In this document: piece by piece, positions 1 through 64,000 of the stretch | How positions within the stretch are numbered: position 1 is the stretch's first letter | Layout: each line of letters starts with the position of its first letter | Source: Candidatus Nitrospira allomarina | GTDB taxonomy: Bacteria; Nitrospirota; Nitrospiria; Nitrospirales; UBA8639 | NCBI RefSeq assembly: GCF_032050975.1 | Contig: NZ_CP116967.1 | Coordinates: forward strand, 2,353,001-2,417,000 | Length of the DNA stretch: 64,000 bases | Reading direction: 5' to 3' | Notes under the pieces: generated by a model | Told to the model about the DNA's origin: nothing | What the model saw: only the letters and a program-made list of their open reading frames with translations | Database searches by the model: none | Program-made: the position numbers and the translations under genes

Positions 1-437
1 TGAAGGAGGGTACTCATGACTCTATTGGTTTTTTTATGATCGTGGCTTTGCATCATTTCGCTTAGCACAGTTGGAACAATTTGCCATGACAACCCATACT
101 TGTCTTTCAGCCAACCGCATTGACCTTTTTCACCACCATCTGAGAGTTTTTCCCATAGCTCGTCTACCTCTTCCTGGGATGCGCAATGTATGATAAACGA
201 TACGGCTTCCGTAAATCGGAAATGCGGTCCTCCATTTAAGGCCATAAATTCTTGTCCGTCGAGCTGGAATGTGACGGTCATCACTGATCCCTTGGGTCTA
301 CCGGAAACCTTTGCGCCTTCCTCTCCATAATGGGTGATATTCCCTATCTTGGTATTCTTGAAAATCGACACATAAAAATTCACTGCCTCTTCAGCCTGAT
401 TATCGAACCACAAACACGGGCTGATTTTCTGCATCAT
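1..437 (-). CDS. VOC/PhnB-like (3-demethylubiquinone-9 3-methyltransferase-type) protein, 3' end cut by window
   Basis: Read on the minus strand from ATG at 437, the frame stays open to the window edge, so the C-terminus is missing. The N-terminus (MMQKISPCLWFDNQAEEAV) and the later FHxTEAVSF-like, CASQEEVDELWEKLS and GWLKDKYGLSWQIVP segments are typical of the PhnB-like branch of the vicinal-oxygen-chelate (glyoxalase) fold. These proteins are small dimers with no agreed reaction. It is the last visible member of a minus-strand run downstream of an ECF42-type sigma gene; such stress clusters often carry PhnB-like proteins. The 86-bp spacing from the DGPF gene upstream allows co-transcription. 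The family call is firm and the function is unknown. Confidence 0.85.
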   Translation of the reverse strand, partial: MMQKISPCLWFDNQAEEAVNFYVSIFKNTKIGNITHYGEEGAKVSGRPKGSVMTVTFQLDGQEFMALNGGPHFRFTEAVSFIIHCASQEEVDELWEKLSDGGEKGQCGWLKDKYGLSWQIVPTVLSEMMQSHDHKKTNRVMSTLL

Positions 438-523
438 GTTGTGCGCCTTCGCTGAGTGTAAATATGATCTGTTTGTCAACTTCGCGACCTTCCGGATGCC
501 ATTGTACTCATAGCGGAATGTCC

Positions 524-880
524 CTATTCCGTTGGCAAGCCCCCGATCTCTAAAACCGGTCGAATTTCGACCGTGCCCACCCGGGCCGCCGGGATTTGTG
601 CGGCGATGTCCATTGCCTCATCCAGGTCCTTGGCTTCAATAAGAAAGTAGCCGCCCAGTTGTTCTCGTGTTTCAGCAAACGGACCATCGGTGATGAGCCG
701 TTTGCCGTCTCGTATACGGATGCTGGTCGCCATAGTGACAGGATGCAAAGGAGCGGCCGCCAGATAATTCCCTTCAGCTTTAAGCCGGTGTGCAAGCTCC
801 GTGGATTCTTTGTAACACTTTTCACGTCCGGCCTCGTCCCATGCCTGATCAGTTCCGTAAATCAACAGCATGTATTTCAT
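524..880 (-). CDS. DGPF/YCII-domain protein 1
   Basis: 118-residue protein of the YCII-related (DGPF) family. It contains the signature TDGPFAETREQLGGYFLIEA followed by a conserved IPAARVGTVEIRPV tail. I chose ATG 880 (MKYMLLIY) over the longer frame from 913 because GGAGGA lies at normal distance before it and the family starts with MKYM/MRFM. DGPF proteins have an alpha-beta ferredoxin-like fold; their molecular role is not settled. It is one of three paralogues here, all in the neighbourhood of an ECF42-type sigma factor, which is the known genomic association of the family. No good ECF-type promoter lies directly upstream, so transcription probably comes from farther upstream. Confidence 0.92.
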   Translation of the reverse strand: MKYMLLIYGTDQAWDEAGREKCYKESTELAHRLKAEGNYLAAAPLHPVTMATSIRIRDGKRLITDGPFAETREQLGGYFLIEAKDLDEAMDIAAQIPAARVGTVEIRPVLEIGGLPTE

Positions 881-1001
881 ATGAATTCCTCCACTAGAAC
901 GAACGAACGCCAATGCCCCAATGAGCCCTAAACATTGCTGGACAAAAGGGCGACCGATGCGACAGATTGCAACGGAAGGTTTTTTTCCGCTATGGGTTCC
1001 G

Positions 1002-1601
1002 CTACTGTTTTCTGGTATAGGTGATCTCCATGATCCTCATTTCCTTGCCGCCGTGATGAGTCCCATACATATCAAACGTCTGGGTATTGTTGTCGACGAT
1101 CTTCCAGACCGCTCGATGCGTCATCTGCCCTCCGCCCGGCTCAGGATGCGATCCATTCAGCGTAATGGTCTTGCCATCGTCGCTCGCCGTTCCTTCCATG
1201 ATGAAAATCCCCGTCCCCATCGTATCCATCCAGGCCGTGACATATTTCTTGGTAATGTTGTCGTAGGCGTCGATTCCAATCCCGGAGAAGGGTTGTCCCA
1301 TCATTTGGCCAGTGTAGGCTTGGTAGAGGTAGCGTCCGTCCAGCAACATTTTCATTTCTGCGGTGCCGGTCGATTCTGTGGGAGGTTTGCCTGGTTCCAT
1401 CCATTCTTTGGATGTGGTCGTCCAGCTCCCGGCTAGGCTGGCAAACAACTTGTGCGGTTCGCCGGGAGCGGCCAGCTTCTTGTACATCTCCATCATGGCT
1501 TGTGGGTCCATCTGCTTTTCTTTGTCTGTGCCTGTGGCGATCACTGGATTGGCGGTCAGGGCAATACAGAGACAGGTGAATGTGATGATAGGAAAACGCA
1601 T
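1002..1601 (-). CDS. Secreted DUF1579 protein
   Basis: 199 residues. A short hydrophobic N-terminus (FPIITFTCLCIALTANPVIA) followed by ATGTDKEK looks like a signal peptide with cleavage after VIA. The rest matches DUF1579: an HKxFASLAGSWTTT opening, a DGRYLYQAYTG strand, GIGIDAYDNITKKYVTAWMD, and a beta-rich lipocalin-like remainder. AAGGAGG stands before the ATG at 1601. It probably binds a small hydrophobic ligand in the periplasm, but no ligand or reaction is established for the family. It sits between two DGPF genes (79 bp from the one upstream) and probably belongs to the same ECF42-controlled transcript. Confidence 0.88.
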   Translation of the reverse strand: MRFPIITFTCLCIALTANPVIATGTDKEKQMDPQAMMEMYKKLAAPGEPHKLFASLAGSWTTTSKEWMEPGKPPTESTGTAEMKMLLDGRYLYQAYTGQMMGQPFSGIGIDAYDNITKKYVTAWMDTMGTGIFIMEGTASDDGKTITLNGSHPEPGGGQMTHRAVWKIVDNNTQTFDMYGTHHGGKEMRIMEITYTRKQ

Positions 1602-1680
1602 AGATGCCTCCTTGTGATGAGATAATGAACACGGTTGAGATCAGTATGTCATGCTGTGAGTGACTGTTCAGAGGGTACTT

Positions 1681-2106
1681 TCATGAAGACAATTTTTTGC
1701 GTAGGTGCTCCTCTTGCTCCCTCAGCTCAGGCGTGAACTCTGGCCCGAAGTCCTCCGCCTCGAAGAGTTGGCGAATCTCAATCTCGCCTTCTTTGTCATC
1801 ACCTGCAGGATTCGGACAACGCTTGACCCAGTCGATCGCCTCTTCTTTCGAATTCACCTGCCAAACCCAATACCCGGCGATCAGTTCCTTGGTCTCGGCA
1901 AAGGGTCCGTCGGTAACCGTTCGCTTGTTTCCTGAAAACTGCACCCGCGCACCTTTTGAACTCGGGTGGAGCCCATCTCCTGCCAGCATGACGCCGGCTT
2001 TTATCAGTTCTTCGTTGAATTTTCCCATCTCAGAAAGAAGGTGCTCGCTCGGCATCACACCGGCTTCCGAGTCTTTGGTAGCTTTGACAATTATCATGAA
2101 TCTCAT
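1681..2106 (-). CDS. DGPF/YCII-domain protein 2
   Basis: 141-residue YCII-related protein. It starts MRFMIIVKATKDSEAG and has the core VTDGPFAETKELIAGYWVWQ and a charged C-terminal tail. AAGGAGAT precedes ATG 2106. It is the first gene of the 2106-to-1 minus-strand run and has an ECF42-like promoter 70-95 bp upstream (2177-2202). Its tail, ending EEHLRKKLSS, is longer than those of its two paralogues. The WVWQVNSKEEAIDWVKRCPNP segment is the subtype usually found next to this class of sigma factor. The biochemical role is unknown. Confidence 0.93.
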   Translation of the reverse strand: MRFMIIVKATKDSEAGVMPSEHLLSEMGKFNEELIKAGVMLAGDGLHPSSKGARVQFSGNKRTVTDGPFAETKELIAGYWVWQVNSKEEAIDWVKRCPNPAGDDKEGEIEIRQLFEAEDFGPEFTPELREQEEHLRKKLSS

Positions 2107-2176
2107 CGCCCAATCTCCTTGGCTTTAGTACCTTGAACTAAATTAAAAAATAGCCTTATCCTGATTCTCTTTTTTT

Positions 2177-2202
2177 GTCGAACGGGGCTGCTGAAATCGA
2201 CA
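2177..2202 (-). promoter_or_regulatory. ECF42-type promoter upstream of DGPF gene 2
   Basis: On the minus strand this reads TGTCGA (2202-2197), 16 bp, CGAC (2180-2177). Published ECF42 target promoters have TGTCGA at -35 and CG(A/T)C at -10. An identical pair with the same 16-bp spacing stands before DGPF gene 3. The predicted transcript starts about 65 nt before ATG 2106. Confidence 0.75.
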
Positions 2203-2267
2203 TTTGAAAAACCTCTGTAGTCGCAGCTCTGTCACCATGTGTTGATCTTTTTGTTCCTCATAAAAAT

Positions 2268-2654
2268 CTACTCATCCTGATAAAATTTCGCTTCTATCCC
2301 TTGCTGGGGCAGGTCCCTCACCGGCCGAACCTCCATACTCCCGAGGCGCACTGATGGAAACTTGGACGTGATCTGAACGGCCTGGTTGATGTCTCTGGCC
2401 TCGATCAGAAAGAATCCGCCGATTTGTTCCTTTGTTTCCGCGAAAGGGCCATCGGTGATTGACACGTTGCCGTTCCGGGCCCTTACGGTTACGGCCATCT
2501 GGATTGGCTCAAGGGGTTCCGCAACAATGAGGTGGCCGCTTCTCTTGAGTTTCTCGCAGTAGGCCAAGGTTTCGTTCATGAGAGCATCGCCCTCGCCTTT
2601 GGTCATGCTGTCGAACTTTTCTTCCTCGTGGCAACAAAAAAGAAGATATTTCAT
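2268..2654 (-). CDS. DGPF/YCII-domain protein 3
   Basis: 128-residue YCII-related protein, MKYLLFCCHEEEKFDSM at the N-terminus and SITDGPFAETKEQIGGFFLI in the core. The open frame runs far upstream into the sigma gene, but GGAGGT directly before ATG 2654 and the family N-terminus fix the start there. It is the immediate downstream neighbour of the ECF42-type sigma gene (226 bp apart, same strand) and has its own ECF42-like promoter at 2702-2727. That arrangement, sigma factor then DGPF target, is the conserved ECF42 layout. Function is unknown beyond this regulation. Confidence 0.93.
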   Translation of the reverse strand: MKYLLFCCHEEEKFDSMTKGEGDALMNETLAYCEKLKRSGHLIVAEPLEPIQMAVTVRARNGNVSITDGPFAETKEQIGGFFLIEARDINQAVQITSKFPSVRLGSMEVRPVRDLPQQGIEAKFYQDE

Positions 2655-2701
2655 AATTTCCGACCTCCGATTAGGTGGTGAGTTGGTATTGTTGTCAGGT
2701 A

Positions 2702-2727
2702 GTCGTTCAGGAGGATCAAATTCGACA
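2702..2727 (-). promoter_or_regulatory. ECF42-type promoter upstream of DGPF gene 3
   Basis: Minus strand: TGTCGA (2727-2722), 16 bp, CGAC (2705-2702). Both boxes and the spacing are identical to the site at 2177-2202. It lies between the sigma gene and DGPF gene 3, about 40 nt of predicted leader before ATG 2654. Confidence 0.78.
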
Positions 2728-2880
2728 ATGGTCATCCTGAATGCTGAGGGCGCCATTGGCACTCTAGGAATAGAGAGCTTCAAAAAATTCTCAACAAGAT
2801 ATTGTGGGTGACCATTGCTCTGGTCACTACAAATCGGAAAAACTCTGGTTGTACCTATTGGTACCGTTAAGGGAGGAGGA

Positions 2881-4140
2881 TTAATTGCGATCCTGTAACC
2901 CGGCCAGCCGTTGTTCAAGAAATCGCTGCTCGGGCTTCTGCTGCGTGAGGCCGAGAGCCTGTTTGTATGCGGCCTTGGCTTCCGCAATTCGGCCCAATCG
3001 TCGGCAGAGCTCCGCCTTCGCCGAATGTGCCAGGTAATAATTCGTGAGATCCCCTCGTGCGAAAATGGCGTCGATGAGGGCAAGACCTGCCAGGGGACTG
3101 TCACGCATGGCCACTGCGACGGCGCGATTCAGTTCCACCACAGGGGAAGGAGATGCCTGCATCAACATATCGTAGAGTGACACGATTTGAGGCCAGTCCG
3201 TGGCTGTGGGATGTGTTGCCTGGGAATGTAATCCGGAAATCGCGGCCTGGATGGTATAAGGGCCGATTTCACGTGAAGCAAACGCCTTTCCTACCAGGGT
3301 AATCCCCTCTGCGATCTGATCCCGGTTCCACAACGAACGATCCTGGTCCTCAAGCAGAATCAGATCTCCAGTTTGGGAGATGCGTGCGGCGCGGCGGGAG
3401 TCATGAAGGAGCATTAATGCCAAGAGCCCCATCGCTTCCGCGTCCGGTAATAATTCCATCAATAATCGCCCCAGTCGAATAGCTTCAGCCGAGAGGTCAT
3501 GACGTGTGAGAGATTCCCCCGAAGAGGCAGAGTATCCTTCGTTAAACACGAGGTAAATCACCCGCAGCACCGCATCCAGACGGTCGGGCAAGGTGGTCTC
3601 AGAAGGCACCTCATAGGGTATGCGTGCTTTCCGAATCTTTGTCTTGGCGCGAACGATCCGCTGAGCCACTGTGGGCGGGGATGTGAGAAAGGCTTTTGCG
3701 ATTTCTTCCGTCGTCAGGCCACACACCTCCCGGAGAGTCATCGCTACTTGGGCTTCAGATGAAAGAGCCGGGTGGCAGCAGGTAAAGATCAGTCGTAGCC
3801 GGTCGTCGTCGATGCTTTCATCCGGATTTTCATGAGTGTCATGAATGCCGGCTTCCAACTGCGTGGCGAGTTCTGCAAGCGAGGCGTCGAATCTGGTCCG
3901 TCGCCGCATTCCATCGATCGCTTTGAAACGTCCGGTCGACACGAGCCAGGCTCGCGGATTGGCCGGGATCCCATCCCTGGTCCATTGTTCGACCGCGACC
4001 GCAAACGCCTCGTGCAACGCTTCTTCAGCCGCATCAAAGTCGCCGAGCAGGCGGATCAAGGTGGCGAGAATCCGGCGCGATTCAGTGCGGTACACTTCCT
4101 CCACCACCTCCCGCACCTCTCTAGCCGGTCTTTCACTCAT
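2881..4140 (-). CDS. ECF42-type RNA polymerase sigma factor with C-terminal TPR-like extension
   Basis: 419 residues, about twice an ordinary ECF sigma factor. Region 2 spans roughly residues 10-80 (LGDFDAAEEALHEAFAVAVE, NPRAWLVSTGRFKAIDGMRR). Region 4 covers about 110-180 (CGLTTEEIAKAFLTSPPTVA, a helix-turn-helix). Residues from about 200 to the end form the helical extension typical of group ECF42 (YLVFNEGYSASSGE, LALMLLHDSRRAAR, AHSAKAELCRRLGRIAEA). That group has no anti-sigma factor and depends on the extension. Two matching promoter copies lie downstream, in front of DGPF genes. No such promoter was seen before the sigma gene itself, so autoregulation is not supported here. Confidence 0.93.
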   Translation of the reverse strand: MSERPAREVREVVEEVYRTESRRILATLIRLLGDFDAAEEALHEAFAVAVEQWTRDGIPANPRAWLVSTGRFKAIDGMRRRTRFDASLAELATQLEAGIHDTHENPDESIDDDRLRLIFTCCHPALSSEAQVAMTLREVCGLTTEEIAKAFLTSPPTVAQRIVRAKTKIRKARIPYEVPSETTLPDRLDAVLRVIYLVFNEGYSASSGESLTRHDLSAEAIRLGRLLMELLPDAEAMGLLALMLLHDSRRAARISQTGDLILLEDQDRSLWNRDQIAEGITLVGKAFASREIGPYTIQAAISGLHSQATHPTATDWPQIVSLYDMLMQASPSPVVELNRAVAVAMRDSPLAGLALIDAIFARGDLTNYYLAHSAKAELCRRLGRIAEAKAAYKQALGLTQQKPEQRFLEQRLAGLQDRN

Positions 4141-4249
4141 GATCGAAAGGCATCACGTTGAGAAGCACGGAAAGACCATCGAGGTATGGCGTGCGCGTTC
4201 AGGGAAGCGATCGCCTCTGCTGAGGTGGGATGAGAGAGAATGTTGTCCG

Positions 4250-4699
4250 TTATTCTGCTTCAACCGTGACCTCTGTTGTCACCGAATTGGCAATAAAACA
4301 TTCGCTGTGAGCCTGCTCATGGAGAGCGTGTCTCTGTTCCTGAGTCGGAAGAGTCGGCCCACCGAATATCACTCGAGGATGTAAGATGACACGTGTAATC
4401 GCCAGCTTGTTGTTTTGATTTTTTTCTAACAATCCAACAGCATGATCACTATAGCGATCCACAACGAATCGTTTCTTGGCTGCCATTGCCAGGAAAGTCA
4501 GCATATGACAGCTCGACAAGGCCGCCACAAAGGCTTCCTCAGGATTTACATGAGCGGGATTCCCCCGATAGGCCGGTGCGGCGGAGGCGGGAACGCGAAC
4601 CCCACCTTCAAAAAACAACTCATGGTCTCGATTATACGATTCGTACGAAAAGTTCTCTGATCCCCTCTTCCATTCCAGCGTGATCTTATGCTCAGACAT
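4250..4699 (-). CDS. OsmC/Ohr-family peroxiredoxin-like protein
   Basis: 149 residues. It has the OsmC-family layout: an N-terminal beta strand region, NPEEAFVAALSSCHMLTFLA carrying the first reactive cysteine (Cys64), and HSECFIANSVTTEV carrying the second (Cys134). These two cysteines reduce organic hydroperoxides in OsmC/Ohr enzymes, usually with lipoyl or thiol donors in the cytoplasm. AAGGGG precedes ATG 4699. It lies 109 bp upstream of the sigma gene on the same strand and shows no ECF42-type promoter. The GGVRVPASAAPAYRGNPAHV stretch is closer to the broader OsmC group than to classical Ohr, so the exact peroxide preference is open. Confidence 0.9.
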   Translation of the reverse strand: MSEHKITLEWKRGSENFSYESYNRDHELFFEGGVRVPASAAPAYRGNPAHVNPEEAFVAALSSCHMLTFLAMAAKKRFVVDRYSDHAVGLLEKNQNNKLAITRVILHPRVIFGGPTLPTQEQRHALHEQAHSECFIANSVTTEVTVEAE

Positions 4700-5119
4700 T
4701 GATCAACCCCTTTCGAAAGCGTGACAATCATTTTTTTTGTTGAGGCGACTTCCCTGTGCTTGGACGATCGAAAACGAATCCGGGTACTTATGCGCATTCG
4801 CGGTAACAGATTCCCAGACGATTGCCGCTGGAATCTTCAAAAAACAGCAAAATAATGTCACATCAACTACACTCTTCATTTCGCAGTGCTTGCCGCTGTT
4901 TTCCGTACTCGTGTATTTTCCTCATCAGAGCAATTTTTATTGATGTGTAATTTGTGCATCCCGATATGTGGCGGTTCGTCTAAAGAAAGTGTCCGCCAGA
5001 CAATATTTTCATTGTACCGGCGCCTGGGGGTTCCATAAGAAGCTGGTCGGATTCTTCCAAGCGGGCCGCCGGTTCTAGTCTCAAGATTTCATTTATAGTT
5101 TATTTTACCCGAATGACTC
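4700..5119. other. Intergenic region with no supported gene
   Basis: 420 bp between the OsmC and Rid genes. No convincing start or ribosome-binding site is seen on either strand. On the minus strand 4862-4788 encodes FFEDSSGNRLGI before a stop, which resembles the C-terminal strand of a VOC/glyoxalase protein, but an in-frame stop lies 24 codons upstream. It may be a decayed gene end. Confidence 0.4.
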
Positions 5120-5524
5120 TTACTTCCGCTCAGCCGCAGAGTCGGCAACGGCAATAGCTTCAATCTCAATCATCGCGTCGGGAGAATATAGTGAGCGGAC
5201 TTCCACGATGGTGTCTGCCGGATATGGAGCCGTAAACCGTTGACCGCGAAGTTCAACGATTTTATCGAAATGGGTCATGTCGGTCAGAAAGATCGTCACT
5301 TTGATGACGTTCCCTAGGCTTGATCCTCCCGCATGCAGTACCCGCTCGAGATTATCAAAAGTTTGGTTGGCCTGGACATCAAAGTTGCCTGCGCCGACGA
5401 TTCGGCCGTTCGTATCGATGGCAGTCTGACCTGAGATAAAGAGCAGATCACCGACCCGATACCCCTGGGAAAGACGATAGGGCTCGTAGGGATCCGGATC
5501 GATCCGGATTTGTGTGATGTTCAT
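5120..5524 (-). CDS. Rid-family (YjgF/YER057c/UK114) protein lacking the catalytic arginine
   Basis: 134 residues covering the whole Rid fold. Recognisable are GDLLFISGQTAIDTNGRIVG, QTFDNLERVLHAGGSSLGNV, VTIFLTDMTHFDKI and the C-terminal IEIEAIAVAD. In RidA the reactive-imine deaminase needs an arginine in the YPARSxVEV motif (Arg105). Here the motif is YPADTIVEV, with Asp104 at that place, so classical enamine/imine deaminase activity is not expected. It belongs to one of the other Rid subfamilies, whose roles vary. AAGGAGGTGG before ATG 5524 is a strong ribosome-binding site. It stands alone on the minus strand, divergent from the NAGGN genes. Confidence 0.92.
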   Translation of the reverse strand: MNITQIRIDPDPYEPYRLSQGYRVGDLLFISGQTAIDTNGRIVGAGNFDVQANQTFDNLERVLHAGGSSLGNVIKVTIFLTDMTHFDKIVELRGQRFTAPYPADTIVEVRSLYSPDAMIEIEAIAVADSAAERK

Positions 5525-5963
5525 CGTACCACCTCCTTATTGCTGTCGAAAAAGACTTCAAAAACCCCTTACCGCTGCGATTGCCCATTAATGACACACG
5601 AGGATGATTCAGTATATCTAATCGGAGGCCATTCATTTGGCTTGGTATCGGTGCCTCGAATCGTCTCACTGTTGTAGGCCAACTCAGAATTTCTAAACCG
5701 ACTCGCATTATGGGCCTTTTTGAATATCCTGCTTGACTACGTTGAACATCGTAAAATTTTTGAACCCGATAAGTTCTCAGAAGAATATTTGGGGTTTTTT
5801 TTCGACAGCCTGCGAGGTATGTGCGACAAAAATCTCTGTTCAAAAGAGTTCTATGGGGAGCCTCGCAAATATGTTTCTTTAATGATTGAAAATATCACGC
5901 AGAAGACCTCTTTCGCATAGGGTATTTTCAGTCTTCTGATGAGTGCATTTCTATTGGATTTGT

Positions 5964-5992
5964 TTGACAAAGCTGAGATTAATTATTAGGGT
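5964..5992 (+). promoter_or_regulatory. Candidate sigma-70 promoter for the NAGGN operon
   Basis: TTGACA (5964-5969), 17 bp, TAGGGT (5987-5992). The -35 box is perfect; the -10 keeps only the first T, the A and the last T. A weak -10 fits a regulated promoter. It would give a leader of about 175 nt before asnO. Confidence 0.4.
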
Positions 5993-6052
5993 AAGTTTTC
6001 CCATCCTCTGGACATTATTCCCGTTCACAATGGGCCAATTCTTAAAAAAATT

Positions 6053-6085
6053 ATCCCTGGTGAAAATTTCCTTTTCAAAGGGGAT
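6053..6085 (+). promoter_or_regulatory. Leader hairpin upstream of asnO
   Basis: ATCCC (6053-6057) pairs with GGGAT (6081-6085), TGAAAA (6061-6066) pairs with TTTTCA (6072-6077), with a symmetric 3x3 internal loop and a 5-nt end loop. No U-tract follows, so it is not a plain terminator. It ends 89 nt before the asnO start. A role in mRNA stability or regulation is inference. Confidence 0.4.
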
Positions 6086-6174
6086 GAGCCAGAGATGCTT
6101 GTATGTATATGTGATGGTCAACAATTACATGTGCGATAAAAGCATTTCAAGATGATTAAAAGGTTGATGAGCAA

Positions 6175-7947
6175 ATGTGCGGAATTCTTGGACAGATAAA
6201 TTTCTCAGGGTGTCCTGTAGACCCCAAAGACTTGATGGCCATGAATGCGACCATGGGCAGTCGTGGCCCTGATGGCGTGGGGTTGTACGTTCAAGGGCGA
6301 TTGGGATTCGGGCATCGACGTCTCAAAGTCATTGACTTGACCCAGGCGTCCCAGCAACCCATGGTGGATTCCACCCTGGGGCTTGGCATTGTGTTTAATG
6401 GGGCGATATACAACTACAAGGAATTGCGGCATGAGCTGGAAGGGAAAGGCTATACCTTCTTTTCCCAGGGAGATACTGAAGTCATTCTTAAGGCCTACCA
6501 TGCGTGGGGAGAAGGCTTTATTCACCGCTTAAATGGTATGTTTGCGTTCGCCATTTGGGAAAGAGATTCAGAGCGGGTTGTGCTGGCGCGTGATCGGTTG
6601 GGAATTAAACCGCTCTATTTTACTGAGACATCTCAGCAGTTTCGATTCGCATCGACCTTGCCGGCTCTCTTAGCGGGGGGAAACGTCTCCACGGAGATGG
6701 ATCCCGTGGCGCTTCATCACTATTTCATGTTTCACGCCGTTGTTCCTGCCCCTCATACCTTGCTTCAAGGCATCCGGAAATTAGCGCCCGGCACCATGAT
6801 GGTCATCGAACCAACAGGAGCACGGCGACATCATCACTATTGGCAACTCTCTTTCGGGCCGCGTGATGATGAAAGGGGGTGGAAAGAACGGGACTGGCAA
6901 GATCGGCTGTATGAGGTCCTGCGTTCGGCTGTCCGCCGACGGCTGATTGCCGATGTGCCCGTCGGGGTGCTCTTGTCCGGTGGACTGGACTCGAGCCTCA
7001 TCGTGGGCCTGTTGGCGGCCGAAGGTGCCACGGGCCTGAATACCTTTTCCATTGGGTTTGAAACGGTGGCAGAGGAAAAGGGGGACGAGTTTTCCTACTC
7101 CGATATCATTGCCAACAAATTTTCCACCCGTCACCACAAGCTGCCCGTTGATACGACGCACGTTCTGCCTAACCTGCCGGGTTGCATTCATGCCATGTCC
7201 GAGCCAATGGTCAGTCACGATGCCATCGGGTTTTATTTGCTCTCCAAAGAAGTGTCCAAACATGTCACGGTGGTCCAAAGTGGGCAGGGAGCCGATGAAA
7301 TTTTCGCAGGATATCACTGGTATCCCCCACTGTTGAACAGTCAACATCCGGTTGATGAATATCGCCAGGTGTTTTTTGATCGCGACCAGAAGGAATTTCT
7401 TCGAGTCATTCATCCACGGTTTCACGGAGACGATCATAGTCAGCGTTTTGTGGAGACGCATTTTTCCCAACCGGGGGCCTCTCGACCGATTGATAAGGCC
7501 TTACGGCTTGATACGACCATTATGTTAGTCGACGATCCGGTTAAGCGTGTCGACAACATGACGATGGCGTGGAGCTTGGAAGCGCGAGTGCCGTTTTTAG
7601 ATCATGAAGTCGTGGAATTAGCCGCACGGGTGCCGGCCGAAATGAAAATAGCGCAAGGGGGAAAAGGTATCCTCAAGGAAGTTGCCCGCCGGGTGATCCC
7701 TTCAGAGGTCATTGATCGGCCCAAAGGGTACTTTCCCGTCCCCGCCCTAAAATATCTGCGGGGCCCTTATTTGGGCATGGTGAAAGAGGCCCTTTTGTCA
7801 CAAACCAGTCAGAACCGCGAGATCTTTCAGCGGGACTATATTGATGAATTGTTGAAGAATCCGGATGATCATCTCACGCCTTTACGTGGGTCAAAGCTCT
7901 GGCAGCTTGGATTATTGGAACTGTGGCTTCAGTCCCATGGCATCTAG
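6175..7947 (+). CDS. asnO: N-acetylglutaminylglutamine amidotransferase (asparagine-synthetase family)
   Basis: 590 residues. An N-terminal class-II glutamine amidotransferase domain starts MCGILGQINFSG, with Cys2 as nucleophile exposed after Met removal, and has SRGPDG and NGAIYNYKEL. The synthetase domain has the PP-loop SGGLDSS (268-274), SGQGADEIFAGYHWYPPL and the signature DNMTMAWSLEARVPFLDHEV. With the next two genes it forms the 'trio' cassette that makes the osmolyte N-acetylglutaminylglutamine amide (NAGGN): this enzyme amidates the dipeptide at the expense of glutamine and ATP. The ngg gene overlaps or follows at once. Only a weak AAAGG precedes ATG 6175. Ordinary AsnB is excluded mainly by context and the HWYPPL-type segment. 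Confidence 0.93.
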   Translation: MCGILGQINFSGCPVDPKDLMAMNATMGSRGPDGVGLYVQGRLGFGHRRLKVIDLTQASQQPMVDSTLGLGIVFNGAIYNYKELRHELEGKGYTFFSQGDTEVILKAYHAWGEGFIHRLNGMFAFAIWERDSERVVLARDRLGIKPLYFTETSQQFRFASTLPALLAGGNVSTEMDPVALHHYFMFHAVVPAPHTLLQGIRKLAPGTMMVIEPTGARRHHHYWQLSFGPRDDERGWKERDWQDRLYEVLRSAVRRRLIADVPVGVLLSGGLDSSLIVGLLAAEGATGLNTFSIGFETVAEEKGDEFSYSDIIANKFSTRHHKLPVDTTHVLPNLPGCIHAMSEPMVSHDAIGFYLLSKEVSKHVTVVQSGQGADEIFAGYHWYPPLLNSQHPVDEYRQVFFDRDQKEFLRVIHPRFHGDDHSQRFVETHFSQPGASRPIDKALRLDTTIMLVDDPVKRVDNMTMAWSLEARVPFLDHEVVELAARVPAEMKIAQGGKGILKEVARRVIPSEVIDRPKGYFPVPALKYLRGPYLGMVKEALLSQTSQNREIFQRDYIDELLKNPDDHLTPLRGSKLWQLGLLELWLQSHGI

Positions 7948-9721
7948 GGATCGCGATGTTTTGAAGGGTCCGCAAGCTCTCCACATGACGAGCCCCCGCC
8001 AACGACCGATCGGGCCGACGGTTAAAAACTGGGAAGTCGGGCCGGCGACCTACCAGGGCCGGCGAGTGAAGCCCAAAGTGGTCCTGGATTGCGGTTGGGG
8101 GCGGCTCATTTTTGCCCACACCTTTACAGGGCCCGAAGAGGTGGCTTCCACGCTGATGCAGGAACGTCCCGGGCACCGGGATATTGCCTTTTATTTACGG
8201 GATCCTCACGTGGTCCTGGCCCTGCGCCCGCACAAGCTGTTTCTGGATCCATCGCATACATTTCGATTGTGGTTGGGTGATTATCAATCCGTTGCCAATC
8301 AGCAATCAGGCATAGTGATCACTCCCATCCAGTCGGAGGCCGATGTCACGGCGTTGAATCGAATCTATGCGGCACGGGGCATGGTCACGGCCGACACCGA
8401 TCTCCTTATGAGGCAGCGCCGCTCCCAAAAACTCTGCTATTTTCTCGCGAAAGACCAGGCCACGAATGAAGTGATTGGGGTCATTCTAGCTGTGAATCAT
8501 CGCCTGATTTTTGACGACCCCGAAAAAGGCAGTAGCATCTGGAGTCTGGCCGTCGATCCTCAAGCGCACCATCCCGGAGTGGGGGAGGCGTTGATTCGTC
8601 ATGCGGCCGAACGGATGAAGGCCCGGGGGTGCAACTATGTGGATCTCTCGGTGCTGCATGACAACTATGAAGCCATCGCGCTGTATCGGAAACTGGGATT
8701 TGGACGAATTCCTGTGTTTGCGGTGAAAACGCGAAATACCATTAATGAAAAGCTGTTTGCAGGCCCCTCACCGGATCAACGACTCAACCCCTATGCCACC
8801 ATTATTGTTAATGAGGCCAGACGTCGAGGCATCGACGTCGATGTGTTGGATGCCGAGAAGGGCTACTTCCGCTTGACGTTTGGGGGCCGGTCCATTACCT
8901 GTCGAGAATCGTTGTCCGAATTGACTACAGCGATTGCGATGAGCCGTTGTGCGGATAAGGCGCTCACCCGGCGCGTGTTACAAGAAGCCGGTTTATCCGT
9001 TCCCGCGCAGGTGGTGGCCAATGGGCGGAAACCCAATGGTGAATTTCTTGGACAGTACGGATCCATTGTGGTCAAACCGGCGACGGGGGAACAAGGAGCT
9101 GGCGTAAGTGTGGATGTGCGAAAGGTCAAGGAAGTGGAGTCCGCAATTGCCCTTGCCGGCAAAAGTGGTGATCACGTTATTCTGGAACAATATGTGAAGG
9201 GCGAGGACTTACGCATTGTGTTGATCAATTATGAAGTGGTTGCCGCTGCCGTTCGACGACCACCTCGGATCACGGGAACGGGACATCATACGATAGCCGA
9301 ATTGATTGATCGGCAGAGTCAGCGACGGGCACGATTGACCGGCGGCGAGAGTCGTATTCCTCTGGACAGAGAAACCAAGCGGTGCATAAAGGAAGGCGGC
9401 TATACCCTCAAGGAGGTTTTGCCCAAAGGTAAAACTATTACGGTGCGTAAGACGGCCAATCTGCATACCGGAGGTACGATCCATGACGTGACAGGAAAAC
9501 TTCATCCTGATTTAGCCACCGCGGCGGTGATTGGTGCCAAGGCGCTGGCTATTCCGGTGGTGGGATTCGACTTTATCGTCACGGCGGTTTCCAAGCCTCA
9601 CTATGTCATTATTGAAGCCAATGAACGGCCTGGTCTGGCCAATCATGAACCGCAACCGACAGCGGAACGATTTATTGACCTGTTGTTTCCTCAAACCAAG
9701 ACGCCCACAAAATTGAAGTAG
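7937..9721 (+). CDS. ngg: N-acetylglutaminylglutamine synthetase (GNAT acetyltransferase-ATP-grasp fusion)
   Basis: About 594 residues from ATG 7937. The N-terminal third has VVLDCGWGRLIFAHTF and YLRDPHVVLAL, then a GNAT domain (WSLAVDPQAHHPGVGEALIR, with an acetyl-CoA loop variant, and LHDNYEAIALYRKLGFGRIP). The C-terminal half is an ATP-grasp ligase (IVVKPATGEQGAGVSV, VILEQYVKGEDLRIVLI, VGFDFIV, VIIEANERPGLANH). The two halves acetylate glutamine and ligate it to a second glutamine in NAGGN synthesis. ATG 7937 overlaps the asnO stop by 11 bp; ATG 7985 (MTSPRQRPIGP) is an equally possible start and neither has a strong ribosome-binding site. Translational coupling to asnO is likely. Confidence 0.92.
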   Translation: MASRDRDVLKGPQALHMTSPRQRPIGPTVKNWEVGPATYQGRRVKPKVVLDCGWGRLIFAHTFTGPEEVASTLMQERPGHRDIAFYLRDPHVVLALRPHKLFLDPSHTFRLWLGDYQSVANQQSGIVITPIQSEADVTALNRIYAARGMVTADTDLLMRQRRSQKLCYFLAKDQATNEVIGVILAVNHRLIFDDPEKGSSIWSLAVDPQAHHPGVGEALIRHAAERMKARGCNYVDLSVLHDNYEAIALYRKLGFGRIPVFAVKTRNTINEKLFAGPSPDQRLNPYATIIVNEARRRGIDVDVLDAEKGYFRLTFGGRSITCRESLSELTTAIAMSRCADKALTRRVLQEAGLSVPAQVVANGRKPNGEFLGQYGSIVVKPATGEQGAGVSVDVRKVKEVESAIALAGKSGDHVILEQYVKGEDLRIVLINYEVVAAAVRRPPRITGTGHHTIAELIDRQSQRRARLTGGESRIPLDRETKRCIKEGGYTLKEVLPKGKTITVRKTANLHTGGTIHDVTGKLHPDLATAAVIGAKALAIPVVGFDFIVTAVSKPHYVIIEANERPGLANHEPQPTAERFIDLLFPQTKTPTKLK

Positions 9722-9746
9722 TCCTTTGGGGTTAATAGGGGATTGT

Positions 9747-10955
9747 ATGATCCATTCAAAAATTGACACGCAGTACCTCCTTCATATTCTCCAAAAACTA
9801 CTGGCGATTCCCAGTCCGACCGGCTATACCGATCAAATTGTCCATGCGGTGTCGGGTGAACTGAAACAATTAGGGATTCCCTTCGAACTTACGCGGCGCG
9901 GAGCCATTCGAGCCACCATGGCAGGAAAAGTCAGTACGCCTGATCGAGCCATTGTGGCCCATCTAGATACGTTGGGGGCTCTGGTGAAATGGCTCAAAAC
10001 CAACGGACGGCTGGCGATCGTGCCAATCGGAACCTGGTCCAGCCGATTTGCCGAAGGTGCCCGTGTGACCGTCTTTTCCGATACCAGTATGCATCGTGGC
10101 ACCATCCTGCCCCTGAAAGCCTCCGGGCACACCTATGGTGACGAAATTGATACGCAACCGGTGTCGTGGAAGAATCTGGAAATTCGACTCGATGAAACTG
10201 TGACGGACGTCAATGGACGTATCCAACCCTTATCGACCGATCAGGATCTCCATCGTCTCGGGATTCATATTGGTGATTTCATTGCCGTTGACCCCTCGCC
10301 TGAAATTGGCCCCAATGGATTTATTAATTCGCGGCATTTGGACGATAAAGCCGGAGTGGCCACCATCCTGGCTGCTGCCAAATCCATTCTTGAGTCAGGG
10401 GCCACGCTTCCTGTGGATTGCCATTTACTGTTTACGATATCCGAAGAGGTTGGGTCAGGGGCCTCGGCGATCTTACATGGAGATGTTGCAGAAATGATCA
10501 CGATTGATAACGGCACTCCCGCGCCCTTTCAGGCCTCGAGCGAATTTGGTGCGACAATTGCCATGGCCGATTCAGCCGGGCCTTTTGATTATCACCTGGT
10601 CAGGCGCCTCATCGCCTTATGTGTGGAACATGACATTCCGTTTCAGCGCGACATTTTTTGCGACTATAGAAGTGATAGTGCGTCGGCCGTAGAGGCCGGG
10701 AACGACATTCGGACCGCTCTTCTCACATTTGGGGTCGATTCTTCCCATGGCTATGAGCGAACTCATCTGAGTGGACTCGAGGCCATTGCGAAGTTATTGG
10801 TCGTATATATGCAAAAAGAACCGGTGTTTTGGAGAGATCGCGATACGTTAGGGTCCGATAATGATTTTCCAACTCAACCGATTGAAGAAACGTCTTTCCC
10901 CCACACCCTCGAGGACATGGTCCGACGTCATGGTGAACCCCAAGATGACCCATAG
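9747..10955 (+). CDS. M42-family metallopeptidase of the NAGGN cassette
   Basis: 402 residues. The frame opens earlier with TTG at 9726, but ATG 9747 is preceded by AGGGGAT and is preferred; it lies 25 bp after ngg. Metal-binding and catalytic motifs of M42 aminopeptidases are present: AHLDTLGALVKWL, NSRHLDDKAGVAT, FTISEEVGSGAS, ITIDNGTPAP and SSHGYERTH. This hydrolase is the third constant member of the osmoprotectant trio. It may turn over NAGGN or trim a precursor; the actual substrate is not established. Two zinc or cobalt ions are expected from the family. The protein lacks a signal peptide and should be cytoplasmic. Confidence 0.92.
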   Translation: MIHSKIDTQYLLHILQKLLAIPSPTGYTDQIVHAVSGELKQLGIPFELTRRGAIRATMAGKVSTPDRAIVAHLDTLGALVKWLKTNGRLAIVPIGTWSSRFAEGARVTVFSDTSMHRGTILPLKASGHTYGDEIDTQPVSWKNLEIRLDETVTDVNGRIQPLSTDQDLHRLGIHIGDFIAVDPSPEIGPNGFINSRHLDDKAGVATILAAAKSILESGATLPVDCHLLFTISEEVGSGASAILHGDVAEMITIDNGTPAPFQASSEFGATIAMADSAGPFDYHLVRRLIALCVEHDIPFQRDIFCDYRSDSASAVEAGNDIRTALLTFGVDSSHGYERTHLSGLEAIAKLLVVYMQKEPVFWRDRDTLGSDNDFPTQPIEETSFPHTLEDMVRRHGEPQDDP

Positions 10956-11036
10956 TGCTTCTCCGCTAAGGACAGACGACAGGATGCTCGATACACTTCC
11001 TTTGCGGATGTTCTCCTCATTTCCCTGTCTGGCTTG

Positions 11037-12854
11037 ATGTCTTCTCATCCCCCCCCATCTACCTTTCCCCCAGCCAATACGACCCATCCACAGTTGACGC
11101 TTCGTGCCATTGCCACGGGGATGGTCTTAGGAGCTCTCCTCACCCCCTGCAATATCTATAGCGGGCTGAAGATTGGTTGGACATTTAATATGTCCATTAC
11201 GGCAGCCTTGCTCAGTTATGCGTTTTGGAAAATATTTGAAACGACCGCCCAAACCGAGCGCTGGGGGCTTCTTGAAAATAATATCAATCAAACCACGGCC
11301 TCCTCGGCTGCATCCATTATCTCGTCAGGGCTGGTGGCCCCGATTCCCGCCCTGGCCATGTTGACGGGCGAGCAATTGCCTTGGTCTCTGCTCTCCGTAT
11401 GGGTTTTTTCCGTCAGCCTGATGGGTATCGTGGTCGCGGTCGGTCTTCGGCACCAGATGCTTATTCGTGACCGATTGCCGTTTCCCGCCGGTGTTGCCAC
11501 AGCGGAAACCGTGAGGGAAATCTATGGGAAAGGGGGGGAAGCCCTGGCTCGCGTGAAAGTTCTCCTCACGGCTGGTGGGATCGCCGGGATCATGAAAATT
11601 TTCAACGAAGCTATTCTGACCATCCCCAAAGTGGCAACGGGCCTGGCCATTCCATTGAAGGGAGCGCTCAACAAGGCCGGGTTATCCACTGTCTCCCTTT
11701 CCAATCTTGGGTTCGTTCTCGATCCCTCGCTTCTGATGGTGGGCTTTGGGGCCATTATCGGGCTTCGCGCCGGACTCTCTCTGCTCCTTGGAGCGATCCT
11801 TGCCTGGGGCATCATTGGTCCTTGGGTCCTCACGCAAGGCTGGATTCCTGCGGAACATCTGACGCCGGACGGATATTGGTTTGGACCTCTGGTGGAATGG
11901 TTGCTCTGGCCGGGGGTGACCCTGATGGTCATGGCCTCGCTCACGTCGTTTGCCTGCTCCTGGGGGACAATGGTCACCGGCACCATACTTTCTCGAAAAA
12001 CCCCGGTTTCCCTTTTAACCCCGAATGATCCCTTTGTTATTCCACGTCAATGGTTTGTGATTGGACTGTGTATTTCTTTGGTCTTTGCGGTGATGACCCA
12101 GATAACGTTATTCAACATTTCAATGGGTATTGCGATTCTCGCGGTCCTTCTCTCCTTTGTGTTGGCCATCGTGGCGGGACGAGTCTCTGGGGAAACCGGG
12201 ATTACGCCAATTGGTGCCATGGGGAAAGTCACACAACTCACGTTTGGTTTCCTCATTCCGGGTAATGTCACGACCAATCTAATGGCGGCCAACGTCACAG
12301 GAGGAGCGGCCGGCCAATGCGCAGACCTCCTCCACGACCTGAAGACCGGTCTACTTCTGGGCGCCTCGCCGCGCTTTCAAGCCCTGGCTCAAATTTTCGG
12401 AGTGTTAACCGGCTCTCTTGTGGGTAGTGCGGTGTATCTGGTGCTCATCCCTGATCCTCAATCCATGTTGTTAACCATCGAATGGCCGGCGCCTGCCGTG
12501 GCAACCTGGAAGGCTGTCGCGGAAGTCTTTCAACTCGGTACAGAGGCAATTCCTCCTGGGAGTCTGTTGGCCATGAGCATTGCGTGTGTACTAGGCGTGG
12601 GGATGGTGGTTCTCGATCAATCTGTCCCACTATCCGTTAGCCGATGGATCCCCAGCGCCTCGACGATGGGACTGGCATTTGTCATTCCTGCCTGGAATTC
12701 TCTGTCTCTCTTTCTGGGTGCCCTTCTTGGAGCCTTTTTAATGAGGTATGCGAAGACTTGGGCGGAACGATTTGTGATGGCGCTGGCCGCCGGGCTCGTG
12801 GCAGGTGAAAGCCTCGCAGGTGTCGCGAGTGTTCTTGTTAAAATACTATTTTGA
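11037..12854 (+). CDS. OPT-family oligopeptide transporter
   Basis: 605 residues with about 14-16 hydrophobic segments. The start LRAIATGMVLGALLTPCNIY followed by SGLKIGWTFNMSI is characteristic of the prokaryotic OPT family, as are NNINQTTASSAASIISSG, FPAGVATAETVREIYG and TGGAAGQCADLLHDLKTG. OPT proteins carry small peptides or metal-peptide complexes across the inner membrane, driven by protons. ATG 11037 directly follows TTG 11034; there is no clear ribosome-binding site. It lies 81 bp after the NAGGN trio on the same strand. A role in taking up or recycling NAGGN-like dipeptides is an inference from position only. Confidence 0.9.
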   Translation: MSSHPPPSTFPPANTTHPQLTLRAIATGMVLGALLTPCNIYSGLKIGWTFNMSITAALLSYAFWKIFETTAQTERWGLLENNINQTTASSAASIISSGLVAPIPALAMLTGEQLPWSLLSVWVFSVSLMGIVVAVGLRHQMLIRDRLPFPAGVATAETVREIYGKGGEALARVKVLLTAGGIAGIMKIFNEAILTIPKVATGLAIPLKGALNKAGLSTVSLSNLGFVLDPSLLMVGFGAIIGLRAGLSLLLGAILAWGIIGPWVLTQGWIPAEHLTPDGYWFGPLVEWLLWPGVTLMVMASLTSFACSWGTMVTGTILSRKTPVSLLTPNDPFVIPRQWFVIGLCISLVFAVMTQITLFNISMGIAILAVLLSFVLAIVAGRVSGETGITPIGAMGKVTQLTFGFLIPGNVTTNLMAANVTGGAAGQCADLLHDLKTGLLLGASPRFQALAQIFGVLTGSLVGSAVYLVLIPDPQSMLLTIEWPAPAVATWKAVAEVFQLGTEAIPPGSLLAMSIACVLGVGMVVLDQSVPLSVSRWIPSASTMGLAFVIPAWNSLSLFLGALLGAFLMRYAKTWAERFVMALAAGLVAGESLAGVASVLVKILF

Positions 12855-12999
12855 CCAGATCCAAGTTAAGGCAGGTGGAGGTTTCTGAAAGACGCTGTGT
12901 CCTTGCGGTGTTTTTAAAACTTTCCTGCCGGTTTCTCACGTTTCTCCAAATCCACAGCTGGTCATGTCCGACCATCCCTTGCCGATATCTGCCCTTCTT

Positions 13000-13194
13000 C
13001 TATTCTTCAGGACAGGTTCTGTCCAGAATAAAATACACCGGGCAAAATCCGGTGAACCCGCTTTGCAGCAGCAGTGTGACTCCAAGGATTCCCGGAAGTA
13101 ACAACCATAAAGGATTCACGTAGTACCCGAGTGCGACGCCTGCCGTAATGAGCGCGCCGGCGATTCCGTCATGGAGTTGGCGTTTTCGCTTCAT
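13000..13194 (-). CDS. DUF2892-type small inner-membrane protein
   Basis: 64 residues. AGGAGG sits 7 nt before ATG 13194, so the GTG at 13200 is not the start. Two hydrophobic segments (GIAGALITAGVALGYYV and WLLLPGILGVTLLLQSG) are followed by FTGFCPVYFILDRTC, the closing motif of DUF2892 (usually GFCPLYxLLGxxTC). Family members sit in the inner membrane, often next to rhodanese-like sulfur-transfer proteins; no such partner is visible here. It converges on the OPT gene with 145 bp between them and no obvious terminator. Molecular function is unknown. Confidence 0.85.
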   Translation of the reverse strand: MKRKRQLHDGIAGALITAGVALGYYVNPLWLLLPGILGVTLLLQSGFTGFCPVYFILDRTCPEE

Positions 13195-13200
13195 CTTCAC

Positions 13201-13541
13201 TCCTCCTGTTGAAACGTTTGTCTATGGCCTTCCGGGTTTCCTTTTTACCAAAGAGGATTTTTTCTGGGTGGTTATCAATTCGTCACTTTTCAGTCGTGAT
13301 GTTTCTTGAAATGAGGAGCGCCTGGGGGGAGTCTAACTCCGTGGACTTTTATGAAAAATACGTATTTTAATTTACTTTTTTTCGTGAGTTTAATGTTGAT
13401 TAAATTATAGGCAATACATTGTTAATAAACAATAATTTCATCATTTACCTCAGTAGATCTCCCGTCTTTTCCGGTAGGTTCAAGGGGTGCTACTCTTTGG
13501 GGTGCTTTTAGACCTTCACTAAGCAGAATGGAGACCAAGAC
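13201..13541. other. Divergent intergenic region with two palindromes
   Basis: 341 bp between the DUF2892 gene and the HExxH gene. It holds a perfect 14-bp palindrome AAAATACGTATTTT (13355-13368) and a dyad ATTGTT-4-AACAAT (13418-13433). Both could be operators, though AT-rich palindromes also arise by chance. No gene is seen. Confidence 0.4.
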
Positions 13542-14099
13542 ATGCCTTTCGGCTATTACCACCAGCTTAACGCCAAGGCGAAGCGGATCTATCGGGCAAG
13601 CGACAAGGTGTCGGATTTTCAATTGCCCAATGTCTCTGTTGTTCGACCGGTCGTACGAAAAATATTTGAAGCTTTACAGGCCGAGAGTCATTTGCGCACG
13701 CAAAAATGGACTCAACGTCTTCTGAATAGTTTAACGAGCCAACTGCATATTCGGCCCATTCGATTTGAACTGCTGGATATCCGACCTTCCAATCCCCGGA
13801 TGGAACTGTATGGCCTGTATTATCCCATGGAAGGACGGCGGATCCCGCGTATTCAAGTGTGGATGCGCACGGCCAAGCGGCATCAGGTCGTCGCTTTTCG
13901 CACGTTTCTGCGCACGTTGCTACATGAACTGTGTCATCATTTGGATTACGATTGTTTAGGTCTGAAAGACTCTTTTCATACCAAGGGCTTTTATGGTCGT
14001 GAAGCTAGTTTAGCCTCTCAAGTCTTATCGTTGGTCGATACTGCCGCTTGGGGAACAGGCCACCAGTCCAAGATGAGGAAAACGAAACGAAAGATCTGA
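13542..14099 (+). CDS. Putative HExxH zinc metallopeptidase-like protein
   Basis: 185 residues, no signal peptide. The central RTLLHELCHHLDYD carries an HExxH zinc motif (His128, Glu129, His132), and downstream SFHTKGFYGREA supplies possible further ligands (His146, Glu154). The C-terminus is very basic (KMRKTKRKI). GGAG stands before ATG 13542. The layout recalls small SprT- or WLM-like metalloproteins, but I do not recognise the family. It stands alone between DUF2892 and ttcA, with two palindromes upstream. An alternative is a zinc-binding protein without protease activity. Confidence 0.75.
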   Translation: MPFGYYHQLNAKAKRIYRASDKVSDFQLPNVSVVRPVVRKIFEALQAESHLRTQKWTQRLLNSLTSQLHIRPIRFELLDIRPSNPRMELYGLYYPMEGRRIPRIQVWMRTAKRHQVVAFRTFLRTLLHELCHHLDYDCLGLKDSFHTKGFYGREASLASQVLSLVDTAAWGTGHQSKMRKTKRKI

Positions 14100-14336
14100 T
14101 GATACCTGGTCCCTCTTCAGCCGGTCCCACTTCCTTTTCTTGACCCCCGTCTGGTGCCTGACAAGGGCTTCATTTTTCCCTGCCATTCCGATGGGTTGGT
14201 CTCGCCTCTGACTGTCTATCTCTTTTACGGTTTCGGAGGGTAGAATGCGTAATCGTGCCGATTGCAGGGGTGTTGCATGTCCCTATGAATTATAACGCAT
14301 CAATCTTTTTCAGAAATGAGGAGTAGAAACGAAGCT

Positions 14337-15158
14337 ATGTTGCAGGATATTCAACCCATCCAACCCATGTCCCATCTGACCGGATCTAGCGAGAAGCTTC
14401 ATACCCGTTTGTGCCGGATGGTAGGGCAGGCGGTTGCCGATTTCAACATGATTGAAGGAGGCGATAAGGTCATGGTGTGCCTTTCCGGGGGGAAGGATAG
14501 TTATGCGATGTTGGACGTGTTGATGTCCATGCAGTCTCGTGCTCCGGTGTCTTATGAACTGATTGCGGTGAATTTGGATCAGAAACAACCGGGATTTCCT
14601 GAACATGTGCTGCCGGATTATCTCACGAAGCTTGGCGTGCCGTTTCATATTGAAGAGCGCGATACTTATTCGGTGGTGAAAAGGCTGATTCCCGAAGGCG
14701 AGACGACCTGCTCGCTCTGTTCACGGTTGCGTCGCGGCATCCTCTACGGGTTGGCGGAACGGTTGGGCGCGACCAAGATTGCTCTTGGCCATCATCGCAA
14801 CGATATGATGGAGACCTTGTTGTTGAACATGTTATTCAACGGTACTCTCAAAAGCATGCCGCCAAAACTGAAATCTGATGACGGACAACATGTGGTGATC
14901 CGCCCATTGGCATATGTGAAGGAATCCGAACTGGCCCGCTATGCGGAAATGAGAAACTTTCCCATCATTCCCTGCGACCTATGCGGTTCACAGGAAAATT
15001 TGAAACGCAAAGAAGTGAAGGCCCTGCTTCAGGAATGGGATGACCGGTATCCTGGCTCGGGTGACAGTGTGTTTGCGGCTTTGTCCAAGGTCATACCCAG
15101 TCATCTCCTCGATCGGCGATTATTTGATTTTGAGACTTTTGGCGAGCCCGAATCGTAG
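14337..15158 (+). CDS. ttcA: tRNA 2-thiocytidine biosynthesis protein TtcA
   Basis: 273 residues from ATG 14337 (an ATG at 14316 in frame is possible). The PP-loop SGGKDS (50-55) activates C32 of certain tRNAs with ATP. Two cysteine pairs, [12 protein letters not shown] (Cys126, Cys129) and [13 protein letters not shown] (Cys214, Cys217), match the TtcA iron-sulfur cluster ligands. [20 protein letters not shown] is also diagnostic. The enzyme makes 2-thiocytidine at position 32 in the cytoplasm using a sulfur donor such as IscS. GAGGAG lies 13 nt before this start, somewhat far, so the precise start is uncertain. It stands alone in its transcription direction with 215 bp upstream. Confidence 0.95.
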
Positions 15159-15268
15159 ATGGGCCTGACGGTGGTTTCCGTGCGAATGATGACCGACCTG
15201 CCAGATCCCATTCCATGGTGTGTCTTCCCTAGCCTCTCCTGTATGTGCGGTTTTTGCCGGGCATCATA

Positions 15269-15748
15269 ATGGTTTATCTCCAGGCTTTTTTGTTGATTAT
15301 GGCGGCCAATGCCGCCCCGATTTTCGGGCGACTGCTTATACAAGGGCGTTGGAGTGCTCCTCTTGATGGGGGAGCGACTTTCTTCGATGGGCAGCCGGTG
15401 TTGGGACCCTCGAAAACCTATCGAGGTGTGGCTTTCTCATTGGTGGGCACGGTTCTGGCGGCGGATGTCCTAGGTATACCCTGGGACATAGGGCTGTTGA
15501 CTGGAGGGTTAGCCATGACCGGCGACTGCCTCTCTAGTTTTCTCAAGCGACGTTTGGGTTATGCCTCAGGCGGGATGGCCTTGGGCTTGGACCAAATTCC
15601 GGAGAGCCTTTTTCCCCTGTTAGGGCTATGGGGACCCCTGTCGTTATCGGCTAGTGGCATTATGGCCACTGCGGGTGCGTTTTTGGTGTTCGAGCTGTTT
15701 ATTTCTCCGATTTTATACAGATTCCGGATTCGTAAAAATCCCCATTAA
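15269..15748 (+). CDS. CDP-archaeol synthase-like (CarS/DUF46) membrane protein
   Basis: 159 residues from ATG 15269 (a GTG at 15245 gives 167). Four to five hydrophobic segments enclose FDGQPVLGPSKTYRG, LTGGLAMTGDCLSSFLKRR and GLDQIPESLFPLLG. These are signature stretches of CDP-archaeol synthase, the CTP-dependent nucleotidyltransferase of archaeal lipids, and of its bacterial relatives. The acidic and basic residues of the cytidylyltransferase site (GD, SFLKRR, D in GLDQIPES) are conserved. Bacteria normally use CdsA, so the substrate of the bacterial homologues is not known; an isoprenoid- or polyprenyl-type lipid alcohol is possible. No strong ribosome-binding site was found. Confidence 0.88.
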   Translation: MVYLQAFLLIMAANAAPIFGRLLIQGRWSAPLDGGATFFDGQPVLGPSKTYRGVAFSLVGTVLAADVLGIPWDIGLLTGGLAMTGDCLSSFLKRRLGYASGGMALGLDQIPESLFPLLGLWGPLSLSASGIMATAGAFLVFELFISPILYRFRIRKNPH

Positions 15749-15770
15749 TCCGGTGTTGCCCCTGTAGACC

Positions 15771-16088
15771 TTATTCCTTGGAAAGATTTTTGGTCTTGGG
15801 GAAGGTAATCCCCAATTGGCCAAGTTTCCGGCTAAACCCGGCAGGCGTATTGAGAGTATGGATCAAGCGCCCATCAGGCTGTTCGTAGGAAATAAGGCCA
15901 CCATCTTGTAGCGGCCAGACGAGTACTCGATCTTTGGCCCGATGGCTGGAAAAGGCTTGAGGGGCACATGGCATGCCGAGTAGCATTTCGAAGGAAACGG
16001 GAGGCTCCAACCTGGGGAGAACAAGCCGCCCCGGACAATTTTGAATGGGCCGCCAGGGCCAACGGGTTCGTAATTCCTCAAAGGTCAT
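15771..16088 (-). CDS. Hypothetical protein with WRPIQNCPGR motif
   Basis: 105 residues, MTFEELRTRWPWRPIQNCPG at the N-terminus and GLISYEQPDGRLIHTLNTPA toward the C-terminus. I do not recognise a named family. The composition is that of a small soluble cytoplasmic protein with no signal or membrane segment. It converges on the CarS-like gene with 22 bp between the stops and is divergent from the next hypothetical gene. There is no clear ribosome-binding site before ATG 16088. That the frame is coding is supported by its compact structured composition and by the tight fit between neighbours. Confidence 0.65.
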   Translation of the reverse strand: MTFEELRTRWPWRPIQNCPGRLVLPRLEPPVSFEMLLGMPCAPQAFSSHRAKDRVLVWPLQDGGLISYEQPDGRLIHTLNTPAGFSRKLGQLGITFPKTKNLSKE

Positions 16089-16247
16089 AGATGCACTTTT
16101 TTGACGTGCCCATTAAACTCCGACATGGATGTGTTTGGCAAGCTTAGTGGAAAAGAGGATGCTTCCGGTCTGTGCTTCTTGTCATGGTCCATGGAATGAT
16201 GCCTTGATGTATCAGGGACAGCGAGTGCACCGTACTGAAATTCTAGC

Positions 16248-16694
16248 GTGGAGTTGAATGTGGATCCCTCATCTGAAGAAGCATCTTCAGGCAATTCCCG
16301 CGCACCCCTCATTTCGATAGGATTCGCGGTTTTCGCCGTTCTCATCGTGCCGGTATTTCTATATTCTATGGGTCCGGATGGGCCTGCTAAAGTTGGTGAC
16401 GTGGTGTTTGTCACGGATCGACATCGTGTGCGGATAATGGTTTCCAATGATGAGGAGATAGGAACGTATTCCGGGATGTGTGTTCTTGAGCCACGGGTAC
16501 AATTAGTGGTGCAGCAAATGGGCTCTCCCTCGGAGGGGGGTATGATTGCGGAACCGGTTGGCCTTGAAAGGACTGGTCCACCCTTCTGCGTTCAGGGGAA
16601 ACCGGTTATGGTGTATCCCCATCAGGTGACCTTACAACCGGACCTGTGGGGTGGCCTGCGGGACACGCTTTTGCAGTTGTCCTCTGGTCGCTGA
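16248..16694 (+). CDS. Hypothetical membrane-anchored protein
   Basis: 148 residues from GTG 16248; GTG 16260, with GTGGAG 6 nt before it, is an equally good start. A single hydrophobic segment at about residues 20-42 (ISIGFAVFAVLIVPVFLYSM) anchors the protein, leaving a C-terminal beta-rich domain that probably faces the periplasm (GDVVFVTDRHRVRIMVSNDE, GMCVLEPRVQLVVQQ, VYPHQVTLQPDLWG). No family recognised. It converges on msrA with 35 bp between stops. Confidence 0.65.
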   Translation: MELNVDPSSEEASSGNSRAPLISIGFAVFAVLIVPVFLYSMGPDGPAKVGDVVFVTDRHRVRIMVSNDEEIGTYSGMCVLEPRVQLVVQQMGSPSEGGMIAEPVGLERTGPPFCVQGKPVMVYPHQVTLQPDLWGGLRDTLLQLSSGR

Positions 16695-16729
16695 GAAGGA
16701 CGATCCCGACGCTGTTTCTCTCCAGGCGC

Positions 16730-17296
16730 TTAGGAGGGTTTGAGCTTGTCTGAAAAGCGTTGCCGGAACTTCGCCACTTTGGGATTAATGAGGTAGGCGC
16801 AGTAAGGTTGTGACGGGTTTTGCACAAAATATTCCTGGTGGTAATCTTCAGCCATGTAAAAGGGTGACGCGGGTTCCACCTGGGTCACAATGGGATCGTT
16901 GAACAACCTGGCTTCCGTCAGCGCGTGAATGACCTCGTGTGCGATCGCATTTTGTGTTGAGGAATGGGTGAAAATGGCGGAGCGATATTGGGTCCCAGCA
17001 TCATTCCCTTGTCGGTTGAGGGTGGTGGGGTCATGGATGCCAAAAAAGATTTCCAGGAGCTCCCGGTAGGTGATGATGCCGGGATTAAAGGTAATCTGTA
17101 TCACCTCGGCATGTCCCGTGTTTCCACTGCAGACGGCCTCATAAGTTGGATTGGGGCGACTACCGCCCATATAGCCGGATTCTACGGACTCGACACCCTT
17201 CACCTGATCGAATACGGCTTCGAGGCACCAGAAGCAGCCGCCACCCAATGTGGCGAGTTCTTTTCCTGTTGATGTGGCTATGGCCGAGTCAGACAT
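16730..17296 (-). CDS. msrA: Peptide-methionine (S)-S-oxide reductase MsrA
   Basis: 188 residues. The catalytic GGGCFWCLEAVF motif gives Cys21 as the nucleophile, followed by GVESVESGYMGGSRPNPTYE, GHAEVIQITFNP, FFGIHDPTTLNRQGNDAGTQ and YHQEYFVQNP, all standard for MsrA. The enzyme repairs the S-epimer of methionine sulfoxide in proteins using thioredoxin. AAAGGAG stands before ATG 17296. The start overlaps the stop of the upstream transglutaminase-like gene by 8 bp, so the two are probably co-transcribed and coupled. There is no fused MsrB domain and no MsrB gene in the window. Confidence 0.97.
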   Translation of the reverse strand: MSDSAIATSTGKELATLGGGCFWCLEAVFDQVKGVESVESGYMGGSRPNPTYEAVCSGNTGHAEVIQITFNPGIITYRELLEIFFGIHDPTTLNRQGNDAGTQYRSAIFTHSSTQNAIAHEVIHALTEARLFNDPIVTQVEPASPFYMAEDYHQEYFVQNPSQPYCAYLINPKVAKFRQRFSDKLKPS

Positions 17297-17960
17297 GCGT
17301 TACTCCTTTAAATGAGTCGTCATTTAAGTAAGAAGAGAATTTTTCTCCCACAATTTCCAAATCCGGTAGATTTTCCGCGACAGCTTGATAGTTTGTACTA
17401 TTTTCAAGTACGGAAATGACTTCAGGGAGCGGTTCAGCCCATATTCCGGGTACATCAGCTTCTCCCTCAGTCCTGATTGGAAATGCGAGTTGCTCCACTA
17501 GTGGACAAAAAGACGCATGGACTCCGGCCTTGTTGCCGCGGGCATCCACCCGATGCCATCCGAACTCTTTTAAATACAAGGCATTGAGCCCATGTAAACA
17601 AAATGGTGGTGTATTGTGCGCAATGGTTAATCGTTGATAACACAGACCTGTTGGAATGCCCCGGGCTCGAAGTAACGCGGCGAGTAAATGGCTTTTTGCA
17701 TAACAATAGCCTGTTCCATGTTTGAGAACATCGGAGGCTTTGCATGTCACGGGGTTGAGAGCATAGTCAAAGCTATGTTGTATGTTGTCACGCACAAACT
17801 GAAAGCAGACCCTGGCAAATTGAAGGGAATCTTGGCAGGTCTCCGACAATTCCCGCGCAAGACTGAGAATATTTGCCGTGCGCCAATCGATATAATAGGT
17901 TGATTCAAGGTATTTCTGCATGGTTTCTATCTTGGAAGGTTTAATGCCAGAACTCATCAT
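17289..17960 (-). CDS. Transglutaminase-like cysteine peptidase-fold protein
   Basis: 223 residues from ATG 17960; ATG 17921 (MQKYLESTYYIDW) is an alternative start. The transglutaminase-core triad is visible: Cys86 in HGTGYCYAKSHLLAALLRAR, His123 in FCLHGLNALYL and Asp139 in GWHRVDARGNKAG. There is no signal peptide, so a cytoplasmic location is expected. Bacterial proteins of this type are often amidases or peptidases of unknown substrate rather than cross-linking enzymes. It overlaps msrA by 8 bp and shares its transcript. The divergent metallophosphoesterase gene lies 243 bp away. Confidence 0.88.
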   Translation of the reverse strand: MMSSGIKPSKIETMQKYLESTYYIDWRTANILSLARELSETCQDSLQFARVCFQFVRDNIQHSFDYALNPVTCKASDVLKHGTGYCYAKSHLLAALLRARGIPTGLCYQRLTIAHNTPPFCLHGLNALYLKEFGWHRVDARGNKAGVHASFCPLVEQLAFPIRTEGEADVPGIWAEPLPEVISVLENSTNYQAVAENLPDLEIVGEKFSSYLNDDSFKGVTHV

Positions 17961-18123
17961 GAAGACTCACAGGAATTGCCCGCATGCACTTAAGAAGAAA
18001 AGGAAAGGCCGTGCGATCGGTCTGTCCGGTCACAGAGTTTATACCATGCCCTGCTTTTTTGGGCCACTGGTGGTTGAAGTGGTGAATAGGCGAGAGTGAA
18101 TTTTCTCCCCTTAAATTCCTCGC

Positions 18124-18151
18124 TTTACATTTTGTTCGGCCCCTTTATAGG
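18124..18151 (+). promoter_or_regulatory. Candidate promoter for the metallophosphoesterase gene
   Basis: TTTACA (18124-18129), 16 bp, TATAGG (18146-18151): five of six and four of six matches to sigma-70 boxes. The predicted start is about 45 nt before the gene at 18204. Confidence 0.35.
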
Positions 18152-18203
18152 CTTGGACGATTTTCTATTAGACTGTTGAGTGGTGGGTAGAGGAGCAAGT
18201 CAT

Positions 18204-19037
18204 ATGCGGATAGTGTGGGCTACCGACATCCACTTGAATTTTCTGGGTATCGAGGGACGGGACGTATTTTTTTCGTCCATTCGTGCTCAACAACCTGACG
18301 TCGTGTTTGTGACCGGAGACATTGCTGAGGCTCCATCGTTGGGCCATCTGCTCCATGAAATGCGTCAAGCGATTCACGTGCCGTTGTATTTCGTTCTGGG
18401 GAATCATGATTTTTACTATGGTTCGATTTCCCACATTCGAAATGATTTGAAAGGCTGGTGTCAGAGTCAGCCAGGACTCACCTATCTTTCGACATCCGGG
18501 GTGGTCGAATTGACTCCGACGACGGCGTTGGTCGGGCATGACGGGTGGGGAGACGGGCGCTATGGAAACTATCATCTGTCCCCGGTTAGGCTCAGTGATC
18601 AGGAGTTGATCGTGGATTTTCAGGATTTAGATCGGGAGGCGGTGTTACGCAAACTCCGTGCGTTGGGAGATGAGGCGGCTTGCTATTTGCGAGATAGTTT
18701 GGATGAGGCCTTGTCATCATATCAGCGTGTCATTTGCCTGACGCATGTCCCGCCATTTAAAGAAGCCTGCTGGTATCAGGGGAAATTGGGAAACGATGAT
18801 TGGCTTCCATATTTTGCCTGCCAGGCCGTTGGCGAGGTGTTACTTCACGCATCACGGGAACGACCGGATTCTCAAATTACCGTCTTGTGTGGCCATACCC
18901 ATCATGCAGGGACCGTTCACCTGCGACCAAATCTGCAGGTTCTTACGGGTTCTGCCGAATATGGTGCCCCGTGTATTCAAGAGAGTTTTGACCTTGAGAA
19001 ACTGTTTCCCCCATTTAATGTTGGTAGAAGGCGGTGA
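18204..19037 (+). CDS. Metallophosphoesterase
   Basis: 277 residues from ATG 18204, which GAGGAG precedes by 8 nt (the frame opens at 18180). The two-metal calcineurin-like site is complete: ATDIH (Asp8, His10), VTGDI (Asp39), LGNHDF (Asn67, His68), LVGHDGWGDG, CLTHVPP and CGHTHHAGTV. The family cleaves phosphomonoesters, phosphodiesters or cyclic nucleotides; the specific substrate cannot be read from the sequence. No signal peptide, so cytoplasmic. It is transcribed away from the msrA pair and converges on the DCC-family gene with 58 bp between stops. Confidence 0.92.
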   Translation: MRIVWATDIHLNFLGIEGRDVFFSSIRAQQPDVVFVTGDIAEAPSLGHLLHEMRQAIHVPLYFVLGNHDFYYGSISHIRNDLKGWCQSQPGLTYLSTSGVVELTPTTALVGHDGWGDGRYGNYHLSPVRLSDQELIVDFQDLDREAVLRKLRALGDEAACYLRDSLDEALSSYQRVICLTHVPPFKEACWYQGKLGNDDWLPYFACQAVGEVLLHASRERPDSQITVLCGHTHHAGTVHLRPNLQVLTGSAEYGAPCIQESFDLEKLFPPFNVGRRR

Positions 19038-19095
19038 GGGTGAAGAAGGCGCAGCCGGTAGAAACTGATGCCTCCGGAAGGCCATCAGGTCCCCG

Positions 19096-19530
19096 CTAAA
19101 TAAATCTGGTCCGTTCGTGTGGAGTAGGTACGCGGCACGAGTCGGATTTGCCCATCCACTGATAGCGATGCCGGGCGATAAAACTGTACACCATATCGCG
19201 AAGTGGCCGGGGAATGATGAGGAAGGCATACAGCCAAGGCCAAGCTCCAGGAAGGCTGCGAAAAATTTTGAGAGCTGCAGTGGATTTTGTAAAGACCTTC
19301 CCGTGTTCCAGCAGTAAAAAGGTTTCATAATCCTGGGTCGAAAGATGAAGGTGGGTGAGAATGTCCTGTGCCGGTTGGGATTGAAGCGTTCCGAATTTAA
19401 ATAATCCTCGGGAATCCCTCTCGAGGACAAAATTGACAAACGCATTGCAAAAATTACACACCCCATCAAAGACAATCACCTTTTCGTGCTTGCCCCAATC
19501 ATGGGATGGTAAGGAAGATCCCTGTTTCAC
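19096..19530 (-). CDS. DCC-family (DUF393) thiol-disulfide oxidoreductase-like protein
   Basis: 144 residues. The conserved VIVFDGVCNFCNAFVNF (Asp22, Cys25, Cys28) gives the family its name; ALKIFRSLPGAWPWLYAFLI and the YSFIARHRYQWMG segment complete it. These proteins have a thioredoxin-like fold and a CxxC pair, but their redox partner is unknown. It is the third gene of a minus-strand group with an HTTM membrane protein and an unknown partner (113 bp after the HTTM stop). DCC and HTTM proteins often occur together, so a joint role in a membrane redox or lipid-modifying step is a reasonable guess. Confidence 0.9.
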   Translation of the reverse strand: MKQGSSLPSHDWGKHEKVIVFDGVCNFCNAFVNFVLERDSRGLFKFGTLQSQPAQDILTHLHLSTQDYETFLLLEHGKVFTKSTAALKIFRSLPGAWPWLYAFLIIPRPLRDMVYSFIARHRYQWMGKSDSCRVPTPHERTRFI

Positions 19531-19643
19531 GTAGGTGCCCTTTTCTCTGATCGCGCTTTACTGTGTGTCGGTCAGTCGCAATGAAAAACTTCCCTTTCAT
19601 TATAATACATGAGACCCCTACAGGTTTTCTAAGGCGGTAGCGC

Positions 19644-20603
19644 CTAACCAGCCATGGAAGGTCGACGTTTGAAGAGTCGCCATGCATGGACTTGGAGCCA
19701 TTGATGGATGGGAACAAGATCGAAAAAAATGAAGTAGACAAACGGGATTAACAAAAAATTGACATCCATGAGGATAAAGGAGGAAATGTGGAAAATAATG
19801 ACGCCGGTCAAAAAGAAGGCCCGCAGCTTGACCGATTTAATGAAGAGGATCAATGGAAAACCCAGTTCGAACGCGAGCACCAGATGGGAGAAAATCTGAA
19901 TAAGGTCCGGGCGTTGGGCTAGCTCGAAGCTTAAGCTATTTTTGACCAGTTCCCCTTCGCCTGTCATGCCCCATCGGACAGAGCGTTTGATCAGCACCTC
20001 CTGGATTCGGCCTTCGCCGGAAAACCATTCCCATCCGCTAACCCGCACTTTGGCGATGACACTCCAAAAATAAAACAGAGCGACATAGAGTTGCATCATT
20101 TTAATGGGCCAACTGGCCTCCCATTCCTGGAGGGGAGGGTGTGTGTCGTGGCGTGAGTCACGAGAATGGACTTCCCCGCACCTGGAGAGCAGAAAAAGGA
20201 AAAGCATTTGCATGGGGATGATATAGCGATGGTGGACGTCGCCGCTAAAGCTGTCTCTCACCCCCTTTAAATAAAAAATACAGAGGATAACGATAAGAAT
20301 TGATGTCCGGGTCCATTTCCCCATGATCATACCGACCGTGGCGGTCATCAGGAGTGCATAGATGATAAACGACAGGGCAGGGATATGGTACTGAATCCCA
20401 AGCAGATGAAAATACCAAATGGGGTCCAGGAAATAATTTCTGGAGCCGATCGGGTTGAGAGTCAGGACTGTGGCAAATTGATAGGTGTGGAAAAACAAAA
20501 GTCCGCATCCAATATACATCCGCAAAAGACCAAGGCTCTCTCCCGAAAATCCTTTAAAGAAAAATTGATTCCAGCCACGACTAATGAGGTTACAGAATGC
20601 CAT
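19644..20603 (-). CDS. HTTM-domain membrane protein (vitamin K-dependent carboxylase-like)
   Basis: 319 residues with about eight hydrophobic segments. GLLRMYIGCGLLFFHTYQF, SFSGDVHHRYIIPMQMLFLF and MQLYVALFYFWSVIAKVRVS with GWEWFSGEG match the HTTM domain, the membrane part shared with vitamin K-dependent gamma-glutamyl carboxylase. Bacterial HTTM proteins have no proven reaction. It overlaps the upstream 198-residue gene by 14 bp and is followed by a DCC-family gene, so all three are likely one operon. The C-terminal soluble domain of the true carboxylase is absent, which argues against protein carboxylation. Confidence 0.88.
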   Translation of the reverse strand: MAFCNLISRGWNQFFFKGFSGESLGLLRMYIGCGLLFFHTYQFATVLTLNPIGSRNYFLDPIWYFHLLGIQYHIPALSFIIYALLMTATVGMIMGKWTRTSILIVILCIFYLKGVRDSFSGDVHHRYIIPMQMLFLFLLSRCGEVHSRDSRHDTHPPLQEWEASWPIKMMQLYVALFYFWSVIAKVRVSGWEWFSGEGRIQEVLIKRSVRWGMTGEGELVKNSLSFELAQRPDLIQIFSHLVLAFELGFPLILFIKSVKLRAFFLTGVIIFHISSFILMDVNFLLIPFVYFIFFDLVPIHQWLQVHAWRLFKRRPSMAG

Positions 20604-21186
20604 GTTCCCACCTTGGCAGCCATTCGTCCTGCCATTCGATCAAGGCCTCTCGCGTGTCAATCTGAACAGTGCTAAGGTCTTTCCGCAGTAAATCTTTCTT
20701 CCGATACACACGTTTCTGATGGCCGGCCTCTATACGAATGATAAATTTAGGGTCAGAAGGTTCATGTCCTAGTGTTTTGTTGAGAGTCCAAAACATTCGC
20801 CATTCCCAATCAACTTCAAACCGAGGTTCATCTTCCTCTAATCCGCGGACCCATTGGTTGAGCGCCCCCAATTCAATATTTCCCTGTTTATGTTTAGGAG
20901 GGGCGGTGCCAAACATTCTCGAATAATATAAACGTCGAAAATTCGGTTTGGGAATATTGAGATCCTTATAGGATACGTAACCGGTTGATCCGTCCCGGTG
21001 AGTAACTTTGAGGCCTTTTTGATATTTGTCTTTGTCCCATACTTTGACTGATATGGTTTCGCGTGGCTCATACACGCTATACATGGGAACCCAGGTTAAG
21101 GGAAAGTAATCGATTCGAAATATGACTGCCGCCCAAATGATGGCCAAGTAGACAACAAGAATCAGGGTAATGGTCCGCTTGCTCAC
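20590..21186 (-). CDS. Membrane-anchored hypothetical protein, HTTM partner
   Basis: 198 residues. One N-terminal membrane helix (TITLILVVYLAIIWAAVIF) is followed by FPLTWVPMYSVYEPRE and a charged, tryptophan-rich extracytoplasmic domain (NQWVRGLEEDEPRFEVDWEW). I know no name for the family. The stop overlaps the HTTM start by 14 bp, which indicates translational coupling and a shared function. The 'PLTWxPMY' motif is also seen in partners of other HTTM-like proteins, as far as I recall. Only AAGGTT stands before ATG 21186. A subunit or substrate-presenting role is inference. Confidence 0.75.
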   Translation of the reverse strand: MSKRTITLILVVYLAIIWAAVIFRIDYFPLTWVPMYSVYEPRETISVKVWDKDKYQKGLKVTHRDGSTGYVSYKDLNIPKPNFRRLYYSRMFGTAPPKHKQGNIELGALNQWVRGLEEDEPRFEVDWEWRMFWTLNKTLGHEPSDPKFIIRIEAGHQKRVYRKKDLLRKDLSTVQIDTREALIEWQDEWLPRWEHGIL

Positions 21187-21789
21187 ACAAACCTTCCTTG
21201 TGAGGTATTGAGCGGGGTAGTCATGTGGGTGTCTTCCCCTTAAGGTGAAGGTTTAAGTGACGGGAAAGCCCATTATCTTAAGAAAGGTGAGAGAACTCAA
21301 TAGTGAGAAGGTTACGAAAAAAATTATTGTTCGTGTGATTAGCGAACGGAGAGGGAAGGGGATTATTGTCGATTTTCTATGAGAATAGAAAGAAAGAAGC
21401 GCGGACTAATTCTCATATTATCCTGGGATAGAACGGTTGTGCAGTAGGAATTTTTGCGAACCTCCTGTCCGGGTTTCTATAGTGCTGGAGTCGATTGGCT
21501 CATTTTAGTGTGGTCTCTAAGATGGGGATTCGGAATTAAAAGCTTTGGGCCCGTATCCTGGTTGACTTGTGCGGTTGGCGATTTCTATGGTAAAGACTTT
21601 GTATCGCAGGAAGATGGTGCGTCCTCGGTGATCTGCTCTAGTTGTTCCTGTCGCAATGTTTTCTCTAGTTTAAGTGGTGCTTCACCTTAGGTTGGCCATT
21701 GACCCAACTTGTGGATTGACATGGGGCTGTGCCCTCAGAGCGTCCACATGTGCGGTCAAAATTCACAAATAGGTAAGGAGTGAGACTTA
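21187..21789. other. Intergenic region without a supported gene
   Basis: 603 bp between divergent genes. A dyad TTCTAT-4-ATAGAA lies at 21375-21390. A 78-codon frame at 21454-21690 has no ribosome-binding site and no recognisable sequence and is not called. No RNA gene was recognised. Confidence 0.45.
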
Positions 21790-22395
21790 ATGACGGTAGG
21801 TGTGCTCATTGATCGTCTCGAAGAATTTCGAAAGGGAGTTCTCCGGTATAGGGAGATATCCGGGCCGGATCAGGGGCTGACCCGCAACGGCCCGGTTGGG
21901 TTGGACTCATCACAGTCAAATGCCTTACGGGATACCCTTTGCCGGCAGTTTCATTTCATAGATGAGTCTGTAGGGGCTTTTAGCAGGGGTCGCTACCGTA
22001 TTCATTTAGATTCCAGGGGTCGAGAGGATATTTATGTTCGTGCGTTTTCTGAAGAATGTCAGGCAGAGCATCTTGACCTTATTCTGAGTGATCTTGAGCA
22101 CATGTTGGCTGAGCTACAAAAACGGCCTCGTCAGTCTCTTCTTGGCGCACAGAAGGAATGGCCGGATAATTCGGGTACCAACTCTCAGCCTTCCTTCGGC
22201 TCGTTGGGCCACCTCGGCTCTTTTCCATCTGCCGCATCTTCCCAAACGCTGCACGCCGCGTTGAATACGGTGGCAAGCGTCATTCAGCAACGAGTTGATC
22301 AATCCCAAGACCAGGAGGAGCTTTTGGCCCATGTGCAAGCCATCCTGGATCATCCTAAAGTCACCCACCTCCTTTCCTTCTCCCCTTCCCACTAA
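21790..22395 (+). CDS. Hypothetical protein
   Basis: 201 residues, TAAGGAG before ATG 21790. The N-terminal part is helical and charged (VGVLIDRLEEFRKGVLRYRE), the middle has a possible beta section (GRYRIHLDSRGREDIYVRAF), then an alpha segment (HLDLILSDLEHMLAELQKR), a serine/glycine-rich low-complexity linker and a final helical stretch. No signal peptide, membrane segment or known motif. It stands alone with 603 bp before it and 300 bp after it, neither of which holds a called gene. Coding status rests on the ribosome-binding site and on the length. Confidence 0.6.
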   Translation: MTVGVLIDRLEEFRKGVLRYREISGPDQGLTRNGPVGLDSSQSNALRDTLCRQFHFIDESVGAFSRGRYRIHLDSRGREDIYVRAFSEECQAEHLDLILSDLEHMLAELQKRPRQSLLGAQKEWPDNSGTNSQPSFGSLGHLGSFPSAASSQTLHAALNTVASVIQQRVDQSQDQEELLAHVQAILDHPKVTHLLSFSPSH

Positions 22396-22695
22396 CTGTA
22401 ATCTTCGGTTTCTTTCAAGCCCTGGTCTTCCACCTCCCGAGCATTGTGTGCTGGTTTCAGAAAATCCTGAAGAGTATTGTGAAAGGTCCTTTTGGAGCTT
22501 TTCCCATTGATGGCGATCCCTGCGGTTCCTCTCCATGTTAAGTCCCATTTTTCTTTTCCTTGAAATCTATTGAAAGGTATCAAAACGTATGGTTGGCGAT
22601 ATGAGGTGCGATGCCTGAAGACACTAAGGTCCGCATCGGTCATAATGTACCCATCAATGTGCCTCAGTTATAGTGTCCAAGACGAATTTCTATAG
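22396..22695. other. Intergenic region, nothing recognised
   Basis: 300 bp between the hypothetical gene and the carrier gene. Open frames on both strands lack ribosome-binding sites and family features. No hairpin with a T-run and no clear promoter was found. Confidence 0.4.
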
Positions 22696-24000
22696 ATGGC
22701 GAAATCTTCTAAACAATTTCTTCATTGGTCGATCAGCCGGGTGGTGCCGGTTGACCGTGATGAACTTCCTGCCCTCATCTGGTCGTTTGTCTATTTTTTT
22801 TGTGTGCTGGCGGCCTACTACATCCTGCGACCGGTTCGCGATGAAATGGGAGTGCTCTCGGGGGCTCATAATCTCCCGTGGTTGTTCTCAGTTGTGTTCA
22901 TCACGATGCTAGCCGTGATCCCGGTGTTTGGCTCGGTCGCGGGGCATTTTCCGATTCGTCGATTATTGCCAACGGTCTATGTGTTTTTCATTCTGAATCT
23001 TTTGGCATTTTTTGTGGCTTTGCAAAGTGGAGTCGGGTTGCAAGTCTTTGGGCCCATCTTTTTTGTTTGGTTGAGTGTGTTTAATTTATTCGTCGTGTCG
23101 GTGTTTTGGAGTTTTATGGCCGATGTGTTTCGCACTGATGCGGCTCGGCGACTCTTTGGTTGTATTTCCGCAGGAGGCAGTCTTGGCGCCATGACAGGGC
23201 CGTTTATCACCGCAATGGCGGTAAAAGGGGTCGGGGTTTCCGGGTTACTCTTAGTGTCAGCGATCTTCTTATTGATCGCGGTGGGATGCATTATGGCGTT
23301 GTTGAAATGGTATCACGGCCATCACGGGGTTGATCTGGGAAACCGACACCTTTCTTCACTCAGGAATTCTGAAGCCACTCCTCCCAGCTTATGGGTAGGA
23401 GTGGTGTGCATTGTTCGCTCGCCGTATTTGAAAGGCATTGCCCTCTATCTTATGTGTTATTCAATTCTGTCAACCTTCCTGTATTCGCAGCAAACCATAT
23501 TAATTCCGCAAGTCATGCCGAGTTCGGAAGATCGCATGCAATTGTTCGCATCGGTGGATCTTGGGATCAATGTGTTCGCGTTCACGCTCCAGTTTTTCGC
23601 AACAGGCTGGCTGTTGACCCGTTTTGGCGTCGTGATCATGTTGGCTGTCATGCCCCTGGTATCATTGATTGGATTTGGGGTGTTTGGTTTGGTGACCGTT
23701 CTGCCGGTCTTGATCGGATTTGGTGTCCTACGGCGTGCGGGAGAATTTTCCATCACCAAGCCGACGCGGGAAACCCTGTTTACGGTCGTTTCCCGTGAAG
23801 AAAAATATCAGGCGAAAAATGTGATTGATACGGTCGTTCATCGAGGTGCCGATATGACGGGGACCGGGATTGTCTCCGTCTTTCATACCTGGGGAATGAC
23901 CTTGTCTCACATGGCATTTGCGGCACTGCCCATTGCGGGTCTATGGCTCGCCACGGGTCTGTGGCTTGGGCGACGACACGAAACGATCCGGCGACGATGA
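22696..24000 (+). CDS. MFS-type transporter of the NTP/NDP-exchange (Tlc-like) group
   Basis: 434 residues with twelve hydrophobic segments in two halves. The N-terminal FCVLAAYYILRPVRDEMGVL is the hallmark of the ATP:ADP antiporter-like group, as are WSFMADVFRTDAARRLFGCI with SAGGSLGAM and RAGEFSITKPTRETLFTVVS. In free-living bacteria these carriers do not usually exchange ATP; the substrate is unknown. There is no obvious ribosome-binding site at ATG 22696. It is the first of four plus-strand genes with a gamma-glutamylcyclotransferase-like protein, a small membrane protein and a solute symporter, though 104 bp separates it from the next. Confidence 0.85.
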   Translation: MAKSSKQFLHWSISRVVPVDRDELPALIWSFVYFFCVLAAYYILRPVRDEMGVLSGAHNLPWLFSVVFITMLAVIPVFGSVAGHFPIRRLLPTVYVFFILNLLAFFVALQSGVGLQVFGPIFFVWLSVFNLFVVSVFWSFMADVFRTDAARRLFGCISAGGSLGAMTGPFITAMAVKGVGVSGLLLVSAIFLLIAVGCIMALLKWYHGHHGVDLGNRHLSSLRNSEATPPSLWVGVVCIVRSPYLKGIALYLMCYSILSTFLYSQQTILIPQVMPSSEDRMQLFASVDLGINVFAFTLQFFATGWLLTRFGVVIMLAVMPLVSLIGFGVFGLVTVLPVLIGFGVLRRAGEFSITKPTRETLFTVVSREEKYQAKNVIDTVVHRGADMTGTGIVSVFHTWGMTLSHMAFAALPIAGLWLATGLWLGRRHETIRRR

Positions 24001-24104
24001 GCTTTGTTACCGAGTGAAGTCCATCATGGAGCTTAGTATGTTCCCTGCAAGAGAAAGCCTTTCATGAGCTTGAGCAGTAGGGATCATTCGATTGGAGTTA
24101 TGAA

Positions 24105-24599
24105 ATGAGTGATGCCTTGTTTACTTATGGGACGTTGCAATTTCCCGAAGTGATCGAAGCGGTGACCGGCCTGGCGTTGCCATGGGTGGAAGCAGAAGCG
24201 CCGGGGTTCGCGCAGTTTCGGTTTAGGGACCGCATTTATCCGGGAATGGTGAAACGGGAAGGCGCTCTGACGCAGGGTCGTGTGTATACCTTAATGAGTC
24301 ATCAAACTTGGGAGCTCCTGGACCGGTTTGAAGATCCGGTCTATCGCAGGGAATTACTTGAGGTCTACCGGCCGGATGGCTCAACCATAACGGCCCATGC
24401 TTATGTCTTACCCGTCGCACAGCAACATCTGCTTTCTTCAGATCGGTGGCAGATGGATTGGTTCAGCCATGTGCATTTGGATGGATATGTGAGTCGGTGT
24501 CGCGTATTTTATGAAGCGATGACTTCCCATGGCTTACCGGAAAGCTACAAGCAAACGTTGTGGAAGTTAACGGATTCTCCGCAGATCTCTCAGGCATGA
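24105..24599 (+). CDS. Gamma-glutamylcyclotransferase-like (AIG2/GGACT) protein
   Basis: 164 residues. ALFTYGTLQFPEV carries the YGTL substrate loop, and LLDRFEDPVYRRELLEVY carries the conserved acidic residue of the cyclotransferase fold. RGRVY-like GRVYTLMSHQTWE and TAHAYVLP are also typical. Members release 5-oxoproline from gamma-glutamyl compounds, but bacterial versions are mostly untested. The stop overlaps the next gene by 4 bp (ATGA), so the pair is translationally coupled. The start ATG 24105 has only weak GGAGTT ahead of it. Confidence 0.87.
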   Translation: MSDALFTYGTLQFPEVIEAVTGLALPWVEAEAPGFAQFRFRDRIYPGMVKREGALTQGRVYTLMSHQTWELLDRFEDPVYRRELLEVYRPDGSTITAHAYVLPVAQQHLLSSDRWQMDWFSHVHLDGYVSRCRVFYEAMTSHGLPESYKQTLWKLTDSPQISQA

Positions 24600-25009
24600 T
24601 GAAGTCTTCCAATCGACCGTTCCTGCTGGTGCTGCTAGTGACGTTGCTTGTTTTTGGCGGTGCCTTGGTCTATTTCACCATGGAATATCTCTCACAGGTT
24701 ACCCAGCCTGGTATTCCACTGACGGAATCCACGGGTCACCAAATCAGGATGTTGCTATTGGTCGTGACCATATTGGCAGGAATGCCTGCAGTGGGAATGG
24801 GCGCCTATGTCATGTACCTTGGGGCTCGAATTCGTCTCACTCAGCAGTGGCCTCCACCGGGAATGGGATTTGGGGCAGAGTTGCCCGTCATGTTAGGGGA
24901 TCGGGCCACGCTGGTCGGATGGGGTGTGACGGGGCTTGGATTTGTTCTTGTGGTATGTGGATTACTGTTGCCGGTGGTTGGTTGGAAATTCGGGAACATT
25001 GTTCAATAG
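24596..25009 (+). CDS. Small membrane protein
   Basis: 137 residues from ATG 24596 (a second ATG follows at 24599). The start overlaps the stop of the cyclotransferase-like gene as ATGA, which decides it over the longer frame from 24560. Three hydrophobic segments are seen: PFLLVLLVTLLVFGGALVYF, IRMLLLVVTILAGMPAVGMG and GWGVTGLGFVLVVCGLLLPV. The loop LGARIRLTQQWPPPGMGF carries several charged residues. I recognise no family. Coupling suggests that it works with, or in the same condition as, the cyclotransferase-like protein. Confidence 0.78.
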   Translation: MMKSSNRPFLLVLLVTLLVFGGALVYFTMEYLSQVTQPGIPLTESTGHQIRMLLLVVTILAGMPAVGMGAYVMYLGARIRLTQQWPPPGMGFGAELPVMLGDRATLVGWGVTGLGFVLVVCGLLLPVVGWKFGNIVQ

Positions 25010-25060
25010 ACTGAATACATCTTATCTGACAGTACACCCAATCATGATGAGCCAAAAATT

Positions 25061-26983
25061 ATGACTGGATGGGATTGGGCGATTCTTGCCGTTTTTATAC
25101 TCTATGCCCTGCAAGCGGGGTTTCGAGAGCGAGCGGTGGCATCCCAAAATCTGGAAGAATATTTTCTTGCAGGACGCAGTCTTTCGGGATGGAAGGCCGG
25201 GTTAAGCATGGCGGCCACGCAGTTTGCGGCTGACACTCCACTCCTTGTCACTGGGTTGGTGGCTACGGCTGGCATTTTCGCGTTGTGGCGCTTGTGGATT
25301 TTTGCCCTGGCCTTTCTCCTAATGGGGTTTCTCCTGGCTCCGAGCTGGCGGAGGGTAGGGGTGCTCACCGATGCCGAGCTGACGGAGGTACGATATGGCC
25401 ACGGTGCGGCGTCGGCGCTCCGGGGCATCAAAGCCATTTATTTCGGTACCATCGTCAATTGCACGGTGCTCGCGATGGTGCTGTTGGCAGCCACTCGCCT
25501 CGCTGAACCCTTTCTTCTTTGGGATCAATGGCTTCCTGCCGGCTTTTTTGATGTGTTCGTTCACATGGTGAAATGGGGAGGGGTCCCTTTTACCGTTGGC
25601 GGATTGGAGGCGGACAATGTGTGGGTGCGTTCGGCCAATAATCTTTTGTCGATAGGGGCCATTGTGTCTGTGACGGTGTTGTATTCCACCACCGGGGGGC
25701 TACGAAGCGTCGTTGCCACGGATCTGGTGCAATTTGGAATCGGGATCGTTGCCAGCGGAGCATTTGCCTGGGTGGTGGTGGACCAGGTGGGAGGCCTGGC
25801 GTCCTTGACTCAACACATTCAGAAACAGTTTTCGGTGGCGGATGGGTATCCACTGACCGGGAATGAGATTCTGGCTTTTACTCCCTTCGGTGCCAGGGAT
25901 GCGACCATGATGGTGTTGTTGGTCTATGGATTTCAATGGCTCTTACAAATGAATTCGGATGGGACAGGATATTTGGCTCAACGGTCCATGGCATGCCGTA
26001 GCGATCACGATGCGCGAGTCGCTGCGGTGGTGTTTACCGTGGCCCAAATTGTGCTTCGGAGTTTGATCTGGTTGCCCTTGGCCCTGGGGTTACTTGTGAT
26101 CTTTCCACCCCCACCGGAAATGATGGGCCCTCAGTTCATTGCGGATCGCGAATTTACCTTCGTGCAAGGCATTCATGAACTGTTACCGCCAGGAATTAAA
26201 GGGTTGATGGTCGTCGGAATGTTGGCGGCCTTGGCCTCCACGGTCGATACGCATTTGAATTGGGGTGCGTCTTATTGGACTAATGATATTTATCGCCGGT
26301 TTATTTGTGAGGGTTGGCTCAAGCGCGAACCATCGCAACGTGCACTGGTTTGGGTCGCACGTGCGAGTAACCTGCTGATTCTCTTGATTGCCCTTTGCAT
26401 TCTTCCGTGGTTGTCATCGATTCAAACTGCCTGGCAGATCAGTTTGTTGCTGGGAGCGGGAATGGGCGTGGTGTTGGTGCTCCGGTGGATTTGGTGGCGA
26501 ATTACGGCATGGGGCGAATTGGCCTGTATTGCGGCTTCTGTGCTGATGGCGCCCCTGTTACTGTGGGCACTTCCAGGCCAGCAAGAGGAAATGCGGTTGT
26601 TGATCATGGGCCTAGGAGCCGGTGCGATTGGTGTCGCCGTGTCCTGGTTCACCGGACCGGAAGATCTCAATCGTTTGGAGACTTTTTACCGGCGTGCACG
26701 TCCTCCGGGATTTTGGGGGCCCATCGAACTGCGGGTTCAATCTGAGCAGCGGAATGGAGTGCGGCGATTTTGGCGGGCGATTATGGCCATGGGGCTTACG
26801 GCATTGTCCATCTTCTGTTTGCTCACCGGTATCGGAACCTGGCTGGTGGGAAGTCCTGCCCCTGGATGGATGCCCTGGCGTGAGGCGTGGATTGCTGGAC
26901 TCTTGCTGGTGGGAATCCTCTTAATTCCCATTTGGATCACCGTTGGTTTTCGTCAATCTGATTCTGTGAGGCAGCCCCAATAG
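25061..26983 (+). CDS. Sodium:solute symporter (SSS family)
   Basis: 640 residues with about 13 membrane segments. NLEEYFLAGRSLSGWKAGLS followed by SMAATQFAADTPLLVTG, TVLYSTTGGLRSVVATDLVQ, and MNSDGTGYLAQRSMA with SDHDARVAA are signatures of the SSS (SLC5-like) fold. So is GMLAALASTVDTHLNWGASY, which contributes the second sodium site. Substrate cannot be fixed from sequence; relatives move sugars, amino acids, carboxylates or osmolytes. The protein is longer than the common 500 residues because of two extra C-terminal helices (residues about 560-635). No strong ribosome-binding site before ATG 25061. Confidence 0.9.
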   Translation: MTGWDWAILAVFILYALQAGFRERAVASQNLEEYFLAGRSLSGWKAGLSMAATQFAADTPLLVTGLVATAGIFALWRLWIFALAFLLMGFLLAPSWRRVGVLTDAELTEVRYGHGAASALRGIKAIYFGTIVNCTVLAMVLLAATRLAEPFLLWDQWLPAGFFDVFVHMVKWGGVPFTVGGLEADNVWVRSANNLLSIGAIVSVTVLYSTTGGLRSVVATDLVQFGIGIVASGAFAWVVVDQVGGLASLTQHIQKQFSVADGYPLTGNEILAFTPFGARDATMMVLLVYGFQWLLQMNSDGTGYLAQRSMACRSDHDARVAAVVFTVAQIVLRSLIWLPLALGLLVIFPPPPEMMGPQFIADREFTFVQGIHELLPPGIKGLMVVGMLAALASTVDTHLNWGASYWTNDIYRRFICEGWLKREPSQRALVWVARASNLLILLIALCILPWLSSIQTAWQISLLLGAGMGVVLVLRWIWWRITAWGELACIAASVLMAPLLLWALPGQQEEMRLLIMGLGAGAIGVAVSWFTGPEDLNRLETFYRRARPPGFWGPIELRVQSEQRNGVRRFWRAIMAMGLTALSIFCLLTGIGTWLVGSPAPGWMPWREAWIAGLLLVGILLIPIWITVGFRQSDSVRQPQ

Positions 26984-27177
26984 AGAATGCAGAGGATCAA
27001 TCCAAGGTTGTGGCTTCGAACGCCATGACATAAAGAGGGTAGTCCGTATTCCGGTGAGTTGCAGATGGAGGACAACTCGTGTTCTGAGGGATCAGCTATG
27101 CCGGTTAAGATGGAGAAGGGGTTGATTGTACCAGAGAAAAGGGGATCTCTGGCCGGACGAAGCGAAGAAAAAAATGG

Positions 27178-27357
27178 TTATAGGGAGTCTTCAAAGAGAG
27201 TTTGAGCATCTGCCCACACCATCCCTTCTGGAAGTCCCTTCAACCAATCTCCGGTTTCATTTGCTGGACGGTACGAATATTCTCTGCCAATTTTTTTGAG
27301 GATAATTTCTTCGCCATTCACCCAGGTTTGAAACGTGTCCATTTCATCTATCCACAT
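27178..27357 (-). CDS. Small hypothetical protein
   Basis: 59 residues starting at ATG 27357, which GGGAGG precedes by 6 nt; the frame opens one codon earlier with GTG. The sequence begins MWIDEMDTFQTWVNGEEIIL and ends DAQTLFEDSL, acidic and tryptophan-rich, with no signal or membrane segment. No family recognised. Support is the good ribosome-binding site and the compact composition. Confidence 0.55.
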   Translation of the reverse strand: MWIDEMDTFQTWVNGEEIILKKIGREYSYRPANETGDWLKGLPEGMVWADAQTLFEDSL

Positions 27358-27659
27358 CACTTCCTCCCGGTTTAATTTTTGTTATCTGCCAGATTACTAA
27401 GGCGGAGGGATGCGTTCCATTCCTCAAAAGTCGTGTCAAATAATTCTAGATGGCTTAGTCTAACCTGGTGAATAACGGCATCTACTTGGAAAGGATGTCC
27501 AGCGACGTTAAAGGATTTCATGCAACGGACGGCAGGAAAGGGAGGGATGTCCTATTTAGGAGCGAAATCGGACTTTTGTTTTTTGCAACGTGGGGCTTTC
27601 TGGTGGTCTCTTTAAAAGGGGAGGAAGTGCCTTTTTAATTATTGGTCATTTGGATGTTT
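27358..27659. other. Intergenic region, nothing recognised
   Basis: 302 bp between two small minus-strand genes. No reading frame with a ribosome-binding site, no terminator-like hairpin and no RNA gene was recognised. Confidence 0.4.
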
Positions 27660-27944
27660 TTATGGCGTAGGAGGTTTAATGTCCGGGTTTTCTGTAGAAA
27701 CGGGAGGCTCAATGATTGTCCCCCTGAGTAGATCCGGAGGATCGGTTTTATAGCGCTGGTCGATGGTGTGAGTCACGCAGAATTGTAGCTGCCTGAGTTG
27801 CATTTCATTGAGAGATTCTGGATTTTCTGCAAATTCATGCGCTAATTTTTGGCACTTCGGCTCCATGTTTTCACCACCCTGGGCAAGAGCACATACAGGG
27901 AAAAGAATTAGCCCAAAAAATGTTGAAAGGATTCCTGATTTCAT
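27660..27944 (-). CDS. Small secreted hypothetical protein
   Basis: 94 residues from ATG 27944, chosen because AGGAGG lies before it and because it gives a signal peptide (MKSGILSTFFGLILFPVCAL, cleavage after ALA). The mature part is helical and has two cysteines (PKCQKLAHEFAENPES, LQFCVTHTI), followed by a proline-rich end (ENPDIKPPTP). It should be exported to the periplasm, with a possible disulfide between the two cysteines. No family recognised. It lies just downstream of the tRNA-Leu in the same direction. Confidence 0.72.
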   Translation of the reverse strand: MKSGILSTFFGLILFPVCALAQGGENMEPKCQKLAHEFAENPESLNEMQLRQLQFCVTHTIDQRYKTDPPDLLRGTIIEPPVSTENPDIKPPTP

Positions 27945-28078
27945 ACTTTTCCTCCTATGTATAAAGGAATTCTTTTCTCCCGCAACTCTCATATCTCCCT
28001 GAGTTTGCACATATCAAGCAACGTATTAATGAAGGATTACTTTTAGAAGACATCCAAAAAAACCAACGATATAAGAGA

Positions 28079-28165
28079 TGGTGCCGAAGGCGGGATTTGA
28101 ACCCGCACACCCCGGAGGGCGCTAGACCCTGAATCTAGTGCGTCTGCCAGTTCCGCCACTTCGGC
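28079..28165 (-). tRNA. tRNA-Leu (anticodon CAG)
   Basis: Minus strand 5' end GCCGAAG (28165-28159) pairs with CTTCGGC near the 3' end, followed by discriminator A and an encoded CCA that ends at 28079. The anticodon arm is CTAGA-TTCAGGG-TCTAG, giving CAG. A long variable arm (class II) and TTCAAATC T-loop are present. Length 87 nt. Confidence 0.96.
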
Positions 28166-28310
28166 ACGTGAGTGCGATTATCATCTTTTATAGAAATGCG
28201 GTCAAGTTGTCGTTATTCTGTTGTTGAGGTTCTCTTGTACGCATCCCATTCGAGCCATTCTTCCTGGATGAGATATCGGCGTTACAAGAATGAGGGAACT
28301 TTTCGTAAAG

Positions 28311-29822
28311 TTATCCTACGCTGGTAGGCTGAGGAGAAGGGCCCAGAAGAGTTTCCAAAAAGGCTTGTGGCCAGCGGCCAGGAGAAGATGTCGTCCCAGG
28401 TTCTCCAGGTAACAGGTCGGAGGTGTCACCACTGAGAATGATTCGCTCACGAATGGTACCAGTGGCAGCAAGCAAAAGTGGTGCAGGGATGCGTGGGGCA
28501 TCATCAATAACCAGTAAATCAAACGGGACTTTTCGGAAGAGCGGGTCGGTAAGGATGCGGCCCGGGGTGCAGGTCATGATACGTTTGTTTTGTGCGAAAG
28601 CTTGGCGGTTGGTGCCTTCTCCAGCGGACAGCATTTCCCGAATTTTTTTTGTGCCGCCCAATCGTTTGATTTCTTCTTTTAATTCGTCGTATTCCGGCCG
28701 CAGGTTTTTAGGAACGGTTGCTTCGGGGATTAATTCTTTAATTCGCGTTTGTGCTACTTCGACTTCTTTCATGAGTCCAAGGATTTTGCCTTGGTAAATT
28801 TCCCGGTATTCGGCCAGGGTCTCGATGTTCTTGCCCGCCACCTGCATACTCATCCGTGTCCAAATGGGAAGGGCCTCATAGTCCCGGAGAGTTTTATCGA
28901 TATTTTTGACTTTCCCTTGCCAGTCACTGAGCTGTGTGAGTAATCGCCATTCCAACAATTTCACTTCGTTCAGATCTTTTTGCTTGTCGCGTTTGTGGGC
29001 CAGAATTGGAGTCAGTTCCCTGAACCGGTCATATTTTTTTCGTAGTGAGACTTTTTTGGCGTTGGCCTTGGCAAAAAAATGAGACATTTGTGCTTCAAAG
29101 CCAAAGTCCTGGAGAAGCATCCCTCCCGCATCTTTTGCTAAGGGTAGTTCATACCGACAGAGCAAGCTTCGGTAGGGCAAGGCCGCCATTTTTAAGGCGT
29201 GTGCGACCGCACCAGTTAATCCATCAACTGTGTGATGATCGGGAGCCACCAGGAGAATTCGTTTATTTTTCCGAACCTGATCAACGATTAAACTTGTTAG
29301 CTTTGTCCAGCGTGTTTGCCGGGTGTCTCCCCAGATAGTCGTCAGCACTGTAGTCGGAATGCTGTCTCTTGCTATTGTTTGATTGGAGTGCGGTTCAGGG
29401 TCCAGCCAGGGCACTAATCGTTCGGCAGGCCCAAGTGTAAAGGAATCAGGTTTGCTGGCCATGTCGGCCAACCGTGTGGCCCCGGTTTCGAGGAAACCCG
29501 ATGTGTCGGGAATGAGGGTGCACCGACTGAGGGTTTGGCCGACGTGATCAAATGTTTGGAGTATGAGCGATCCATTTTGCCACCCCAGAAGATAGCCTTC
29601 GGTCGGTTCCATATCGTTGCCCGGCAACAATGTCATCGGGATGTCGGGTAGGAATGTACTTCCCGGAGGAACATCACAACTATAGAGGTGAAGGGAGCCG
29701 ATCGTGCGGAGGTGTCGGGCTTGGGCAATCTCCAAAGGTGCGTCTAATCCACGGCTCATGGCGACTTCCCGTTCGCTATTGAGTTGGATTGTGGCTAAAT
29801 TGAGAAGATCGTAGAGTTTCAT
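28311..29822 (-). CDS. Half-length, Walker-A-less superfamily 1 helicase-like protein
   Basis: 503 residues from ATG 29822; an ATG at 29882 with GGAGGA ahead would add 20 residues inside the upstream gene. The layout is that of UPF1-like SF1 helicase domain 1A: a Walker-A position at 163-175 (TIWGDTRQTRWTK), a strand KRILLVAPDHHTVDGLT, a long coiled-coil insertion (about 250-400), a Walker-B-like VIDDAPRIPAPLLLA and SGDTSDLLPGEPG. The GxGKT lysine is replaced and the protein ends before helicase motifs IV-VI. ATPase and helicase activity are therefore unlikely. It is coupled (5 bp) to an exported-protein gene. Confidence 0.72.
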   Translation of the reverse strand: MKLYDLLNLATIQLNSEREVAMSRGLDAPLEIAQARHLRTIGSLHLYSCDVPPGSTFLPDIPMTLLPGNDMEPTEGYLLGWQNGSLILQTFDHVGQTLSRCTLIPDTSGFLETGATRLADMASKPDSFTLGPAERLVPWLDPEPHSNQTIARDSIPTTVLTTIWGDTRQTRWTKLTSLIVDQVRKNKRILLVAPDHHTVDGLTGAVAHALKMAALPYRSLLCRYELPLAKDAGGMLLQDFGFEAQMSHFFAKANAKKVSLRKKYDRFRELTPILAHKRDKQKDLNEVKLLEWRLLTQLSDWQGKVKNIDKTLRDYEALPIWTRMSMQVAGKNIETLAEYREIYQGKILGLMKEVEVAQTRIKELIPEATVPKNLRPEYDELKEEIKRLGGTKKIREMLSAGEGTNRQAFAQNKRIMTCTPGRILTDPLFRKVPFDLLVIDDAPRIPAPLLLAATGTIRERIILSGDTSDLLPGEPGTTSSPGRWPQAFLETLLGPSPQPTSVG

Positions 29823-29827
29823 GAAAA

Positions 29828-30337
29828 TTATTGATTCAGTGCTGACAGTTCCAATAGTTCCTTGATACAGAGGGCGAGACATCCCAATCCTCCGGTGAGT
29901 GGAGTTCGATCAGCCTCACACCCTCGATTGTGTGCACATTCAAACAGGGCGGGTAGCTTGGGATCAAGAGGGAGAGGCTCAAGTAAATAGAGTATGAGTG
30001 CCCCGGAGTTCTCGGTTGAGAGGACGGCGACCCGTTGTCGGTGATCATCCTCAAAAATTACCGCTTGTGGGTTTGGAGCGACAAAGGGGCGGGCAACAGA
30101 GAGTCCGGTGAGTGGAATGGTTTGGACAATGAGTGAGTCCGGTGGGGTGAGCGGGCGATTGGAAAAGCGAAGGTTGAGGTCCGAGAAGGGTTGGAGTGCG
30201 AGTCCTTCTTCGTCCTTCATTCCTTCCTCGGCAATGGTTAATTGAGGAAAAACTAAAAGACCAAGGGCAAATAGGGTGAGAAGGAGAAGATTGAAAAGTG
30301 TGTTGGTTTGAAACTGACAGGGGTTGAGGTGGTTCAT
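29828..30337 (-). CDS. Exported hypothetical protein
   Basis: 169 residues from ATG 30337; the TTG at 30382 is rejected because it would put 15 residues before the hydrophobic signal (LFNLLLLTLFALGLLVFPQL, cleavage near TIAEE). The mature part has VIFEDDHRQRVAVLSTENSG and two cysteine pairs toward the end (FECAHNRGCEAD, LGCLALC). I recognise no family. The stop lies 5 bp before the helicase-like gene, so the pair is probably co-transcribed, an odd combination of an exported and a cytoplasmic protein. The ribosome-binding site is weak. Confidence 0.65.
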   Translation of the reverse strand: MNHLNPCQFQTNTLFNLLLLTLFALGLLVFPQLTIAEEGMKDEEGLALQPFSDLNLRFSNRPLTPPDSLIVQTIPLTGLSVARPFVAPNPQAVIFEDDHRQRVAVLSTENSGALILYLLEPLPLDPKLPALFECAHNRGCEADRTPLTGGLGCLALCIKELLELSALNQ

Positions 30338-30613
30338 AATCTCACTATTCCGACCCAGAGAGTATGGCAAATGAAAAAGCAACCTGATCGTGTACCTTGG
30401 CTGTGATGTGTCGATGGTCTCTCAGTTTTGAGCCTGGGCAATCTGGGTAATGCTTAAGTGTTAATGTGTAGTAAGTATGGAGGAGCATAGCATATATTCG
30501 AAAGGGTTGTTTCAAAATTCTCTATGGAATTGTCTGGTTATCGTAAGCACGTCTGTGGGTTAACCTTCGAATATGAAGGAGAAGCATATTCTATGATATA
30601 TTCGGCAATTACA
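30338..30613. other. Divergent intergenic region before rplI
   Basis: AT-rich spacer of about 340 bp in all up to rplI, including the promoter listed next. No gene or RNA recognised. Confidence 0.4.
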
Positions 30614-30642
30614 TTGACTTTTTCTACACCCAGTCTTAAGAT
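30614..30642 (+). promoter_or_regulatory. Sigma-70 promoter for rplI-glyA-nrdR
   Basis: TTGACT (30614-30619), 17 bp, TAAGAT (30637-30642): five of six matches in each box with ideal spacing. The start would be about 30 nt before rplI at 30679. Confidence 0.75.
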
Positions 30643-30678
30643 GTTTCCCTTATTCGCTAGGCTAAGGAGACGTGTTTT

Positions 30679-31188
30679 ATGAAGGTTATTTTGCAGGAAA
30701 ATGTAGAAGGTTTAGGGTATTTGGGAGATGTGTTGACGGTGGCAAAAGGGTATGCACGGAACTATTTACTCCCGAGGAAAAAAGCGGTCGTAGCTGAAGA
30801 GCGACAGGTCAAACTGTTGCAGCATATCAAGCGGCAGATCGACCAAAAGGCCAAAAAAGAATTGGAGTCCTTAGGCGAGTCTGGGAAGAATCTGTCAAAA
30901 ATCTCCCTGACGTTTGAAGTGCAGACCGGAAAGGACGATAAGCTGTTCGGATCTGTGACATCCAAAGATGTGGCCGAACGATTGGCTGCTCAAGGCGTGG
31001 AGGTGGACCGAAGGAAAATTCACTTGCCACAGCCTCTCAAGGAGTTGGGGACCTTTTCGGTTGCCATCAAGCTTCATCGGGATGTGGTTCCCAAGATTAA
31101 TGTGACCCTTGTGAAGAAAGCGGCAGAAGAAGCTGCTCCTGAAGGGGGATCAGATAAAGATCAGGCCGATGAAGCGGTCGACGAGTAA
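30679..31188 (+). CDS. rplI: 50S ribosomal protein L9
   Basis: 169 residues; L9 is usually about 150, and the extra length is an acidic C-terminal tail (EEAAPEGGSDKDQADEAVDE). The N-terminal domain MKVILQENVEGLGYLGDVLT followed by VAKGYARNYLLPRKKA is the L9 signature and binds 23S rRNA. A long helix joins it to a C-terminal domain (FEVQTGKDDKLFGSVTSKDV). AAGGAG precedes the ATG. L9 commonly sits with rpsF-ssb-rpsR; here it is instead followed at 3 bp by glyA, so the two are translationally coupled. Confidence 0.97.
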   Translation: MKVILQENVEGLGYLGDVLTVAKGYARNYLLPRKKAVVAEERQVKLLQHIKRQIDQKAKKELESLGESGKNLSKISLTFEVQTGKDDKLFGSVTSKDVAERLAAQGVEVDRRKIHLPQPLKELGTFSVAIKLHRDVVPKINVTLVKKAAEEAAPEGGSDKDQADEAVDE

Positions 31189-31191
31189 GCG

Positions 31192-32454
31192 ATGAGACAT
31201 TCCGTCGGAACACTCAAAGCGATCCGTGACACTGATTATGAGGTGTATGCGGCTATCCGGGCTGAAGAAAAAAGACAGCGGGAAAACTTAGTTCTTATCG
31301 CATCAGAAAATTACGCCAGTCCCGCAGTCCTCGGTGCCCAAGGTTGTTTGATGACCAACAAATACGCAGAGGGGTATTCCGGCCGGCGATATTACGGCGG
31401 ATGCCAACATGTGGATACGGTCGAGGATTTAGCCATTGCGAGAGCCAAAGAAATTTTCGGGTGTGAGCATGTCAATGTTCAGCCCCACTCGGGTTCCCAA
31501 GCCAATATGGCGGCGTATCTTTCGGTCCTAAAAACAGGAGATACCATCTTAGGGATGGATCTGGCCCATGGTGGGCATCTTACCCACGGCAGCCGTGTAA
31601 GTTTTTCAGGAAAACTGTTTCAGGCGTTTTCCTATGGAGTCGATCGGGAAACTGAGGAGATCAATTATGATGTGGTAGAGCGGCAGGCTCAGGAAGTCCG
31701 CCCTCGTATGATTGTTGTCGGTGCCAGCGCGTATTCCAAAATTATTGACTTCCCTCGTTTTCAGGCTATAGCGAAATCGGTTGGTGCGTACCTTCTTGTT
31801 GATATTGCCCACATTGCAGGTTTGATTGCGGTCGGGTTGCATCCAAGCCCGGTTCCCTATGCTGACTTTGTCACCACCACGACCCATAAAACATTGCGTG
31901 GCCCACGCTCCGGCATGATTATGTGCAAAGAAGAGCATGCCAAAGCTGTTGACAAAATGGTGTTTCCTGGAACCCAGGGTGGGCCGCTCATGCATGTCAT
32001 TGCAGCCAAAGCGGTGGCTTTTAAAGAAGCCCTGTCTCCTGGATTTAAAACCTATCAACAACAAGTGCTGGCGAACGCCAAGGAGTTGGCTGAGGGCTTT
32101 TTGAAGCGCGGATATCGGGTGGTGTCTGGTGGGACCGAGAATCATTTGTTCCTCTTAAATCTGACATCCAAAGGCGTGACAGGAAAAGAAGCCGAAGCCG
32201 CTCTAAATGCCTCCGGCATTGTGGTCAATAAAAATGCGGTACCGTTTGATGAAAAACCACCGGCTGTCGCAAGCGGCATTCGTATTGGCACGCCGACCGT
32301 TTCAACTCGTGGCATGCAGAAACCCGAGATGGAGCAGATTCTCTCCTGGATGGATGAGGTCATCCAACATTCGCAGGAAGCGTCCCTTCATAAACGGATT
32401 CTGCGTGATGTCAAAGACCTGTGCTCACGATTTCCGATCTTTCATCCATACTAA
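31192..32454 (+). CDS. glyA: Serine hydroxymethyltransferase
   Basis: 420 residues, standard length. The PLP lysine lies in [16 protein letters not shown] (Lys233), and [38 protein letters not shown] and [16 protein letters not shown] complete the signature. The enzyme interconverts serine and glycine while loading tetrahydrofolate, feeding one-carbon metabolism in the cytoplasm. It begins 3 bp after rplI and is followed by nrdR after 45 bp; glyA-nrdR is a common pairing that links one-carbon supply to deoxynucleotide control. No divergence from the family was noticed. Confidence 0.98.
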
Positions 32455-32499
32455 CCTTCCTCCACCGCCTTCCATCCTTAAGGTAAGGGCCGCTCTTTC

Positions 32500-32964
32500 G
32501 TGAAATGTCCTTTTTGCGACCAATTAGAAGATAAGGTCATTGATTCACGGACGGCCCGTGAAGGAGAAGTGATCAGGCGCCGTCGTGAATGTTTAGGCTG
32601 TAAGCGGCGGTTCACCACCTACGAACGAATCGAAGAAAATTTACCGATGGTGGTCAAAAAGGACAATCGGCGAGAGCCGTTTGATCGGGCCAAAATTTTA
32701 GCCGGCCTTAAAAAGGCTTGCGAAAAACGGCCGGTCAGTATTGGAGCGTTAGGTGCGGCGGTTGATCGGATTGAAAAACGTATTCAGGACCTTGGAGAAA
32801 CAGAAGTTCCAAGCCGAACCGTCGGAGAAGAAGTCATGCGGGCCTTAAAAGAATTGGATCCCGTCGCGTATGTTCGATTTGCCTCGGTGTATCGTGAATT
32901 TAAAGACATCGATCAATTTATGGATACCATACGGGCTTTAACCCAAGACACCAGGGTGTCCTGA
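32500..32964 (+). CDS. nrdR: Transcriptional repressor NrdR
   Basis: 154 residues starting at GTG 32500 (MKCPFCDQLEDKVIDSR). A zinc ribbon (Cys3, Cys6, Cys31, Cys34 in CPFC and CLGCKRRFTTYERIEE) is followed by an ATP-cone (VVKKDNRREPFDRAKILAGL). NrdR senses ATP/dATP and represses ribonucleotide reductase genes at NrdR boxes. It follows glyA in the same direction with 45 bp between and is probably in the rplI-glyA operon. AAGGTAAGGG stands rather far upstream (12 nt) as a ribosome-binding site. No nrd genes are in the window. Confidence 0.97.
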   Translation: MKCPFCDQLEDKVIDSRTAREGEVIRRRRECLGCKRRFTTYERIEENLPMVVKKDNRREPFDRAKILAGLKKACEKRPVSIGALGAAVDRIEKRIQDLGETEVPSRTVGEEVMRALKELDPVAYVRFASVYREFKDIDQFMDTIRALTQDTRVS

Positions 32965-33090
32965 GCCATGTTCATTTGTCTGTGGCGGTGAGCGAGTCCC
33001 CCTGTTTTGTCCGCACCATAACGTGACAAGGGTAGGAATTTTCTCTTCGAAAAGATCTTCCACCTATTCCGATCATGAAAGTGGGTATCT

Positions 33091-34227
33091 ATGCCATCCC
33101 CCAAACCCTCCGCCCGTTCCCCACGCCTCACCAAGCGTAGTCCCCGGCGATCAAAAGCAAAAGTGACCTCCAGCCGGGTGGCGATTATTGGTGGGGGGCA
33201 TGGTGGTACCGCACTTATGGAAATTTTTGCGGAGGATCCCTTGGTGACCGTGGTAGGGTTGAGTGAAATCCGTCCGCACACCATGGGCGTTCGACTCGCA
33301 AAAAAAATCGGGATTCCTGTTCTTCGCCGCTATCAAGATTTGCTCAAGATCAAAGATGTGGATCTGGTAATTGACGTAACGGGCGATCCCGATGTGGAGA
33401 AAACCCTGCTTGAGTCGCATGCCCCACACTTGGCGTTGGTGGGGGGCGCGAGCGCCAAGTTTATGTGGCAATTGATTGAAGCCCGAATCCGGGCGTCTGC
33501 CGAAATCGAAAATACCCTCACCCGGTATCAATCGCTGTTTCGTTTGTATGTCAAAGAGGAAGCCGAAGGGGCGGTGGATGAGGAGCGGACGCGCATTGCC
33601 TGTGAGATCCATGATGGGTTAGTGCAAACCCTGGTGGGAGTGAGCCTGAAGATGGAGCGTGTCCGTGAATTGGTGGCAGAGGATCCCCCCAAGTGTTTGA
33701 CGATGCTCAACCAGACGACCGTGCAATTGAAGCATGCCATTCAGGAGGCCAGGGAGGTGGTCTATAACCTTCGCCCGGGGCAATATGATCATTTAGCCTT
33801 TATTCCCGCATTGTCAAATTATCTGAAGGCCTATGAAAGGGAGCACCGGATACGGACTGAGTTTGAAGGGAGTGGGGATGAATCCCACCTTGATCCGAAG
33901 GCGAAAGTCTTTGTTTTTCGCATGGTCCAGGAAGCATTAAGCAATGTGGCCAAACATGCCGGAGCTACCAAGGTGATTGTAAAAGTCGCGCTTAAGAAAG
34001 ATGTCTTGAAAGCCACCGTTACTGATAATGGCCAGGGCTTTGACGTCAAGGCAGAGGGGCAGAATCCTGAAAAATGGGATCATTTCGGAGTTAGAAGTAT
34101 GACGGAACGGGCGAGAATGTTAGGCGGAAACGTGCAGTGGGTGTCGAAACCCGGCACCGGCACGAAGGTTGAAATTTTCATTCCTCTGGTATTAAAGGAA
34201 AAGGTGCCTTATGCCCAAAACGACTAA
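33091..34227 (+). CDS. NarL-type sensor histidine kinase with N-terminal Rossmann (NAD(P)-binding-like) domain
   Basis: 378 residues. A basic leader (1-28) is followed by a Rossmann domain at about 28-135: RVAIIGGGHGGTALMEIFAE (glycine motif 34-39), VVGLSEIRP with an acidic position after the second strand, DLVIDVTGDPDVEKTLLES and VGGASAKFMWQL. It looks like the NAD-binding half of homoserine- or aspartate-dehydrogenase-type proteins. A HisKA_3 kinase follows (EIHDGLVQTLVGVSLKMERV, His174), then HATPase motifs (QEALSNVAKHAG, TDNGQGFDV, GVRSMTERARMLGGNVQW). There is no membrane segment. The partner response-regulator gene overlaps by 17 bp. Sensing of NAD(H) or another nucleotide is inference. 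Confidence 0.88.
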   Translation: MPSPKPSARSPRLTKRSPRRSKAKVTSSRVAIIGGGHGGTALMEIFAEDPLVTVVGLSEIRPHTMGVRLAKKIGIPVLRRYQDLLKIKDVDLVIDVTGDPDVEKTLLESHAPHLALVGGASAKFMWQLIEARIRASAEIENTLTRYQSLFRLYVKEEAEGAVDEERTRIACEIHDGLVQTLVGVSLKMERVRELVAEDPPKCLTMLNQTTVQLKHAIQEAREVVYNLRPGQYDHLAFIPALSNYLKAYEREHRIRTEFEGSGDESHLDPKAKVFVFRMVQEALSNVAKHAGATKVIVKVALKKDVLKATVTDNGQGFDVKAEGQNPEKWDHFGVRSMTERARMLGGNVQWVSKPGTGTKVEIFIPLVLKEKVPYAQND

Positions 34228-34888
34228 AGTCCTCATTGTTGATGATCATCGGGTGGTCCGTGAAGGGTTATGTGCGATTCTGGAAACTAAGGACGATATC
34301 CAGGTCGTGGGGGAAGCGAAAGATGGCGGAGAGGCTGTCGAACAAACCCGACTGCTTATGCCGGATGTGATTCTCATGGATGTCAGTATGCCGGGCATGA
34401 CGGGGGTGGAAGCCACGCGAATTATTAAGCGGGAATTTCCTCACATCGGGGTGGTGGCCCTGACGATGTACGAAGAACAGCAATACATTTTCGATCTGGT
34501 GCGAGCCGGAGCCACAGGGTATTTACTTAAAGATAGTGATTCGGCGCAAATTGTGGCTGCTATTCGGACTATTGCCCGTGGCGAGTCTCTTATTCATCCA
34601 TCGGTTGCCAGTAAAATTCTGGTCGAGTTTTCGTTGTTGTCTGAAGGCAAAGGCAAAAAACGGGGAATTTTGGAACACGATCTTACCGACCGTGAAATCA
34701 CCGTGTTGCAATTAGTGGCGGATGGAAAAACAAATAAGGAAATTGCGAACGTCCTGGATCTCAGTGAAAAGACGGTCAAAAATCACGTCCGCAATATCTT
34801 TCATAAATTGCATGTGTTTGATCGAACCCAGGCGGCCATCCTGGCCATTCGTAAAGGCATCATCGAACTCGAACCTCGCAAGATGTAA
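34211..34888 (+). CDS. NarL/FixJ-family response regulator
   Basis: 225 residues. Receiver domain: VLIVDDHRVVREGL (Asp11-Asp12), VILMDVSMPGMTGVEA (phosphorylated Asp57), VALTMYEEQQYIFD and GYLLKDSD. A LuxR-type helix-turn-helix at the C-terminus has LTDREITVLQLVADGKTNKE and LDLSEKTVKNHVRNIFHKL. The gene overlaps the Rossmann-kinase gene by 17 bp, so both are translated together and form a cognate pair. Target promoters are unknown; no obvious inverted repeat stands near the pair. The upstream gene lacks membrane segments, so the whole pathway is cytoplasmic. Confidence 0.95.
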   Translation: MPKTTKVLIVDDHRVVREGLCAILETKDDIQVVGEAKDGGEAVEQTRLLMPDVILMDVSMPGMTGVEATRIIKREFPHIGVVALTMYEEQQYIFDLVRAGATGYLLKDSDSAQIVAAIRTIARGESLIHPSVASKILVEFSLLSEGKGKKRGILEHDLTDREITVLQLVADGKTNKEIANVLDLSEKTVKNHVRNIFHKLHVFDRTQAAILAIRKGIIELEPRKM

Positions 34889-35034
34889 ACCGCGCCGCAC
34901 GTCCATCCTGTTGGCTTCTTTTACGTCGTCCTTTTGTGGCGCGTGAATCCGCCGTTTCTTCGTTTTACCTTGCCCGCCTATTTTCGTCAGTGCTAACATG
35001 ACATAAAGAAGTTTATCAAGGAGGAGTGAATGCA

Positions 35035-35319
35035 ATGGCGAATGTGACCTTGTTGGTGTCCAAATCCTGTTCGGCCTGCCCAAATGCGAAAACGCTCTGG
35101 AAGGGCATGCGGGTTAAATATAGTTTCAGTTACCGAGAGATTGATATTACATCGGAGGCCGGTCAAGAACTTGCGGAACGACATGCTATTCGTGCCGTTC
35201 CCGCAACCCTGATCAATGGACGGTTGACCTTTATCGGGGTTCCACCGCGGGAGAGTGCGGAGAAGGCGCTGCAAGCGAAGGCGAAGCCAAAACCTAAAAA
35301 AGAGGAAACTGAGGAATAA
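35035..35319 (+). CDS. Thioredoxin-like/glutaredoxin-type protein
   Basis: 94 residues from ATG 35035; the GTG at 35026 lies inside the ribosome-binding region AAGGAGGAG and is rejected. The N-terminal strand is VTLLVSKSCSACPNAKTLW, a CxxC motif (Cys12-Cys15), then SYREIDITSEAGQELAER and the cis-proline loop IRAVPATLING. This is the minimal thioredoxin/glutaredoxin fold used for thiol-disulfide exchange. The C-terminus is a lysine/proline/glutamate-rich tail. It is followed after 79 bp by a small zinc-ribbon gene. Substrate unknown. Confidence 0.87.
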   Translation: MANVTLLVSKSCSACPNAKTLWKGMRVKYSFSYREIDITSEAGQELAERHAIRAVPATLINGRLTFIGVPPRESAEKALQAKAKPKPKKEETEE

Positions 35320-35398
35320 TCTCAGGACTTTTTCGCATAGCTTCTCTTATACATTTTCTGCGGAGATATCCGCCGCGAAGGATACACGAGGTTCTCAC

Positions 35399-35575
35399 AT
35401 GCCCAATGAAGATGAAGACGAAATAGAATTAGATATTGAGTTGCCCGTCCTTCCCAGGGTTCCTTCCGGACCTCCACCGGAATGTTCCTTCTGTGGTGAT
35501 CCCATGTCCCTGATTGACGGGGATTGGAGTTGCCCTGATTGTAATGGCGAGCTCATAGGACCGGAAACCGGCTAG
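35399..35575 (+). CDS. Small zinc-ribbon protein
   Basis: 58 residues from ATG 35399, GAGG 8 nt before it. An acidic N-terminus (PNEDEDEIELDIELPVLPR) is followed by a four-cysteine zinc ribbon: ECSFCGDPMSLIDGDWSCPD with Cys29, Cys32, Cys45 and Cys48. The frame extends upstream to 35255 but that part overlaps the thioredoxin-like gene and is not used. Function is not known; this is one of several tiny zinc-ribbon genes in this window. It is followed by addB after 53 bp. Confidence 0.8.
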   Translation: MPNEDEDEIELDIELPVLPRVPSGPPPECSFCGDPMSLIDGDWSCPDCNGELIGPETG

Positions 35576-35628
35576 AAATCGGCCGGATTGGTCTTGTCGC
35601 CTGCCTCCGATCGAATGTAAAAGTCCGG

Positions 35629-38600
35629 ATGTTCACGCTTGTCAGCGGCCCATTCTCTCCTCACCTCGAATCAGCTCTTGTCGAAACGGTCCTGCAGATC
35701 AAATCGGCCGATTCCCGCGCGCCGCTGGCCATTCTTGTGCCTTCGGATTCATTGCGAAGAAGGCTTCAGTGGTTATTGTGCGCCGAACATTCCTGTGCGC
35801 TCTTCAATCTCCATGTTCTGACGTTCCATCAGTTCGCTCTCCATCTTCATGCCGAGCAAGCGGCATTGGGTTCGCTGGAAGCGGAGGTGTCTTCGTTCGA
35901 ACTTGTCGGCGACTTTTTCTATGAATACCTTCTAGCCGTACTTTTGGAAAAGAGTGGGCAAACTGTCGGACCCTTTGCCGATCTGCAAGGTTCATCAGGT
36001 CTCAGACAGGCCGTGTGGCGGAGCATTCGGGATTTGCTTGAAGCGCAAGTTGAGCCACGCCTGGCTCTCCGTGCGGTGGAAGAGGGGCTGTTCGACGAGA
36101 TTGCGGTCACTCGCCTCGCTGGCTTACTGAAACTTCAGGAGGCCATCGTGAATGTGAGCCGACAATTAGGGGTGGGATTGCCGGAAGATTTGGCCAATTC
36201 GGTGATTCCCTGGGTAGCGGCGTCACCGTTTGTTGCCAGACTCTCGACGGTCATCTATTACGGCTTTTACGACATCACGCAAGTTCAGCTTTCGCTGTTA
36301 GAAGAAGTGGCTCGTACGAATTCCGTGAAGGTGTTCTTTCCCCTTACCGATCAACCTGCCTATCAATTTGCCCAACGATTTCTCGATCGACATTTATTAA
36401 AAGCCGGAGTGGTGTACCAGCCTCTTCAGGTTAGGCACGAACCGTTGGAATCAGCGAATCGGACGGAATCATCCCCGTCCGTGCAGGTGGTAAATGTGAT
36501 TGGGAGCCAAGGGGAACTGGTTTTTACCTGCAAAGCCATTCTGCATGCGGTGGAAACGACAGGGCACACCTTTCATGAGATTGGGGTGGTGGCCAGAACT
36601 CTCGATCCATATGGGCTATTTCTGCGGCGGGTATTTGAGGAGCATCGAATTCCCTTTTCCACCACAGCGACTTTGCCTCTGTTGGAAGAACCGGTCGCTA
36701 AGATTTGGTGGCAGCTTGCCGGCTTGAGGGAAGAGGGGTATCCCTGGCAGGCCCTGCTGAATGTCGTGACTTCTCCCTATTATCGAAGCCCGTCGGTCAA
36801 CGGATGTTCCACCCATGAACAAAAGCCAATCTGGAGCCAGGCCATTCGTCATTGGCGTCTTATGCAAGGTCGGGACGATTGGGAACGTCTTGCAGCTGTC
36901 GCGAATGACCCGGAAGCAATTGGTGACTGGCAGCGGAAGGTCGGATTGCCTCTGGAAGAGGCGTCTGTGGCTATACAACAGTGCGCGGACGTCGTGGGCC
37001 GCCTGATCGCCGATTGCCAGGCTCTTCCGGAATCAGGCCCGATTAGTGAACTGACCCTCGCGTTTGAAGCACTCGTGAATACGCATCTCTCCTTGCTTCA
37101 AGAAAAGACATCATCTCGAAAGGAAGAGCGTGATCAGGCCCATCAGGCAGGCCTTGCACAAGCATTCGAACAGGTCATGACGCAGTTAAAGCAACTGGAT
37201 CGGGTCGGTACTCAGGTGACCTGGGGGGCATGGGTGGAGGTGTTTCGAGGAGCCTTGGAAGGGACAAGAATGCCTGTCCCGGGACAAAGCCCCTTAGGCG
37301 TGCAGGTATTCGATGCTATGGCGGCGCGAGGCCATGCCTTTAGAACTGTGTTTATTCTCGGAATGAATGATCAGGTCTTTCCACGTGTGGTTCGGGAGGA
37401 TGCATTTTTGCGTGACGGGGATCGAAGGGTGTTGGCGGAAAGCCTTGGATATAAAATTGATGAAAAATTGCATGGATTTGATGAAGAGTCTTTGTTGTTT
37501 GCGTTGCTTCGGCACTCAGCCCGTGACCGGGTGTATCTCGTCTATCAACGTTCCGACCACAAGGGGCGTCCGCTGTTGCCGTCTCCTCTCCTAAACGAAT
37601 GCGTGAAAAATGTCCCGGGCTGTTCTGAGTCGGAGATCAGTGTGCCATTGCGTGTGGCTGAACGGGTGAGAATTCCATACTTTTCTCCTGGTGAAGAGAC
37701 CGGACAGGAAGCGCGCCTGCGGTATCTGCTTCAGGGGCGGGCGATCCAAACAGATTCTTTGGGGCCATCGTTCTGGTGGAAATTGCTACGCCATGGACTC
37801 AAAGCGGTGGCTGCTCTTGAAAGAACGTCCACAGGCGCGGGATCGTATGATGGGATCATGGCCGTCGAAGGGACTCATTGGCAGGAGCTCTTGTCCCGAG
37901 GATTGTCACCGTCAGCGTTGGAACACTATGCTCAATGTCCTTTCCGGTATTGGATGGATCATGCTCTGCATACACGGAATGTTCGAGAGGCCATTTCGCG
38001 GGAAATGCCTAGTCGGGTTTGGGGAGAGTTGGGGCATGCCATTCTTCGACACGTCTATCGCTATCTCATCGATCATAAATGGCCGGTCTCTTCGATAGAG
38101 TCCGATCATCTCTCTTCCTTGATCGCCTCGACCATTAATCAGGTATGCGATAAATATGCGACACACTACGGAAAAGGGTATGTGGTCCTGTGGGAAAGAA
38201 TGAAAACGCAATTAGGTGCTGTGGTATTTGCGATGATCGAGCATGACCAAGAGGAGTACGTCGATCAGGCCATGGTGCCGGTGGATTGTGAGATAGGGGC
38301 CGAGGGAGAGATTGTCGACGGGGTGCCGGGAGGCTCGACCTTGCTGAAAATTCATGGACGAGTGGATCGCGTGGACCGGCAGTCCGATGGCCCAAGGACT
38401 CGTATTGTGGATTATAAATTTGCGGGTGGTTTGGCGACTCGAACAGAACACCCCGATCTCGTCAATGAAGCCTTGCGTGGTCGACGGTTACAACCTCCTT
38501 TATATTCACTGATGTCTACCTTGAGCCTGGCCGGCCATCCCGGAGAGCATTCCAAAGAAATAATGTCGCCACATCCTGCGATGCATTCCGTGGAATTCCG

Positions 38601-38880
38601 GTTTATCCGTCCATTGCAATCTGCGCCTCTCACGTTCTCATCGTTTCACAGTTCGATCTGGGCAACGCCAACGGGTGATCAATTATTGCGGACTATTCGT
38701 CGTTGGATCGAAGGCATACGCACCGGGCAGTTCTTTGTTCTACCTGGTTCCTATTGTCGTGACTGCTCGTGGTCGGTGGCCTGTCGGTTTCAGCATCATC
38801 CATCGTGGGTGAGGGCGTATGGAATTCCCTTGGCGAAGGAATTTCGGCAAGGGCGAAAGCAACGGGCCACCCATGAGTAA
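35629..38880 (+). CDS. addB: AddB-like subunit of the AddAB (RecBCD-type) helicase-nuclease
   Basis: 1083 residues. The N-terminal part is an inactivated SF1-helicase-like region (AILVPSDSLRRRLQWLLC, GMNDQVFPRVVREDAFLRD). The C-terminal PD-(D/E)XK nuclease domain starts at SALEHYAQCPFRYWMD and has GELGHAILRHV-type and RIVDYKF motifs. Four cysteines in the Cys770 - Cys1043-x2-Cys1046-x5-Cys1052 pattern form the AddB iron-sulfur staple. With AddA it resects double-strand ends for RecA. ATG 35629 is the start given; no strong ribosome-binding site was noted. The stop overlaps addA by 8 bp. The Walker-A lysine of bacterial AddB (GxGKS) is not present. Confidence 0.9.
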   Translation: MFTLVSGPFSPHLESALVETVLQIKSADSRAPLAILVPSDSLRRRLQWLLCAEHSCALFNLHVLTFHQFALHLHAEQAALGSLEAEVSSFELVGDFFYEYLLAVLLEKSGQTVGPFADLQGSSGLRQAVWRSIRDLLEAQVEPRLALRAVEEGLFDEIAVTRLAGLLKLQEAIVNVSRQLGVGLPEDLANSVIPWVAASPFVARLSTVIYYGFYDITQVQLSLLEEVARTNSVKVFFPLTDQPAYQFAQRFLDRHLLKAGVVYQPLQVRHEPLESANRTESSPSVQVVNVIGSQGELVFTCKAILHAVETTGHTFHEIGVVARTLDPYGLFLRRVFEEHRIPFSTTATLPLLEEPVAKIWWQLAGLREEGYPWQALLNVVTSPYYRSPSVNGCSTHEQKPIWSQAIRHWRLMQGRDDWERLAAVANDPEAIGDWQRKVGLPLEEASVAIQQCADVVGRLIADCQALPESGPISELTLAFEALVNTHLSLLQEKTSSRKEERDQAHQAGLAQAFEQVMTQLKQLDRVGTQVTWGAWVEVFRGALEGTRMPVPGQSPLGVQVFDAMAARGHAFRTVFILGMNDQVFPRVVREDAFLRDGDRRVLAESLGYKIDEKLHGFDEESLLFALLRHSARDRVYLVYQRSDHKGRPLLPSPLLNECVKNVPGCSESEISVPLRVAERVRIPYFSPGEETGQEARLRYLLQGRAIQTDSLGPSFWWKLLRHGLKAVAALERTSTGAGSYDGIMAVEGTHWQELLSRGLSPSALEHYAQCPFRYWMDHALHTRNVREAISREMPSRVWGELGHAILRHVYRYLIDHKWPVSSIESDHLSSLIASTINQVCDKYATHYGKGYVVLWERMKTQLGAVVFAMIEHDQEEYVDQAMVPVDCEIGAEGEIVDGVPGGSTLLKIHGRVDRVDRQSDGPRTRIVDYKFAGGLATRTEHPDLVNEALRGRRLQPPLYSLMSTLSLAGHPGEHSKEIMSPHPAMHSVEFRFIRPLQSAPLTFSSFHSSIWATPTGDQLLRTIRRWIEGIRTGQFFVLPGSYCRDCSWSVACRFQHHPSWVRAYGIPLAKEFRQGRKQRATHE

Positions 38881-41800
38881 TCTCGAGCGTCTTCCCGATG
38901 CCGATGCGCGACTGATGGCGGAAACCACGTTTGATCGTAATGTGGTTGTGCTGGCCGGGGCCGGGACGGGTAAAACAACGCTGTTGGTGAATCGACTAAT
39001 TCATGCGCTTCTGAGGGAGCCTCACCCGTTACGCCTGACCGACATGTTGGCTCTGACCTTCACGAATAAAGCTGCGAATGAAATGAAAGCGCGGCTTCGG
39101 GACCGGTTGCATGCGCTGCTGGCTGATTGTGAGGCGGAAGCCGGAAGTGTGGGTTCCGAGAGCACAGACCTGGAGGAGTTCAAACAACGCTATCATGTGT
39201 CCACGGCGCATGTGAAAGGGAGACTTCAAGTCGCCTTGCGTGATCTGGAGAAATCGCAAATTGCCACGCTCCATAGTTTTGCGGCTCATGTCCTTCGTCT
39301 GTATCCCTTAGAAGCCAGGGTCGATCCGCATTTCCATGAGGATGAAGGGATTCAATTTCTTGAGACATTTCAAAATGCGTGGGATGCCTGGCTTGAACAG
39401 GAATTAGGTGGGCAAGGTTCGGCGCATGCCCAGTGGCAGGACTTGCTCAATCACATGGGTTTGCATGAAATTCGATCCTTTGCCTTTTCGCTCTGTCAGG
39501 ATCAGATTTCTATTCCTGAATTGGATCAGCAAGTGTGTGCCGAAGGTTTCTCGCCGGCCTTTCGGAAGTGGCTACAGAGTAAACAGCATCAGGTCCGATT
39601 ATTGCTGACGAAATACGATCGCGCCAAACCTCGAAAAATTGAGAAGCTCTTATCTCTTGCTGAACGTGTGTTTGATCGAGTGGGGTATGGGGAGTCACCA
39701 ATGAACTTCAATTTGTCTGGTGAAGAGAAAGCCCTGGTTGATTCCACCATTGGTAAGGCCCCGGGAGAGTGGGATGCGTCGGATTTTCAAAATGCCAGGC
39801 TGGCGATTCAAGCTGCGCAACAGCTGTTGCAGGTCAATGAAGCCCTGTTGGGAAAGGTCCTTGATGTGCTTGGGCCCTTTGCCGAACGAGTTCGCCAAAG
39901 TTTTTCGGCGAAGGGATGGATTCGATTTGATGGGCTCTTGATCCGGGTCAGAGATCTCCTACGGGATCATCCCATGGTCAGAGAGCAATTGAAGAAGACC
40001 TATGCGGCCATAATGGTTGATGAGTTTCAGGATACTGATCCGGTTCAATATGAAATTTTACTTTATCTGGGTGAAGGCCCAAATGAGTGCGGGAGGATTT
40101 GGCGGGATATCCGGCTTATGCCGGGGAAGCTGTTTATTGTTGGTGATCCCAAACAATCGATCTATGCCTTTCGGCGAGCTGATATCGAGGCGTTTGATCA
40201 GGTCGTGAACAAAGTGACGCATGATGGAGGGATCGTGTGTACTCTTCTGACCAATTTTCGTAGTGATGGGGCCATTCTTGAAGCCGTCAATGCGGTGTTT
40301 GACCGGTTATTCATTCCACAAGCCAATGTCCAACCCCCCAATGTCCCCCTGGCGGTTGGACGGATGCGAGAGCCGGGCTCCGGCTCGACAGGAATGGAAG
40401 TCTGTGTGATGGCCAATCCTCAAGGGGAGGACGAATGGGATGCTGAGCGGGCCACACGGGTGGAAGCCGAATGGTTAGCGGGGTGGATTGAGGAACAATT
40501 GCTGCCGGGAAGCCAGTGGGTCATGGAGAAGGGAGTGAGAACCTCCTTACGTCCCGGGCACGTCGCGGTGTTGTTAAGAAAGTTTACCAATGCGCAGGTG
40601 TATCTTGAAGCGTTGCAGCGCCACAACATTCCTTGCATGGCCGATGGTGAGCGGCATTTTTACCGGCGTCAGGAAGTGATTGATGTGGTGAATGTGCTTC
40701 GCGTCCTGGATGACCCCACCGATGCTCTGGCCCTTGTGGGCATTCTCCGTTCTTCGTTAGGCGGGCTGACGGATCGGGAGATTATGGATGTGATGAAACT
40801 TGGCCCGTTGGATATCCGGCAGGCTCAAAGACTTGATGCATGGGCAAATTCACAGCAGGCAGTCATTCAGGGCCTTTTCCAGCGGCTGGCCTGGCTTCAT
40901 GCCCAGGCAAATCGACTCCCTCTTCCGGAATTGCTTGATCACCTGTTTCAACAACTTCCTCTCGTGGAATTGGCCGCCGCCTCGAGCCATGGTGAGCAGG
41001 CGGTGGTGAATGTCTGGAAGCTTCGTGACCTGATGAGTGAACAGGCGGCCATTCCTTCTCTATCGTTTTCTGCCTGGGTGGAGCGATTGGTTCATTCCCT
41101 CATGACCCATCCTGCAGAGCCTGAGGCTCCATTGGCCGAAGAGACGTTAGACGCGGTGCGTGTCCTAACGATTCATAAGGCCAAAGGACTCGAGTTCCCC
41201 GTGGTGATGTTACCCGGGTTGCATCAGAAAGTTACAGGACTGGATCGCGGGGCACAGATTACATTTGACTGGATTAGCGGCTTGTACGGTTGTACATTGC
41301 CTCCTATCTGGAATACAGGCCAGGTGCCTCTGTGGGAAAAACAACGGATTCGGGAAGCCGCCGAACAGCGACGTCTGCTATATGTGGGAATGACCAGGGC
41401 CAGGGAGCGCTTAATCTTATCAGGGGGCATACTCCCGAAAGTGGGTGGGGAGAGCCTTTTGAGTCTTATCCAGGGGATTGTTGAAGGAGAATTAGGGAAT
41501 CCAGACCTGGATATTGTGCGGGTGGGAGGATTCTCCATCTCTCACACCGTCGTGACGCCCGCGGTGTTGAAATCATGGAAGCCCGCACAGCATCATTCTG
41601 ATCCTGAAGGTAGCGGTGAGGTGGTGATATCGATGCCACAGTGGGACACACGTGAAATGAGATGGCAAAAGACCAATCAGGCGGAGGCTTATGTCAATCC
41701 CTCCATGCTGCATCAGGCGAAATCAGCCCAGGAGAGGGGAAAGAGGGGGCAAAGTTCACGTGGCACCGGTCAGCGTCTCGGAATTTTGATGCATCGAGTG

Positions 41801-42316
41801 CTTCAACGGTGGAATTTTCAGCGTGAGCATGAAATGGTTCAGAGTGCGCTCGTTGATTTTTGTGAACGCCAGTTACCAGACCAGTCAGGGTTGGATAAAA
41901 GTGAGGTAGTCAGAGAACTTGAAATGCTCTTTGATCACTTTCTCGGTTCACCGGGGTATCGGGAATTGCAGAGGGCAACTATTCTTGGTCGGGAGGTTCC
42001 ATTTGCGGTGCCATGGCCTGTCGGGCAACATGAGTCTTCTTTGCCACGGACCTGCGTGATGGAGGGAGTGATGGATGTGGTCTATGAAATTGATGGCGAC
42101 GTGTGGGTTGGCGATTATAAAACGGATCACGTATCCTCTCGCACAGTGGCGGAGCGCGTGGAGACTTACCGGGAACAAGCGCAGGCCTATGCGCGGGCCG
42201 CACGCCAATGCTTGGGTCCTGCGGTTAAAGGGTGTAAACTCTTTTTTATTCGTCTCGGTGAAGTGGTCACGGTGAATGTAGGAACCGAGGGAAATATGTT
42301 TCAACATGAACAATAG
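38873..42316 (+). CDS. addA: AddA-like helicase-nuclease subunit
   Basis: 1147 residues from ATG 38873 (MSNLERLPDADARL), overlapping the addB stop by 8 bp. Walker A is VVLAGAGTGKTTLLVNRL (28-36), then LTFTNKAANEMKARLRDRL, Walker B IMVDEFQDTDPVQYEILLYL, FIVGDPKQSIYAFRRADIEA, LTIHKAKGLEFPVVML and LLYVGMTRARERLILSGG: a complete UvrD-type helicase. A C-terminal RecB-like nuclease follows (GILMHRVLQRW, VWVGDYKTDHVSSRTVAE near residue 1080). The pair unwinds and degrades DNA ends until a recombination signal is met. A RecB-type signature is strong; the AddA versus RecB naming follows from the AddB partner. Confidence 0.95.
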   Translation: MSNLERLPDADARLMAETTFDRNVVVLAGAGTGKTTLLVNRLIHALLREPHPLRLTDMLALTFTNKAANEMKARLRDRLHALLADCEAEAGSVGSESTDLEEFKQRYHVSTAHVKGRLQVALRDLEKSQIATLHSFAAHVLRLYPLEARVDPHFHEDEGIQFLETFQNAWDAWLEQELGGQGSAHAQWQDLLNHMGLHEIRSFAFSLCQDQISIPELDQQVCAEGFSPAFRKWLQSKQHQVRLLLTKYDRAKPRKIEKLLSLAERVFDRVGYGESPMNFNLSGEEKALVDSTIGKAPGEWDASDFQNARLAIQAAQQLLQVNEALLGKVLDVLGPFAERVRQSFSAKGWIRFDGLLIRVRDLLRDHPMVREQLKKTYAAIMVDEFQDTDPVQYEILLYLGEGPNECGRIWRDIRLMPGKLFIVGDPKQSIYAFRRADIEAFDQVVNKVTHDGGIVCTLLTNFRSDGAILEAVNAVFDRLFIPQANVQPPNVPLAVGRMREPGSGSTGMEVCVMANPQGEDEWDAERATRVEAEWLAGWIEEQLLPGSQWVMEKGVRTSLRPGHVAVLLRKFTNAQVYLEALQRHNIPCMADGERHFYRRQEVIDVVNVLRVLDDPTDALALVGILRSSLGGLTDREIMDVMKLGPLDIRQAQRLDAWANSQQAVIQGLFQRLAWLHAQANRLPLPELLDHLFQQLPLVELAAASSHGEQAVVNVWKLRDLMSEQAAIPSLSFSAWVERLVHSLMTHPAEPEAPLAEETLDAVRVLTIHKAKGLEFPVVMLPGLHQKVTGLDRGAQITFDWISGLYGCTLPPIWNTGQVPLWEKQRIREAAEQRRLLYVGMTRARERLILSGGILPKVGGESLLSLIQGIVEGELGNPDLDIVRVGGFSISHTVVTPAVLKSWKPAQHHSDPEGSGEVVISMPQWDTREMRWQKTNQAEAYVNPSMLHQAKSAQERGKRGQSSRGTGQRLGILMHRVLQRWNFQREHEMVQSALVDFCERQLPDQSGLDKSEVVRELEMLFDHFLGSPGYRELQRATILGREVPFAVPWPVGQHESSLPRTCVMEGVMDVVYEIDGDVWVGDYKTDHVSSRTVAERVETYREQAQAYARAARQCLGPAVKGCKLFFIRLGEVVTVNVGTEGNMFQHEQ

Positions 42317-42336
42317 ATGACAAGAAGGAGGGAGCG

Positions 42337-42801
42337 ATGAAGAATTGGAGGATGAAGGTATGCGTTGGGGTCTATTTCATTATGATGGCGGCAGGAGGGT
42401 GCGCATCTGACAAACCAGCGCCGTTGACAGCCTTGGCCCCTCCTCCAAATGTGGAAACCCAAGTGTTGCAGGTTATGACCGAAGGCAAGCGCTTATTTGA
42501 CGAAGGCCGGTGGGAAGCGGCACGGCAACAATTCCAGGTTGCTGTCCAACAACAAGCTGATCTGGCGGAAGCCCACTATAATCTTGCGTTGTGCATGGAC
42601 AAAATGGGCGATCAAGCCGGAGCAAAGAAACATTTCATTGAGGCTGCCAACCTTGCTCCCGGTGATAAGGTGATTTGGAATTCCCCACCGCTTCGACGGT
42701 ATGGCAATGTTCCCGATGCCCCTGCGCAAGCTACTTCGGCTCCGGTCATGCCGGGATTCGGTGGGGGAGCGACTCCAGGCGGCGGGGGTAGGGGTTTTTA
42801 A
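42337..42801 (+). CDS. TPR-repeat lipoprotein
   Basis: 154 residues. A lipoprotein signal (VGVYFIMMAAGGC, lipidated Cys22) leads to a proline-rich spacer and then two TPR-like helices pairs (EGKRLFDEGRWEAARQQFQV, LAEAHYNLALCMDKMGDQAG, AKKHFIEAANLAPGDKV). The C-terminus is glycine/proline rich (FGGGATPGGGGRG). The protein should be membrane-bound on the periplasmic side and act as a protein-interaction scaffold. AGGAGGGAGCG precedes ATG 42337. It follows addA by 20 bp but its function is unrelated; it converges on lgt, the enzyme that would modify its cysteine. Confidence 0.85.
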   Translation: MKNWRMKVCVGVYFIMMAAGGCASDKPAPLTALAPPPNVETQVLQVMTEGKRLFDEGRWEAARQQFQVAVQQQADLAEAHYNLALCMDKMGDQAGAKKHFIEAANLAPGDKVIWNSPPLRRYGNVPDAPAQATSAPVMPGFGGGATPGGGGRGF

Positions 42802-42856
42802 GCTGTTTTTGGGGGATTTCTCGGAATCTGATAAGAATGCATGAAGTGGGGGAGGG

Positions 42857-43675
42857 TTATGCCTGTTTGTATCCCCGAACAATCATGAAGACGCCAACGG
42901 CAACCATCGGGATACAGAGTAACTGACCCATCGTGATCCACTGGAAGATAAACCCTAAATGACTATCCGGTTCACGGAAAAATTCTACAAAAAATCGAGC
43001 GACTCCATATCCGCAGATGAAGGTCCAAAATATGGTTCCCGGTGGGGTTGACCGGCGGTTGATAACCCATAAAAGAGCAAAGAGTGCAAGGCCTTCCAAG
43101 CCTGCCTCATAGAGTTGCGAGGGGTGTCGGCACTCCGGGCCGCCATGAGGGAACACCATGCACCATTCGACGTCGGTCGGCCGCCCGAATAATTCTCCGT
43201 TGATAAAATTCCCCATCCGTCCAAAGCCCAACCCGATTGGAGCCGCTCCTGCGGCTAAGTCGGCGATGGGCCAAACAGGAAACCCGCGGGTTTTGCAAAA
43301 GATCCAGATCGCGATACATGTTCCGATCAGCCCGCCGTGAAATGACATTCCCCCTTCCCATACCGCAAAAATTTTGAGGGGATGGTCCAGATAAAAGGGG
43401 AGGTTATAAAACAACACATATCCCAAGCGCCCTCCGAGAAAGACGCCAAAGGCGGCATAGACAATAAGATCGGATAATTGTTGTGGTGGGAGAGAGATAT
43501 TCCTCGTGGCGGCTCTGGACTTGATCAGCCAATAGGCTCCTGCCAATCCCAGGAGGTACATGAGACCATACCATCGAAGTGCCAGGGGCCCGATACGAAA
43601 AAAGACCGGATCGATATCCGGATAGGGGAGCCGCGCAAGGTCCGCCAAAATGGAGACAGGGTCGAGGGCCATCAT
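42857..43675 (-). CDS. lgt: Prolipoprotein diacylglyceryl transferase Lgt
   Basis: 272 residues with seven hydrophobic segments. RWYGLMYLLGLAGAYWLIK, the H-x2-GGLIGTCIAIW region (GGMSFHGGLIGTC) and GLGFGRMGNFINGELFGRPT are the Lgt signature; HPSQLYEAGLEGLALF is also conserved. It transfers diacylglycerol from phosphatidylglycerol to the lipobox cysteine in the inner membrane. Start ATG 43675 (MMAL) has a second ATG directly after it; the ribosome-binding site is weak. It converges on a lipoprotein gene with 55 bp between stops and is divergent from the sigma-54 activator. Confidence 0.96.
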   Translation of the reverse strand: MMALDPVSILADLARLPYPDIDPVFFRIGPLALRWYGLMYLLGLAGAYWLIKSRAATRNISLPPQQLSDLIVYAAFGVFLGGRLGYVLFYNLPFYLDHPLKIFAVWEGGMSFHGGLIGTCIAIWIFCKTRGFPVWPIADLAAGAAPIGLGFGRMGNFINGELFGRPTDVEWCMVFPHGGPECRHPSQLYEAGLEGLALFALLWVINRRSTPPGTIFWTFICGYGVARFFVEFFREPDSHLGFIFQWITMGQLLCIPMVAVGVFMIVRGYKQA

Positions 43676-44012
43676 CCGGTAACGTGCTTTACTTTACGAC
43701 CGAGGTGCCCGGAAGACGTTTGCGCTTCTTCTAAAGGAGAACCCTCAGTTGGGAGCCAGATGGAAAGATGGCGTACCGCATGCTTCACCAGGGGCGAGCC
43801 TGTTGGGAGAACCTCGTTCTTTTTGGAATGTGGCAAAATGTCTATCGGCAAGGGTTTGTGGAGCAGAATAGGGTTGCCTTACACTAACAGGAACGGGTCC
43901 GGTCACATTGTTCGGAAGATATCACATTATCTTCCTACCATAAATGCGGATGAAAGAAAAGGCGTGTGGGTGGTAATCAGAAGTCGGTATCTTGACGAGA
44001 GGCATGGACATC
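43676..44012. other. Divergent intergenic region, no gene supported
   Basis: 337 bp between lgt and the sigma-54 activator. It carries a long open frame in one direction that overlaps lgt; it has no ribosome-binding site and is rejected. No convincing promoter box was found. Confidence 0.4.
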
Positions 44013-45392
44013 ATGGGTGAACTGGTATCATCGTCTCGTTCGAATGGTGCGGAAATCATTCTGGATTGCATTAGTGACGGAGTGATTACGATCGACCTGC
44101 AGAAACGTGTGACCTTTTTGAATCGGGCGATGCAGAAGATGCTCGGGTACAACGTCGATGCGGCGGGGACACTTTTAGCCTGTGATGTCCTGATCCAAAG
44201 CAACATCTGCTCGACTAAGGAATGTGTCCTGGAACGGGCGCTTCAGGGAGAGCGGGTGTCGAATTTTGAAGCGATGGTTCGTCGACGTGATGGCGTACAT
44301 ATTCCGGTGAGCATCAATACTGATTTTTTATTGGACAAGGAAGGAAAGCTGATCGGGTTAATCGAAGTTATCCGTGATATCTCACTGGTTCGCGAGTTGA
44401 GTGCCAGGGTGGAAGAGGTGTCGGAGCTTAAGCATCGGCTGGGAGAGCAGACCAAGCTGGATAATATGGTGGGTCGATGTCCACGCATGCAGGACATTAT
44501 GGCGAAATTGCCGATCATCGCCGCTTCCAAATCCTCCGTGCTCATCACCGGAGAAAGTGGAACCGGCAAGGAATTAATTGCTTGTGCGTTACACGCCCAC
44601 AGCCCGAGAAAGGATGCCCCTTTCGTTGTGGTGAATTGCTCAAGTCTATCTGAGGGAATTCTGGAGAGTGAAATATTCGGTCATGTCAAAGGGGCATTTA
44701 CCAACGCGTATTTTGATAAACCGGGCCGGTTTGAAATTGCAAATGGTGGGACGATCTTTCTTGATGAAATCGGGGAGATGAGTGTCGCCACCCAAGTGAA
44801 ATTATTGGGAGTGCTTGAGCGGGGACAGTTTGAGCGGGTTGGGTCCAATGATACGGTTTCGGTGGATGTGAGGGTGGTTGCGGCCACGAATCGGAATTTG
44901 GAAGAAGCCGTTCAGCAGGGACGGTTTCGAGAAGATTTGTATTTTCGTATACGAGTAATTCCGGTTGTGCTGCCCCCCCTACGGGAGCGACCGGGAGATA
45001 TTCCCCTGCTCGTGAATCACTTTCTTGAGAAATTTAATCGCGAAATGGGCAAGCATATTGTCAGCCTGTCTCCGCAATGTTTAGCGGCACTCAGTCGGTA
45101 CCCGTTTCCCGGCAATATCAGGGAACTTCAGAATATGATTGAGCATGCCTTTGTGTGCTGTGAAGTGGATACGATCCAATTTGAGCATCTTCCAGCCGAC
45201 CTCCATCGGTATTGTTGGGAACATCGGGAATGGACCGACTCTGAATCACTGGAGGCCCTGGAACGACAAGCCATTTGCCGGGCGTTGGAAAAGTCTGGTT
45301 GGCGGCTGAAGGAAGCTTCTCAACAGTTAGGGATTGGTCGATCGACCTTATGGCGGAAGGTCAAACAATTTGGAATATCTCAAACAACTTAA
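44013..45392 (+). CDS. PAS-containing sigma-54-dependent transcriptional activator with a GAFTNA loop
   Basis: About 460 residues from ATG 44013 (ATG 44004 is also possible; GAGAGG precedes). A PAS domain (ILDCISDGVITIDLQKRVTF, VIRDISLVRELS) leads into an AAA+ core: GESGTGKELIACALHAHSPR (Walker A 180-187), GTIFLDEIGEMSVATQ (Walker B), and AATNRNLEEAVQQGRFREDL. The loop that contacts sigma-54 reads GAFTNA (227-232) in place of GAFTGA. A Fis-type helix-turn-helix (LKEASQQLGIGRSTLWRKVK) ends the protein. There is no receiver domain, so the signal is sensed by PAS. The 3' end is followed by candidate enhancer sites and a -24/-12 promoter. Confidence 0.93.
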   Translation: MGELVSSSRSNGAEIILDCISDGVITIDLQKRVTFLNRAMQKMLGYNVDAAGTLLACDVLIQSNICSTKECVLERALQGERVSNFEAMVRRRDGVHIPVSINTDFLLDKEGKLIGLIEVIRDISLVRELSARVEEVSELKHRLGEQTKLDNMVGRCPRMQDIMAKLPIIAASKSSVLITGESGTGKELIACALHAHSPRKDAPFVVVNCSSLSEGILESEIFGHVKGAFTNAYFDKPGRFEIANGGTIFLDEIGEMSVATQVKLLGVLERGQFERVGSNDTVSVDVRVVAATNRNLEEAVQQGRFREDLYFRIRVIPVVLPPLRERPGDIPLLVNHFLEKFNREMGKHIVSLSPQCLAALSRYPFPGNIRELQNMIEHAFVCCEVDTIQFEHLPADLHRYCWEHREWTDSESLEALERQAICRALEKSGWRLKEASQQLGIGRSTLWRKVKQFGISQTT

Positions 45393-45396
45393 AAAC

Positions 45397-45410
45397 GTTT
45401 CATTTTGGGC
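45397..45410 (+). promoter_or_regulatory. Candidate enhancer (UAS) half-site 1
   Basis: GTTTCATTTTGGGC, the left part identical to site 2 except for one base (GTTTCATT[T/C]TG). It lies right after the activator stop and about 205 bp upstream of the predicted sigma-54 start. Confidence 0.4.
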
Positions 45411-45499
45411 TACATTGTTACCTAATTGTACTATTTGCATTAAAATGATATATTTTCAATATCTTATACAGATTTAATTCATGATATATATTTGTGTCA

Positions 45500-45514
45500 G
45501 TTTCATTCTGAAAC
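45500..45514 (+). promoter_or_regulatory. Candidate enhancer (UAS) site 2 for the sigma-54 activator
   Basis: GTTTCA-TTC-TGAAAC, a perfect 6-bp dyad with a 3-bp centre. It lies about 78 bp upstream of the -24 box, the usual distance for enhancer-binding proteins. 103 bp from site 1, which shares its left half. Confidence 0.5.
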
Positions 45515-45576
45515 GTTTGTAGAGGGGTGCTTTATATAAATTCTTTAGTTATCAGTTGCTTGTGCGTGATTTTTTA

Positions 45577-45592
45577 CGGCATATGGATTGCT
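45577..45592 (+). promoter_or_regulatory. Sigma-54-type -24/-12 promoter before the zinc-ribbon gene
   Basis: CGGCATATGGATTGCT: GG (45578-45579) and GC (45590-45591) are 12 bp apart as required, TTGCT matches the -12 box exactly and GGCA matches the -24 box (consensus TGGCACG-N4-TTGC). The predicted start lies about 54 nt before ATG 45657. Confidence 0.65.
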
Positions 45593-45656
45593 TTTCATAA
45601 ACAATCAGATACGCATTGATTTTATTATTTTTTTCCTGTGAGAAGGAGTGCTTGAT

Positions 45657-45860
45657 ATGGATTGTCCGCGTTGTCAGGGAATAATGATTCAAGATAAGTT
45701 TGGTGATGTGGCTGATGAATCCGGGGCCATATATTTTTCGGGTTGGCGGTGTATTACCTGTGGGGAAATTTTGGATCCGGTGATTTCTGAAAATCGTCGG
45801 CACCATCATGAACCCCTCATCGGTCGATCGCGTAAAAAGTTTGCCACGCAACTAGGGTAG
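45657..45860 (+). CDS. Small zinc-ribbon protein under predicted sigma-54 control
   Basis: 67 residues from ATG 45657, with AGAAGGAG before it; the frame opens earlier with GTG 45648, which overlaps that ribosome-binding site. Four cysteines, DCPRCQG (Cys3, Cys6) and WRCITCGEILDPVI (Cys32, Cys35), form a zinc ribbon; GDVADESGAIYFSGW lies between and the tail is basic (RSRKKFATQLG). Similar tiny proteins occur repeatedly in Nitrospira-like genomes, as far as I know, without known function. It is preceded by a -24/-12 promoter and followed by a terminator, so it is a single-gene unit next to its presumed activator. Confidence 0.82.
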   Translation: MDCPRCQGIMIQDKFGDVADESGAIYFSGWRCITCGEILDPVISENRRHHHEPLIGRSRKKFATQLG

Positions 45861-45920
45861 GTGTTGCTGCCCGTCGTTCTTCTTTTCGTAACCCTAAAGT
45901 CAATTGTGCATGTGTGGTGG

Positions 45921-45966
45921 GAGACCCGAAATCCTTTTGAGTCCATGAGGGTTTCGGGTTCTCTTT
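45921..45966 (+). terminator. Rho-independent-like terminator after the zinc-ribbon gene
   Basis: GAGACCCGAAA (45921-45931) pairs with TTTCGGGTTCTC (45952-45963) with one bulged base, followed by TTTGATT. It separates the zinc-ribbon gene from mrp. Confidence 0.65.
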
Positions 45967-46064
45967 GATTCATGGTCTAATGGTATGGTGAGAAGAGGCA
46001 ATGGTAGACCGCGTTGCTTATCTGAAAATTATTATGAGTGTCTGTGACATAAGGAGATTATTGA

Positions 46065-46961
46065 ATGGCTGCTGAACAAAACCCCGCCGGTCCCGCGACC
46101 CCACCCAATCAACCTGAAGGCAACCCATTGCCGGGCGTGAAACACATTATCGCGGTGAGCAGTGGTAAAGGCGGAGTCGGCAAATCCACGGTCACCGTCA
46201 ATTTGGCCGTCGCGCTAAAGCAGCAAGGCTATGCGGTAGGATTAATGGATGCGGATGTATATGGACCGAATATTCCTCTGATGATCGGGGTGTCAAAAGA
46301 GCCGGGAAAGGATGGGGACAAAATTCTGCCTGCTGAGGGACAGGGAGTGAAAGTCATTTCCATGGGATTTTTTGTGCCGGAAGACACTCCGGTGGTATGG
46401 CGGGGACCCATGGTCCATTCGGCGATCCAGCAATTTTTTCGTGATGTGGTCTGGGGGGAACTCGATTATTTACTGATCGATTTACCGCCCGGGACGGGAG
46501 ATGTGCCTTTAACGTTGTCGCAATTAGTGCCGTTGACTGGAGCGATTACCGTGACCACTCCGCAGGAAGTGGCTCTACAGGATGTGAGAAAAGGCATGAC
46601 GATGTTCAAAAAAGTGAATGTCCCGTTGCTCGGGGTGATTGAAAATATGAGTTATTTTGTCTGTGGCCATTGCCATGAACGGACAGAAATTTTTTCCACA
46701 GGCGGTGGGGAACGTGCCGCTCAGAAATTTGAGATCCCATTTTTGGGACGAATTCCGATTGATCCGGCCATCCGGGAGGGGGGAGATAGAGGTACTCCAA
46801 TTGTCAGCAATGATCCCTCGTCGCCCCAAGCCCAGGCCTTTCTTCAGATTGCCAAAACGCTGACGGCCAATATCGACCAAGCGGAAAGAGGCAATGGGGA
46901 CGCTGCCCCCTCCATTTCCAGTTTACTCAAAAAAATTACCGATCCTTTGAAGAAATCTTAA
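46065..46961 (+). CDS. mrp: Mrp/ApbC-type P-loop iron-sulfur carrier protein
   Basis: 298 residues. The deviant Walker A AVSSGKGGVGKST (34-42) and DVYGPNIPLMIG, VVWRGPMVHSAIQQFF, DYLLIDLPPGTGDVPLTL are the Mrp/NBP35 signature. The CxxC motif VCGHCHERTEIFSTGGGE (Cys200, Cys203) binds a transient 4Fe-4S cluster that is handed to apo-proteins. The short N-terminal tail is proline-rich and lacks the DUF59 domain found in some relatives. ATAAGGAG precedes ATG 46065. It is followed after 30 bp by a Rieske-type gene, a natural client or partner. Confidence 0.95.
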   Translation: MAAEQNPAGPATPPNQPEGNPLPGVKHIIAVSSGKGGVGKSTVTVNLAVALKQQGYAVGLMDADVYGPNIPLMIGVSKEPGKDGDKILPAEGQGVKVISMGFFVPEDTPVVWRGPMVHSAIQQFFRDVVWGELDYLLIDLPPGTGDVPLTLSQLVPLTGAITVTTPQEVALQDVRKGMTMFKKVNVPLLGVIENMSYFVCGHCHERTEIFSTGGGERAAQKFEIPFLGRIPIDPAIREGGDRGTPIVSNDPSSPQAQAFLQIAKTLTANIDQAERGNGDAAPSISSLLKKITDPLKKS

Positions 46962-46991
46962 ATGAAAGCCTATTAATGTCGAGGAGAACCT

Positions 46992-47300
46992 ATGGCGGAG
47001 TTAGTGCGTATCGCGAAAATAGATGAAGTGGAAGAGGGAAAAGGAATGGTGGTGGAAGCCGGTGAGAAATGTCTGGCCGTGTTTAACGTGGATGGAGCCT
47101 TCCATGTCATCGATAATACCTGTCTCCATAGAGGCGGTCCTTTAGGTGAGGGCGATGTCGAGGGGGAGACCGTGACCTGCCCCTGGCATGGGTGGGAATA
47201 CAATGTGAAAACCGGACATTGTCTGACTAATCCCTCCAGTCATGTGAGATCCTACCCGACCGTTGTTGAAGATGGAGAAGTGAAAGTCGATCTGTCCTAA
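46992..47300 (+). CDS. Rieske-type 2Fe-2S ferredoxin-like protein
   Basis: 102 residues. The Rieske motif is complete: DNTCLHRGGPLGEG (Cys44, His46) and VTCPWHGWEYNVKTG (Cys63, His66). It has the size of NirD/BphF-type soluble ferredoxins and lacks membrane segments. Such proteins pass electrons in dioxygenase, nitrite reductase or other redox systems. It follows mrp by 30 bp, consistent with co-expression of an Fe-S carrier and client. The partner oxidoreductase is not in the window. Confidence 0.93.
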   Translation: MAELVRIAKIDEVEEGKGMVVEAGEKCLAVFNVDGAFHVIDNTCLHRGGPLGEGDVEGETVTCPWHGWEYNVKTGHCLTNPSSHVRSYPTVVEDGEVKVDLS

Positions 47301-47671
47301 ACATAGAAAAGGCCATCTTGTAGTGGCACGGTGGCCATGAGCGGCCATCCCACATCACAAATGGCGGGAGATTTGCGGGTTGTAACAAGGCCCATACGAC
47401 CACATCTCCGTCTTGTGTGGCATTCCCCGCATGAGTCAATACGATCTTTTATCATGTTTTCTTGGCTCAGTCAGATCCAATCAGACAGTTAACCCGCATG
47501 TCTGGTCATGGCCGCCGTCTCGTGTTTCTTCCCCTTCCCCATATTAAATGACAGAGAGCTTATTTCACCTCCGGTGTCATGATTTTTGGATACCAATCAA
47601 TCAGGCATAGCATCCCCTTTGGGTTCTTGATAACATTGAGTCATTACACCGTTGGGTTGATTTAGACTTCT
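47301..47671. other. Intergenic region before the peptide transporter operon
   Basis: 371 bp. No ribosome-binding site for a further gene and no clear sigma-70 box were found. Nothing else was recognised. Confidence 0.4.
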
Positions 47672-49804
47672 ATGTTTGTCAAACGTCTTTTGCTGTTCAT
47701 CCCGTTGACTCTAGTCCTTTTTCTGGTTCAATCCTATTTTTGGGTTCCTACCTATGAGCACCAGGCTGCCGGTAACCCGGATCGCTTAGTCACCTATATT
47801 GAAGCGTCCAGCGGGGACGCCAAAATTCTCAATCCTATCTTGAACGCGGATTCGGCCAGCTCCAATATTGTGAGCCACGTGTTTGAGGGGCTGCTGGATT
47901 TAGACGAAGACTTGAAGCTTCGGAGCCGATTAGCCACCGATTGGCAGATTACGGAACGAGCCTACCTCCTGGTCAACCCGCATCACCGTTTTCCGGATGG
48001 GACGGAAGTGACAGGGAGCAAGCTTTTTCAGAAGATTCATCAGGCATGGAAGGCTGGAACCATTGAGGGGTTGCAGGAGAGGGTGCAATCCATTGAGTTA
48101 TTACCTTCCGGCCAACGATCGGAACCCATCTCACTCTTGCTGCCCAACGCGGAAGGCAAACCTCAGCTCAAAGAACTCTCCGTGACCATTGACGTACCGG
48201 AACGAGTGGCATTTACGCTTTCGGAGGTGGACCAGGATTTATTTGATCGCTTAAAGCCGGTTCTTGGTGAGCGGTATTTTGAGCACTTTCCTTATGACGA
48301 ACTGATTCATCCTCAAGAACCGGTTCCCAAGGATTTGGAGAAACCCCTGCGGGCCAAATTCCCCGATATTCTTCCCGTGGGCGAGCATAACCCCACCATC
48401 CTGTTCCATCTTCGCCAAGGGGTGAAGTTTCAGGACGGGCATGTGTTCGATGCGGGAGATGTGAAGTTTACTTATGAAGCCATTATGAATCCAAAAAATT
48501 TGTCTCCACGGACTCCGGACTTCGAGCCGATTAAAACCGTGGAGATTGTGGATTCGTCGACAATAAAAATTATCTATAAGCGCCTCTATTCCCCGGCCAT
48601 CAATGCGTGGACGATGGGGATTCTTCCCGAGCATCTTCTCAATGACGAGGCGTTAACCCGCGAGAAACAGGGGCGAGGATTATCGGAGGAGGCTCAAAAG
48701 ACATTCGGGATGCGAGAGAGTCAATTCAATCGACACCCGATCGGCAGCGGGCGCTTTGAGTTTATCGAATGGCAGGGAGATGAATTTATTCATCTTCGAC
48801 GGTATGAGGACTATTGGGAAGGTCCGGCTGAATATCATGAGTATTATATGCGCATCATTCCCGAACTGTTCACACAAGAAGTAGAATTTCGGACCGGCGC
48901 GATAGATTTTTATGGCGCGCAACCTCATCAGGTTGACCGGTATAAAAACGATCCCACCTACCAATGGTTTAGCAGCCTGGGATTTGCCTATACCTATATT
49001 GGCTATAACAACCGAAAACCGTTATTTGCCGATCCGGAGATCAGGACAGCCCTGGGGATGGCGATTAATGTCGACGAGATCATCACCTATCTGATGTATG
49101 GCGAAGGTGAACGGACGACCGGACCCTATCCCCGGAATACCGAATGGTATGATCAGGCAATCCAACCTCTTCCCTACGACCCTCAAGGAGCCCTCGCGAT
49201 CTTTGAGAAGGCCGGATGGAAAATGAATAGGGAGGGATGGCTCGAAAAAGATGGGAAGATATTTGAGTTTAATCTCATTACAAATAACGGGAATCCTATC
49301 AGAAAAAACTTGATGACCATCGCGCAGAATGCCTGGAAAAAAGTCGGCGTTAAAGTGAATACTCAGGTCTTCGAATGGGCCGTGTTTCTGAACGATTTTG
49401 TGAATACCGGAGACTTTGATGCGGTCGTGTTGGGCTGGAGTATGGGCATTGACCCCGATCTCTATCAGATTTGGCATTCCAGTCAGTCGGGTCCACAACA
49501 ATTAAATTTTGTGGGGTACAATAACCCGCGGGCCGACGCACTTATTGTCCGGATTCGCCAGGAATACAATAGAGATCGACAACGACAACTGACGCATGAG
49601 CTTCATCGGTTGATTCATGAGGACCAACCCTATACCTTTCTCTACGCGCCGTTGAGTACACGTGTCTTGGATAAGAAAATCGTGCTGGTCGAAAAAGGGC
49701 CGGATGGGAAAGAGCAGTTTAAAAAGATTTATCCCACCAAAAGCGGGGACATCACGTTTTATTTCCATAAATGGCGAAAGTTGGAGTTGACGCCGGACTT
49801 TTAA
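47672..49804 (+). CDS. Peptide ABC transporter, substrate-binding protein (SBP_bac_5)
   Basis: 710 residues, long for this family because of a 200-residue insertion between the first strand and the FHLRQGVKFQDGHVFDAGDV signature. The N-terminus (RLLLFIPLTLVLFLVQSYFW) is a membrane anchor or uncleaved signal. NPILNADSASSNIVSHVFEG, YRRP-like regions and GYNNRKPLFADPEIRTALGM are typical of DppA/OppA. It binds peptides or other oligomers in the periplasm and delivers them to the permeases encoded next. First gene of a five-gene set running to 53874 with short spacings. The ligand cannot be read from the sequence. Confidence 0.93.
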   Translation: MFVKRLLLFIPLTLVLFLVQSYFWVPTYEHQAAGNPDRLVTYIEASSGDAKILNPILNADSASSNIVSHVFEGLLDLDEDLKLRSRLATDWQITERAYLLVNPHHRFPDGTEVTGSKLFQKIHQAWKAGTIEGLQERVQSIELLPSGQRSEPISLLLPNAEGKPQLKELSVTIDVPERVAFTLSEVDQDLFDRLKPVLGERYFEHFPYDELIHPQEPVPKDLEKPLRAKFPDILPVGEHNPTILFHLRQGVKFQDGHVFDAGDVKFTYEAIMNPKNLSPRTPDFEPIKTVEIVDSSTIKIIYKRLYSPAINAWTMGILPEHLLNDEALTREKQGRGLSEEAQKTFGMRESQFNRHPIGSGRFEFIEWQGDEFIHLRRYEDYWEGPAEYHEYYMRIIPELFTQEVEFRTGAIDFYGAQPHQVDRYKNDPTYQWFSSLGFAYTYIGYNNRKPLFADPEIRTALGMAINVDEIITYLMYGEGERTTGPYPRNTEWYDQAIQPLPYDPQGALAIFEKAGWKMNREGWLEKDGKIFEFNLITNNGNPIRKNLMTIAQNAWKKVGVKVNTQVFEWAVFLNDFVNTGDFDAVVLGWSMGIDPDLYQIWHSSQSGPQQLNFVGYNNPRADALIVRIRQEYNRDRQRQLTHELHRLIHEDQPYTFLYAPLSTRVLDKKIVLVEKGPDGKEQFKKIYPTKSGDITFYFHKWRKLELTPDF

Positions 49805-49845
49805 TAATGCGGTAACACGGGTCTTCACTGTATAGCAGATCGATC

Positions 49846-50808
49846 ATGTGGAATTTTATTATTCGTAACATCGCCCAACGGTTGGTTCTGCTGATTATCG
49901 TGTCCTTTCTGGCCCATTCGGTAATTCATTTGGCTCCCGGGGAACCCAGTGAAGTGGATCCGATGAATCCCCGTATGAAACCGGAAGATATCGCCAAGAT
50001 TCGGGCGGCCTTTCACCTGGATGATCCGCTGTATGTGCAATATGTGTATTGGATTCGTGATTTAGCCACGGGCGAATTGAAATCTTTCAAGGACAGCCAA
50101 CCGGTTCTCCCGAAAATTTGGAATCGGTTTCTCAATTCCTTGCCTTTATTTATCCTGGCTACGATTCTGGTGTGGACATGGGCGTTTCCTACCGGGATTT
50201 ACGGGGCGGTGCATCGAGGTGGAATCTATGACCGGTCCACCGTGTTTTTGTCCTATGCGCTTATCTCGGTTCCAGGGTTTTTTCTGTCGTTTATAGCCAT
50301 AATGTGGGTGGTGGGGTGGTTGGGAGTGCCGGTTATCAGTATCAAAACATTCGGAATGGAGCATGCCCAACCCGCCTATCAGTGGATGGATCGGGTATGG
50401 CATTTGGTCATTCCGTCCATCATGACGGCGATCGGCGGGATTGCCATTCTGTCCCGGTATGTCCGATCCCAAATGCTGGAAGTGTTGGGCCAGGATTATG
50501 TCCGGACGGCCAGGGCGAAAGGTCTTCAGGAAGATACCGTGATTTATGGGCATGCGTTGGGGAATGCTCTGCTGCCGTTTGTGACCATGTTCGGTCTTCT
50601 GCTCCCGGGGTTGATTGGCGGGTCGGTGATTTTTGAGCAGATTTTTGCCTGGCCGGGGTTGGGACGGTTAGCCTATGAAGCCATTCTTTCTCGGGACTTT
50701 CCCATCATCATGACGCTCAACTTTATCGCCGCAGTCCTGACCTTATTGGGCACCTTAATCTCCGATATTCTCTACGCGGTGGTAGATCCGAGAATTCGTC
50801 TACATTAA
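49846..50808 (+). CDS. Peptide ABC transporter permease (DppB/OppB type)
   Basis: 320 residues with six membrane segments. The first helix (MWNFIIRNIAQRLVLLIIVS) and the long periplasmic loop are typical. The EAA-type coupling loop is present as YVRTARAKGLQEDTVIYGHA followed by LGNALLPFVTMFGLLLPGLI. It forms the transmembrane channel with the DppC-like partner. It begins 41 bp after the binding-protein gene and ends 9 bp before the region of the next start. ATG 49846 has a weak AGCAGATCG ahead. Confidence 0.94.
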   Translation: MWNFIIRNIAQRLVLLIIVSFLAHSVIHLAPGEPSEVDPMNPRMKPEDIAKIRAAFHLDDPLYVQYVYWIRDLATGELKSFKDSQPVLPKIWNRFLNSLPLFILATILVWTWAFPTGIYGAVHRGGIYDRSTVFLSYALISVPGFFLSFIAIMWVVGWLGVPVISIKTFGMEHAQPAYQWMDRVWHLVIPSIMTAIGGIAILSRYVRSQMLEVLGQDYVRTARAKGLQEDTVIYGHALGNALLPFVTMFGLLLPGLIGGSVIFEQIFAWPGLGRLAYEAILSRDFPIIMTLNFIAAVLTLLGTLISDILYAVVDPRIRLH

Positions 50809-50835
50809 TTATGAGAGTTGAGGTCCGGGTCAATC

Positions 50836-51828
50836 ATGAATAATCCGAAGGTCGGTGATCGACGCAATGTTGATTTGGTCTCGCTTGATGCAGAGGGACT
50901 GGCCCCGCAGGAGACGCCGTGGGAGGAATTTCTTCGGATTTTCACAAAAGATTACCAGGCTCTCTTCGGTTTTTGGATACTCGTCCTTCTGTTGCTCACG
51001 GCATTGGCCGGGAAAGCCTTTACCGAGTGGTGGGTACTCTTCGATCCTGAGGTTGTCCGGCTCACCGACAAATTTCTTCCTCCGCTGTCCTCACCTTCTC
51101 CTGACAGTATTCCGACGGATAGGCCCCTTGGTGGAATCTATCTCATGGGCACAGACGAATTGGGGCGGGATGTATTTGCCCGAATGTTTCAAGGTTCCTT
51201 CGTGTCCCTGTCCATTGGATTTGTGGCCGTGGGAATTTCCCTGGGAATTGGTATCCTGTTAGGAGGCCTGTCCGGTTTTTACGGGCATGTCAAATTGTGG
51301 TTTATCACAGTGGACACGCTGATTATGCGATTCACTGATGCATGGATGTGTTTTCCCACATTTTTTCTCATTCTTACAGCAGTAGCCCTTCTCCCGCCCA
51401 GCATTTACACCATCATGATCATTATCGGATTATTTAGCTGGATGGGGACGGCCAGGTTTGTCCGGGCTGAATTTTTGTCCATTCGGGAACAGGACTATGT
51501 GACCGCAGCCAAAGCCTTAGGGATCCCGGAGGGCCGGATTATTTTTCGTCATATGGTGCCCAATGCCCTGGCACCGGTGTTCGTATCCGCTACAATTGGC
51601 GTGGCCTCCGCGATTTTGACGGAGTCCGGATTAAGTTTTTTGGGCTTCGGGGTTCCTCCGCCGGATGCCACTTGGGGCAATATCCTATCGGATGGCAAAG
51701 GATTCATTTTTGATGCGCCGTGGTTGTTCTTTATTCCGGGTATGGCGATTTTTATCGTCGTGCTGGCCTTTAACCTTGTTGGAGAAGGCCTGCGTGAGGC
51801 CTTAAATCCAAAATTGCGAAGCCGGTAA
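50836..51828 (+). CDS. Peptide ABC transporter permease (DppC/OppC type)
   Basis: 330 residues from ATG 50836; the frame opens at TTG 50818, but GAGGT before 50836 is the better signal. A DppC N-terminal helix (DYQALFGFWILVLLLLTALA) is followed by GTDELGRDVFARMFQGSFVS and the coupling loop YVTAAKALGIPEGRIIFRHM with PNALAPVFV. It pairs with the preceding permease. The last codon is directly followed by the ATPase start at 51829 with no gap, indicating tight coupling. Confidence 0.94.
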   Translation: MNNPKVGDRRNVDLVSLDAEGLAPQETPWEEFLRIFTKDYQALFGFWILVLLLLTALAGKAFTEWWVLFDPEVVRLTDKFLPPLSSPSPDSIPTDRPLGGIYLMGTDELGRDVFARMFQGSFVSLSIGFVAVGISLGIGILLGGLSGFYGHVKLWFITVDTLIMRFTDAWMCFPTFFLILTAVALLPPSIYTIMIIIGLFSWMGTARFVRAEFLSIREQDYVTAAKALGIPEGRIIFRHMVPNALAPVFVSATIGVASAILTESGLSFLGFGVPPPDATWGNILSDGKGFIFDAPWLFFIPGMAIFIVVLAFNLVGEGLREALNPKLRSR

Positions 51829-52815
51829 ATGGAATCTCGCGTACACCCACTCTTACAGGTGTCCAACCTCCGGACCTCCTTCTTCACCGACAAAGGAGAA
51901 ATCAAAGCCGTCGATGATGTGAGCTTTTCCATTCGAGGCGGGCAGACGCTGGCCTTAGTGGGAGAGTCGGGCTGTGGAAAGTCCGTGGCGGCTCTCTCGA
52001 TTATGCGACTGATCTCTTCTCCGGGACGTGTGATTGGCGGCACGATTCAGTTTAAAGGTCAAAATTTGTTGGATCTTTCGGAAAAGGACATGCGCCGGAT
52101 TCGGGGAAAGTCCATCGGCATGGTCTTTCAGGAACCTATGACATCGCTGAATCCCGTGATGTCGATCGGCGATCAGATCGGCGAGGTGTTGAAAATTCAT
52201 ACGACCCTTTCGGATCGCGACATTCGGAAAGAAGTGATCAGCTTGTTGGAAAAGGTCCGCATTTCCGCTCCCGAGCGCCGGCTCGATCAATACCCTCATG
52301 AAATGTCGGGCGGGATGAAACAGCGTGTGATGATCGCCATGGCCCTGGCCTGTCAACCTGATCTCCTGATCGCCGACGAACCAACTACAGCCCTGGATGT
52401 GACCATACAAGCGCAAATCCTGGACTTGCTGTCGGCTCTCCAAAAGGATATGGGTATGGCGATTCTCCTGATTACTCATAATTTGGGGGTGGTTGCACAA
52501 TTTGCCCAGGATGTCATCGTCATGTATGCGAGTAAAATTGCCGAACGGGCAACGGTGAAGGAATTATTCCGGAATCCCAGTCATCCCTACACGAGCGCCC
52601 TTTTGAAATCGCTGCCTCGACCGGGGGAACGTCAGGCCAGGCTGGAAGCGATTCCCGGAACGGTGCCGTCCCCTTTACAGTATCCGGTAGGTTGTCATTT
52701 TTCCTCACGCTGTCCGGAGGTGATGGATCATTGTCCTCTACAGCCTCCGCCCACGGTGCAAGTAGGAGAGTCCCATGAAACCGTGTGCTGGCTGTATGAC
52801 AAAAAAGAGCCATGA
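51829..52815 (+). CDS. Peptide ABC transporter ATP-binding protein (DppD/OppD type)
   Basis: 328 residues. Walker [22 protein letters not shown]-loop [14 protein letters not shown], signature [20 protein letters not shown], Walker [21 protein letters not shown] and H-loop [10 protein letters not shown] are intact, so it should hydrolyse ATP. The C-terminal oligopeptide extension with cysteines ([20 protein letters not shown]) is the usual iron-sulfur-like motif of this subfamily. It starts at the base after the DppC-like stop and is 72 bp before the second ATPase. The pair powers the transporter as a heterodimer. Confidence 0.96.
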
Positions 52816-52887
52816 TAGGACAGATCTTCATGTCCAATTCTGTTGTGAAAGAATCCTTTATCCCACTTTAAGATTTCGTTGTTACTG

Positions 52888-53874
52888 ATGACCGAATCCA
52901 CGACATCCTTACTCCAAGTCACAGGATTGAAGAAATATTTTCCTGTTCGGAGCGGGCTTTTTTCCCGTGTGTCGGCATGGGTCCAGGCGGTCGACGATGT
53001 CACTTTCCATCTGAAACAGGGAGAGACGTTGGGCCTGGTCGGGGAGTCGGGTTGTGGCAAAACAACGGTGGGACGAAGCATTCTCCGGCTTATGGAGCCG
53101 ACTGCGGGAACGGTAACCTTCGAGGGAAAAGATGTGTTGGCACTCTCTTCGAAGGAATTACGGCAGACGCGTCGCCGGATGCAAATCATCTTTCAGGACC
53201 CGTATAGCTCACTCAATCCACGTATGACCATCGGGGCCATTGTAGCGGAGCCGCTCAAGATCCATCAGATCGCCAAAGGCCAGGACCTGCAGGATCAAGT
53301 GAATCAGTTGTTTATTCGTGTGGGTTTGCGGCCGGAGCATCAGTCACGGTACCCGCATGAATTCTCAGGCGGCCAACGCCAGCGTGTGGGCATTGCGCGT
53401 GCTCTCGCGCTCAATCCAAAATTCATTGTCTGTGATGAAGCCGTGTCGGCCCTGGACGTGTCCATTCAAGCGCAAATCCTGAACCTGCTTCGCGATCTCC
53501 AGCAGGAGTTTCACCTCTCCTATTTGTTCATCACCCATGATCTCAATGTGGTGCAATATCTCGCAGACCGGATTGCGGTCATGTATGTGGGCAAGTTCGC
53601 GGAAGTCGCTCCTGCTGAGGATCTCTTTGCCACACCCAAACATCCCTACACACAGGCCCTGCTCTCCGCCAATCCGGTTCCCGATCCAACAGCCCCACCC
53701 AAACGCATTATCCTTCCCGGCGATGTCCCGTCGCCCTTAAATCCTCCCGCCGGCTGCCGATTCCATCCCCGCTGTCCAGAAGTGATGGATGTCTGCAAAA
53801 CAGTAGAACCAAAGTTGACGCAGATCGGTCCTCCCGAAAAAGGCCACCAAGTCTGGTGCCACTTGTATTCTTAG
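52888..53874 (+). CDS. Peptide ABC transporter ATP-binding protein (DppF/OppF type)
   Basis: 328 residues from ATG 52888; TTG 52879 in frame is possible. Walker [22 protein letters not shown]-loop [17 protein letters not shown], signature [20 protein letters not shown], Walker [21 protein letters not shown] and H-loop [11 protein letters not shown] are complete. The C-terminal cysteine motif [15 protein letters not shown] matches the DppD-like partner. It is the last gene of the set; the region after its stop holds repeats and no clear terminator. The ribosome-binding site is weak. The complete five-gene set should form a working importer. Confidence 0.95.
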
Positions 53875-54234
53875 TAAACTCCTTCTCAACCGTCTCCGGC
53901 CTCTTCAACCTCCTGATGCGTGAAGCTTTTGACTTTACTATTCAGACATTGAACGAACACATAATGACTTGGTGAAGCCCTCCCCAAGTTGTCATCCTGA
54001 GCTCACAGCGAAGGATCTGTGCCCAGGTAAAGCGGCCGGAGTTATCTTCTTCGTCATTCCCGACATTGGTAATCGGGAATCTATCTTAGTTTCTTTTGGA
54101 TGGAACCCTATCTCACGTCCTCATTGCGCGGTGGATAGCGTTGACAAGTTTATGAATCAAGACGAAAATCAGAGAGAAGTTGGTAGGCCGAGTTAGCATG
54201 CTTTGGCGGTCTGTATACTCAATGGTTAGATTTT
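53875..54234. repeat. Intergenic region carrying two dispersed-repeat-like motifs
   Basis: 360 bp. GTCATCCTGAGC (53991-54002) followed by GCGAAGGATCT (54008-54018) resembles a widely dispersed bacterial intergenic motif. Close by, ATTCCCGA-9-TCGGGAAT (54056-54080) is a perfect 8-bp hairpin of the kind seen in GTCATTCCCG repeats. Copy number in the genome cannot be seen here. No gene is called. Confidence 0.5.
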
Positions 54235-54975
54235 ATGAGCCACCTCACTGAATCTTCAGTCCATCAAACCTACGAGTGGTATATGGACATCGAGCGCCGA
54301 CTCGGCGAGGTTGTGCGAGTTCTGCCGTTTGTTGAAGCCGCGCAACTGAAGGACGTTCACTCTCCTAGGCTGGCATCTATCCTCCTGGAAGCAGCCTCTC
54401 TAGTTGACACTCTCCTCAGGGACCAACTTCCTGAAAGCTTCGTACGCGCAAATGGCAAGACGACTTAGAAAGACGATGCAAATATTACTGACTACAGGAA
54501 TAAACTAGAATCGGTCCTAGGGCTATCACGTTCTCAATCGTTGCTACTGTTGGGAACGCCATCACCTCTTAGTCCATTCGCACCATGGGCAGACTCAGAA
54601 GATTGTGTACTTCCTTGGTGGCGAGCCTATAACGGACTCAAGCACGATCGATTGTCCAGATCGGGCGAGGTGACAATGGAAGACTGTCTGCAGGCGACAT
54701 GCGCGCTCAACCAAGTGATGATGAAGGTTTCAAAAATCCGCAGCTTTGTATTTCGCTTCGGTTGGGCCCAATTGGTAGGACATAATCCACAGATGGCAAT
54801 CAAAGACCTCGGCAAATCCACCGATCAGGGCTACGTCGCATACACAGATTTTTTTGCAACCTTCTTGTGCCCAGTTACCTATCGATCAGTCTATGATGTA
54901 AAACCGATCGATTTTCGAAACAGCGAACGTCTTCAGTCCCACCTCGGACGGCTCGGGAAGGCGGGTGAACCCTAA
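54235..54975 (+). pseudogene. Gene interrupted by an in-frame TAG codon (unknown family)
   Basis: One continuous frame from ATG 54235 to 54975, 247 codons, with a single in-frame TAG at 54466-54468 after residue 77. The two halves join as GKTT-stop-KDDANITDYRNKL and both are protein-like; the second half contains WWRAYNGLKHDRLSRSGEV, similar to helical HEPN-type proteins, which often hold a YN/KH motif. A CAG-to-TAG change would explain it. I recognise no family with confidence. It may be a decaying gene, an assembly error, or a recoded stop; the flanks are repeat-rich, which favours decay. Confidence 0.65.
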
Positions 54976-55280
54976 TCATTCTATTGGACGCACTGCCACT
55001 GAAAACTGGTCTCTGTTCCCCATGCCGAACTTTCAGCCGACCCAAAGCCCTGAGTGAAACGAAGAGTCTGGCTAGGCTTTGGTTCCACCTCGGCACATAT
55101 CCTTCGCCGCCAGCTCAGGGCGACATCTTTGTTTTCCACCAAGTCTTCACTTTTCTGTTCCAAGGTTGAATTACTGTGTTAAATCTCAGCTTTCAAAAAT
55201 TTGCTCTAGATTCCATTTGGTGGGTCACTTCTTTTTATTAGGATTTATTCCGATATAATGACTAGGAGGATGGTTACATA
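54976..55280. repeat. Intergenic region with an inverted repeat
   Basis: 305 bp. CCAAAGCC (55042-55049) and GGCTTTGG (55075-55082) form a perfect 8-bp stem around CTGAGTGAAACGAAGAG, another dispersed-repeat-like motif. No gene is recognised. Confidence 0.45.
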
Positions 55281-56939
55281 ATGAGTGACTCCTACACCAT
55301 TGGCACTCTTCTGCTGGATCGTTTGTATAAGCTGGGGCTACACCATATTTTTGGTATTCCCGGCGATTATGTGCTGACGCTCTTTAAGCTTATTGAAGAA
55401 TCGCCTATCCGGCACATCGGAACGACGCGGGAAGATTGCGCGGGCTTTGCGGCGGATGCCTATGCGCGTATACATGGGATCGGCGGCGCCTGTGTGACCT
55501 ATTGCGTGGGTGGTTTGAATATGGTCAATGCCGTTGCCTGTGCGTATGCCGAGCGGTCGCCGGTAGTGTTGATCTCCGGCTCACCAGGGTTGAATGAACG
55601 AGTCAATAATCCCTTCCTTCATCACATGGTCCGTGATTTCTCGACCCAGCGTGATGTCTTTGAAAAGATTACGGTAGCTTCCGTCGTGTTAGATGACCCT
55701 CATACTGCGGAAAGGGAGATCGACCGGGCCTTGAAGGCCTTAATGCAATTCAAGCGGCCGATCTATTTGGAGATTCCACGAGACCTCGTGATGACTCCCG
55801 TGCAGGTGGCCTCAATCAAACCACCGACAGTCACGGCCTGCCAGAGTGATCCGGCGGCACTCAAAGAAGCCGTTGCAGAAGTTCGCGGTATTCTGTCCGG
55901 TGCCGAACGTCCGGTTATTCTGGCCGGTGCCGAAATCCATCGATTCGGTCTTCAGGACCAATTGACCGAACTGGTCGAGCATATGAATGTGCCCATCGCC
56001 ACGACCTTGCTGGGGAAGTCCGTCCTTCGCGAAGACCATCCATTGAATATCGGGGTGTATGGCGGACTGGTGGGGCGTGAAGAAATTTTGGAGTTCGTGG
56101 AAAATGCCGACTGTCTGCTGACCTTAGGAACATTGCTCACTGATGTGGAAGACGTCAAAGCACATGCCACGCTCCTGGCGGCAGGCCGGACCGTTCATGC
56201 GACGGCGGACTCCATTGCTATCAAGCATCATAAATATGAAGACGTCCGTTTTGAAGATTTTATTCAAGCCCTGGTGGCGTCCCCATTGCCGTCGTTCCCT
56301 GCACGAGCGCTCCCGCCACGCGATAGTGTCCGTTTTGACCCACCTGGTCCGGACGCGGCAGTGACCCTTCGCAAAGTGTTCGGATATTTGGATGGTTTGC
56401 TCAACGAGAAGACTGTGGTGATTGCCGATGTCGGGGAGTCGCTGTTTGCCGCTGCAGATCTGCGTGTACGAAAAAGTGCGGATTTCCTGTCTCCGGCCTA
56501 TTACACCTCCATGGGATTTAGTGTCCCGGCCGCTCTCGGTGCGGGGTTTGCCGATCCCGGACTGAGGCCCCTTGTGTTAGTAGGTGACGGCGCATTCCAA
56601 ATGACCGGCACCGAATTGTCCACCTGCATTCGCTATGGGCAGGCCCCCATTGTGGTGGTGCTGAATAACCGCGGCTATGGGACGGAGCGGGAAATTCTCG
56701 AAGGTCCGTTCAACGACATCCATGAATGGCAATACGAAAAGATTTGTGATGTGTTGGGCGGAGGCGTGGGCCATCGAGTGGGCACGTTCGGAGACTTAGT
56801 CCAAGCTTTGAGCCTTGCCGTTGGTGATCCGAAGCAAGTCCATGTACTGAATGTGCTGCTTGATCCTCGTGACCGATCCACCGCCATGAAACGTGTTGCC
56901 CAGCGATTGGCCAAACGAATGGGGGGACAAAAGACCTGA
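55281..56939 (+). CDS. Thiamine-diphosphate-dependent 2-oxoacid decarboxylase (pyruvate/indolepyruvate decarboxylase type)
   Basis: 552 residues. Residues of the pyruvate-decarboxylase clade are all present: Asp29 (IFGIPGDYVL), Glu51 (TTREDCAGFAADAYARI), the His114-His115 pair (PFLHHMVRDFSTQRDV), the ThDP motif VGDGAFQMTGTELST (435 onward) closing with VVVLNNRGYG, and Glu469 in GTEREILEGPF. It should decarboxylate pyruvate, indolepyruvate or another 2-oxoacid to an aldehyde. Substrate choice cannot be read. AGGAGGATGG lies before ATG 55281. It stands alone; a neighbouring alcohol dehydrogenase is absent. Confidence 0.9.
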   Translation: MSDSYTIGTLLLDRLYKLGLHHIFGIPGDYVLTLFKLIEESPIRHIGTTREDCAGFAADAYARIHGIGGACVTYCVGGLNMVNAVACAYAERSPVVLISGSPGLNERVNNPFLHHMVRDFSTQRDVFEKITVASVVLDDPHTAEREIDRALKALMQFKRPIYLEIPRDLVMTPVQVASIKPPTVTACQSDPAALKEAVAEVRGILSGAERPVILAGAEIHRFGLQDQLTELVEHMNVPIATTLLGKSVLREDHPLNIGVYGGLVGREEILEFVENADCLLTLGTLLTDVEDVKAHATLLAAGRTVHATADSIAIKHHKYEDVRFEDFIQALVASPLPSFPARALPPRDSVRFDPPGPDAAVTLRKVFGYLDGLLNEKTVVIADVGESLFAAADLRVRKSADFLSPAYYTSMGFSVPAALGAGFADPGLRPLVLVGDGAFQMTGTELSTCIRYGQAPIVVVLNNRGYGTEREILEGPFNDIHEWQYEKICDVLGGGVGHRVGTFGDLVQALSLAVGDPKQVHVLNVLLDPRDRSTAMKRVAQRLAKRMGGQKT

Positions 56940-57386
56940 GATTCCTTTTTTAATGGTTCTTTGAAGAGAGCTGGTTGTTCTCCCGCTATTTTTCCCTCCA
57001 CTCTTACTTTCTGAGAATGTTGTGAATATACGATAGATGCCGGATTTCAATATGGCAGCCCAAGTTATTCCTTGTCGCGTCCCGCAGGTCCCCCCACTTT
57101 ATTGGAGTGTTCGCCTTTGGGCCTAGCCGGTAGGCACCCGTCAGCGCCCACCTGTTGGCCAGCAACGGATGCTGAAATCTCACCCACCCCAATAAGATTT
57201 CAGAAATTATTTGAAAGGACTATAGACCTTCTCTCATTTCAAAAGTCCTTTTAACTCCGCAATTTCACTCTTCACGATATGCATCAAAACCCCTTGTCCA
57301 GATTGGTTGCGGGCTTGATTCATGCGCCCGTATAATGGTCTGGTTTGAGACAAATTTTTCCTTTCAGCCAGGATAGGACCCTTCTT
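56940..57386. other. Intergenic region with one hairpin
   Basis: 447 bp. A stem AAAGGACT (57214-57221) and AGTCCTTT (57244-57251) with a short T-run could end the upstream transcript or lie in the leader of the MEMO-like gene. Frames on the opposite strand are shadows. No gene is recognised. Confidence 0.4.
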
Positions 57387-58655
57387 ATGAGTACCGAGAC
57401 CGTCGAAAAAGATTCCAAAAACTACCCGATTCTCCGGAATTTGCAATATTCCCCGCTGAAGCAGGGAGAGGAGCAATACATTGTGTTGTGGGACCCTTCC
57501 GGCCTGTCTTCTGAAAAGCTCGTATTGCCGCTGAATTTTTTCTATCTGTTTCAGTTTTTTGATGGAGAACATTCCCTGGAACAGGTTGGTGCCGAGTATC
57601 TCAAGAAGTATGGCGAATTTATGATGCCGGATCGCCTCACAAAATTGGTGAGCGATCTGGACGAGAAATTGTTTTTGGAAGGAGAGCGACTGAAGCAGGT
57701 GCAGGCGCAAGCCTTTGAGGCCTATCGAAAGCTTGACTCGAGACCGATGGCGTTCGCCGGGCAGCAATATGAATCCGATCCCGCCAAACTGCGGGCGCAG
57801 ATCGATGGGTTTTATTCCTCCAAAGAAGGTCCGGAAAAAGGGAAAGCGGAATGTGCCGGTCAGACGATTAAAGGGCTTGTCGCCCCGAATTTTGAATTGA
57901 AAGGTGCCGGGCCAATCTACGCGTGGGGCTATCAGGAATTACGGGAAGGCCAGGTCCCGGATGTGTTGGTGTTGATCGGCACATGCCATGCCGGCCTCGA
58001 AGGGGGAATTGCCTTTACGGATAAAGATTTCGAAACGCCGTTTGGGACTGTGCCGGTTAATCGAGCAATTATCGATTTAATTCGCAAAGAAACCGGTGAA
58101 ACTTTTTTTGTGGAAGATATTGCCCATCTTCGAGAGCATAGCCTGGAGTTGCAACTGCCGTTTCTTAAGCATGCGCTTGGTGAAGGGCGGGAGATTTCCA
58201 TTCTACCGATTCTCGTTGATTTTCCTCCGGAGACATTGACAGGTGGAGAGTATCAACAGCTCTTTCACCGCATTGATCAATTTCTCACGATTACAAAACG
58301 TGCGATCCAGGCCAGCGGGCAACAGGTGTGTGTCATTGGCAGCGCCAATCTGGCGCATATCGGGATTCGGTATGGAGACAAAACGCCTCCCACTGATTTT
58401 TCCTTTCACCGATGTATGCAGATTGATCTGGAAATGTTGAAGAAGGTGGAAGAAGCGGACCCGGAAGGGTTTGCAGAATTTATCTTGAAAGAGGGAAATC
58501 AGCGGCGCATTTTAGGATTTGGGGTCATTTTTTCCTTGATGAAACTCCTCAAGCGTGATGGTGAGGACTTCAAAGGGCAGGTGCTACGCTATGATCGGGG
58601 TATTACCGATCAGTTTAATTCGACGGTGACTTACGCCAGTATCGTGTTTGTCTAA
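57387..58655 (+). CDS. MEMO-family (AmmeMemoRadiSam protein B-like) protein with an extra N-terminal domain
   Basis: 422 residues from ATG 57387 (AGGA 8 nt ahead; the frame opens at 57345). Residues about 15-100 form an additional helical domain (KLVLPLNFFYLFQFFDGEHS) not part of MEMO. From about 160 on it follows MEMO1: IKGLVAPNFELKGAGPIYAW, IGTCHAGLEGGIAF, REHSLELQLPFLKHALGEGR, CVIGSANLAHIGIRYG. The MEMO1 metal site uses two histidines and a cysteine; here the first histidine (in APHAG) is Asn168, while His201 and His251 are kept. Neither the radical SAM nor the AMMECR1 partner is present in the window, so function is open. Confidence 0.88.
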   Translation: MSTETVEKDSKNYPILRNLQYSPLKQGEEQYIVLWDPSGLSSEKLVLPLNFFYLFQFFDGEHSLEQVGAEYLKKYGEFMMPDRLTKLVSDLDEKLFLEGERLKQVQAQAFEAYRKLDSRPMAFAGQQYESDPAKLRAQIDGFYSSKEGPEKGKAECAGQTIKGLVAPNFELKGAGPIYAWGYQELREGQVPDVLVLIGTCHAGLEGGIAFTDKDFETPFGTVPVNRAIIDLIRKETGETFFVEDIAHLREHSLELQLPFLKHALGEGREISILPILVDFPPETLTGGEYQQLFHRIDQFLTITKRAIQASGQQVCVIGSANLAHIGIRYGDKTPPTDFSFHRCMQIDLEMLKKVEEADPEGFAEFILKEGNQRRILGFGVIFSLMKLLKRDGEDFKGQVLRYDRGITDQFNSTVTYASIVFV

Positions 58656-58657
58656 CG

Positions 58658-58801
58658 GGTCTGTTGAAAAAAGCCGTCAGCGGCGTTCTCCCCATTTTTC
58701 CGTGCTCACGTATTGCACATACGCTCCGTGCGAAAAAATGGCTGTGGCCTTGCTGGACGCACCCTTCGGGAAAACTCAGGGCATGCTTTTTGGAACAGAC
58801 C
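58658..58801 (+). repeat. MITE/REP-like dispersed element, copy A
   Basis: 144 bp with terminal inverted repeats GGTCTGTT (58658-58665) and AACAGACC (58794-58801). The interior (GCCGTCAGCGGCGTTCTC, CCGTGCTCACGTATTGC, ATACGCTCCGTGCG, GGCTGTGGCCTTGCTGGACG) aligns with copy B read on the other strand. Stems such as CCATTTTT/AAAAATGG differ from copy B in a paired way. It lies just after the MEMO-like stop. Confidence 0.75.
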
Positions 58802-58879
58802 AGAATCTTCCAAGGGGCCGTATGACTGTGCGACGTTTTGCCCTCGGAGATTAGTATTATTCAACACTCCGCTTAAGGG

Positions 58880-59413
58880 CTATTCTTCTGCTCTGATCTT
58901 CATTGGTACCGGTTCCAGCGGGTTGTCCCGGCTATCGCATGGCAAGGCGGCAATCTGATCCACCACCTCCATACCTTTCACCACCCTGCCGAACACCGTA
59001 TACATGCGATCAAGACTGCTGGTGTCTTCCACGATGATATAGAACTGGGATCCGCTATCGGAAATATCCCGGGTGGCATCTGGATTTCGTGGAACTTTGG
59101 CCATGGCAACCGTCCCGCGACGGTGAGGTCGATCACTCGGTTCTGACGGGAGGCTAAACCCCGGTCCCCCGGTACCATGGAGTTCCCGGTTAGGATGTTT
59201 GCTCAATGGGTCTCCACCCTGGATCAGAAATTTAGGCACGACCCGGTGAAATGTCGTGTCATCGTAGAATTTCAGCCTGACGAGATTGAGGAAACTTTCC
59301 ACATGGCGGGGCGCGTCGTCCGTAAAAAAGCGGATTTCTATATCCCCGAATTTTGTGGAGATAATGGCCTTGGGATTTTTCTTTTTGAATTGTAAGGGAG
59401 ATGGTGTCGTCAC
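58880..59413 (-). CDS. Cyclophilin-type peptidyl-prolyl cis-trans isomerase
   Basis: 177 residues, start GTG 59413. The cyclophilin core is clear: HVESFLNLVRLKFYDDTTFH, RVVPKFLIQGGDPL, GTVAMAKVP and SGSQFYIIVEDTSSLDRMYT with VFGRVVKGMEVVDQI. It lacks a signal peptide and should assist protein folding in the cytoplasm by isomerising proline bonds. The usual active-site Arg and Phe (FHRVV, GSQFYI) are kept. A short upstream frame with a CxNC segment is a shadow. The ribosome-binding site before the GTG is weak, so the exact start is uncertain. Confidence 0.92.
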   Translation of the reverse strand: MTTPSPLQFKKKNPKAIISTKFGDIEIRFFTDDAPRHVESFLNLVRLKFYDDTTFHRVVPKFLIQGGDPLSKHPNRELHGTGGPGFSLPSEPSDRPHRRGTVAMAKVPRNPDATRDISDSGSQFYIIVEDTSSLDRMYTVFGRVVKGMEVVDQIAALPCDSRDNPLEPVPMKIRAEE

Positions 59414-59545
59414 AGTTCTGGCACTCTACCAAGGGATCGCAAAGTTCATCAAGCATCACGGACATTTGCGTAGAGGGGACACACAGAAATATGTGTTGAC
59501 AAGAGACAATGTCCGCACTTCAGGTATGGTATGGCTCTGAAAACG

Positions 59546-60799
59546 TCACATCATTTGGAATGTCGTTTCGAGCAGATCACAACTTTTACCAAGGTGGTCT
59601 TCTCCCAGAAAAGAGTGCTGTAAGCTCTGGCACTGCCTTTTCACATCAGAAGAACTGAACAGGGCCTGAAGCCCCGTGGCAATATTGGAAGCTTTAAACC
59701 TTCGTTTCGGAATGATTCTGCCCACCCCTAATTTTTCAACCCGAGCGGCATTGTCAAATTGATCAAACGCCAGGGGTTGAATCACTTGCGGGGTGCCTGC
59801 TCGTAAGGCCTGGGAACAGGTGCCGATGCCTCCATGGTGGATGAGGGCCGCCGCATGTGGGAGGAGTTGGCTGAGGGGCACATAGGAAAAGTGCGTGATC
59901 CCCTTCGGGAGAAATGCAGGAAGTTGTTCCGGGTATCGCGTCAGAAAAATCGCCGGGCGTCCCAGTTGCTGGCTGGCTTCAGTCGCCTCCTTGAAAAAAG
60001 ATCGGCCATGTTTATTGGCCGAGCCAACGGTATAGATGAGGGGCTCCGGGTGTGTTTCAAAAAAATTCTGTACGGTTGCGGGAACGACACTGTCCGGAGC
60101 TTCATCATAGAGAGGAAAGCCGGTGACATGGGTTTTCGGAGGCCAGTCAGGTTGAGGGAAAGCAAACCACTCAGGAAACAGACCCAGGACCAGATCGGGT
60201 GAATGCAGCCAGTTGTGGAAGATCCGTGAAACTGGTGGCAGGCCGAGCTGACGGCGAAAATCATTGAGTTCGGGTTTTACTATAGGATCGATGAACGTGT
60301 GATCAAGAAATTTCCACACGCCGTTTTTGAATGCAACGGGCAACCAATCCGGAAGAGTCAGACCGGGAATTTTTGGAGCTTGGTGGGCTGAGTGGAAGAC
60401 ACCTGGTGAAAAATGGACGGTGGCATGGGGGATGTGGTGGGTTTCTTGAAGAAGGCGAGCGGCAAACCCCAGGGTGGAACTGATCAGCAGGGTATTTCCC
60501 GGGATGATCTTTGACTGAAGGAGCGAATAGGTTTCTTCCAAGGCGCTCGAGACGATCTGTTTCATGAGGAGCCGCCAGCCTTTGTGGGGATGCCACAAAT
60601 CAGGATTGTTGGCTATCGCCTCATAGTCATCGGCCGTTCCCAAGGCGATAAACGCGACTCCCGCTTTGTGAACCAGTTCTTGGAAATGGGCACTGGTGAA
60701 GATTGTGACTTTATGCCCGCGTTGCTGGAGTTCTCTAGACATCCCCACCAGGGGCAGGACATCCCCGTAACTCCCCACGGCCAGAATAAGAATCGTCAT
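59546..60799 (-). CDS. UDP-glycosyltransferase-type (GT1/MGT) glycosyltransferase
   Basis: 417 residues. It opens MTILILAVGSYGDVLPLVGM with a GT-B fold N-domain, and the donor-site motif HFSYVPLSQLLPHAAALIHH leads to GGIGTCSQALRAGTPQVIQP, FDQFDNAARVEKLGVG. The family transfers a sugar from UDP- or dTDP-sugars to lipids, sterols or other small acceptors; rhamnosyltransferase and sterol-glucosyltransferase relatives look alike. The acceptor is unknown. Start ATG 60799 has AGGT before it. A DUF898 membrane-protein gene ends 16 bp upstream on the same strand and is probably co-transcribed. Confidence 0.92.
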   Translation of the reverse strand: MTILILAVGSYGDVLPLVGMSRELQQRGHKVTIFTSAHFQELVHKAGVAFIALGTADDYEAIANNPDLWHPHKGWRLLMKQIVSSALEETYSLLQSKIIPGNTLLISSTLGFAARLLQETHHIPHATVHFSPGVFHSAHQAPKIPGLTLPDWLPVAFKNGVWKFLDHTFIDPIVKPELNDFRRQLGLPPVSRIFHNWLHSPDLVLGLFPEWFAFPQPDWPPKTHVTGFPLYDEAPDSVVPATVQNFFETHPEPLIYTVGSANKHGRSFFKEATEASQQLGRPAIFLTRYPEQLPAFLPKGITHFSYVPLSQLLPHAAALIHHGGIGTCSQALRAGTPQVIQPLAFDQFDNAARVEKLGVGRIIPKRRFKASNIATGLQALFSSSDVKRQCQSLQHSFLGEDHLGKSCDLLETTFQMM

Positions 60800-60815
60800 T
60801 GAGTTTGACCTGACG

Positions 60816-61142
60816 TTACCCTTGGAATTCCTCGTTTGCGAATGCGAGGTTATTCGTCTGCCATCGTTTCAACCGGCAAAAGCCCCAAGGCATATAGAGT
60901 CCGAAGGTGATGATCGTGAGCACCATGATCAGGAGCCAGGTCCCAAAAAATCCTAATCCCGTTCCGTGAAAGGCGAGTTGGCGATTCCCGATGAAGGTGT
61001 GTTCTGAAATCCACCGCTGCTGAGCGGAATAGGCCCACGGAAAAAATAAGCCAAAGGTGATCACGGTCAACACCCACGTCCAGATAAATAACCATAAACA
61101 ACTGAATCCTGTTCCGCGAAAATCAAAGCGCTGATGATTCAT
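60816..61142 (-). CDS. DUF898/YjgN-like membrane protein
   Basis: 108 residues from ATG 61142 (MNHQRFDFRGTGFSCLWLFI), with GAGGGAG three nt before it; longer starts add a tail with no ribosome-binding site. Two similar blocks repeat: FRGTGFSCLWLFI...ITFGLFFPWAYSAQQRWISE and FHGTGLGFFGTWL...ITFGLYMPWGFCRLKRWQTN. This duplicated unit, each with one to two helices, is typical of the DUF898 family of inner-membrane proteins. Function is unknown. Its stop is 16 bp from the glycosyltransferase start, so membrane embedding of the glycosyltransferase product is a possible link. Confidence 0.85.
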   Translation of the reverse strand: MNHQRFDFRGTGFSCLWLFIWTWVLTVITFGLFFPWAYSAQQRWISEHTFIGNRQLAFHGTGLGFFGTWLLIMVLTIITFGLYMPWGFCRLKRWQTNNLAFANEEFQG

Positions 61143-61295
61143 GGGCTCCCTCATGAAAGTGTGGAGAATTCCCCACAGCCTACCATGGGAAGGTTTGTTG
61201 GTGAAAAAAAATATACCTTGGGACTTTGGAATATTGTAAAGATTTCGCCGCTTCATCAACTAAGGAGTCAACGAGGCTCACCAGAGAAAAATAGT

Positions 61296-61416
61296 GGAGT
61301 GTTCAAAAAGGCGCGTCCCGCAAGGCCGCAGCCGCTTGGGCGAGCGGAGCGTATGGAGGAGTACGTGAGCACGGCCAAGCGGCGAAAACGCCGGTGGCGG
61401 CAATTTTCAACACTCC
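61296..61416 (-). repeat. MITE/REP-like dispersed element, copy B
   Basis: 121 bp with terminal inverted repeats GGAGTGTT (61296-61303) and AACACTCC (61409-61416). Read on the minus strand its interior (GCCGCCACCGGCGTTTTCGC, CCGTGCTCACGTACTCC, ATACGCTCCGCTCGC, GGCTGCGGCCTTGCGGGACG) follows copy A. The stem GCCGCTTGG/CCAAGCGGC replaces CCATTTTT/AAAAATGG of copy A with pairing kept. No open reading frame of note. Confidence 0.75.
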
Positions 61417-61580
61417 CACATAAGATTTTTCTTCCGGCGGGCTGAGAGCTGAGAGAAAGCGTAATTGGTTGTGAGAGCATTTCTAGAAGGGAGACCACAG
61501 AACCAGATAAAATTTCAAAAAATCAAGAGATTGACCTTCATCCCGGAGTCATACTAGCGTAACACCTATGACGAAATACT

Positions 61581-61615
61581 GGGACAGACCGGTTTGGGAA
61601 GACTGTCCTTTTTTT
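61581..61615 (+). terminator. Terminator-like hairpin in the elbB leader
   Basis: GGACAG (61582-61587) pairs with CTGTCC (61603-61608) and is followed by seven T (61609-61615). No plus-strand gene lies upstream in the preceding kilobase, and the elbB start is only 25 nt further, so it may act as an attenuator for elbB rather than end another transcript. Confidence 0.6.
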
Positions 61616-61640
61616 GGTCTTCAGGGAAAAGGAGGAAATG

Positions 61641-62294
61641 ATGAAAAAAGTAGCTGTGATTCTTTCAGGTTGTGGGTTTTTAGATGGAGCGGAAATTACC
61701 GAAGCCATTAGCACGCTCATTGCCATCGGCCAAAACGGAGCGGCCTATGAGGTGTTTGCCCCGAATAAAGAGGTTGCGGAAACGAATCACCTCACTCAAA
61801 AACCCACCGGACAGAAACGAAATGTCTTGCAGGAGGCCGCACGTATTGCTCGCGGCGAGATTCAGCCATTAGAACAACTCAAGGCGAAGGATTTCGACGC
61901 TTTGGCCTTTCCAGGTGGTTTTGGAGCCGCGTTGCATCTTTGTGATTTTGGAGAAAAGGGGAGCGGTGGGAACATAGATCCACAGGTGGCCAGAATCGTG
62001 AAAGAATTTAGTGAGAGCCATAAACCTATCGCGGCCATTTGTATCGCGCCGGCTATCATGGCATTGGCTTTGGGAAAAAAAGGCGTCAATGTGACCATTG
62101 GAGAAGACGCCGGAACCGCGTCTGAGTTAGAAAAAACCGGTGCCAAACATCAGAATTGCGCGGTGGAACAATATGTCGTGGATCACAGTAATAAAGTCAT
62201 CACCACGCCTGCCTATATGTATGGATCAGCCAGGCCCCACCAGATTTTCGCCGGTGTCAGTGGGGCGATTGCGGAATTGATTAAGATGGCCTGA
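61641..62294 (+). CDS. elbB: ElbB-like (DJ-1/PfpI superfamily) isoprenoid-biosynthesis-associated protein
   Basis: 217 residues from ATG 61641, the same length as E. coli ElbB; GGAGG lies 5 nt before it and the in-frame 61614 start is rejected. The N-terminus MKKVAVILSGCGFLDGAEIT, FDALAFPGGFGAALHLCDF and the nucleophile elbow AAICIAPAIMAL (Cys134) are diagnostic, as is GEDAGTASELEKTGAKHQNC. ElbB has glyoxalase-III-like activity and was linked to isoprenoid synthesis. A terminator-like hairpin stands in its leader. The last 69 bp overlap the 3' end of the convergent DUF454 gene. Confidence 0.95.
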   Translation: MKKVAVILSGCGFLDGAEITEAISTLIAIGQNGAAYEVFAPNKEVAETNHLTQKPTGQKRNVLQEAARIARGEIQPLEQLKAKDFDALAFPGGFGAALHLCDFGEKGSGGNIDPQVARIVKEFSESHKPIAAICIAPAIMALALGKKGVNVTIGEDAGTASELEKTGAKHQNCAVEQYVVDHSNKVITTPAYMYGSARPHQIFAGVSGAIAELIKMA

Positions 62295-62663
62295 CGGCAG
62301 GGGTCGAGTCCAGATAAACAGTAAAACTCCGCTCCCAATGCAGACCAGAAAAATTGTCAAGAAAGCCGAAAAATGAAAAATCAGGAGGGAGCATCCGAAA
62401 AGTCCAAGCATGAAAACCGTTGCCGTGACTTTCGTGTTCTGATTGATACTGCCTTCATGGTGCCAATTTTGTATCATCGGGCCCAACAGGGGTTGACTGA
62501 GCAGCCATGAATTGATGCGAGGAGAACTTTTGGAGAAGCACGAGGCGGCAAGCAGGACAAATGGCATGGTGGGCAGGAGTGGAAAAAATAACCCCAAAAT
62601 CCCGAGAGCAAGACTGACCCACCCTATAACCAGCAGAATAAGTCGTACGGGCCAGGCTGGCAT
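62226..62663 (-). CDS. DUF454/YbaN-like inner-membrane protein
   Basis: 145 residues. RLILLVIGWVSLALGILGLF with FPLLPTMPFVLLAASCFSKS, PLLGPMIQNWHHEGSINQNT and a second hydrophobic stretch (SAFLTIFLVCIGSGVLLFIW) are typical of the YbaN family. The function is unknown. After the last helix the frame runs on for about 20 residues (LNQFRNRPTDTGENLVGPG) through the antisense strand of elbB, a 69-bp tail-to-tail overlap. The conserved part ends before this tail. ATG 62663 has only a weak ribosome-binding site. Confidence 0.87.
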   Translation of the reverse strand: MPAWPVRLILLVIGWVSLALGILGLFFPLLPTMPFVLLAASCFSKSSPRINSWLLSQPLLGPMIQNWHHEGSINQNTKVTATVFMLGLFGCSLLIFHFSAFLTIFLVCIGSGVLLFIWTRPLPSGHLNQFRNRPTDTGENLVGPG

Positions 62664-62888
62664 GCTTATGAATCCTAATGGGAATGAGTCATGACTGGCG
62701 AAATTTTTTGGTGATTCATTGTGAATGTTATCGGCCTCATTACGCGAAAAATTGACAGATGCATTTGGGATGAACGTGATGGTCTGTCAACGATGACTTT
62801 GCTGCGCTTGTACGACTACAACACGAGTTGTCGTCGCAAGTGGCAACCTGATTTCAAAACGGTGTGTTCACATGTAAAGGAGGTGAAG

Positions 62889-63248
62889 ATGGGACCTACA
62901 AAAGTCATTCCCAAAGACGGTGCACTTTACGAGGTCAAGACCGGCAAACTTGTTCAAGACGGTCTTCCGACACGAACCGAGCAGGAGGCCTATGTGGCGC
63001 AACATTATCTGGTCCTGCCGGTTATTGATAAGGCGGGGAAGCCATGGGCTCTTGATGGGCAACCGGTGTATTGTCTCCACGGCACGCAATTCGAAACCGT
63101 CGACGATCAAAAGGTCCATTTAGCCCGATGCCCTGATTGTGGGGGAATGGGTATCCGGGATGACGAACCGTTGGTGGAATCCGATTGTATCCGATGTGTC
63201 CAATGCGGGCATGAGTTCGATACCAGGCTCGAGATGATGGAGAACTGA
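62889..63248 (+). CDS. Zinc-ribbon protein with C-terminal cysteine pairs
   Basis: 119 residues. AAAGGAGGTGAAG directly before ATG 62889 is the strongest ribosome-binding site nearby and rules out the longer frame from 62721. The N-terminal half is beta-like (KVIPKDGALYEVKTGKLVQD, LPVIDKAGKPWALDGQPVY); the C-terminal half has CPDCGG (Cys81, Cys84) and SDCIRCVQCGHEF (Cys100, Cys103, Cys106), enough for a zinc ribbon. No family recognised. It converges on nirK, with a stable hairpin in between. It may be a regulator or an accessory protein; this is inference. Confidence 0.8.
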   Translation: MGPTKVIPKDGALYEVKTGKLVQDGLPTRTEQEAYVAQHYLVLPVIDKAGKPWALDGQPVYCLHGTQFETVDDQKVHLARCPDCGGMGIRDDEPLVESDCIRCVQCGHEFDTRLEMMEN

Positions 63249-63410
63249 AAAATGCAAGAAGTTCTCTCCGGGTCTAGAGCCAAAAGGCAGCTGGAAAGAA
63301 AACGTACGGGTTATTTTGGAGTAGCGTTCTTGAGGATCGCTTAAAAGGTCACGGGCATTCTGGCGGAAATACTCGAGGATCGTGAATGGAGGGTGGGGGA
63401 GAACACGGTT

Positions 63411-63445
63411 CTTCGTGGGAGGCGATAAGCATGCCTCCCACGAAG
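63411..63445 (-). terminator. Strong hairpin after nirK (convergent region)
   Basis: CTTCGTGGGAGGC (63411-63423) pairs with GCCTCCCACGAAG (63433-63445), 13 perfect base pairs with a 9-nt loop. It lies 28 nt after the nirK stop. No T-run follows on either side, so it may end transcription with Rho or protect the mRNA 3' end. Confidence 0.55.
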
Positions 63446-63472
63446 CGATAGGCGGGTCAAGAAAGATGCCTT

Positions 63473-64000
63473 TTACTTATTTTGGGCAATTTTTTCCGTG
63501 GCTTGGGGAGCCACCGAAGGCATCAGAGCCAGATCCTTGGCTTCATCGCTTACTTCAAGAAGAGCAATGGCTCCCGTGAGCGCATCTTTCAGCGAGTGGG
63601 TTACGATCGGATAGACCCCTTTTTGTTCCACGACGACATCCAGAATCGCTCCATCCGCCGCGCCGATCACCTGGGTTTGGATCCCTTGCATGCGGTTGGC
63701 GGGGTTTCCGCTGGGCCAGACATCGTCCCAAATTTCTGCAATCGGATGAAGTGAGGAAAAATTATTCGGCCCGATGTTGACGAAGTAAAACCGTACTCGC
63801 TCCCCCGGCTTGGCGGTGAGGAACTCTCCTCCCTTTGCTGCATGGACGGGATCATACTTAAATATCCCGCCGTTGAAGACAACATGGTCATTTTTCGCGT
63901 CCATCATCGCCGCGACGTCATCAGGATCTTTGGTGAATAACTCCGATTGCACCAACACATATTCCCGGTCAGCCTTTGGCATCGCGCTGGCATCTTTGGG
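63473..64000 (-). CDS. nirK: Copper-containing nitrite reductase (NirK-type), C-terminal part, cut by window edge
   Basis: The frame runs through the right edge (the codons before the ATG at 63982 are open), so only about 176 C-terminal residues are seen. This is the second cupredoxin domain: FNGGIFKYDPVHAAKGGEFL, VRFYFVNIGPNNFSSLHPIA with EIWDDVW, and GVYPIVTHSLKDALTGAIAL. The His in SSLHPI and the His in VTHSLKD correspond to the His255 and His306 positions of NirK, the latter binding type-2 copper. NirK reduces nitrite to NO in the periplasm. Type-1 copper ligands lie off the window. A close two-domain multicopper oxidase is the alternative. Confidence 0.82.
   Translation of the reverse strand, partial: PKDASAMPKADREYVLVQSELFTKDPDDVAAMMDAKNDHVVFNGGIFKYDPVHAAKGGEFLTAKPGERVRFYFVNIGPNNFSSLHPIAEIWDDVWPSGNPANRMQGIQTQVIGAADGAILDVVVEQKGVYPIVTHSLKDALTGAIALLEVSDEAKDLALMPSVAPQATEKIAQNK

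Follow-up and report, generated by a model that had tools for sequence, protein, structure and literature searches.

What do three adjacent minus-strand genes of Candidatus Nitrospira allomarina, encoding a small anchored protein, an HTTM-type membrane protein and a DCC1-like protein, do together? The genes lie in a stretch of 64,000 nucleotides (the window) of a genome assembled as a single contig of 4.55 Mb, and the host is presumably a nitrite oxidiser. The first gene, here called U198, has a GTG start with AAGGAAGG immediately upstream and encodes a 198-residue membrane-anchored protein (positions 20590 to 21186, minus strand). It is followed by an ATG-initiated gene for a 319-residue membrane protein (19644 to 20603, minus strand), which profile links place in the HTTM/vitamin K gamma-carboxylase (VKGC) superfamily, and by a GTG-initiated gene for the 144-residue DCC1-like protein (19096 to 19530, minus strand). 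The U198 and HTTM genes overlap by 14 bp (20590 to 20603, minus strand), and 113 bp separate HTTM from DCC. A search from 18900 to 21900 gave no terminator-like site on the minus strand. One promoter-like match lies at 21300 to 21272, and seven such matches were observed versus 3.9 expected.

Conservation was examined in 14 loci, comprising the window, 12 close homologues from a family search, and L025, a locus from another family of the same order. Gene order and the exact 14-bp overlap were constant in all 14, and the spacing between HTTM and DCC ranged from 96 to 120 bp. The family search matched 16 of 48 genomes: 13 were close homologues (74 to 100% identity, window counted in), two were distant fused forms, and one, G133, was judged to be a chance match, with two internal stops and, on the opposite strand, an unrelated ORF of 483 aa. 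HTTM was flanked by U198 and DCC genes in the same order in each of the 13 close loci. The module was carried by 12 of the 20 genomes of the window's genus, the other eight giving no match. In a sample of the phylum, 7 of 395 genomes matched the HTTM alignment, and the module is therefore sporadic. All six relatives in named genomes were Nitrospirota MAGs, four of them labelled 'Nitrospirales bacterium'. No relative was found in viral contigs, and phages gave one weak match that was limited to the DCC part. The ratio dN/dS was 0.05 to 0.19 in 13 of 15 comparisons, three of these with saturated dS (>2), and a dS estimate was absent for the remaining two.

More distant relatives join or fuse the same parts. 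In L016 and L017, which belong to the same family and share the window's gene order, a U protein of 157 or 167 residues is followed by HTTM and DCC as a single chain, whereas the window encodes them separately. In L049, from the same order, one 722-residue chain contains HTTM, DCC, a hydrophobic helix and a further domain. The plain trio of a small protein, HTTM and DCC as separate proteins was found in Sulfitobacter, Streptomyces avidinii and Macrococcus. The U-HTTM-DCC loci of Novosphingobium and Sulfitobacter have the order of the window, the Sulfitobacter small protein being likened to U198 by its place in the locus and not by homology. The Novosphingobium HTTM gene is spread over two reading frames, and the chain encoded at L026 extends past the contig end.

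One explanation of the arrangement is that common descent alone keeps the three genes adjacent, with no joint function behind it. One genus supplies 12 of the 14 close loci, DCC occurs away from HTTM in L050 and L051, and a second DCC copy is present elsewhere in the genome. This explanation is contradicted by the fusions in two arrangements and by the presence of the same parts together in Alphaproteobacteria, Bacillota and Actinomycetota, and we regard it as highly improbable. The initial annotation had described three minus-strand genes with a 14-bp overlap and a CxxC-containing DCC protein, a description borne out by the coordinates and the 14 loci, and had made its reading depend on conservation of the three genes together in relatives. 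The reading survives on that point because the genes are conserved together. We conclude that the three genes almost certainly constitute one module.

The HTTM protein had no Pfam or NCBIfam match at E ≤ 1, and a search of the whole genome with PF05090 gave no match, the HTTM protein included. PF05090 also missed several accepted HTTM relatives. A PADLOC scan of U198 and HTTM found no match, and AlphaFold models of the two proteins made with seven sequences as input had mean pLDDT values of only 41.4 and 40.4. Profile comparison linked the window HTTM to the HTTMs that are partnered with DUF5819 (97.3%, E = 1.8e-11, 271 columns) and to a PF05090-passing protein of Sulfitobacter (92%, E = 6.6e-7). 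A profile of 22 HTTM sequences, window homologues included, found human VKGC in the PDB at 5e-20, and a profile of the eight close HTTM sequences alone found nothing in the PDB. Because the 22-sequence profile includes better-known HTTMs, the eight window-type sequences were compared separately with the human VKGC segment by hhalign, which gave 87% and E = 4e-6, equalled by 0 of 60 locally shuffled controls. We conclude from profile comparison that the protein very probably belongs to the HTTM/VKGC superfamily.

The register of the hhalign alignment places two residues of known function in VKGC opposite conserved residues of the window protein. K185 of HTTM (codon at 20049 to 20051, minus strand) lies opposite human K218, and H125 (codon at 20229 to 20231, minus strand) lies opposite human H160. 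According to PMC12589487 and PMC9146348, K218 acts as the base in deprotonation of the hydroquinone, and the quinone and Glu pockets are lined by H160. Four positions, R28, Y178, K185 and H272, are invariant in the 22-HTTM alignment, and H125 is invariant in 13 of 13 sequences. SdpB-type and DUF5819-partner HTTMs carry DGGD-like motifs near the HH of the window family and lack the His, which is therefore not a general requirement of HTTMs. The window protein therefore resembles VKGC (GGCX) in a homologous membrane domain with the base Lys and pocket His in register, and the superfamily membership proposed in the initial annotation is upheld by the profile comparison and by the retention of both positions. 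The two systems differ in that VKGC carries its lumenal domain on one chain and is without DCC, whereas the 319-residue HTTM chain stops after the membrane domain and the Nitrospira module has a separate U198 and a DCC.

U198 has a single N-terminal hydrophobic helix (residues 5 to 23) followed by a soluble domain. The motif WVPMYS (residues 32 to 37; 21076 to 21093, minus strand) stands directly after the helix in 13 of 13 close homologues, and PMYS is constant in nine aligned U proteins, with PMYA in Novosphingobium. U198 had no Pfam or NCBIfam match at E ≤ 1, PF19136 (DUF5819) being among the families not matched, and a weak Pfam match of one homologue (E = 0.11) was judged to be chance. 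A U198 search of plasmids found nothing, and a U198 profile gave only chance matches in the PDB. The Novosphingobium U protein was clearly related to that of L017 (equalled by 0 of 500 local shuffles) and matched U198 at a level reached by 1 of 500; the direct match of the L016 protein to U198 was weaker (12 of 500). U198 was not significantly similar to DUF5819, SdpA or haloarchaeal HTTM C termini, whether judged by column shuffles (3, 8 and 5 of 40 as good, respectively) or by local shuffles (455, 342 and 350 of 500). A resemblance of the L049 C terminus to U198 was not reproduced by any of 60 full shuffles but was equalled by 78 of 500 local shuffles, and is not claimed.

Seven sets, U198 among them, were aligned to the human lumenal segment. 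The best match of U198 paired LKVTHRDGSTGYVSY with VKITYRDGRTGELGY and was equalled by 6 of 400 pairwise shuffles, the corresponding counts being 48 for DUF5819, 325 for haloarchaeal C termini, 311 for SdpA, 263 for L049, 177 for L024 and 109 for Sulfitobacter. By hhalign, U198 was equalled by 0 of 50 shuffles with E = 0.023, but at a probability of 2%; counts out of 50 were 46 for DUF5819, 2 for the haloarchaeal set, 1 for SdpA and 0 for a combined profile. Homology of U198 to the human lumenal domain is thus suggestive only. The human linker reads WDMM in the letters compared with PDB chains, versus WVPMYS in U198, and its M401 and M402 are described in PMC12589487 as helping to form the wall that separates the two pockets. 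On position, fusions and short motifs, with homology not clear, we slightly favor the reading that U198 stands in, as a separate protein acting in trans, for the final helix and the outer, substrate-binding portion of VKGC.

Small anchored partners of HTTM are recurrent on plasmids. We examined 22 plasmid HTTM loci, 16 bacterial and 6 haloarchaeal, a count that leaves aside six matched records (a second Sulfitobacter, three Staphylococcus simulans, one Haladaptatus and one Halomontanus). A gene for a small, mostly anchored protein lay directly upstream of HTTM in 15 of the 16 bacterial loci, in agreement with the partnership suggested in the initial annotation; the sole exception, L048, was an HTTM fragment near transposases. 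The 15 partners were DUF5819 in eight cases, SdpA in four and unnamed proteins in three, and the S. avidinii partner matched PF19136. DCC was fused to HTTM or at most two genes away in 8 of the 16 bacterial loci, on the opposite strand in one, a proportion biased upward by L029 and L030, which were reached through DCC, and downward by incomplete plasmid gene tables. No DCC was found near HTTM among the listed genes of the other eight. The DUF5819-HTTM-DCC operons of Streptomyces, Macrococcus and Virgibacillus have the same order and the same three kinds of part as the window; they differ in that their partner is DUF5819, of which U198 is not a member and to which similarity was not found.

In all six haloarchaeal loci, a helix and a domain bearing the motif W[DN]MFAP follow on the HTTM chain itself. 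DUF5819 is related to this C-terminal domain (88%, 0 of 40 column shuffles) and to SdpA (71%, 0 of 40), links that may be somewhat flattered, as column shuffles break up membrane helices. SdpA and the haloarchaeal C termini were not significantly similar to each other (17 of 40 column shuffles). No VKGC was found by profiles of the haloarchaeal C termini, the full haloarchaeal HTTM proteins or DUF5819. Within the DUF5819/SdpA branch, the anchored partner genes and the fused C-terminal domain probably form one class, as judged from these profile comparisons.

The third protein of the module matches PF04134 (115.4 bits versus a Pfam cut-off of 27.8), and all 13 close loci carry its gene. The CxxC motif (C25 to C28; 19447 to 19458, minus strand) was invariant in the 13 close homologues and likewise in a set of 12 DCC sequences drawn from the window and the other loci. 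Residues 18 to 36 rose marginally over threshold in a hydropathy scan; the stretch contains the CxxC, and we assign it to the core of the fold rather than to the membrane. VKGC comprises nine helices followed by a C-terminal domain in the lumen (PMC12589487), and the segment linking helices 8 and 9 is therefore expected to be cytoplasmic. In the 722-residue chain of L049, DCC occupies the helix 8-9 position, and we infer from this place that DCC is cytoplasmic. By this analogy, DCC probably serves HTTM as a redox partner on the cytoplasmic side, a location that we consider more likely than the outer side.

The nearest known biology is peptide maturation, because SdpA and SdpB are needed to process SdpC. 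To our knowledge, the genetic requirement for SdpB is the only role assigned to bacterial HTTM proteins. SdpB is an HTTM-related protein and, according to PMC6818787, is needed together with SdpA for processing of SdpC to the SDP toxin, which the initial annotation overlooked in stating that bacterial versions have no assigned reaction. In the literature searched, largely outside subscription journals, we found no paper that joins SdpA, SdpB and HTTM, none on DUF5819, and none that links HTTM with DUF393, the DCC family or a thiol-disulfide oxidoreductase. SdpB was also absent among the matches listed for the carboxylase and vitamin K literature. A single paper mentions HTTM together with vitamin K-dependent carboxylase and bacteria, and its subject is GGCX phenotypes.

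U198 and HTTM could accordingly be counterparts of SdpA and SdpB that process a secreted peptide or help to export it without vitamin-K-like chemistry, with DCC handling the peptide's cysteines. The order of an anchored protein gene and then an HTTM-type gene is the same in both systems, a Niallia locus adds DUF393 in the arrangement DUF393-SdpA-SdpB-SDP toxin, and the relation of DUF5819 to SdpA points the same way. The Niallia proteins match TIGR04034 and TIGR04033, whereas the window proteins match neither, and direct profile comparison of the window HTTM with SdpB was weak (17%, E = 0.0014). The VKGC-type His of the window family is replaced in SdpB by a DGGD-type motif. In addition, no toxin-like or evident substrate gene is annotated next to the window operon, the upstream ORFs being short and unsupported, and no SdpC-type toxin gene was found among the scanned neighbors. 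We consider this explanation a possible but minority one, and it is compatible with the reading that we prefer, a split HTTM/VKGC membrane enzyme.

Gene neighborhoods also bear on the target. Three relatives lie in polysaccharide loci: the L049/L071 locus has polysaccharide export, deacetylase, ABC-2 permease and Wzt_C genes; L072 has two epimerases and a glycosyltransferase; and the Novosphingobium locus has LPS and capsule genes. The complex might therefore act on a glycan, modifying or exporting either a polysaccharide of the envelope or the lipid that carries it. The flanking genes compared for the window and its close homologues (a phosphoesterase, a transglutaminase-like gene, msrA, a TLC transporter and others) include no such neighbors, however, and none were present in the stretches examined of the Streptomyces, Bacillota and Sulfitobacter loci. 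We consider a polysaccharide role unlikely. The thiol motif of DCC, and msrA located two genes beyond the operon on the same strand, are also consistent with a quinone/thiol stress-response pair that has no modified substrate, in which HTTM would be a quinone reductase acting with DCC and U198 an accessory. The recurrent outer partner and the role of SdpAB in SDP maturation indicate a substrate instead, and a stress-response pair is very unlikely.

We favor the reading, at a probability of roughly 0.5 for the statement as a whole, that the module is a split HTTM/VKGC membrane enzyme, driven by a quinol, that modifies an exported peptide or protein. HTTM would be the quinol-binding catalytic membrane domain, with K185 acting as the base and H125 on the substrate side. 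U198 would complete HTTM from outside, its helix and WVPMYS linker replacing helix 9 and the M401/M402 linker of VKGC and its outer domain holding the exported substrate. DCC, at the cytoplasmic end of HTTM, would serve as the thiol-disulfide partner and return either the quinone or the enzyme to its reduced state. The net outcome would most likely be an exported peptide or protein modified in a quinol-driven reaction. Taken separately, quinol chemistry by the module is an even bet, and carboxylation itself is doubtful.

If the enzyme is quinol driven, the quinol may not be that of VKGC. The VKGC cofactor is a naphthoquinol, whereas both menaquinone markers tested were missing from this genome: MqnA had no match, and MenD had nothing over the cut-off, with three matches below it. 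The genome contains two VKOR-family matches. Methyl-plastoquinones, and neither ubiquinone nor menaquinone, are reported for two Nitrospira species in PMC12324825, and by analogy this organism may use methyl-plastoquinone as well. The window's family differs from that of most sampled genomes of the order. The quinol of this organism is thus probably not menaquinol, and the cofactor may be a benzoquinol; if the Nitrospira quinone reports are transferable, a VKGC-like enzyme here would need one. A more specific version of the preferred reading, which we offer only tentatively, is a three-protein carboxylase-like enzyme that performs vitamin-K-type base chemistry on a benzoquinol (methyl-plastoquinol), in which U198 would be a detachable substrate-binding half, DCC would be the reductase, as VKOR is in animals, the target would be an exported protein of the Nitrospira group, and the split class would also take in the SdpAB and DUF5819-HTTM pairs.

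With the Lys and His positions of VKGC retained, and with parts that are split in some genomes and fused in others, the module gives a short list of testable residues and partners. If the module is quinol driven, vitamin-K-like base chemistry would not be tied to vitamin K, because two Nitrospira species are reported to be without menaquinone or ubiquinone (PMC12324825), and SdpA and SdpB, known genetically for peptide maturation, would gain a candidate chemistry.

The operon is divergent from a plus-strand gene at 21790-22395 that encodes a 201-residue protein, which a family scan assigned to no known family. Comparison with close-homologue loci did not find this gene in L010, L011, L012, or L015, and in all four a TLC transporter gene directly adjoins the gene for U198, the 198-residue anchored protein. 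The window also encodes a TLC ATP/ADP transporter family protein (22696-24000, plus strand; Pfam E value, 1.5e-13). The presence of such a gene in this genome is odd, as the best-known TLC ATP/ADP carriers are those of intracellular bacteria and plastids.

On the minus strand, a transglutaminase-core gene (17289-17960) overlaps msrA (16730-17296). Among the six longer loci compared, the transglutaminase-core gene was also present in L019 and L020 but was not found in L018, L021, L022, or L023, each of which retained msrA.

In a relative of the same order, HTTM, DCC, a hydrophobic helix, and a further domain form a single 722-residue chain (L049, 1009-3177, the same as L071, 7973-10141), flanked by genes for an ABC-2 permease and a Wzt_C ATPase in a polysaccharide export locus. 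The Novosphingobium HTTM gene (L027, 3986-4957) spans two reading frames (3986-4210 and 4334-4957), consistent with either an interrupted gene or a sequencing error. In Halorussus pelagicus, the gene for the single-chain HTTM protein is immediately preceded by one thioredoxin-family gene and one glutathione S-transferase-family gene (L038, 2057-2614).

Elsewhere in the genome that contains the window, a second DCC1-like protein (L078, C1:4447131-4447460) is encoded away from HTTM. The same genome holds two VKOR-family matches (L075, C1:3934604-3934975, and L076, C1:1964684-1965049), one of which lies inside an 850-codon open frame. These two matches are candidate quinone or disulfide partners.
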